IMG/VR virus record: IMGVR_UViG_3300046167_000279
Span: 1 to 30,635 of that record
Length of the DNA stretch: 30,635 nucleotides
Strand: one strand, 5' to 3'
From: a virus
The notes beneath the pieces are model-generated. The model was given only the letters and a program-made list of their open reading frames with translations, was not told the DNA's origin and made no database searches. Positions 1 through 30,635 of this stretch are shown piece after piece (the stretch's first letter is position 1; each line of letters starts with the position of its first letter). A program made the translations under genes and the position numbers.

Positions 1-55
1 CAATGAGCTATAATATATTACTTACTCACACTGCAATGCTGATAAACTAGCTGAT

Positions 56-154
56 TAGCTAGCAGGAACTGTGATAGTATAGCCATCTAGCTAGCATAAA
101 CATCACGATTGCAGACTATTTGGCAGTCTAGCTAGCTTAGATAACACCTAGCTA
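56..154. repeat. Cluster of TAGCTAGC palindromic repeats
   Basis: TAGCTAGC occurs at 56-63, 88-95 and 129-136. The last two copies extend to TCTAGCTAGC, and a shorter CCTAGCTA sits at 147-154. The start-to-start spacings are 32 and 41 bases. The repeated core is self-complementary, as expected for a site bound by a dimer. Its position before the terminase genes suggests a packaging or regulatory site, but the same word is common through the whole window, which weakens that reading. Confidence 0.55.
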
Positions 155-243
155 TGGCAGGGGGGGGGCATCAGCAACGCTCGCTCGCATTTATAGTATA
201 ATATAAGAACTAGCCCTTGAAAAAATTGCGATCTCATAGCCCC

Positions 244-273
244 TTGACAAGCACAACTATACTATGGTACTAT
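244..273 (+). promoter_or_regulatory. Sigma70-like promoter before the terminase genes
   Basis: A perfect -35 hexamer TTGACA (244-249) is followed after 18 bases by TACTAT (268-273), one base from the -10 consensus. Transcription would start near 280 and give a leader of about 70 bases before the first gene at 350. It is the best -35/-10 pair I see in the window and would serve the packaging and head genes using host RNA polymerase. Confidence 0.6.
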
Positions 274-349
274 ATATGAAGTCAACTAGTATATGCTATA
301 TGTATAAGATAGTGTATTCTAACTGGTAAAGGTTAATCAATATTGATAA

Positions 350-892
350 ATGGACGAACAGAAAGAACTAGAAGAAGGTATTAAATCTGCGATAGAGGAG
401 GTGCGAGAGAACAAGGCATTAGAGAAGGTAAATAGCCTTAGTCGCATAAATCCACAGAAAGTGGGCAAGATACTCTTTTTAATATCAACTGGGGTATCAC
501 AGACCCAGATGGTCAGAAAACACAAAATAACACGCTCTACGCTCGTTTCTGTGCTAACTGACTACGCTGACCACCTTGGTAAGTTTCGGGAGTTAGGTGG
601 TAAGCTATCTGCTAGAAGTTATATCAACTTAGAATCCTTAGAGGAGGATTTGGTAGATTCCCTACGCAGAAAGCTAGAATCGGGGTATGTACCCGATTTC
701 AAGGATTTGAAGGAAGTATCTATAGCTAAATCTAACTCGCAAAGGCAGGCGATGACTGCTCGTGGAGAAGCTAGTAATATTACTGAGGAAAGAAAGGTAT
801 ACACACAGGAGGATTATGAGGATACCTTGAAGGCTGTGAGAGACAGGATAAGGAAAGAAAAACAAGCGGATATAATAGATATAGATGAGTAA
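350..892 (+). CDS. Probable terminase small subunit
   Basis: This 180-residue protein is the first gene of the late series and lies two genes before TerL, the usual place for the DNA-recognising small terminase subunit. Residues about 44-72 (GVSQTQMVRKHKITRSTLVS within them) read as a helix-turn-helix. The flanking parts are charged and mostly helical, with an acidic C-terminus, which fits an oligomer that binds the packaging site and hands DNA to TerL. The last codons overlap the next start by 8 bases. The call rests on position, size and the helix-turn-helix, not on a diagnostic motif. Another DNA-binding phage protein remains possible. Confidence 0.6.
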   Translation: MDEQKELEEGIKSAIEEVRENKALEKVNSLSRINPQKVGKILFLISTGVSQTQMVRKHKITRSTLVSVLTDYADHLGKFRELGGKLSARSYINLESLEEDLVDSLRRKLESGYVPDFKDLKEVSIAKSNSQRQAMTARGEASNITEERKVYTQEDYEDTLKAVRDRIRKEKQADIIDIDE

Positions 893-1133
893 TGTAATAC
901 CAGATGATTACGATGAAGTCCTAGATCAAGTAAAGGGTATACTAGGAGAACATTTCTCAAACTATGCATTTGTGGTACTAGACGATGACGGAACATTATA
1001 TTATGACTACGCAAACTTCCGAGTAGGAAGAATGTTGTTTTCAGAAGCATCAGCTGATATGATTGCTGGAATAGATCTAGATATTAGCTGGGAAGAACCA
1101 ACGCAAATCCCAGAAGAACCAGAAGAAGAATAG
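885..1133 (+). CDS. Small acidic protein of unknown function
   Basis: This 82-residue acidic protein begins inside the end of the preceding gene (ATGAGTAATG overlap) and its stop codon is followed at once by the TerL start, so it is almost certainly cotranslated with the packaging genes. The middle (around LDDDGTLYYDYANFRVGRML) looks like a compact alpha/beta fold, and the tail is rich in Glu and Pro (EEPTQIPEEPEEE). I recognise no family. The position between the probable small and the large terminase suggests a packaging accessory role, which is inference only. Confidence 0.7.
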   Translation: MSNVIPDDYDEVLDQVKGILGEHFSNYAFVVLDDDGTLYYDYANFRVGRMLFSEASADMIAGIDLDISWEEPTQIPEEPEEE

Positions 1134-2789
1134 ATGGAATTAGTTTTTACTAAACATCCTATGGTGAAACCACCAACGGATGAAGAGATTGCTTTCTTAG
1201 CAGAGAATGAGCCAGGTCTACTTGAGGAGCTACATAGAGCCCACGAAGGTAGAATCCAATCAGCAGAAGAAGATCCAATACGACAGGGATTTGAGCTAGC
1301 TGGTTGGGATCGTGTAAGACAGGGATTGTGGGAACACAATGAATGTTTAGTTTTGGGTGGTAATCGTAGTGGTAAAACCACTGGTTGTGCCAAAATGGTC
1401 ATGGAGGCAGTAATGCAGAACAATAATGGTCACATTGTGTGCTTCTCGCAAAATGCAGATACATCCGTAAAGGTACAACAATCTGCGATCTGGGAGATGA
1501 TGCCCAAGGAGTTTAAGAAGAAGACCAAGAGTACAGAGGGTTATATCAACTTTTCTATGCAGAATGGTTTTACAGGTAGTAGCTTTATCTTCCCCGATAC
1601 TAAGACCCGTGTTGATTTTAAGACATATACACAGTTTAGCAATAACCAGACTATATTAGAAGGTTTTGAGTTCGGGTTCAAGAAGCCCGACCAAATTAAT
1701 ATAGGTGCGTGGTTAGACGAATACCTTGGGGATGCCTCATTGGTAAACACATTAAGATTCCGTCTTGCTACACGAAACTCTAAGTTACTGATTGGCTTTA
1801 CCCCGATTGATGGGTACACTCCGTTTATAGCAGAATACCTACAAGGAGCAGAAACACTGCAAACGAGAGAAGCTGAATTATTAAATAAGAAGTCATTACC
1901 AGTAAAACAATATAGTCCAAAGAGGGATGCGAGTATAGTATACCTTCATTCAGACGAAAACCCTTTTGGGGGTTATAGTCGTATCTCAAAGGATCTAAAG
2001 GGTCGCCCACAAGAAGAGATTTTAGTCAGAGCATATGGTGTGCCAGTTAAATCAATGACATCAATGCTACCCCTATTTAATACCGAAGTCAATGTACTAG
2101 GTGAAGAAGAAAACAAATACGGGATGAAGTTCCCAGATATATCAGATGCAAAAGAATACACAATATACCAAGTCGTTGACCCAGCAGGAGCAAGGAACTA
2201 TGTTTCCATATGGGCTGGAGTCAATAAAAACGGGGACATCTACATCCGTAGAGAATGGCCAGATAGAGATACATTTGGTGAATGGGCATTATTTGGCGAT
2301 CCCAAGTGGAAATACGGGCCTGCTTCAAAGAAACTAGGCTACAATGTTAAGGGATACATAGAGTTATTTGAAGATATAGAGGACGAACTAGGCCTAGATG
2401 TATTTGAACGAATAGGTGACTCAAGGTATTTTGCGAAAGAGAATGAAAACAATATTGATTTGTTCTCAGAATACAGCGAACAGGGAATGGATTTTGTACC
2501 ATCCGATGGTAGGACAGAAGCAATAGGTACATCTGCCCTAGATGAATGGTTCTTCTATAACCCAAATGTAGGCATTGACGCAGAAAATCGCCCAAGGTGT
2601 TACATACACCAATCCTGTGGTAATCTTATTGATTCATTAATCAATTATAACTCACAGGGTAAGGCAGACGAAGCATTGAAGGACTTTTTTGACTTAATGA
2701 GGTATTTAAGGTTGTCAAACGGAGGAGAAGGCCCTATATATTATGGGTCAACATCGTTTGATCAAGTACAAGGAACAGGAGGATATTAG
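1134..2789 (+). CDS. terL: Terminase large subunit (packaging ATPase and nuclease)
   Basis: This 551-residue protein is the motor that pumps DNA through the portal and cuts it at the start and end of packaging. The N-terminal ATPase has a Walker A motif GGNRSGKT (residues 75-82), with the Arg form common in TerL, and a Walker B motif ending in Asp195-Glu196 (GAWLDE). The C-terminal RNase H-like nuclease shows the expected acidic residues: Asp349 (VVDPAG), Asp429 (RIGDSR) and Asp520 (DFFDLMRYLR). Length and domain order are normal for the family. It starts one base after the previous stop and its stop overlaps the next GTG start. The packaging strategy cannot be read from the sequence. Confidence 0.95.
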   Translation: MELVFTKHPMVKPPTDEEIAFLAENEPGLLEELHRAHEGRIQSAEEDPIRQGFELAGWDRVRQGLWEHNECLVLGGNRSGKTTGCAKMVMEAVMQNNNGHIVCFSQNADTSVKVQQSAIWEMMPKEFKKKTKSTEGYINFSMQNGFTGSSFIFPDTKTRVDFKTYTQFSNNQTILEGFEFGFKKPDQINIGAWLDEYLGDASLVNTLRFRLATRNSKLLIGFTPIDGYTPFIAEYLQGAETLQTREAELLNKKSLPVKQYSPKRDASIVYLHSDENPFGGYSRISKDLKGRPQEEILVRAYGVPVKSMTSMLPLFNTEVNVLGEEENKYGMKFPDISDAKEYTIYQVVDPAGARNYVSIWAGVNKNGDIYIRREWPDRDTFGEWALFGDPKWKYGPASKKLGYNVKGYIELFEDIEDELGLDVFERIGDSRYFAKENENNIDLFSEYSEQGMDFVPSDGRTEAIGTSALDEWFFYNPNVGIDAENRPRCYIHQSCGNLIDSLINYNSQGKADEALKDFFDLMRYLRLSNGGEGPIYYGSTSFDQVQGTGGY

Positions 2790-3196
2790 TGAAACAAGGA
2801 GAATTAGCTAAAATATTAGATAGATCACCTATGGAAATAGGTAGAACTAGAAAAAAGATATGCAACTCAGAGGATTACAATGAAGAAACCAAGGAGTTGA
2901 CCGAATCGGGTATACAAAAACTAAAGGATCATTATGATTTTAAGGCAATTGAACCCCAATTTGTTGATGTAACAATACTAAATAATGCAACTAACCCCAA
3001 ATTTGTTATAGGTTATGTATTAGAAGAAGGTAAAAGAAAGAAGATGAGAGCCTGTATACCTATGAATCTAGCTACTCAGCTAACAGCAGGTAAAAGATTT
3101 AAGGCACAGGTAATTGAATACAATGGCGAAAAGTACTACAGACACAAAAAGATCCGAGACGGATATTACCCTAGAGTTTATAAAGAAGCACAGTGA
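2789..3196 (+). CDS. Unknown protein with an N-terminal helix-turn-helix-like segment
   Basis: This 135-residue protein begins with GTG at 2789, whose G is the last base of the TerL stop codon. AGGAACAGGAGG just upstream is a strong Shine-Dalgarno sequence and supports this start. Residues 1-50 (GELAKILDRSPMEIGRTRKK) read like a small helix-turn-helix. Residues about 55-125 look like a beta-rich domain ending in a basic stretch (YYRHKKIRDGYYPR). It lies between TerL and portal with overlapping neighbours, so it belongs to the packaging unit. Its function is unknown and a DNA-binding role is only suggested. Confidence 0.75.
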   Translation: MKQGELAKILDRSPMEIGRTRKKICNSEDYNEETKELTESGIQKLKDHYDFKAIEPQFVDVTILNNATNPKFVIGYVLEEGKRKKMRACIPMNLATQLTAGKRFKAQVIEYNGEKYYRHKKIRDGYYPRVYKEAQ

Positions 3197-3362
3197 TGCT
3201 TTTGTTGCTTGGGAAATACTTTATAGATCGTATCACGATCAAATACACGAAGTGCCTGTTGATGAACTAATTGACCTAGCAGGAAGAGATGTTGTGTGGT
3301 ATCATAATGTTATCAACAACGCAAAGAATAGAATAAAAAGAAATATGTTAAAATCACGCTAA
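3123..3362 (+). CDS. Small protein of unknown function
   Basis: This protein has 79 residues from the ATG at 3123. A TTG three codons upstream (3114) is possible but has AGG only three bases away, so the ATG is preferred. It overlaps the 3' end of the preceding gene by 74 bases in another frame, and its stop overlaps the portal start (TAATG). It is helical and charged, with a basic C-terminus (NAKNRIKRNMLKSR) that could touch nucleic acid. The long overlap and tight junctions support a real, cotranslated gene. I recognise no family. Confidence 0.7.
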   Translation: MAKSTTDTKRSETDITLEFIKKHSDAFVAWEILYRSYHDQIHEVPVDELIDLAGRDVVWYHNVINNAKNRIKRNMLKSR

Positions 3363-5443
3363 TGGATGATCAAGTCTTAGAAAGTTTTTATACTACTACA
3401 AAACCCGACATCACCGAACTAAAGAACGAATACGATTCTGATGTTGTGGATATGTCTCCCTTCGTGGCTCAATGTCAAGATAGCTACGATCAGCGAAATG
3501 CTATTTGGCCAGGCAAAACGGAAGACCTGCAAAAGCACGGAGAAGGTGCGTTCCCATGGGAAGGTGCATCTGACCAAGAGGTTAGATTGGTTGAGCAATG
3601 TATTAGTACATATGTATCCCTAATGATGAATGCGTTAAATCGCAGTAACATCACAGCTAGCCCGATTGAAAGCTCAGACATATCTGAAGCACGAGTAAAG
3701 AGTCAGTTCCTCAAGTGGATGCGTGATTCTTACATTAAGGATTTTAAGAGACAGGCAGAGATTGTATCTAACAACTTACTAGAGAAAGGTATTGCAGTTA
3801 CTTATGTAGATTGGGAAATGAAAATCCGTAAGCATAAAGAGCCAATTAACCTAAATGATATTGAGCAGATCTCCCCAGAACTATATAACATTCTAGCTGA
3901 CGAAGAAAGAGAAGATGAGGCTATCTCATTATTTGGTAGAATCTTTGATAAAGTAGACGACAAATCTATAAAGAAAGCACTAGCTGAACTTAGAGAGATA
4001 GGTGAAGCAGAAGTGCCAGTAGTTAAGAGCGATATATCTAGACCTTTTGTACAAACGAAGTTTGCCGATTCAGACATTGTATTCCCTGCGTATGTAACAG
4101 ATATACAAAGATCACCAAGAGTTCACATGAGAACTTTGATGACACCATCTGAAGTAGAAAACTGTATTGAAACAAAAGGATGGGATAAAGACATAGGAAG
4201 AGATCTCATTGAGAACAGAAGAGGTTTAGATGCAGTAAGTAATTTATCTTTTGATGTAGCAGACAGACGAAACTCAGATCAGCGTGGATTTAGTTTTGGT
4301 GCAGGAAATGGAAAAGAATATGATGATTTGGTAGAAATCGTACATACATATCGTAGACTTATTGACCAAAAAGATGGAGCAGAAGGTATCTATCTAACTG
4401 TATGGAGTCCACAATACCCAGAGGGTTATCTAAGTCACGAGTTGCTAGCTGGCTACGAACAGTATCCATTTGTTTGTACTAAACTATTTAATTCAAATAA
4501 ACGCTTACACGATGTCACAAACTTTTCTGATTTACTTAGAGGGCCTCAAGCTCAAGCTAAGATTGTAAGAGATGGATGGAGTGATAACCAAGCAATATCA
4601 ATTGCACCTCCGTTCCTACATCCAGTAGGTCGTGCTCCCACGCAGATGGGTGCAGGAGCTTGGATAGGTGTTAGACAGAATGATACATATAAATTCCTTG
4701 ATGTTCCTAATACAGGTAGACAAGGTATTGAAATAGAAGAGTATGTACAGAACGAAGCACTTGATCTAGTAGGATTAAATAACAATAATCCTTTATCAGC
4801 ACAGAGACAACAATTTATTATAGATAAGTTCTTAAATCACATAGCTGATGTATTAAAGCTAGCTTATAAAGCATATGTAGTATTTGGCCCAGATGAGCTA
4901 TACTTCCGAGTAACAGGTCAGCCCGATCCAGTACAATTCTTGCGTAGTCCATCAGACGATGAGCTAGATGTATCAGTATCATTTGATTCACAGAACAATG
5001 ACCCAGATACAGTTAAGGCTAGAGTAGATGCATTCTTACAATTAGCTAGAACATCACCAACCAACTCATTTGATTTGAGTAAGGTAGAACAAGTTGTAGC
5101 ATCAATGATTGATCCAATCATAGCTGACTCAGTAATACAGCCATCAGCACAAGCACAACAACAAATGATGGATGATGTAACAAGCGACCTAGCTAAGATA
5201 TTTGCTGGTATACCTGTAGGAGCTAAACCAAATGGTGGTGAGATTGCTCTACAAATTGTACAGGAATACATACAGCAACCAAATATCCAAGAAAAACTAG
5301 CTAGTGATCCAGTATTTGCCCAAAACTTACAGAACTATACAGCTAAATATGAGCAACAACTTGCTCAACAAAGAAACGCTGAGATAGGTAGATTAGGTGC
5401 AGAACCTGCACAAATGGGTAATATGAATACTGAATCAATATAA
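3362..5443 (+). CDS. Portal protein
   Basis: This 693-residue protein follows the terminase and precedes scaffold and capsid, the standard place of the portal: the dodecameric ring at one head vertex that nucleates assembly and passes DNA. The N-terminal region has a Pro-Trp-Glu-Gly-Ala-Ser-Asp segment (residues 65-71) like the PFxxASD stretch of podovirus portals. It is followed by helices and a central mixed domain. The C-terminal 150 residues are helical and rich in Gln and Ala (QPSAQAQQQMMDD), as expected for a barrel-like end inside the capsid. About 700 residues is typical of P22-like portals. It starts and ends in TAATG overlaps. Confidence 0.88.
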   Translation: MDDQVLESFYTTTKPDITELKNEYDSDVVDMSPFVAQCQDSYDQRNAIWPGKTEDLQKHGEGAFPWEGASDQEVRLVEQCISTYVSLMMNALNRSNITASPIESSDISEARVKSQFLKWMRDSYIKDFKRQAEIVSNNLLEKGIAVTYVDWEMKIRKHKEPINLNDIEQISPELYNILADEEREDEAISLFGRIFDKVDDKSIKKALAELREIGEAEVPVVKSDISRPFVQTKFADSDIVFPAYVTDIQRSPRVHMRTLMTPSEVENCIETKGWDKDIGRDLIENRRGLDAVSNLSFDVADRRNSDQRGFSFGAGNGKEYDDLVEIVHTYRRLIDQKDGAEGIYLTVWSPQYPEGYLSHELLAGYEQYPFVCTKLFNSNKRLHDVTNFSDLLRGPQAQAKIVRDGWSDNQAISIAPPFLHPVGRAPTQMGAGAWIGVRQNDTYKFLDVPNTGRQGIEIEEYVQNEALDLVGLNNNNPLSAQRQQFIIDKFLNHIADVLKLAYKAYVVFGPDELYFRVTGQPDPVQFLRSPSDDELDVSVSFDSQNNDPDTVKARVDAFLQLARTSPTNSFDLSKVEQVVASMIDPIIADSVIQPSAQAQQQMMDDVTSDLAKIFAGIPVGAKPNGGEIALQIVQEYIQQPNIQEKLASDPVFAQNLQNYTAKYEQQLAQQRNAEIGRLGAEPAQMGNMNTESI

Positions 5444-5664
5444 TGAGCCAAGTTACACGAGAAAATAACCTTGAGGAGTCACTCAAGTTTTTAAGAAAAT
5501 ATGATCAGTTTGCTGTGGTCGTAGCATTCGTCAAAGAATGTAGAGAGTCAAAGTTCCAAGCACTTGAATCTAAACTAGATGCAGGTGAGAGGGCTGACGC
5601 AAAATTGATAGGTGCTATGATTGAAGACGATTATATCTACAAAACACTTAAAGGAGAGGAATAA
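5443..5664 (+). CDS. Small helical protein of unknown function
   Basis: This 73-residue protein begins in the portal stop codon (TAATG). It is helical and charged and contains one Cys (FVKECRESKF). A good Shine-Dalgarno for the following small gene (GGAGAGGAA) lies in its last codons. It has no membrane segment or recognised motif. The coupling to portal suggests a head-related job, but nothing in the sequence shows one. Confidence 0.7.
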   Translation: MSQVTRENNLEESLKFLRKYDQFAVVVAFVKECRESKFQALESKLDAGERADAKLIGAMIEDDYIYKTLKGEE

Positions 5665-5665
5665 T

Positions 5666-5752
5666 ATGCCAAAGGGAAAAGGAACATACGGAACAAAGGT
5701 GGGTCGCCCACCAAAGAAAAAGAAAGGTAAGTGCAGTTGTGGCAAAAGGTAA
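5666..5752 (+). CDS. 28-residue basic protein with AT-hook-like core
   Basis: This very small protein begins MPKGKGTYGTKVGRPPKKKK and ends CSCGKR. The GRP core flanked by lysines resembles an AT-hook, which binds the minor groove of AT-rich DNA, and the C-terminal CxC could bind metal or form a disulphide. A strong ribosome site (AAAGGAGAGGAATA) lies just upstream. As I recall, similar short proteins with this N-terminus are common in marine phage genomes. A role in DNA condensation or as a minor virion protein is inference. Confidence 0.75.
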   Translation: MPKGKGTYGTKVGRPPKKKKGKCSCGKR

Positions 5753-5885
5753 GAAAGATGCCTGTTACAAGAAGGTCAAATCAAGATACAAGGTTTGGCC
5801 AAGTGCTTACGCATCTGGTGCATTAGTTCGTTGCCGAAAGGTAGGAGCTAAGAACTGGGGCAGTAAATCTAAAAGAAAAAAGTAA
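5739..5885 (+). CDS. Small basic protein with KVWPSAYASG motif
   Basis: This 48-residue protein starts with GTG at 5739 inside the preceding small gene and ends in a TAATG overlap with the next. It carries DACYKKVKSRYKVWPSAYAS followed by GALVRCRKVGAKNW, a signature I remember from many environmental phage genomes and also large DNA viruses, with no assigned function. Two Cys flank the conserved core. The GTG start is chosen because it gives MAKGKKDACY, like the N-terminus of the next gene. A structural or DNA-binding role is plausible but unproven. Confidence 0.8.
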   Translation: MAKGKKDACYKKVKSRYKVWPSAYASGALVRCRKVGAKNWGSKSKRKK

Positions 5886-6100
5886 TGGCCAAGAAAGAAG
5901 GATTACGCAAGTGGTTTGGTCGCAACAAAGGTAAAGGCTGGATTGATTGCAAGACAGGAAAACCCTGTGGTCGCAAATCAGCTAAGGGTGGTAGTAAAAG
6001 ACCATATCCTGCTTGCCGACCTACTAAATCACAGTGTTCATCAGCGATGAAAAAGAAAAAAGGGCCTGCTAGAATTTCATGGAAATCAAAGAAAAAATAA
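5885..6100 (+). CDS. Small basic cysteine-containing protein (GLRKWF type)
   Basis: This 71-residue lysine-rich protein has GLRKWFGRNKGKGWIDCKTG, then KPCGRKS and YPACRPTKSQC. The four Cys lie in two groups, which could form a metal knuckle. It is the third of three overlapping or abutting small basic genes. This sequence type recurs in marine phages and giant viruses as a family of unknown function, possibly DUF5872, but I cannot confirm the name. Basic charge and position among head genes suggest DNA or virion binding. Confidence 0.8.
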   Translation: MAKKEGLRKWFGRNKGKGWIDCKTGKPCGRKSAKGGSKRPYPACRPTKSQCSSAMKKKKGPARISWKSKKK

Positions 6101-6125
6101 TAGCTAGGGTGTATAAATTTATCCA

Positions 6126-6914
6126 ATGGATAAAAAAACAGCCAAGCAAATACTTACTCAACATAAAGAGGCACTTAAAGTTCTTCTCAAATCAGAAGGT
6201 TTGGGAGATGTTGAAGAACAGGTTGAACAAATTCGTGAAACGGGTAGTGAGGGTGCTAAGCACCTTAAAAAATCGCTTGTTGATCGTATTAAAGAAATTC
6301 CAGTAGTTCAAAAAGTAAGCGACTTAGGAACAGCAGGCACTGTAGCTGTAGCTACTGCTGGTACTGCACAAGTTGGTATAGCTACTGATTTAACAACAGT
6401 ATTTGTAGCTGAGATAGCTAACGATGTTGTAGAAGAAAGGTTTGAAGTACCTACATTTATTGACAACTTTGTTGACTTTGAATCCCTTGATGTATGGGGG
6501 CAACAAGTTATTGCCGAGAAGGTTGCTGAGGTTTCCGAACTACAACCGATTTCTCAACAATCTGCTGTGAGCGAGGACACCAAACCTGTATCCTCTTCTT
6601 CTTCACAAGGTACTTCCTCCGATACTCCCTCTCAGAACCCATCCACTGAGCAAAAAACAGAATCAAAAGGAACGGAATCCAAAGTAGAAGAAAATAAATC
6701 ATCTAAAGAAGGCGAAACAGAAGGCAAAGAAGATAAGCAAGGAGAGCCCCAGCAAGAAAAAACTGAAGGACAGAAAGAATCTCAAGAAAAATCATCTAGC
6801 CAAACTAGCGAAACATCTACTGAAGTCAAGTCAGACATACCAATAGTAGAAACACCCTTTGAACCAATAGAGGATGAAGTAAGTCCTCATAGACAAGTAT
6901 CATCAGTATTATGA
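6126..6914 (+). CDS. Unknown protein with hydrophobic middle and Ser/Glu/Lys-rich tail
   Basis: This 262-residue protein has three parts. Residues 1-60 are charged and helical. Residues about 65-115 are rich in Ala, Val, Thr and Gly and may be a membrane-active or tightly packed helical hairpin. From about 140 onward the chain is low complexity, rich in Ser, Glu, Gln and Lys, with runs such as SSSSSQGTSS and EGETEGKEDKQGE, and is surely disordered. The stop overlaps the next start (ATGA). I recognise no family. A tether or minor virion protein is possible. Confidence 0.65.
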   Translation: MDKKTAKQILTQHKEALKVLLKSEGLGDVEEQVEQIRETGSEGAKHLKKSLVDRIKEIPVVQKVSDLGTAGTVAVATAGTAQVGIATDLTTVFVAEIANDVVEERFEVPTFIDNFVDFESLDVWGQQVIAEKVAEVSELQPISQQSAVSEDTKPVSSSSSQGTSSDTPSQNPSTEQKTESKGTESKVEENKSSKEGETEGKEDKQGEPQQEKTEGQKESQEKSSSQTSETSTEVKSDIPIVETPFEPIEDEVSPHRQVSSVL

Positions 6915-7075
6915 TTGAATATATATTATCTAACTACAAAAACGATTTAATTGCAATGACATTTACATACATTGGTATTGTATCAATTATCATGATGTTC
7001 TTGCCCAAAAATAACATACTTAGTAAAATCTTTAGGGAATTTGCTTCAATCTTTACATCAATATTTAAAAAATGA
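6911..7075 (+). CDS. Small single-span membrane protein
   Basis: This 54-residue protein starts in an ATGA overlap with the preceding gene and ends in a similar overlap with the next. Residues about 14-32 (IAMTFTYIGIVSIIMMFL) form one membrane span, followed by a basic amphipathic segment ending FTSIFKK. It is a possible holin or membrane anchor, but no endolysin lies nearby. Overlap on both sides and good frame spacing support a real gene. Confidence 0.65.
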   Translation: MIEYILSNYKNDLIAMTFTYIGIVSIIMMFLPKNNILSKIFREFASIFTSIFKK

Positions 7076-7323
7076 GCCACGATATAACTACCCGCCCCCT
7101 CCCGATCGTAAACCCAGAACCCCAAGAATGGTATTACTATATACCATTATTAGATAGAAATGAATGGGATGGAATAGAGTACGATTCAATTGAATACAGT
7201 TGGAATGAACTTGACTACAGATTTGATGCACCTTACCCATCAATCCCCGAATCATCAACTATAGGATTGACAATTGGTCTAATTACTCTTATGTGTGTAG
7301 CATTTAAAAAATTAGTTAAATAA
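7072..7323 (+). CDS. Small protein with PEP-CTERM-like C-terminus
   Basis: This 83-residue protein has a soluble part rich in Tyr, Asp, Glu and Trp, then IPESST (58-63), a hydrophobic helix (64-77) and a basic end (KKLVK). Short Pro-Glu motif, helix, then basic residues is the layout of PEP-CTERM and VPDSG-CTERM sorting signals read by exosortases in many Gram-negative bacteria. The standard motif would be VPEPST, so this is a variant, and I see no N-terminal signal peptide. It may therefore be an ordinary tail-anchored membrane protein. It overlaps the previous gene by 4 bases and ends just before the scaffold promoter. Confidence 0.65.
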   Translation: MSHDITTRPLPIVNPEPQEWYYYIPLLDRNEWDGIEYDSIEYSWNELDYRFDAPYPSIPESSTIGLTIGLITLMCVAFKKLVK

Positions 7324-7327
7324 CTAA

Positions 7328-7336
7328 TGCTATAAT
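7328..7336 (+). promoter_or_regulatory. Extended -10 promoter before scaffold and capsid genes
   Basis: TGC directly before a perfect TATAAT (7331-7336) makes an extended -10 element, which can work without a good -35, and none is visible at the right distance. The start would be near 7343, with a leader of about 30 bases containing a weak CGCC/GGCG hairpin (7346-7361) and an AAAAGG ribosome site six bases before the ATG at 7374. This is one of the few true gaps in the + strand series. Confidence 0.5.
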
Positions 7337-7373
7337 ATTAACACTCGCCAATCTACAGGCGTAAAAGGTAGTT

Positions 7374-8468
7374 ATGACAGATGAATCACAAGAGGCCAAC
7401 GCTACAGCCGAAACAGAAGAAGTAGTGACAGATCAATCCGAGCCAATGACGCTTGAACAAATTCGTTCAAACAGACTAGCTAGGATGTCTCCACAAACCG
7501 AGGAGACCACAGAGGCAGTTGAAGAAACTGAGGATGCAGAGGAGATCATAGAAGATGATGAGCCACAAGCTACCGAAGATTTAACTGAAGAAGTAGAATC
7601 CGAAGAAGATGGAGAGAATGTTCTTTCACAGATTGATTGGGATGCTCTTGATGACGAATCTAAAGCAGGAATAGCTGAACAAGCTATTGAGACCCTACCA
7701 ACAGAACAGCTAGCTGAGCTAGCTAAGAAGATGGGTAGTGGCTCTGGAAAGCGAATAGGTGAGTTAACTGGGCAGATCAGAGAATTAAAAAACCAGATTG
7801 AAGCCAAGGATAAAGCTCTAAAGGAAGGTTTAGAAGCACTTGTACCTACGACTAACTCTTTTGCGAATGTAGAAACAGAAGATCAACTAACAGAAACTTC
7901 GCAAAAAATAAGGGAAGAGATCAAGTATTACCAAAGGTGGTTAGCTGGAGAAGATGATTATTATCAAAGTAATGGACAAGAATACAGTCGTTCTGATATA
8001 GTAAAGTATGTTGAGTCACTTCAAGATCAATATGATGATGTTCCTAAACAAAAGGAATACATTAGATCGCTTGAGAAGTCACGACAAGAAGCAGATGAGC
8101 TACAGAAGAAAGCAGACAAAGAGTTTTCTTGGATTACAGATGATGAAGCTAAAGCATCTAAAATATATGGAGAGCTAGTATCTTCGCCAGATATGGCAGT
8201 AATAGAAAAAATAGCCCCATCATTAGGATCAAAGTTAAAGTATCATCTTTTACACACAGCTAATAGTATGGCAGGAATGACCATACAGCCTAGTAAGAAA
8301 ATAACTTTACCACGGAGATCACCTAATTCAGTCATTGATTCCACAGGATCTGCTAGTCCAAAAGACAGAGGCAACATCCAAATTAAGAAATTGAGAGAAC
8401 AAGCCATGCAAGGCAACTTGGATTCAGCAAGAAAACTAAGGACTTTGCAAATTAAAAATCGTAAATAA
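7374..8468 (+). CDS. Probable capsid scaffolding protein
   Basis: This 364-residue protein lies directly before the major capsid gene, the standard scaffold position. Residues 1-110 are very acidic and low complexity (many Glu, Thr and Asp). Residues about 125-150 (IGELTGQIRELKNQIEAKDK) and 180-250 are predicted coiled coil. The C-terminus is basic (KKLREQAMQG onward, ending QIKNRK). An acidic body with coiled coils and a basic C-terminal capsid-binding end is typical of P22- and T7-type scaffolds. No protease motif is visible. It probably fills the procapsid and leaves when DNA enters. Confidence 0.82.
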   Translation: MTDESQEANATAETEEVVTDQSEPMTLEQIRSNRLARMSPQTEETTEAVEETEDAEEIIEDDEPQATEDLTEEVESEEDGENVLSQIDWDALDDESKAGIAEQAIETLPTEQLAELAKKMGSGSGKRIGELTGQIRELKNQIEAKDKALKEGLEALVPTTNSFANVETEDQLTETSQKIREEIKYYQRWLAGEDDYYQSNGQEYSRSDIVKYVESLQDQYDDVPKQKEYIRSLEKSRQEADELQKKADKEFSWITDDEAKASKIYGELVSSPDMAVIEKIAPSLGSKLKYHLLHTANSMAGMTIQPSKKITLPRRSPNSVIDSTGSASPKDRGNIQIKKLREQAMQGNLDSARKLRTLQIKNRK

Positions 8469-8498
8469 AATTAATCTCAAAAATAGAAAGTAAATACA

Positions 8499-9533
8499 AT
8501 GGCAGGAACATTTGACTCCTCATTTAACACAAACTCTAACGCAGGTAACAGAGAGCAATTGCTTGACCTTACTACTGTGTTATCCCCTCGCCAAGCCCCC
8601 GTTTATGGCTTGTTACCAAAATCAAAGGCAACTGCCGATCTAGTAGAATGGACAGTTGATGACTTAGCAACACCAGCAGATAACGCTGTTATTGAAGGTG
8701 CTGACTTAACATTCGGTACTGGTGCTACTGATTCAGAAGCTCAGAAGTTCGGTTCTCTAAAACGCTTAGACAATCGCCTTCAGCACTTCCGTAAAACATT
8801 CATGGTTACTAAGAAACAAGAAGTTCTTGATTCTGTTACACCTGTAAAATTACAGCAAGCAGAAGAAAAAGCTACTTCAGAGTTACTTCGTGACATTGAA
8901 AAAGCTATCTGCTCTGACCAAGGTTCTGTAGTAGGAACTGGTTCTACAGCTGGTAAACTTCGTGGATTAGGAAAATGGATCACAAACGATTCTGCAATCG
9001 GTGATGCATCTACTGAGCTTGGAGATTTCAAAACTCCATCAGCTAGTATCCATGGATTAGACCATGGTACAACAGATGGTGCTACAACTGGTGATCTTAC
9101 TGAAGGTGAGTTCGCAGGCATCCTTGCTTCTATCTTCAATGAAACTGGAGAAATGCAAGACTTGCACTTAGTTGCTGACACTGCTCTTCGTAACCACATT
9201 GTTGACGAGTTCACTCGTACAAATGGTTCATCAACAGCAGTTCGTTACAACCAAGACAGTGGTGCAGTTGTTGAGTACAATGTTGAAATGTTCAATGGCC
9301 CATTTGGAGTTGTTAAGATCTTAACAGCTAATCCAAAATGTATGCCTGGTTCTAACAATGATCGTGGATACTTACTTGATCCATCATTGCTTGGATGGGC
9401 AGAGGCTCTACCAACTGGTTCTACAATGTTAGAAGACCAAGGTGGTGGCCCTCGTGGTTACATTGATTCAATGGGTACTCTTATCTGCCGTGGGCCAAAA
9501 GGTCTTGGTAAGATTACAGAGATTGCTGACTAA
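8499..9533 (+). CDS. Major capsid protein, SU10/DUF5309 type
   Basis: This 344-residue protein forms the head shell and should have the HK97 fold. The N-terminal part matches the pattern of the DUF5309/SU10 capsid family as I know it: NREQLLDLTTVLSPRQAPVY, a WTVDDLATPADNAVIEGAD stretch, then FRKTFMVTKKQEVLDSV and ATSELLRDIEKAI. The codons differ from most neighbours, with more CGT, CTT and GTT, as expected for the most highly expressed gene. It follows scaffold by 30 A-rich bases and is followed by a strong terminator. Confidence 0.93.
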   Translation: MAGTFDSSFNTNSNAGNREQLLDLTTVLSPRQAPVYGLLPKSKATADLVEWTVDDLATPADNAVIEGADLTFGTGATDSEAQKFGSLKRLDNRLQHFRKTFMVTKKQEVLDSVTPVKLQQAEEKATSELLRDIEKAICSDQGSVVGTGSTAGKLRGLGKWITNDSAIGDASTELGDFKTPSASIHGLDHGTTDGATTGDLTEGEFAGILASIFNETGEMQDLHLVADTALRNHIVDEFTRTNGSSTAVRYNQDSGAVVEYNVEMFNGPFGVVKILTANPKCMPGSNNDRGYLLDPSLLGWAEALPTGSTMLEDQGGGPRGYIDSMGTLICRGPKGLGKITEIAD

Positions 9534-9547
9534 TCTTATATCTGGAC

Positions 9548-9577
9548 GGGGGCGAAAGCCCCCTCCTTTTATTTTTT
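9548..9577 (+). terminator. Intrinsic terminator after the capsid gene
   Basis: A perfect GGGGGC-GAAA-GCCCCC hairpin (9548-9563) with a stable GNRA tetraloop is followed by a T-rich tract TCCTTTTATTTTTT. It lies 14 bases after the capsid stop codon and ends 4 bases before the next start codon. It would set high capsid expression apart from reduced read-through into the adaptor and tail genes. Confidence 0.92.
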
Positions 9578-9581
9578 AATT

Positions 9582-9890
9582 ATGTCACGAGAAGTAACAC
9601 AACAAGATATAGAGTTAGCTCAAGAGAAAATGCTACGAGCTAAACATCAACGCATATTTAACGCTCAGTCAGAGGGACAGCGTATGGCATTAGCTAGACA
9701 ATCAGCTAACCGATATAAAGATTGTGGAACACACAAAATCTTAGGACAACACATTGGATCAGTTCCAATGCACGAATTTTATATGCTTCGTAAGAAGTAT
9801 GGAAACGAATGTTTTAATGAGCAAGACTTCTTAAAATATTTAAATAATAAAGTACTAAGGCCAAACGGGATGGCTCATAATAAACTATAA
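9582..9890 (+). CDS. Unknown protein between capsid and adaptor
   Basis: This 102-residue mostly helical, basic protein starts 4 bases after the capsid terminator and has no clear Shine-Dalgarno, because the terminator T-tract occupies that place. Its stop overlaps the next start (TAATG). It has a helical N-terminus (QQDIELAQEKMLRAKHQRIF) and a central segment with Cys and several His. I recognise no family. The place between capsid and adaptor fits a head-completion protein or minor head component, by position only. Confidence 0.7.
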   Translation: MSREVTQQDIELAQEKMLRAKHQRIFNAQSEGQRMALARQSANRYKDCGTHKILGQHIGSVPMHEFYMLRKKYGNECFNEQDFLKYLNNKVLRPNGMAHNKL

Positions 9891-10810
9891 TGGCTGTAAA
9901 AAACGGAACATTCAAAGAATTATATGAATTAACATTTGCGTTAATAGGAAGAAACTATGTTACTACTGTAACTAATGATGCATTTGATTCATCTCAATTT
10001 GCTAGATTGGTATCATTATTTAATCAAGGTGCTATACAGGCTTACAGAGCATCAAACTATTGGGAAAGATATATTGTAATAGGACAGCCTAGAACACTTA
10101 CCAGTGACTTGTTTGAAGAGTCAGAGGATTCATTTCATGTAAGAGGTGCTGGTACAACAGAAGCTAATGGATTATATGTTCGCAATGGATCATATACTAA
10201 CAAGGCTAAGTATACTCTGTTTGAATCAGATGGAACAACTGAATTATATCATTTAAGGCATCATTCTAGTAATACTTGGGAGATCGTAACAGCTAGTGGA
10301 ACTCAATTATATACACAATCTGGAACAGGTAGCCATCCTGTAGAAGTAGGTTGGGTAACCCAGTCAGCTGGAACTAGTCCTGCTCCATTATCTACTGATC
10401 TATCTAATATAGATACAGTATTAAGGGTACACAAACAAGAGCCATATTCTGGGTCAACAGCTACTGAACTAGAGTTTTTTAGCCAAGGAGATAGATATAA
10501 GGTAATGAGTGCTGGATCTGGAGACGAAGTATATGTTACATATAAGAAAGAATATACTCCTGGTTTTGGTGTTACAACAGGAGATGATGACGATGTACCT
10601 GCTGAGTTCTTACCATACATAGCTCACTATACAGCGTATACTTGGCAGAGAAGCGTTGAACAGAATGCTTCAGAAAATAACTTTGCGTTATCATTAGGCA
10701 TAGTAAATCAAGTACTTGAAAATGAGTTAGCTAAGATAGATGACCAGAATGTTTTCAACAGTATTGGTAAAAAATTTAAAACATATAGAAACACTTCAAC
10801 ATTAATATAA
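9890..10810 (+). CDS. Probable head-tail adaptor (connector) protein
   Basis: This 306-residue protein has a helical N-terminus (FKELYELTFALIGRNY) and a helical C-terminal region with the pattern VPAEFLPYIAHYTAYTWQRS, followed by a long helix, like connector proteins that dock under the portal. Between them, at about residues 78-160, sits a beta-rich insertion with the phrase HVRGAGTTEANGLYVRNGSY, a small domain type I recall from many phage tail and virion proteins. Following the capsid gene fits a portal-tail adaptor. The exact tail step is inferred. Confidence 0.7.
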   Translation: MAVKNGTFKELYELTFALIGRNYVTTVTNDAFDSSQFARLVSLFNQGAIQAYRASNYWERYIVIGQPRTLTSDLFEESEDSFHVRGAGTTEANGLYVRNGSYTNKAKYTLFESDGTTELYHLRHHSSNTWEIVTASGTQLYTQSGTGSHPVEVGWVTQSAGTSPAPLSTDLSNIDTVLRVHKQEPYSGSTATELEFFSQGDRYKVMSAGSGDEVYVTYKKEYTPGFGVTTGDDDDVPAEFLPYIAHYTAYTWQRSVEQNASENNFALSLGIVNQVLENELAKIDDQNVFNSIGKKFKTYRNTSTLI

Positions 10811-10812
10811 TT

Positions 10813-11073
10813 ATGGGATCACCTGCATATACAGAACAGAGTCTCGGTAAAAGAGGATCAAAAGTAATCAACTCAGCAGACGGAGCTACTACAGGTAAAT
10901 TCGTCTCATTGGTAGTAGGGCCAGGAGGTGCAACATTATCAGCTATTACAATAGGTAATAAAGATAATGCATCTCGTTTAGCTAGCATTAGCTTGCCTGC
11001 TGGTTACACTACTTACGGAAATATTACATCCGTAACAGTATCATCTGGAATCGTAGAAGTTTATAACTCCTAA
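10813..11073 (+). CDS. Small beta-rich virion protein candidate
   Basis: This 86-residue protein is rich in Gly, Ser, Thr and Val in alternating patterns (GATTGKFVSLVVGPGGATLS and YTTYGNITSVTVSSGIVEVY), typical of a single beta sandwich or barrel. Its stop overlaps the start of the large fibre-like gene (TAATG). Similar short proteins are found near tail genes of marine phages in my recollection, without known function. A capsid decoration or tail accessory protein is the most likely role. Confidence 0.65.
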   Translation: MGSPAYTEQSLGKRGSKVINSADGATTGKFVSLVVGPGGATLSAITIGNKDNASRLASISLPAGYTTYGNITSVTVSSGIVEVYNS

Positions 11074-13805
11074 TGGATGTAAATAACCAGGGCTTAAATT
11101 TACCTAGCAACCTGCAAAACTTAGATGTTCGTTCTGAGCTACTAAGTACAGAGGTAGGTTCTGGAGCTAGCTGTGCGTACAGTTTGCGTGATCTGACTGG
11201 AAATAACTTAAATTCCGTAAGAGTTCGCAGAACTCCATATGATGACACTAATACAATAGACGATGAAACAAATTTTGCCTGTCAAGCAGTTCAAGCAGGA
11301 GAGGTAGAAGATTGGGTAAACGGTAAATTAGAGTATACAGCACTAGGTGATATTGCTACTGCTAGGTCTTTACATAGCCTCAGAAAGATTAGGTCTGGTT
11401 ATAATGGTAATGCTCTTCGTATTCGTAGAATAGACAATACTGAAGTAGATGTAGCTTTTGATTCAGAAGGAAAAGTAAGCACTAGCTCAAGTATTACTAA
11501 TATAACAAGTGGTGATGTAGACGATACAGCTGAAACTACATTAGGTAATTTCTTACAAGGTGAAGCTAATGTTAGAGCATTGTTTAACTCTTCAGCTTAC
11601 TTTCCAACTGATAGCGATTACTTTAGTTTAGGTAGTGGCATTACACTTAGTGGAGCATTTACTATTTCTTACGATGTAGTGTTTACTGGTTCGTTCGGTA
11701 CTAATACAAGTAGAATATTCCAAGATGATGCTGGTAATGATTTATTAACTTTTACTGCATCTGATGTTTGTAAGTTTAGAGTAGGTACTACAGTAAGAAC
11801 AATGCCAGCTTTATCTACTTTACTACAACTAGGTAGAAAATATAGTATGATTTTTGCTAGAGATGGTAGTGGAGTATATACACTAACTGTTGACGGAGTT
11901 GTTTTAAGTACAACTAGTGCTACAGATACAAATGATTTCTTTATACAAAGGATAGGATTTAGAAACAGAGGTTCTATCAGTAATATAAATATAAATAGTG
12001 GTCAGCACATATATGCTGGTGATGGTGCAGAAAACTCTAATTGGTTAGATACTGGAAGTGGCACTACAACGAATGCTACTAAAGTTGGTACTCCAGTAGC
12101 ATTTACTGGTCAAGGTATGGATTCTTTTGTTCACACTTGGTATAACCAATCTGGTGCAACAACTGGAGCAACACAAAATTCTGCTCAAAGACAACCTAAG
12201 ATAGCAACTAATGGTACAGTATTAGACCATATATTATTTGAGGGTAGTGGTACAGTTTCAACACCAGCCTCTACAGACCAATACTTAGTAGATACATCAA
12301 TTAATTTTAACGATGCTCTTACATTAGGATGTGTATCAGATAGATTGGATACTACTGGGAATGGAATGTATCCAGTATCTGTGAGCAGACAATCAGCAGT
12401 TAATAGATTTTTTGGTATACAGGAAGCATCTAGTTCATCTGTATTTATTACAAGAAACTCTACATCTGTTTCTCATTCAGTAGATAACACTAGTGAATTA
12501 AAAAGATTTACTATAGGTAGAGTAGGTTCTAACTCTGAGACAGATGCTGAGATTTCTATTTTTGGAAGAGCATTTGGAAATAACAATGGATCAGATTGGG
12601 GAAATGTAATATATACATCTAACCAAAACTCTTTTGTTATAGGTGCTTTGGGATTAGCAAATGATACTGGTGGTGTAGCTACTGGAACAGCTACATTCCA
12701 GGGTAAGATATATGAAACATTTGCATACCAGACAGATGAAAAGGATGAGTTATTTAAGATAGCATCTAATGTAAATAACTATTATGGTTTGTACGATGAT
12801 GCGAATGATATGGCGGAAGCATTTAGAGCTACAGCTGGAACATTAACTAACGAAAGTAAAGATGGATTTGATTTAGCTCTAGGAACACCAACGGCTTATG
12901 TTGGATTTGAATTTAATGAAAAAATAGCTAATGGGGATTCAGTATTTATTTCTTTTAACTTAGATTTAACTGGAGGTAGTGGAGGAGATGCTACACCTAT
13001 AATAAGGTTGACTAAAACCACATTAGATGGAACTGATAGTTCAAACTTCATAAATCCAAGTGACTTATCTCAAGGATTTAACTCATTTGAATTAACTTCA
13101 AGTGATAATGATGCAAAGTTTTTTTCAATAAGTGAAGGAAATTCTAATGTAAATATTTCTATATCTGACTTCAAGGTATCTCGCATATCTCGTAATGGTT
13201 TCGTGCAAACTTGGTACGACCAAAGTGGTAGTAATAATAATGCTAGGCAAAATAATGCCAACACACAACCACACATAGTAAAAAATGGTGGAATGACTAA
13301 ACTTAAAAATGGAAACCCAGCAATTTTTGGAAGTCGTAATACTAGCTCTAAAAATAAACAATTAGTAATGAATAGTGCTGTAGCTGAACCTACAACAGTT
13401 TTTGCCACTTACAATATGGATAGAAGTTTTGTATTTTTGTATGGTGGGAGTGCAACTGGAGGAGCACCTACTACGGATTTAAATATAGGTGGTATTGAGC
13501 CACGCTTTACTAGTACTGACAATATGGGTAATACTACTGGTGTAGATAATACTAACGATAGTTTACTAACTTTGTTTTCAGCAGAAGTTGGGGGTACAGC
13601 AATAATGAGAAAAGATGGTATTCAAAAAGATACCTTTACAAGAACAGAATCAGAAACACTTTCTATAAAGTATATATTTAGATTTCAAAACAATAATGCG
13701 GACAAGGGTTTATATTTAGAATCATTTATTATATATAATTCTGATAAATCATCAGATTTTGTAGATATAGAAAATGACCTTAAACAAGCAAACAATATTT
13801 CATAA
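11073..13805 (+). CDS. Tail fibre or adhesin-like protein with LamG-type domains
   Basis: This 910-residue beta-rich protein carries two copies of a motif seen in phage fibres and arabinofuranosidase-B-like/concanavalin folds: HTWYNQSG...TQNSAQRQPKI (about 353-375) and QTWYDQSGSNNNARQNN...QPHI (about 711-735). Upstream is SLRKIRSGYNGNALRIRR (about 102-119). Between lies a LamG-like stretch (about 190-300) with YTLTVDGVVL. These folds bind glycans. It probably forms part of the tail that contacts the host surface. No chaperone or intramolecular peptidase domain is visible. Confidence 0.75.
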   Translation: MDVNNQGLNLPSNLQNLDVRSELLSTEVGSGASCAYSLRDLTGNNLNSVRVRRTPYDDTNTIDDETNFACQAVQAGEVEDWVNGKLEYTALGDIATARSLHSLRKIRSGYNGNALRIRRIDNTEVDVAFDSEGKVSTSSSITNITSGDVDDTAETTLGNFLQGEANVRALFNSSAYFPTDSDYFSLGSGITLSGAFTISYDVVFTGSFGTNTSRIFQDDAGNDLLTFTASDVCKFRVGTTVRTMPALSTLLQLGRKYSMIFARDGSGVYTLTVDGVVLSTTSATDTNDFFIQRIGFRNRGSISNININSGQHIYAGDGAENSNWLDTGSGTTTNATKVGTPVAFTGQGMDSFVHTWYNQSGATTGATQNSAQRQPKIATNGTVLDHILFEGSGTVSTPASTDQYLVDTSINFNDALTLGCVSDRLDTTGNGMYPVSVSRQSAVNRFFGIQEASSSSVFITRNSTSVSHSVDNTSELKRFTIGRVGSNSETDAEISIFGRAFGNNNGSDWGNVIYTSNQNSFVIGALGLANDTGGVATGTATFQGKIYETFAYQTDEKDELFKIASNVNNYYGLYDDANDMAEAFRATAGTLTNESKDGFDLALGTPTAYVGFEFNEKIANGDSVFISFNLDLTGGSGGDATPIIRLTKTTLDGTDSSNFINPSDLSQGFNSFELTSSDNDAKFFSISEGNSNVNISISDFKVSRISRNGFVQTWYDQSGSNNNARQNNANTQPHIVKNGGMTKLKNGNPAIFGSRNTSSKNKQLVMNSAVAEPTTVFATYNMDRSFVFLYGGSATGGAPTTDLNIGGIEPRFTSTDNMGNTTGVDNTNDSLLTLFSAEVGGTAIMRKDGIQKDTFTRTESETLSIKYIFRFQNNNADKGLYLESFIIYNSDKSSDFVDIENDLKQANNIS

Positions 13806-13807
13806 TT

Positions 13808-14053
13808 ATGAGCGAAGAAACAACAAACTATTTAGTATACGACACAGAGGCTGATGCAATTGAAAGAGCAGACACAGAGGGTGCTAGACGAGGCTATTCT
13901 TACCACAGAGTAGGTTCTGGTACTCGTTATCACACTTACCCACAAGTGACTGCTGACAGCAAATATGCCCTTGTTGTGGACGGATACGAACTAACAGAAG
14001 ATGAAGAGTCTTCTATTGTTACTAATGTAACATTCCCAGAGGGTGAAGAATAA
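13808..14053 (+). CDS. Small acidic conserved phage protein, function unknown
   Basis: This 81-residue protein begins two bases after the fibre stop and ends in a TAATG overlap with a membrane protein gene. It has YLVYDTEADAIERADTEGAR, a GTRYHTYPQVTADSKYALVV stretch and an acidic C-terminus (ELTEDEESS). The same general pattern is familiar from small proteins after fibre genes in marine podoviruses. It may be a fibre chaperone or minor tail protein, but nothing proves it. Confidence 0.7.
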   Translation: MSEETTNYLVYDTEADAIERADTEGARRGYSYHRVGSGTRYHTYPQVTADSKYALVVDGYELTEDEESSIVTNVTFPEGEE

Positions 14054-14214
14054 TGGAAGAGATAATAAATAGATCAACAGTAGGCTGGCTAGGTACAATA
14101 GCTAGCTTTTCATTACAGAGTGTAGATGCAATGGCTTCTATAGCAGTAGCATTAGCTACACTGGTATACATGATTGTATCTATTTATAAGATTTTAAAAG
14201 AGCTAAAGAAATGA
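14053..14214 (+). CDS. Small membrane protein, holin candidate
   Basis: This 53-residue protein starts in the previous stop (TAATG) and ends in an ATGA overlap. One clear span (residues about 26-46, ASIAVALATLVYMIVSIYKI) is followed by a basic tail (LKELKK). The weakly hydrophobic first half (VGWLGTIASFSLQ) could be a second short helix. Size, spans and basic C-terminus fit small phage holins. A second membrane protein lies two genes later. No lysis enzyme is visible in the window, so holin is a candidate only. Confidence 0.65.
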   Translation: MEEIINRSTVGWLGTIASFSLQSVDAMASIAVALATLVYMIVSIYKILKELKK

Positions 14215-14450
14215 GAAAAGAACATAAAAGTAAAAAGGGTGGTTTAACAGCCAAAGGTCGTGCTTATTTCAAACGCAAATCTGGCTCTAACTTAAAACCA
14301 CCTGTAACAGAATCAAAACCAAAAGGTAAAAGAGCTAAACGCAAAAAGTCCTTTTGTGCAAGAATGTCGGGGGTCAAAGGCCCAATGAAAGATAAAAAAG
14401 GAAGACCTACACGCAAAGCGTTGGCTCTTCGTAGATGGAAGTGCAGATAA
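14211..14450 (+). CDS. Small basic protein of the KSFCARMSG type
   Basis: This 79-residue, very Lys/Arg-rich protein has GGLTAKGRAYFKRKSGSNLK, then KSFCARMSGVKGPMKDKKGR and PTRKALALRRWKC. The two Cys and the KGRPTRK stretch (a GRP core among basic residues) are noteworthy. I recognise the pattern as a recurring small family in phage genomes without known function. It overlaps neighbours on both sides (ATGA and TAATG). With the trio at 5666-6100 it suggests a class of small DNA- or virion-binding proteins, by inference. Confidence 0.8.
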   Translation: MRKEHKSKKGGLTAKGRAYFKRKSGSNLKPPVTESKPKGKRAKRKKSFCARMSGVKGPMKDKKGRPTRKALALRRWKCR

Positions 14451-14854
14451 TGACTACTGAATTATTAGCTATGCTCGGAGGTGGAGCTTCGGGATTTATA
14501 TTCAAATTGATTGGTACAATGGTATCTAATCAGCAAGCTCTAACTGAAGGCTTAATTAAAAAACAAAAAGCATCAGACGACAGTGCTGATCGTGCTGACA
14601 AGCGTGGAGGCCCTGGTGGTGCTTGGGTACGCAGATTTATTGTAATAACTGTATTGTTTGGTGTTGTCGTAGCTCCATTTCTATTAGCTCATAGTGGCGA
14701 TGGCGTTACTGTAGCTAGCGAATATAGCAAGTGGTTTGGCCTTATAAAGGGTGTTAGCTACGAAACTTTATATGGATATGTTATACTACCAGAAATACGA
14801 ACAAGTATTATTACAATTGTATCGTTTTATTTTGGATCATCAACAGTAAAATAA
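14450..14854 (+). CDS. Membrane protein with two to three spans, possible holin
   Basis: This protein has 134 residues from the ATG at 14450, which overlaps the previous stop as TAATG. An upstream in-frame ATG at 14435 lies inside the preceding gene and is less likely. The N-terminus is hydrophobic (LAMLGGGASGFIFKLIG), a charged helix follows (KKQKASDDSADRADK), then a strong span (IVITVLFGVVVAPFLL) and a final hydrophobic segment (ITIVSFYFGSSTV). Similar proteins are common in tail regions of marine phages. Holin-like or virion membrane roles are both possible. Confidence 0.7.
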   Translation: MTTELLAMLGGGASGFIFKLIGTMVSNQQALTEGLIKKQKASDDSADRADKRGGPGGAWVRRFIVITVLFGVVVAPFLLAHSGDGVTVASEYSKWFGLIKGVSYETLYGYVILPEIRTSIITIVSFYFGSSTVK

Positions 14855-14857
14855 CAT

Positions 14858-17800
14858 ATGTCTATAGGAAATGCTAATATACACCAAGTTAGTGAGATAC
14901 CAGAAATCACTAAGCTACCTAATGGTAGATTAAGAGTTGTACGAAGATTTAACAAGTTTACACGAGAAGATGTAGATAATGCCAATTATGGTAGCCTGCT
15001 AGGCGATTTTGGCGATCTAGATACAGAAGGTCAACAGATAGTTAACCAAGGTTATACTAATCTAAAGTTAATATCAGTTGAAGTAGATAGTCGTTTTAAT
15101 GCTGTTACAAACAATTCTAATGCTGTATTAGTAAAGACCTATGAAACGCTCACATCTTCGTTTGTACAGGTTACAGATGAAGATCAGATAGAAGAGCTAG
15201 AGAACGGATTAAAAAGGCTTACAAGGGTACTCAGAGCTCAATCTGGTACTGCATACAATGGAGATGTAGGAATAACTACTGCTGGTAGTTCTTTAGCTAG
15301 TTTTATTTTATCTAAATCTGATTTAAAAGATAGTGGTGCATTTGCTGAATTAACATTAACTTTTCTTACTACAGGTATAACAGATGTAAGAGAAGATATT
15401 ATTGGATCTCAAAAAGCTATTGTTATTACAAAAGTAGGTAGCGAACCTACGGCTTTAGAAGCATCAGCAAAAAGTGATATTTCATATGATGACAGTTCCG
15501 ATTGGTCAATAGCTAGAAAAGATGTTACACGAGAAAGTGGATTAGAAATATATACATATACATTCTTATTAGATAATACTGTTTTATCTCAATCAAAAGA
15601 TGAACAAAATAGCTTAAAGACAGAGGTAATAGAGGTATTTAATCCAAAGGTTACTATTGATGGTCTTACCCTTGAAGGTGGTAGCAGTGTAGCTGGAAAT
15701 TACTTTTTAAAAACTCAACAATTTGGTGGAAAAAATATATACACACAGAGCCAGGGAGATACTTTTCCAAAAACTGTATCATATAATACATATGATTCAT
15801 CTTGGAAGGTTAGCCAATTTAGTGGTGTTTATGCAGTTAGCACAGATACAAATTCAGAAAATGAAATAGATCCACCATTAACTGGTTGGAATGGAACTGG
15901 TAATAATGAGGTTACTAATATTATTTTTAGAGAATTTGACCAGACATTGCCAAATAGCACATCTGCATATGAGTTATCTCATAGATATGACAAAGAAGGT
16001 TACTCTTTAATTAATATACAAAGGTCAAACCTAGATGGTATACCCACAATGAGGTATACATTTGCTAAAGATAATTCTGTAATTTCTGTATCTGAAGACA
16101 AGGTTGGCTCACAGAATGCAATAGTAAATGAGATTTTTAATCCTAGCTCAGAAACAATAACTGGAGTAGATTCAGATAATGTAGCATTAAGTAATTACTC
16201 AGAAGCAGATAGAACTGAAAGTAACTACGAGGGAATTAAGACTATTCGGGTAAGATTTCTTAAAGACAATGTTTTGTTATCCCAAACCGAAGATAAGGTA
16301 GGCTCTCAAAATAGAATTATAAAAGAAGTCTTTAATCCAACTGGTGGAACACCAGCCCCGTTAGGTGGATATATATTAGCAAATGAAGAATCATCTAATG
16401 TTAATGGTATTGCCACTAAAAGGGTTACATTCTTAAAACAGAATACTGTATTGTCCGTTAGTGAGGATAAGGTAAGTTCTCAAAAAGCTATAGTCAATGA
16501 AATTTTTGATCCAACAGGTACAATTTCTGGGGAAGATGCATCTGGATCTCCGTTAAGTGGGTACTCAGAAGCAGATAGATCAATTAGTGAAGTTGAAGGA
16601 ATAGAAACAGTTAGAGTAAGATTTCTCAAAAACAATGTAACATTGTCTACATCTGAGGATAAAGTAGGATCTCAGTTAGCAATAGTGAAGGAAACTTTTA
16701 ACGGGACTCCTAGCACTCCTAGTGGATATTCTATAGCTGATAAATCAGTAAGTAGCGTAGATGGTATCCCTACTCGCAGATTTAGGTTTCTTAAAAATAA
16801 TGTAACACTATCTACTAGCGAAGATAAGGTAGGTTCTCAGTTAGCTATTGTAAAAGAGGTTTTCAATGGGACACCTGCTACACCTTCTGGATACTCTATA
16901 GCCGATCAGCAAGTATCTAATGTAGATGGAATAGTTACTCGCAGGTTTAGATTTCTTAAAAACAATGTAACTCTACAGACAACAGAAGACAAAGTAGGGT
17001 CACAGCTTGCAATAGTCAAAGAAGTTTTTAATGGTACTCCGAATACTCCTACTGGCTACAGTATAGCTGATAAGCAAATATCTAGCGTAGATGGAATCCC
17101 TACTAGAAGATTTAGATTCCTAAAAAACAATGTAACATTGTCTACAAGTGAAGACAAGATAGGTTCACAATTAGCTATTGTAAAAGAGGTTTTTAACGGA
17201 ACTCCTACTACCCCTAATGGGTATTCTATCGCAAGCAAACAGGAATCTAATGTAGGTGGTATAGCTACCAAACAATTTAGATTCCTTAAAGACAATGTAA
17301 TCCTATCTAGGTCAATAGATGAATCAAGGGCTGACAAGCCAGAGGTTATAGAGTATTTTAAGCCAGCCTCGGTAAGGTTAAGCTCACCTCCAACTGGTAA
17401 AGTTTTAGATAAAAAAGATGAGTCCAATGTAGATGGCATACCTACGGAAAGATATACATTTCGTAAAGATGGTGCTGTATTAAATATTAACGAAGATAGA
17501 ATAGGTGCTCAACAAGCTGTTGTAGTAACAAAATATAATAGCGATCCAACTTCAAGCGATGTAGAAAGTTTTACAGGAGATAGTGGTTTAACATATGTTA
17601 TAGCCAGAAAGGTTAAAAATGGAAAAGAGCGAACATTTACCTTTATGGAATCTAATGCACTTTTATCTGTAAGCGAAGAAAAAGTAGGCTCACAGAATGC
17701 AATAGTAAATGAAATATTTAAACCCACTAGTGAAGCTAGTATTCCTTGCAAAGATGTAGATGGAAATAGTCTAAGTACACATACAGAAGCAGATAGAACT

Positions 17801-20194
17801 GAAAGTAATCATGATGGAATAAAAACAGTTAGGGTTCGTTTTCTAAAAAACAATGCAATACTTTCTACCAGCGAAGATTTAATAGGTTCTCAGAAGGCTG
17901 TAATTATAGAGAAATTTGGCAATACAGCACCAGCCATAACTAATAATGATGTCAATGGCATTGATTTAACTGATGATTACATTATTGCTAATAAGCAAGA
18001 ATCAAGCGTAGATGGTATTAAGACATTTAGGTATACTTTTTTACAAGAAGATACAGTTCTTTCTCAATCAATTGACAATGAATCTCCATTATTGACAGAA
18101 GTTCTTGAGGTATTTAAGCCAGTTTCTTCAAGAGCAACTAAGGCCAACTATGTATTAACAAATAAAACAGAGTCCAATGTAAATGGTATACCTACAGAAA
18201 GATATACATTTAAGAAAACTGGTGTTATATTATCCCAGTCATACGAACTAGTAGGATCACAGGAAGCTGTTGTAATATCTAGATTTGGTTCAGCACCTAC
18301 AACAAGTCAAGCTAATGCTTTTGGTGGTAGTAATTATACTATTGCAAAAAAAGAAGAGTCTGGAACTGTTAATCAAAAAACATTTACTTATACTTTTTTA
18401 CAAAATAATGTAACATTATCAATAAGTGAAGATTTAGTAGGTAGCCAAAAAGCAATTGTAATAGAAAAATTTGGCGATACAGAACCAGTTGTTGATGACG
18501 ATGCTGTTACAACAGGTACTCAAGTTGAAGGAGTAGATTTTTCTGGATATTTAATTGCTAAAAGAGATAGATCAAATTTAGATGGTATTAAGACTTTTAG
18601 GTACACATATCTTAAACCAAGTATTTTATCTGTTTCTCAAGATTTTGTAGAAGATGTAAATACTATTCAAGTAACAGCTTTTAATAAAACAGAAGCTCAA
18701 GTAAAAACTGCTTTAACTGAAGTTACTAACAATCATAAATTAATCAATAAAAGAGAGAATGATCACGATGGTATAGTAACAAATACATTTACATTTCAGA
18801 TAAATACATCTGATGTAGTTAGCTATACAGCAAATAATCGCTTACAAGTAGTTAGAACTATATATCAATCATATAATTATAATTATAACTCAATCTATAA
18901 TGTAGGTTCAACTACCATAACATTTAAATCAACAACATTAATTTTATCTGAGTTGCGAGTTGATCAACGAGGGTCAACGGGTTCTTTTACAAGACTAAAA
19001 GCAATATACTTAGAGCCAGGTGAGTCAGCTAGATCAGAAAGCATTGGCCCTAATGGACTTCCAGGAACTGAAAGAATATCAATAACTAGTTCTGGATCAA
19101 CACCTGTTACACTTACAGAAACAGATGATATTAAGTTAATTAACAAACAACAACAAAACAATAATGGTTTTAATGTATTTGTTAGATCATATATAAAGGG
19201 GACGGATGCAACTACTACAACAACTAGCTATGTTAGTGGAAGAACATACAAAATAGCTAGTAATGGTAATTATTCAGCAGTAGGTGGCCCAAGTTCTGGA
19301 ATTATAGGAGATTACTTTCAAGCTAGTAGTAATGGTACAAGTTTAGCATCATATCTTGTAGGACAAATAACTGGAACTAAGATTACTTATGATGACATTA
19401 TATCAGTACCAGTTCCAGGGACTGTTAAGTGTAAACAAAAAAATGCTGAGAGTTCACAAATTACTGAATTTGAAACTGAAGGTGATTTAACTTCAAAATC
19501 TCAAGCATTTATGGAAGTTATTCCACCATCTGAAAAAAATATTAAAGTAGATGTTACTGAATCTATACAAACAAGTATTCCTGATATAACTCAGTTAGCT
19601 TACAATTTAGATGGTATAAATTGTTCTGTTACCAAAATAAAAACTTTTGTATCTCAATCTCCAGGAGGTATTGTAATTGTGGGCACTGGTGCTACTTCTG
19701 TTGGTCATGGATGGTCTAGAAATATACAGTTTAATACAAATAATTCTTATTTCCCAGGATGTTACTTATTAGATAGCAATACTACTCCTTCTACTCTTAT
19801 AAAAGAAGGATTACTATACAGAATTACTTCAGTTCCTGGTAACACTGGTATTGATATTACTACTCTTGGGGCTTCAAGTAATGCTATAGGCACTGTATTT
19901 GTAGCAACAAGTAGTGGTAATTCTAGTAGTTTAGCAAGGTGGATAGGAGCAGAATCATTATTTTCTTATAAATCGGGTAAGGATGTTTCCGCAAGTGGAA
20001 ATTCTGTAGTTAGTAGATATGGCGAATCTGATCAAAAATCAGAATTAGTTCCAACTGGAACAACTGTACAATCAGATGGATCTGCTCCAAGCACTTATGT
20101 TACTACTGGTGTAATTCAACAAAAAGCTCGTCCAGTATTGACTACAATTGACGGAACTACATACTACGAAGTAATAAAATTTAGTAAATCATAG
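14858..20194 (+). CDS. Giant repeat protein, probable tail fibre or spike
   Basis: This 1778-residue protein is dominated by about 17 copies of a 40-70 residue unit whose core reads SEDKVGSQLAIVKEVFN, followed by a variable loop (GTPATPSGYSIA), V(D)GI.T and a FRFLKNNVTLS strand. The strands alternate polar and hydrophobic, as in a long beta-helix or stacked small beta domains. Four consecutive units (about residues 603-822) are exactly 55 residues each and nearly identical. The last 400 residues lack the repeat and may form the tip. Its place between the fibre and the ejection genes suggests a long tail fibre or a tail-length structure. No enzymatic motif was seen. Confidence 0.75.
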   Translation: MSIGNANIHQVSEIPEITKLPNGRLRVVRRFNKFTREDVDNANYGSLLGDFGDLDTEGQQIVNQGYTNLKLISVEVDSRFNAVTNNSNAVLVKTYETLTSSFVQVTDEDQIEELENGLKRLTRVLRAQSGTAYNGDVGITTAGSSLASFILSKSDLKDSGAFAELTLTFLTTGITDVREDIIGSQKAIVITKVGSEPTALEASAKSDISYDDSSDWSIARKDVTRESGLEIYTYTFLLDNTVLSQSKDEQNSLKTEVIEVFNPKVTIDGLTLEGGSSVAGNYFLKTQQFGGKNIYTQSQGDTFPKTVSYNTYDSSWKVSQFSGVYAVSTDTNSENEIDPPLTGWNGTGNNEVTNIIFREFDQTLPNSTSAYELSHRYDKEGYSLINIQRSNLDGIPTMRYTFAKDNSVISVSEDKVGSQNAIVNEIFNPSSETITGVDSDNVALSNYSEADRTESNYEGIKTIRVRFLKDNVLLSQTEDKVGSQNRIIKEVFNPTGGTPAPLGGYILANEESSNVNGIATKRVTFLKQNTVLSVSEDKVSSQKAIVNEIFDPTGTISGEDASGSPLSGYSEADRSISEVEGIETVRVRFLKNNVTLSTSEDKVGSQLAIVKETFNGTPSTPSGYSIADKSVSSVDGIPTRRFRFLKNNVTLSTSEDKVGSQLAIVKEVFNGTPATPSGYSIADQQVSNVDGIVTRRFRFLKNNVTLQTTEDKVGSQLAIVKEVFNGTPNTPTGYSIADKQISSVDGIPTRRFRFLKNNVTLSTSEDKIGSQLAIVKEVFNGTPTTPNGYSIASKQESNVGGIATKQFRFLKDNVILSRSIDESRADKPEVIEYFKPASVRLSSPPTGKVLDKKDESNVDGIPTERYTFRKDGAVLNINEDRIGAQQAVVVTKYNSDPTSSDVESFTGDSGLTYVIARKVKNGKERTFTFMESNALLSVSEEKVGSQNAIVNEIFKPTSEASIPCKDVDGNSLSTHTEADRTESNHDGIKTVRVRFLKNNAILSTSEDLIGSQKAVIIEKFGNTAPAITNNDVNGIDLTDDYIIANKQESSVDGIKTFRYTFLQEDTVLSQSIDNESPLLTEVLEVFKPVSSRATKANYVLTNKTESNVNGIPTERYTFKKTGVILSQSYELVGSQEAVVISRFGSAPTTSQANAFGGSNYTIAKKEESGTVNQKTFTYTFLQNNVTLSISEDLVGSQKAIVIEKFGDTEPVVDDDAVTTGTQVEGVDFSGYLIAKRDRSNLDGIKTFRYTYLKPSILSVSQDFVEDVNTIQVTAFNKTEAQVKTALTEVTNNHKLINKRENDHDGIVTNTFTFQINTSDVVSYTANNRLQVVRTIYQSYNYNYNSIYNVGSTTITFKSTTLILSELRVDQRGSTGSFTRLKAIYLEPGESARSESIGPNGLPGTERISITSSGSTPVTLTETDDIKLINKQQQNNNGFNVFVRSYIKGTDATTTTTSYVSGRTYKIASNGNYSAVGGPSSGIIGDYFQASSNGTSLASYLVGQITGTKITYDDIISVPVPGTVKCKQKNAESSQITEFETEGDLTSKSQAFMEVIPPSEKNIKVDVTESIQTSIPDITQLAYNLDGINCSVTKIKTFVSQSPGGIVIVGTGATSVGHGWSRNIQFNTNNSYFPGCYLLDSNTTPSTLIKEGLLYRITSVPGNTGIDITTLGASSNAIGTVFVATSSGNSSSLARWIGAESLFSYKSGKDVSASGNSVVSRYGESDQKSELVPTGTTVQSDGSAPSTYVTTGVIQQKARPVLTTIDGTTYYEVIKFSKS
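16664..17323 (+). repeat. Four tandem 165-base repeats inside the giant repeat gene
   Basis: The word GTAGG(A/T/G)TC.CAG or its close variant starts at 16664, 16829, 16994 and 17159, a spacing of exactly 165 bases (55 codons) each time. Units are similar in protein but differ at many third codon positions, so they are old or diversifying duplications rather than a fresh copy. The in-frame period allows copy number to change by recombination without breaking the reading frame. Confidence 0.85.
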
Positions 20195-20196
20195 AT

Positions 20197-20589
20197 ATGC
20201 CCGAAGAAAATAAAGAATTATCTAAGCCACAATCTCCTAAACAGATAATTTCTGATGCAAATAAAATTGCACAGAAGGAGGCTACTAGAAACGACAACTT
20301 TAATGATGTTAGTTTTGAAGAGTACAAAAATGTTGCAGGAGATCAAATGTTTCGCAAAATGGAAGGTGGTCGTGTAGTTGATACTTTTACAGAAAGTGAA
20401 ATGAACCAAGCTATTCAATCTAGAAAAGAAGATTCATTTTACGGATTTGATAAAAGTCAAGTTGGAAAAATGCCCGTAATTACAGATGATAATGCTGATA
20501 CTCCCCTAGATATTACTGGAGGAGGAGGAGCAGGAGGAGGATCATTAGGAGTATATGCTGTTAAAAACGGACAAATAGTCTCAATATAA
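20197..20589 (+). CDS. Unknown protein with glycine-rich C-terminus
   Basis: This 130-residue protein begins two bases after the giant repeat gene. It has a charged helical first half (QIISDANKIAQKEATRNDNF), a region around MFRKMEGGRVVDTFTESEMN, and a Gly-rich linker (TGGGGAGGGSLG) before a short beta end (VYAVKNGQIVSI). A flexible Gly linker with a terminal strand often docks small virion proteins onto a partner. I recognise no family and make no functional call beyond probable virion component. Confidence 0.65.
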   Translation: MPEENKELSKPQSPKQIISDANKIAQKEATRNDNFNDVSFEEYKNVAGDQMFRKMEGGRVVDTFTESEMNQAIQSRKEDSFYGFDKSQVGKMPVITDDNADTPLDITGGGGAGGGSLGVYAVKNGQIVSI

Positions 20590-20596
20590 TATTATT

Positions 20597-21553
20597 ATGG
20601 CAATAGATGATATGCTAGGAGATGGGGATGGAACTATAAGATTCCAAGAATTAAATTATAGCAATAGTGAAAGTTATGCTTTGCAATATTATCATTATTG
20701 GTGGTCAAAAGATATAAATGATTATCCACAAAGTGATTATGTAATAAGGTTAATGTCTCAAAGTGACTTAAATAAATTAGGCTCATTTATGTATAAGTTG
20801 AAGGATATAAAAGTTTTTGGAAGAGCATTAAGGGACACTATATGTAGCGAAGATGATGATGAAGCTCCTTACGGAATTGATTATACCAATGGTGGAGATG
20901 GCCCTAGAAGACTTCAAAACTTACCAACTGTAATTGATGCAAATGGAAATTTTGTAAGAGGTAATCCCTATAGTGGTGATTATTTTTTAAAAAATCACGC
21001 TCAATATTCTTCATTTATAGAAAATGATGATACTTATCCAACCTTTTCTACAAGTCCTCAATGCGATTATCTTGATCCGAGACCCGATAATAATGTAGAA
21101 GGAGAGTGTGAGTTATGGCAAGGTGGTGCATATACAACTGCTAACTTTAGTGGTGCTATTTCATCATTAACATTTTTATATAATTTTTTTGACGGAGACG
21201 ATCCAACTAGTGACACCTTTTTAGGATACGGATTTATTGAAGGGCCTATTAGGTTAAAATTAGAGGGAAGATATTATCCACATCCTCAGAATTGCATAGA
21301 AGAAATAGAGCGTAGAACTGATTATTTAACAATAGGAAATGTATTAAGAAGACCAGAAGCTGGAGGAAATGGTCATTGGACACCTGGATCAGTAACTCAC
21401 AGTACTGGAACTGAAACCATAAATGGAGTTACTTTTGCTAAAATAATATCCAGAAGTACAGTTATTGGTGCAGGTAGTGGAGGATATGTAAGAAATGATT
21501 ACACAGGAGAATGGGTATCTCCCTATATAGGAAACATTAGTTATTATATATAA
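20597..21553 (+). CDS. Unknown, probable virion protein
   Basis: This 318-residue protein is rich in Tyr, Asp, Asn and Gly and contains several Cys. The N-terminal part has DGDGTIRFQELNYSN, like a calcium-binding DxDGxI loop but without a clear EF-hand. A YALQYYHYWWSKDINDYPQS stretch and a RLKLEGRYYPHPQNC segment follow. It lies among tail and ejection genes and may be a tail nozzle or tip protein, a part not otherwise identified here. The call is positional. Confidence 0.6.
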   Translation: MAIDDMLGDGDGTIRFQELNYSNSESYALQYYHYWWSKDINDYPQSDYVIRLMSQSDLNKLGSFMYKLKDIKVFGRALRDTICSEDDDEAPYGIDYTNGGDGPRRLQNLPTVIDANGNFVRGNPYSGDYFLKNHAQYSSFIENDDTYPTFSTSPQCDYLDPRPDNNVEGECELWQGGAYTTANFSGAISSLTFLYNFFDGDDPTSDTFLGYGFIEGPIRLKLEGRYYPHPQNCIEEIERRTDYLTIGNVLRRPEAGGNGHWTPGSVTHSTGTETINGVTFAKIISRSTVIGAGSGGYVRNDYTGEWVSPYIGNISYYI

Positions 21554-21598
21554 GTATAAATTTTTAATTTAAATAAAACTCAACTGATAAAATAAACC

Positions 21599-23440
21599 AT
21601 GTCGCAATATAATGTAACAAGAGACATTCGTAAGCTAGCTGAAGAAGCTGAGAAAGACAAGAATTTAAACTCAACAGTAACTACTGCTGGGCTTGGGCTA
21701 GGTGGTGGATTTGTAGCTAGCCAGACAGGTGGATCTGCGACTAATCAACCAAGGCCATCTAATCTAACTATTCAAGCTAATGAAGCACAAGCTAGAGCTA
21801 ATCAAGTTAATTTAGATAGGTCAACAAATCAATATAGATCAAATGTAAATCTAAATCAGTTAGATCCAGCTAAAAATGTTAACATTAATAACCCTAATCA
21901 ATTTAAACAAAGCGTAACAAAAAATGTTATAGACGCTACTGTGAACCCACCTAAGTTTACGGCAGGGCCAAGACCAGATTATAGACCAGGAGCGGGAGAA
22001 GCAAAACCTACACCTACTAAGAAAATACCAATAACACCACAAGGTTCACCAACATTAGACGCTAAAGGAAACCCATTAAGGTTACCAAAAGATAATGTTG
22101 TAAAAAATATAGTTGGATCAACTCTTAGTGGCATAGGAAATGTTGCAGATAAAGCATTTAAAATAGCTCCATTAATTATTCCAGATACTGAATTAGGAGA
22201 CATAGAAGCAGATAGAATGGTTGGAATGGGTTACACTGCTGAACAAATGGAAAAATACAGGAGAGGAGAAGATCCAGGCCCATTATTTGATCCAGAATAT
22301 ATGCTTGGCCCTATTAGCTACGCAGATACTATTCCATATTCAGAAAGAAGTGATGTGGAAAAACAAATTTTAGCTAATAGAGAAGCAGGTTTACCATTGT
22401 TACAGGGTACAAATACTTTTAATCAACCACAAATGGTTGATCAGTCAGAAGCACGAGGTCAAAAACAAAATATGCTTCAAGGTAAAGATAGTTTGGGAAC
22501 AGCAACACCAGATCTTCCTAGCTACCAAACTAATTTCATGGAAAGAATTGAAAACAAAGAGCCTATTACGGATACTGAGTTCCAAAGAGCACAAAAATTT
22601 GCACTTAGTAAGGGTATGGTTTTTGATCCTAAAGAGGGTTACTCAAAAGCTGACTTCTTTGGTCAAATGTACAAAGGACAAACCATTGGTCAATTCTTGC
22701 GTGGAGAGGATGCTCCAGAAGGATTTACTGATGTAATAAAAGAAACTGCTGATCCAAGAATAGAATCAAGAAGAGCTTATGAGCAAGCATCTAGAGAAAG
22801 AGAAGAACGATTAGCAAATAGACCAGACTTTATGGAAGCAGTTCCAGATAAGCCAGAAGGTGAGTTATCATTAGGTGATTATAGAAATCTAGCTAGAGCA
22901 GAAGGATTTAAAGGTTCTGCACAAATAGCTCAAGCTAAACTCTTAATGAAAGAAGCTAAAGAAAAAGACAAAATGACACCTTACCAAAAAGCAAGTTTAC
23001 AACGAGGCCTAGCAAGTGATGCTGAATCGCTTAGAAGATATGAAGAAACTAAACAATTTAATCTTGAAAAACACGAAGAGTCAATAAGGCAATACGAAGA
23101 AGGTATTAAATCAGACAAAGATAAACAAGTATTAAAAGACTTAGAAACTAGAGCTAGAGTTAATAAGTTAACTGTTGATACAGATGCAAAATTAGCAGAA
23201 GCAGGTATAACAGAAGTACCAGAAGGTGATTATTCAGATAAAGCTATGAAAGATTACTTAAATGTAGCTGAAAGGCTTGGTTATGTATATGATTTTAAGA
23301 CTGGAGTATTTACAGAAGATAAATTCGGAGGAAGACCTATTGATGAAAAAACATTTAGAGAAGAATTAGAGCCACCACTCAGTCAAACTGATTACGGAAA
23401 GGCATTAATATACATAGAAAGCCAAAAAAAATCTAAATAA
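21599..23440 (+). CDS. Probable internal virion (ejection) protein
   Basis: This 613-residue protein directly precedes the 1912-residue protein by two bases. It has a Gly-rich segment near the N-terminus (TTAGLGLGGGFVASQTGGSA), a long Asn/Gln/Pro-rich disordered part, then a highly charged helical region at about 380-530 (KEAKEKDKMTPYQKASLQRG and RRYEETKQFNLEKHEESIRQ). Paired with a giant neighbour at the end of the virion operon, it resembles the medium-sized ejection proteins of podoviruses that line the DNA channel. No peptidoglycan enzyme motif is visible. Confidence 0.65.
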   Translation: MSQYNVTRDIRKLAEEAEKDKNLNSTVTTAGLGLGGGFVASQTGGSATNQPRPSNLTIQANEAQARANQVNLDRSTNQYRSNVNLNQLDPAKNVNINNPNQFKQSVTKNVIDATVNPPKFTAGPRPDYRPGAGEAKPTPTKKIPITPQGSPTLDAKGNPLRLPKDNVVKNIVGSTLSGIGNVADKAFKIAPLIIPDTELGDIEADRMVGMGYTAEQMEKYRRGEDPGPLFDPEYMLGPISYADTIPYSERSDVEKQILANREAGLPLLQGTNTFNQPQMVDQSEARGQKQNMLQGKDSLGTATPDLPSYQTNFMERIENKEPITDTEFQRAQKFALSKGMVFDPKEGYSKADFFGQMYKGQTIGQFLRGEDAPEGFTDVIKETADPRIESRRAYEQASREREERLANRPDFMEAVPDKPEGELSLGDYRNLARAEGFKGSAQIAQAKLLMKEAKEKDKMTPYQKASLQRGLASDAESLRRYEETKQFNLEKHEESIRQYEEGIKSDKDKQVLKDLETRARVNKLTVDTDAKLAEAGITEVPEGDYSDKAMKDYLNVAERLGYVYDFKTGVFTEDKFGGRPIDEKTFREELEPPLSQTDYGKALIYIESQKKSK

Positions 23441-23442
23441 TT

Positions 23443-26400
23443 ATGGCAAGTTTTGAAGATCTTGAATCAAAGATTCCGTCAATAGATGAATTGCAAGAAC
23501 GAATACTTGCAACAGAGAGACGAATAATGTCTCCAGAAGAAAAAGAAGAAGACGAACCTCTTCGTTTACCTTTTGTAGAAAGCGAAAAAGCTGATTCAAC
23601 ATTAGCTAGCGATTATATAAAAAGTTTTTTTGGTGGATTTTCAGATCTTCCTTTACAAACTACTGAAGGTTTTGCTTCTATATCTGGCAATAGAAAACTA
23701 GCTAACGCTGTATCTAGAACTCGTGATAATGTAAGAGATGCAATTACTGGAGATGTACCAGATGAAATTAAATCTAATTTTTCATACAAGATACCAGATG
23801 CTATAGCAAAAATACCAGGATATGTTTTATTAGCTATAGGAACTAGAGGTAGATCACTAGCTGTGAGAGGAGCAAGTTGGTCTGGATTAGGTGCAAACGC
23901 ATTTCAACAAGGTGTTGACGATTTTGTATCTAGCACTGGTGATCCAAATAGAGATCTTACAGAAGAAGAATTTAAACAATCTAGAATTGCAGGTGCAGTA
24001 ACTATGCCAGTTGTTATGTCATTAGAAAGATTTGGTGGTAAACAAATAGCTGATGCTGTATTTCAAGGAGCTAAAACTGTTACGGCAGGAAAAGCATTAT
24101 CAAGAGTAACTCAATTTGCAAAAGCACCTACAGCAGAAGCTGTAACGGAAGGTTTGCAAACTTTTGCACAAAATTATATAGCTAAAGAACTACAAGGATA
24201 TGATCCAGATCGTGAGCTATCTGAAGGTGTTATTGAGTCAATGTTGTTAGGTGGAATTGCTTCTGGAACATACACAGTTCCTGCACAATTATTAGCTCAA
24301 CATGATCAATTAAGTGCTGGTATTCAAAATGGCGAAATTAATCCAGAAGAAATGAATAGCGATCTAGGTAGACAACTTATGTCTACAGGAATAGAAAACG
24401 AAGGAGTTCCACATATAGATACTGAAGAAGCCAAAAAAATGCATAGCCCAGATAGCGTAAAAGGATTTATAAACGATGTGCTTGTACCATTATCTAGCAA
24501 GATAGGTAAAGCAGGTGCAGGAAAAGAATTACAAAACGCATTTCGTACATTTGAAAGAGATAACGCAGTACAACAAGGTAGGGCAGAACAGTTAATTACT
24601 CCGTTCCTAAATGACATACAGAATTTAAAAAAGAAAAGTCCAGAAGACTACGAAGCACTAGCTGATGCTTTGGCAAATGCATCTTTACTTAACAAGACAA
24701 CTGAAACGGAAGTAGTTAGGAAAGAAGATCCAAATGAAGTTGCAGACAATGATGTAGCAGAAGTTGATAATTCATTACCAGTAGGAACTGAAACAACAGA
24801 AACATTTATACAAAATGGAGTTAAGACTGAAATAAAAAGAAGAGGTCTTACCCAAGAAGAGGTAGATCAAGGTATAGATCCAGGATCTATAAATCAAAAA
24901 TTTAATTTGGTAAAAAACACAGTAGCTAACGCTAGAGTAGCTATGAAAGATATTTTACCAGATGTGCAGTTTAGTTTATATAGAACTAATCAACAGTTTA
25001 AAGATGCTACAGGAATACAGGACGATGTAAAGGGTGCATATGTAAATGGAAAAATTTATATTAACTCAGAGCTTGCTGATCCTACAACAGTTGGTCACGA
25101 AGTATTCCATGCTTTATTTTTGCAAAACACAGGAGAGGGACAAGTAGCATACGATGGTGCAAATGAGTTACTCAATACAGTTTTAAGATCAACAACTAAC
25201 GAAGAGCTAAAATCATATATAACTGATTTTGCCTCTAATTATGATTCTAATATACAGAGCGAAGAATCATTAGCTCAAATGTTTGGTGTAATGTCTGGAA
25301 CATATGGTAGCTTAGATGTATCTACAAAAACAAAAATAAAAGCCTGGTTTTCTAAAGTAGCTAAAGCTCTTGGTATAGATGGTGTATTCACACAGGAATC
25401 AACTGATGCTGAAATAATCAATGGGTTAAATTCTATGGCACAAGGTGTAGCTAGGGGCGAAAGCATTGCTGGGACAAGTTTTAAGATACCAAAAATATCT
25501 GGAAACGATATAGATACAAAATACCAAGCTAGATTCCAATCTGGATATGTAGATGAAAGAACAAATTTCGTATATGGATATTTAAAGAATCAAGAAAGAT
25601 TTACAGAACTAATTAAGGGTGGCAGAATAACTAAGAATAGAGTACTAGGTGATTTTAATGTTCCTATGTTGGTTCATCGTCCAGATAATTTCTTTACAGG
25701 AGATATTAAATACAATGATGAAACCCTAGTAGAGGGAACAGGTGGTATATTCTTTCCTGCAAACAATGATTTATTTTGGGCAGGATCTAAGGGTGGTGCA
25801 TCAACTATAGTTAATCGTTTAAATGAACAACTAGATAACTTAGGTAGCGACAAGGTAAGAATGCTATTAGTATCTGCTCCTCTTGAGAAGTCAGAAAGTA
25901 ATTCTGAATTTGCTAAAGGTGTAGCAAAAGTAAGCTACAGAGGTGTAATGCAAACTATACCACAAGAGTATAGAAAACAATTTGAAACTGATTTTAGAAA
26001 AGCATTATTAGATGCAGAATCATTTAGCCATGATCCCAAAAAGAAACCAATGGGTAGTTTGGGAATTGATTATAAAAAAGATTCTATTGAAAATATTTTT
26101 GCTGAGTTAGATGCAAAGATAACTGCTGACAAGACATTTGATCAGAGAAAATCTTTTACTCGTGGTTTTGTAAGATCTCTAGCTAACAAAAGTGAATATG
26201 GTTCAAAGGAAAAAGGACAAGACAAATACAATGTAGTTCTTCAAGAAGCTATTTTAGATATGCTAGCTTCGTCTAAGTATAGAGAACAGAGTTCATATTT
26301 TTTAAAAAGAAAAAGAGCAGTTACGAAAAAACCAAACGCTGAATATATGAAAGGTTTTCAAGCAATGTTTAGTGAACCATTGCTCAGAGATTTTGATTCA

Positions 26401-29181
26401 GTAATAGAGGGAGACTTGCCTACAGATCACGCATATGCAGTTATTGAAATGGATGGTAAGGTAGAATCAGTAGACCTTGGTGGCGAAAACTCATCTTATA
26501 CACACGGGATACAATCAGTAAGTGGAAATAAACCAACTATTCATTTATTAAAAGATAGAGCAAGTTGGGATTCATTTTATCAATACAAAGGTTTTCACGG
26601 AGACAAAACAGATAAACTACAAGTAATGCCATCGGGTGGTCTATCTACAGTTAACTTTAATAACTACAATAATGATTATAGTAAATTCAAAATATCTGAA
26701 GAAAGAATTTTTGAGGGTATGTTTAGAGGCAATAAAGAGTTAGAAAATTTATTTGAAACTGTTTATCCAAAGGATATGAGAGTCCGATTACAGAAAGTAA
26801 CTGAGTTTCAATATACTGATGAAGAAGCTATTAATGCATTGCCCAAAAAAGAGAAAGCTAAGTACAATAGACATAAAACAGAAAGAATCCCAATGGGTGC
26901 TATCCGTCTAAATCTAGGTTCTAAGTTTACCAAAGAGGGTGTTGAAGGGCCTCTGTTCGTACAAACATTACATAAGATTGGTAAATCTGGTAAACCAAAT
27001 TACGGAGAAGCACATAGCTATGGTCGTGCATTTACTGTAAAGGATGCTTCATTTACTGTTAATCCAATAGCTACTGCGTTAATTAGAAATGGTGCGATGA
27101 ATAAATTCCCAATGGCTAGTGTTAATGGCAGAGTTGATTACGAGCAAGAAGGAAGTTTAGAGGGAGAAAAACTTTCATTTAATCCGATATTCAATGATTT
27201 TTTTGTAGATAGCCAAGGCAGGTTTGTTAAGGGTGCAGAAGAAATAACTGTTTATGGCAGAGGAGCTTATGCTCGTGGAAAGATTGAATACTTTGACGAA
27301 GCTCCCGAAACTATTCCAACTACAGATGATGTTGTTGCTTTCTTGAAAGGTAAGAAGTTTGTTCATCCTATCTTTCACCCAAGAGGATTGGTAGCAGGTA
27401 AGAGTATTAAGGATAAGCAAAAAGTACTAAATAAAATTAAGGAAAAGAAAGCCTTAGAAGCTCAAGAGAAACAAGAACAATTAGGTCAGCTAGAGTTGCG
27501 TATGCAAAAAGGAGAAAACGAAACCTACGAACAAGTTCGTGACAGAATCCTAGCTAAACACAATATGGGCGATAACTACAAAATCGTATCTGATTTATTA
27601 CAGAATCTATATGATGGTGGTAGAGGAGTAGGTATGGATGTTGGCTATCTAGAAAACTTTTTCCCAAGGCTGGTAAAGGATGTTCGTGGATTACAGGATT
27701 CTTACACAGGAGAGTTGTTTGATACAGAAATACAAAGAGAGCTAGATTTAATTGAAAGAAAAAGAGGTAAGACATTAGAAGGCTACGAAAGGCAAAACAT
27801 TATTGAAAATATTGTAAAAAGAAAAAGCATTAAGATGAGTCTAGGTGGCATGACACCAGGAAATATAAAGGAAAGAACTATTGAGGTTATAGATAGGAAT
27901 CGTAGGGCAAAATACTATGCATCCCCCGAAGAGTCATTACTAAACTATACACAAAGTATGATTGCTTCAATAAATCAAGCTAAATTGTTAGGAACAACCA
28001 ATCGCAGAAAGGGCGAAGTTTTAGAAGGTGGAAAACTAGCTGAGATTATAAATAGAAATCTTGAAGCAGGAACAATTAGTAACGAGGGAATTAAAATAGT
28101 TCAAGATGCAGTAGATGCTCGTTTTGGTAGGCACGGAAAACAATCAAGTGTTATTAAGGGATTAAAAAATGCAGGGTACATAGCCACAATGGGTAATGTT
28201 GGTTCAGCAGTAACTCAGCTAGGTGATTTTTATTTTACTGGAGTCCAGACAGGAGTTTTCAATACGATTGCTGGTTTCGCAAAAACACTAGCTAGCAAAG
28301 ATCGTATCACCCGTGAGGATGTTATGGGAGCTAGAAATATTGTTACCATTGAAGCACAAGAGGGTGCAGGTGCATTGGCTAATGCAGTAGATTGGTTCTT
28401 CAAAGCATCTGGTATTACGCAGATAGATGGAATAGCTAAGACCACAAACATCAATGCCAACTACTCAATGATGAGGAAAGCTGTTAGAAATCAGAACAGC
28501 AAACAATACAAAAAACTATTCAATGAGCTAGTAAAAACACAAGGGATGCGTGACGCATCTAAGGCTATATCTGATCTCCGTTCGGGAATAAAGAGCGACC
28601 AAGTATTGCAGGCTCTGTTCAATAGATTGTCAGATGTAGCTCCTATTTCTCTTATAGAAATGCCACAGGCATACGCTGAAAATCCTAACACAAGAATCCT
28701 ATATAGCTTGAAGTCATATACGATTAAGCAGTTTGACTTTCTTCGTCAGCAATCTTTCCAAAAGATGGCTAAGAAAGATACATTCGCAGAGGGATTCACA
28801 AATCTATTTAGAATTGGTATGCTGGCGATGTTAGCTAACGGATCAGCAGATGTATTAAAAGCAATCCTATTCAATCGTGAGATTGACGAAGAAGATTTGG
28901 TATTCAATAACATACTCCGTGTATTCGGTGTAACTAAATACACTACAGTGAAAGCTCGTAAGGAAGGTATTGGTGAAGCACTTATATCAACAGTTGCACC
29001 TCCACAACTCGGTATCTTGAATGATTTATCTAAAGATGTAGTGAGAGCTATTGATGAGGGCGAGATTGATATAGATGAACTACGATCAGTTAAGTATATA
29101 CCACTAGTAGGTAAGCTATACTATTGGAGAGAAGGTCGTGGGGTAGGAGTAGAAGAGAGGCTATCTAGATTGAAAGACTAG
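23443..29181 (+). CDS. Giant internal virion (polyvalent) protein with zinc-peptidase motif
   Basis: This 1912-residue multidomain protein is the largest gene. Residues 552-556 are HEVFH, the HExxH zinc site, and EESLAQMFG at about 607 supplies a candidate third ligand, as in gluzincins. A second region (about 742-1100) starts LVHRPDNFFTG and includes GTGGIFFPANNDLFWAGSKG, a recurring module of large phage proteins. A hydrophobic helix pair lies near 1575-1615. The C-terminus (about 1750-1900, LYSLKSYTIKQFDFLRQQSF) resembles large polyvalent protein domain LPD38. Such proteins are packed in the head and injected with the DNA. The peptidase may act in maturation or in the host. Confidence 0.8.
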   Translation: MASFEDLESKIPSIDELQERILATERRIMSPEEKEEDEPLRLPFVESEKADSTLASDYIKSFFGGFSDLPLQTTEGFASISGNRKLANAVSRTRDNVRDAITGDVPDEIKSNFSYKIPDAIAKIPGYVLLAIGTRGRSLAVRGASWSGLGANAFQQGVDDFVSSTGDPNRDLTEEEFKQSRIAGAVTMPVVMSLERFGGKQIADAVFQGAKTVTAGKALSRVTQFAKAPTAEAVTEGLQTFAQNYIAKELQGYDPDRELSEGVIESMLLGGIASGTYTVPAQLLAQHDQLSAGIQNGEINPEEMNSDLGRQLMSTGIENEGVPHIDTEEAKKMHSPDSVKGFINDVLVPLSSKIGKAGAGKELQNAFRTFERDNAVQQGRAEQLITPFLNDIQNLKKKSPEDYEALADALANASLLNKTTETEVVRKEDPNEVADNDVAEVDNSLPVGTETTETFIQNGVKTEIKRRGLTQEEVDQGIDPGSINQKFNLVKNTVANARVAMKDILPDVQFSLYRTNQQFKDATGIQDDVKGAYVNGKIYINSELADPTTVGHEVFHALFLQNTGEGQVAYDGANELLNTVLRSTTNEELKSYITDFASNYDSNIQSEESLAQMFGVMSGTYGSLDVSTKTKIKAWFSKVAKALGIDGVFTQESTDAEIINGLNSMAQGVARGESIAGTSFKIPKISGNDIDTKYQARFQSGYVDERTNFVYGYLKNQERFTELIKGGRITKNRVLGDFNVPMLVHRPDNFFTGDIKYNDETLVEGTGGIFFPANNDLFWAGSKGGASTIVNRLNEQLDNLGSDKVRMLLVSAPLEKSESNSEFAKGVAKVSYRGVMQTIPQEYRKQFETDFRKALLDAESFSHDPKKKPMGSLGIDYKKDSIENIFAELDAKITADKTFDQRKSFTRGFVRSLANKSEYGSKEKGQDKYNVVLQEAILDMLASSKYREQSSYFLKRKRAVTKKPNAEYMKGFQAMFSEPLLRDFDSVIEGDLPTDHAYAVIEMDGKVESVDLGGENSSYTHGIQSVSGNKPTIHLLKDRASWDSFYQYKGFHGDKTDKLQVMPSGGLSTVNFNNYNNDYSKFKISEERIFEGMFRGNKELENLFETVYPKDMRVRLQKVTEFQYTDEEAINALPKKEKAKYNRHKTERIPMGAIRLNLGSKFTKEGVEGPLFVQTLHKIGKSGKPNYGEAHSYGRAFTVKDASFTVNPIATALIRNGAMNKFPMASVNGRVDYEQEGSLEGEKLSFNPIFNDFFVDSQGRFVKGAEEITVYGRGAYARGKIEYFDEAPETIPTTDDVVAFLKGKKFVHPIFHPRGLVAGKSIKDKQKVLNKIKEKKALEAQEKQEQLGQLELRMQKGENETYEQVRDRILAKHNMGDNYKIVSDLLQNLYDGGRGVGMDVGYLENFFPRLVKDVRGLQDSYTGELFDTEIQRELDLIERKRGKTLEGYERQNIIENIVKRKSIKMSLGGMTPGNIKERTIEVIDRNRRAKYYASPEESLLNYTQSMIASINQAKLLGTTNRRKGEVLEGGKLAEIINRNLEAGTISNEGIKIVQDAVDARFGRHGKQSSVIKGLKNAGYIATMGNVGSAVTQLGDFYFTGVQTGVFNTIAGFAKTLASKDRITREDVMGARNIVTIEAQEGAGALANAVDWFFKASGITQIDGIAKTTNINANYSMMRKAVRNQNSKQYKKLFNELVKTQGMRDASKAISDLRSGIKSDQVLQALFNRLSDVAPISLIEMPQAYAENPNTRILYSLKSYTIKQFDFLRQQSFQKMAKKDTFAEGFTNLFRIGMLAMLANGSADVLKAILFNREIDEEDLVFNNILRVFGVTKYTTVKARKEGIGEALISTVAPPQLGILNDLSKDVVRAIDEGEIDIDELRSVKYIPLVGKLYYWREGRGVGVEERLSRLKD

Positions 29182-29684
29182 ATAAGCTCTTGATGCTGAA
29201 TGACTTGGTGGGACAGTGATAGTATGTCCTTCATCTTAACCATAGCGATCAAATCCTTGTTACCTTTTCGGGTATAGCCCCTGTATAGAGCATCCCTCGG
29301 ATTGTCCACCAGATTCTCCAGATCGCATTTTTCTTCAGCCATGCTAGCTAGATCACTCCTAGCTACCAAAACGAAGCCATAGAGCCTCTCAAAGGCTATA
29401 AAGTCTGCCTTACCATACAACCATCCTGCACCTCCGTTGGTGTGTTTGAACTCCAACCAAGTTAGATCATCTTGGATAGCCCCCGATCTTGATATTCTTT
29501 TGCGAGCTTTGACATCAATCGTACCCATCTTGGTAAAGTGATCAATGTGTTGGTATTGTTCTTTCAGTGTAGCTTTGCGAATAGTTGGATCAATTGGCTT
29601 ATAGAGATCATAGAATATATCCTCTACAGACATACCTCGTGTCCAACATTCTTCCTTACTCCACCTGTTAAATTTCTTACTCAT
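29178..29684 (-). CDS. PD-(D/E)XK-like nuclease
   Basis: This protein has 168 residues from the ATG at 29684. A TTG ten codons upstream lies in the loop of a terminator hairpin and is rejected. The pattern GTIDVKA (Asp57) ... WLEFKH (Glu78-x-Lys80), then GGAGWLYGKADFIAFE, matches the D...ExK core of PD-(D/E)XK nucleases, and similar proteins sit in replication regions of marine phages. It may act as a resolvase or repair nuclease. The stop is shared in an overlapping CTAG with the converging 1912-residue gene. A hairpin with a U-tract abuts the start. Confidence 0.7.
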   Translation of the reverse strand: MSKKFNRWSKEECWTRGMSVEDIFYDLYKPIDPTIRKATLKEQYQHIDHFTKMGTIDVKARKRISRSGAIQDDLTWLEFKHTNGGAGWLYGKADFIAFERLYGFVLVARSDLASMAEEKCDLENLVDNPRDALYRGYTRKGNKDLIAMVKMKDILSLSHQVIQHQELI

Positions 29685-29686
29685 GT

Positions 29687-29730
29687 AAAAAAAAGAGAGG
29701 CTTGGAGAAAACAAAAAACCAAGCCTCTCT
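29687..29730 (-). terminator. Intrinsic terminator directly upstream of the nuclease start
   Basis: On the - strand a perfect 12-base-pair stem (AGAGAGGCTTGG, 29730-29719, with CCAAGCCTCTCT, 29705-29694) and a 13-base loop are followed by seven U, then AC and the nuclease ATG at 29684. On the + strand the hairpin is followed by ATTATATGAC, so it works only for - strand transcription. It would stop transcripts from the helicase and HNH genes before the nuclease gene. Confidence 0.85.
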
Positions 29731-29736
29731 ATTATA
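29731..29736 (-). promoter_or_regulatory. Possible -10 element abutting the terminator stem
   Basis: The - strand reads TATAAT here immediately before the stem of the terminator. Transcription starting 6-8 bases later would begin inside the left arm, so that RNA could not form the full hairpin. No good -35 is found at the usual distance, and AT-rich sequence makes a chance TATAAT likely. Confidence 0.3.
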
Positions 29737-29767
29737 TGACAATATATATACGATATTACTATACTTA

Positions 29768-29989
29768 CTACCCATTCCGAGAGCGATTACGACTCTTGGA
29801 TGAAATTCGTAAATTCTTTCTAGAATTATTTAAAGGGTTTCTATCCTTGTGGTCAACATCTTTTCCTCGTATTTTGCTTTTTCCTACGGATTTTGCGACC
29901 TTCCTGCGAGCTTTATTGCGAGATGATCTCTTTTTTCGCTGAACAGGTTTGGAGTGGTAGTTTTTGTATTCTTTTTTGTAATTACGCAT
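29768..29989 (-). CDS. Small basic HNH-like protein
   Basis: This 73-residue protein is mostly Lys/Arg (NYKKEYKNYHSKPVQRKKRS) and ends with DVDHKDRNPLNNSRKNLRIS. Asp46-His47, Asn59 and Asn68 give the DH...N...N pattern of minimal HNH nucleases, with Asn in place of the last His. Metal-binding Cys pairs are absent. Its start overlaps the stop of the next upstream gene (TAATG). It may be a nicking or packaging-related nuclease, or only a DNA-binding relative. Confidence 0.7.
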   Translation of the reverse strand: MRNYKKEYKNYHSKPVQRKKRSSRNKARRKVAKSVGKSKIRGKDVDHKDRNPLNNSRKNLRISSKSRNRSRNG

Positions 29990-30192
29990 TATTCTTTATC
30001 TTCTAGATTAGATAGCTCCTTGTCTTGTAACCTACGGAGCTTTGACTTTAATTTTAATATATCACTATTAAGTATCTCGTTCTGCTTAGTAATAGCATCA
30101 CAAGCCTTAGTCATTTGTTCTAAACCATTTACCAAAATGGTCTCTGACTTTTCGTTGAATATATTTGAGTTAGTTAGTATTGCTTCTGACAT
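29989..30192 (-). CDS. Small coiled-coil protein of unknown function
   Basis: This 67-residue protein has a heptad pattern in its second half (LNSDILKLKSKLRRLQDKEL), indicating a short coiled coil. It starts two bases after the helicase stop codon, and its stop overlaps the HNH gene start. A Cys sits at about residue 31 (KACDAITKQNEIL). It may be an adaptor for the helicase or another replication protein, by position only. Confidence 0.65.
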   Translation of the reverse strand: MSEAILTNSNIFNEKSETILVNGLEQMTKACDAITKQNEILNSDILKLKSKLRRLQDKELSNLEDKE

Positions 30193-30194
30193 AA

Positions 30195-30635
30195 TTATTG
30201 GAATCTTCCTGTGTGGTTTAAGAATTTAAAGAATCCTGTGGTGTCTCTTTCACCCTCACGATTCTTTGCGATTTTGTATTTAAGATTAATATAAGAGACT
30301 CCGTTGGTGTCAATCATCTTTGACTTCTCAACATCGCCTCCGTTAGATGGCCACATCAATAGTATAATATCTGCATCATTTTCAATGTCTCCCGAATCTT
30401 TGAGATCATAGAGAGATAGACCTGCTTCTCTCTTTGCCCCTTCACGATTGACTTGTGCTAATAATAATATTGGTATGTTCAACTCAATTGCTAACTGCTT
30501 TATGCAGTGAGAAACATATGCTACCCCATCGTTCTTTTTCATACGAGGGTCATATGGGATAAGTTGTAGGTAATCAATGACTAGCGATTCTATCTTATTC
30601 TTGCGTTTCATTGACCTAGCTTTTGATCTTAAGTC
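30195..30635 (-). CDS. dnaB: Replicative DNA helicase, DnaB type (C-terminal part, cut by window edge)
   Basis: The reading frame runs off the right edge (no stop or required start between 30611 and 30635), so only the last 146 or so residues are seen. SLVIDYLQLI is the Walker B motif of DnaB helicases, AQVNRE the H3 region, LYDLKDSGDIENDADIILLM the following conserved block, and KIAKNREGERDTTGFFKF the arginine-finger and C-terminal strand region ending HTGRF. It unwinds DNA at the phage fork and marks the - strand block as a replication module. Nothing suggests that the gene is broken. Confidence 0.92.
   Translation of the reverse strand, partial: DLRSKARSMKRKNKIESLVIDYLQLIPYDPRMKKNDGVAYVSHCIKQLAIELNIPILLLAQVNREGAKREAGLSLYDLKDSGDIENDADIILLMWPSNGGDVEKSKMIDTNGVSYINLKYKIAKNREGERDTTGFFKFLNHTGRFQ

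What the first reader, a model, noticed from the sequence alone, without database searches (positions are those of the whole stretch)
23443..29181. 1912-residue putative injected protein joins a zinc peptidase, a recurring central module and an LPD38-like end
HEVFH at residues 552-556 with a downstream EESLA gives a complete gluzincin-type site inside a probable ejection protein. The central LVHRPDNFFTG/GTGGIFFPANND region looks like a separate folded module, possibly an effector acting in the host. Phage polyvalent proteins are known to enter the cell with DNA, so an active peptidase could cleave host defence proteins or process the protein itself.
Basis: partly seen in the sequence, partly recalled or inferred. 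Interest (0 to 1): 0.72.

Follow-up and report, generated by a model that had tools for sequence, protein, structure and literature searches.

The report
Phage protein: peptidase plus reader-like domain
A very large protein, probably packed in a phage particle and injected with its DNA, carries an apparently complete zinc-peptidase site followed by a widespread, undescribed phage domain whose predicted fold most resembles YTH/EVE domains, which read chemically modified bases in DNA or RNA.

Summary
The 1912-aa ORF (23443-29181) and its motifs are real. HEVFH sits in a predicted zincin domain (474-688). Across 75 distinct homologues H552, E553 and E608 are invariant and H556 is kept in 70 (5 have HExxE). 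The AlphaFold2 model's best structural matches there are zincins (PPEP, Certhrax, lethal factor). The central region (691-1077) is a true separate module: 84 distinct copies in giant phage ORFs, usually directly after the zincin, sometimes apart from it or without it, and swapped as a cassette between close phages. It matches no Pfam, PHROG, NCBIfam or PDB sequence family. Modelled alone (pLDDT 83.8, pTM 0.85), its best matches are seven YTH entries, then an EVE restriction enzyme, an EVE protein and an ASCH domain, all PUA-superfamily folds; Z is at most 6.9, so this is suggestive, not proven. Invariant Trp779 falls at the YTH cage Trp. The 'LPD38-like end' is not supported in the window, although four relatives carry LPD38 matches there. 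A gp82-like domain (about 1178-1276) follows the module. Best reading: an injected polyvalent protein with a known-type processing peptidase and a new, reader-like effector domain. Function is inferred; nothing here was assayed.

The parts
23443..29181 (+). 1912-aa ORF, last gene of the structural/ejection block, putative virion-carried polyvalent protein
   Evidence: position after terminase, major head protein and other structural genes; same relative position as gp18 'structural protein' of Flavobacterium phage elemo
23443..24852 (+). N-terminal region, residues 1-470, function unknown; found only in the close relative L003
24862..25506 (+). zincin-like metallopeptidase domain, residues 474-688
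   Evidence: profile from 75 distinct homologues; AF2 helix - 3 strands - HExxH helix - Glu helix; structural matches to PPEP, Certhrax, lethal factor
25096..25110 (+). HEVFH, residues 552-556 (two Zn ligands and general base)
   Evidence: H552, E553 75/75; H556 70/75
25240..25242 (+). Tyr600, near-invariant, candidate transition-state residue as in PPEP/lethal factor (inference)
   Evidence: 69/75
25261..25275 (+). EESLA, residues 607-611; E608 is the best candidate third Zn ligand
   Evidence: E608 75/75, E607 66/75
25513..26673 (+). central module, residues 691-1077, YTH/EVE/ASCH-like (PUA superfamily) predicted fold with a helical insertion
   Evidence: 84 distinct copies; AF2 model pLDDT 83.8, pTM 0.85; structural matches
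25675..25686 (+). HRPD, residues 745-748, loop after first core strand; P747 and D748 invariant
   Evidence: 84/84
25774..25785 (+). FWAG, residues 778-781; invariant W779, candidate base-cage Trp
   Evidence: W779 84/84; register opposite YTHDF2 W432 in hhalign, itself not significant
25894..26427 (+). helical insertion of the module, about residues 818-995, between strands 3 and 4 of the core; 130-207 aa among members
26488..26499 (+). NSSY, residues 1016-1019 (consensus HxSY), loop between strands; S1018 and Y1019 near-invariant
   Evidence: 79/84 each
26974..27270 (+). Phage_L5_gp82-like domain, residues 1178-1276, function unknown
   Evidence: PF25735 E 1.1e-4 (below cut-off) in the window; homologue in L029 E 4.6e-12 (above cut-off); window to L029 phmmer E 4e-17
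27343..29178 (+). C-terminal region, residues 1301-1912; LPD38 not confirmed; no relatives found
21599..23440 (+). 613-aa gene directly upstream (2-base gap), conserved in the close relative; putative partner ejection protein (inference)
   Evidence: L003, E 4e-203

Best explanation
This is a phage polyvalent protein: a giant multidomain protein probably packed in the capsid of a short-tailed phage and injected with the DNA. Shown by computation: a zincin domain with an apparently complete catalytic site, followed directly by an independent, exchangeable module. Predicted, moderately supported: the module has a PUA-superfamily fold closest to YTH/EVE/ASCH domains, with a helical insertion and an invariant Trp at the place of the YTH cage Trp. 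Inferred mechanism: during or after delivery the peptidase cuts the polyprotein near the conserved linker (residues 672-691) and frees the module, which binds a modified nucleobase in host or phage nucleic acid and so blocks, marks or guides an early step of takeover (for example shielding modified DNA from type IV restriction, or engaging modified host RNA).
For: Zincin: H552/E553/E608 in 75/75 and H556 in 70/75 distinct homologues; AF2 shows the zincin order helix, three strands, HExxH helix, Glu helix; nearly all of the top 25 structural matches are zincin-fold proteins (PPEP-3 Z 7.7, 150 aligned, 4.0 A; Certhrax 7.6; lethal factor 6.8); best PDB sequence match is IrrE, E 0.0055, over strands plus HExxH. 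Module: 84 distinct copies; of 102 module ORFs 92 have the zincin, 81 within 20 residues, but it also occurs hundreds of residues away or without it; replaced as a cassette between phages 93% identical downstream. Fold: module-alone model pTM 0.85; rows 1-7 are YTH entries (Z 6.9-5.7, 118-149 aligned, 3.6-4.0 A), then EVE VcaM4I 4.6, EVE Atu2648 4.1, ASCH TRIP4 3.8; other rows mostly cover the helical insertion; YTH also in the two-domain model. W779, P747, D748, G753, K816, E978 84/84. Polyvalent context: ART-PolyVal in two module proteins, LPD38 matches at the C-terminus of four; zincin MPTases are the commonest polyvalent domain and proposed processors (PMC5512222).
Against: YTH Z is below 8, which the tool says can be a common arrangement; Foldseek itself gave no significant PDB match. 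Profile-profile to YTH is not significant (probability 0.9%, P 0.06; shuffled columns can score higher), and none to EVE. YTH and EVE Pfam models hit none of 59 records. No N6-methylase of two families in 30 module phages, so reading the phage's own m6A is unlikely. Virion packaging rests on gene position and the annotation of a homologue; no mass-spectrometry source was found. No cleavage site was shown. Five homologues have HExxE.
Confidence: 0.5

Rival explanations
1. The zincin is an injected effector protease that cleaves host (defence) proteins, and the module is its substrate-binding or delivery domain.
For: Best structural matches of the zincin include secreted, substrate-specific peptidases; module lies directly downstream in 81 of 92 cases; effector proteolysis is one option listed in PMC5512222.
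Against: The module also occurs without the zincin or 228-552 residues away, so it is not an obligate exosite; the zincin stays 85% identical while the module is replaced.
Confidence: 0.25
2. The module is an enzyme or binding domain of unknown fold; its likeness to YTH/EVE is a generic alpha/beta-barrel resemblance.
For: Z at most 6.9, no Foldseek hit, no sequence-profile support; many invariant polar residues (D748, K816, R902, E978, E1002) look enzyme-like.
Against: Matches to the beta core are coherent: YTH, EVE and ASCH, three families of one superfamily, and almost nothing else.
Confidence: 0.3
3. Purely structural ejection protein (inner body or trans-envelope channel part); the zincin acts only in capsid maturation and the module has no role in the host.
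For: Homologue annotated structural protein; in N4 the HExxH-bearing C1 region belongs to the CTD that autoinhibits the RNAP, with no cleavage role described in the passages read (PMC12633501).
Against: Cassette replacement and patchy domain mix fit conflict effectors better than a conserved structural part.
Confidence: 0.15

Closest known systems
Phage polyvalent proteins with zincin-like MPTase (Iyer et al. 2017, PMC5512222), e.g. N4 virion RNAP, P1 DdrB
   Same: giant multidomain protein beside virion genes; HExxH zincin; relatives carry ART-PolyVal or LPD38
   Different: contains a module not matched by any Pfam LPD model; no PUA, ASCH, EVE or YTH term occurs in that paper's main text
Flavobacterium phage elemo gp18 (structural protein, 3694 aa)
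   Same: zincin plus module in the same order (28% identity over about 600 aa); last gene of the structural block
   Different: twice as long, DUF3293 upstream, unrelated N- and C-terminal parts
YTH domains (YTHDF1-3, MRB1)
   Same: predicted fold; Trp after strand 2 followed by helix and strand
   Different: phage module has a roughly 130-207-aa helical insertion and no significant sequence similarity
EVE domain of VcaM4I (EVE-HNH restriction enzyme, PMC7897488)
   Same: PUA-superfamily fold among the matches (Z 4.6)
   Different: no nuclease fused; no sequence-profile match; base binding untested
PPEP / anthrax lethal factor zincins; IrrE (M78)
   Same: zincin core with HExxH and a downstream Glu
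   Different: about 10-15% identity to PPEP and lethal factor; not assignable to either family

Membership tests
Zincin-like MPTase of polyvalent proteins | HExxH in a helix and Glu in a second helix | tested here: met
Zincin-like MPTase of polyvalent proteins | three-stranded sheet with preceding helix | tested here: met
   AF2 model, H10-31, E39-43, E61-64, E67-71, H77-93, H135-153
Zincin-like MPTase of polyvalent proteins | proteolytic activity / self-processing | not testable with these tools
   needs assay
Phage polyvalent protein | multiple unrelated domains in one large polypeptide encoded beside virion genes | tested here: met
   zincin, module, gp82-like domain; head and packaging genes upstream
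Phage polyvalent protein | packaged and injected | not testable with these tools
   inferred from position and homologue annotation
LPD38 (PF18857) | profile match at the C-terminus | tested here: not met
   no match at E<=10 in the window; hhalign 0.5%; matches in relatives L066, L064, L043, L030
YTH (PF04146) | sequence profile match | tested here: not met
   0 of 59 records at E<=10; hhalign not significant
YTH (PF04146) | YTH fold | tested here: inconclusive
   best structural matches, Z 5.7-6.9
YTH (PF04146) | aromatic cage (W432, W486, W491 in YTHDF2) | tested here: inconclusive
   W779 invariant and in register with W432, Y1019 a candidate second wall; no coordinates compared
EVE (PF01878) | sequence profile match | tested here: not met
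   0 of 59 records; hhalign no match
EVE (PF01878) | EVE fold | tested here: inconclusive
   VcaM4I Z 4.6, Atu2648 Z 4.1
PUA superfamily | five-strand barrel core | tested here: inconclusive
   strand order fits with an insertion; only a predicted model
Phage_L5_gp82 (PF25735) | profile match | tested here: inconclusive
   window below cut-off (E 1.1e-4), its homologue above

The most novel reading that the evidence does not exclude
Many phages inject a peptidase-coupled, exchangeable YTH/EVE-like reader of modified bases: a new class of polyvalent effector domain, a counterpart to the EVE and YTH sensors that bacteria and archaea use in type IV restriction.
Probability: 0.35. Interest if true: 0.82.

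Novelty: new variant of a known kind. Interest (0 to 1): 0.6.

Why it matters
Zincins in polyvalent proteins are known, but what they release is mostly not. Here the zincin is paired with one defined module that recurs in over 80 distinct phage proteins, is nearly absent from bacterial genomes (one MAG contig), and has no entry in Pfam, PHROGs or NCBIfam. If it reads modified bases, phages would deliver at the moment of entry the same kind of sensor that hosts use for modification-dependent restriction, which can be tested directly with one purified 390-aa domain.

Tried and rejected
C-terminal relatives: none in viral contigs or phage records. LPD38 for the window: rejected. ADP-ribosyltransferase identity for the module (my first guess): no ART-PolyVal match in the module; ART occurs as a separate stretch in L025 and L049. 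Foldseek alone: no significant PDB hit for either model. Direct profile link to YTH or EVE: not significant. Weak Pfam hits (Herpes_UL36, DUF5700, RNaseH_C) are scattered and sub-threshold. Self-modification model: no PF01555/PF02086 methylase in 30 phages, C5-methylase in 9 at E<=0.001 (6 over the cut-off), no control set. No paper on the elemo virion proteome was found.

Full report
What is there. The ORF 23443-29181 encodes 1912 residues. HEVFH lies at 552-556 and EESLA at 607-611, as stated, and the central motifs at 743-753 and 765-776. HExxH is found once, against 0.013 expected from composition. The window is a 30.6-kb virus record with terminase large subunit, major head protein and another virion protein upstream by PHROG match. 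The ORF is the last of that run, starting 2 bases after a 613-aa gene. A near relative (contig IMGVR_UViG_3300046733_000229, L003) keeps the same neighbours. Flavobacterium podophage elemo has the same relative arrangement, ending in gp18, a 3694-aa 'structural protein' that aligns to window residues 471-1070 at 28% identity.

Zincin. Iterative searches gave 75 distinct homologous domains. H552, E553 and E608 are invariant, H556 is present in 70 (the other five have HExxE), Y600 in 69, E607 in 66, and G672 in all 75. AF2 on residues 471-1085 with 56 sequences predicts helix, three strands, HExxH helix, and a later helix bearing E607/E608, the core described for polyvalent MPTases (PMC5512222). 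VIA-align matches are PPEP-3 (Z 7.7), Certhrax (7.6), PPEP-2 (7.4), lethal factor (6.8) and, lower, aminopeptidases and IrrE. The zincin profile's best PDB sequence hit is IrrE, E 0.0055, over the strands and HExxH. These Z values are middling, but the matches agree with each other and with the motif. I take the zincin assignment as about 90% secure. Activity and target are not shown.

The module is real and independent. Residues 691-1077 recur in 102 ORFs (84 distinct sequences), in ORFs of about 1060-3850 aa (some cut by contig ends). 92 have the zincin too and 81 have it within 20 residues; in L041, L059, L060, L071, L103 and L104 it is 228-552 residues away, and seven ORFs whose module is not at a cut end lack it. 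Elemo gp18 and L006 are 93.4% identical over the last 1616 residues and 85% in the zincin, yet the module of elemo is replaced in L006 (and L007) by another sequence. That replacement has the same motif order (WAS, S[AG]..K[LF], H.[ST]Y), found in no other of 1606 non-family ORFs; the pattern was chosen after inspection and hhalign sees only a 23-column fragment, so distant kinship is only a lead. One of the loci comes from the bacterial genome collection, a MAG contig. No Pfam, PHROG, NCBIfam or PDB-sequence family matches the module consistently across 71 diverse members.

What the module resembles. The module alone modelled well (pLDDT 83.8, pTM 0.85, 71 sequences). Foldseek gave nothing significant. 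VIA-align on Foldseek's candidates gave YTHDF3 and YTHDF1 (Z 6.9; 145-149 residues; 3.9-4.0 A), YTHDF2 (several entries) and yeast MRB1 (5.7-5.9), then VcaM4I (EVE-HNH enzyme, 4.6), Atu2648 (an EVE protein by my own knowledge; 4.1) and TRIP4 (ASCH domain by my own knowledge; 3.8). Most remaining rows, such as spider-silk domains, match only the helical insertion. The larger model had already given a YTH match (Z 6.4). YTH, EVE and ASCH are all PUA-superfamily domains (PMC7897488, PMC7641849), so three families of one superfamily account for nearly all matches to the beta core. Against this, all Z are below 8, and sequence profiles do not support it: hhalign to YTH had probability 0.9% and score 17.7 (shuffled columns mean 12.6, maximum 20.9), although its register set W779 opposite YTHDF2 W432 and the following strands in the expected order; EVE gave nothing, and YTH and EVE Pfam models hit none of 59 records. 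W432 and D422 line the m6A pocket of YTHDF2 (PMC12371494). In the module W779, P747, D748, G753, K816 and E978 are 84/84. I put the PUA-like fold at about 65-70% and base reading at about 40%.

Other parts. Residues 1178-1276 resemble Phage_L5_gp82 (below cut-off in the window; its homologue in L029, E 4e-17 to the window, is above it). Residues 1301-1912 and 1-470 found no known family. LPD38 is not supported for the window, though matches lie at the C-terminus of L066, L064, L043 and L030; only L066 of these passes the curated cut-off.

Mechanism. Shown by computation: apparently complete catalytic residues, fold-level zincin, modular and exchangeable neighbour domain. Inferred: packaging and injection (position, homologue's annotation, and the published concept of polyvalent proteins, PMC5512222); cutting between 672 and 691 to free the module (G672 invariant, low-confidence linker in the model; no direct evidence); binding of a modified base by the module. 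Host protein cleavage remains a rival. The absence of two N6-methylase families in 30 module phages, with C5-methylase in 9 at E<=0.001 (6 over the cut-off) (no control set), makes reading of the phage's own m6A unlikely; host-made marks or cytosine marks are more plausible.

Novelty. Zincins in injected polyvalent proteins are known. The module is an undescribed domain in the libraries searched, and no PUA, ASCH, EVE or YTH term appears in the main text of the founding polyvalent paper. I class the finding as a new variant of a known kind.

Noticed in passing
L095, L096, L097, L099, L101 (zincin domains): Five homologues have HExxE (HEAWE/HEIWE) in place of HExxH; metal binding may be altered or lost.
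   Followed up: partly
L006 and L007 versus L002 (elemo gp18): Cassette downstream of the zincin replaced by a different sequence with the same motif order while the flank is 93% identical.
   Followed up: yes
L025 and L049: ART-PolyVal (PF18760) lies next to the module in proteins without a detected zincin.
   Followed up: partly
window 26974-27270; L029: Domain related to mycobacteriophage L5 gp82 (PF25735) inside a giant polyvalent-type protein.
   Followed up: partly
L002:14617-14826 (elemo gp18 residues 1323-1392): DUF3293 domain (PF11697, E 1e-12) upstream of the zincin in elemo gp18.
   Followed up: no
window 14858-20194; L003:2792-6559: The 1255-aa relative in L003 of the window's 1778-aa protein contains many repeats of a short motif like 'ESNYEGIKTIRVRFLKDD'; purpose unknown.
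   Followed up: no
L067: Only bacterial-collection copy of the module, on a MAG contig; probably phage-derived, not checked.
   Followed up: no
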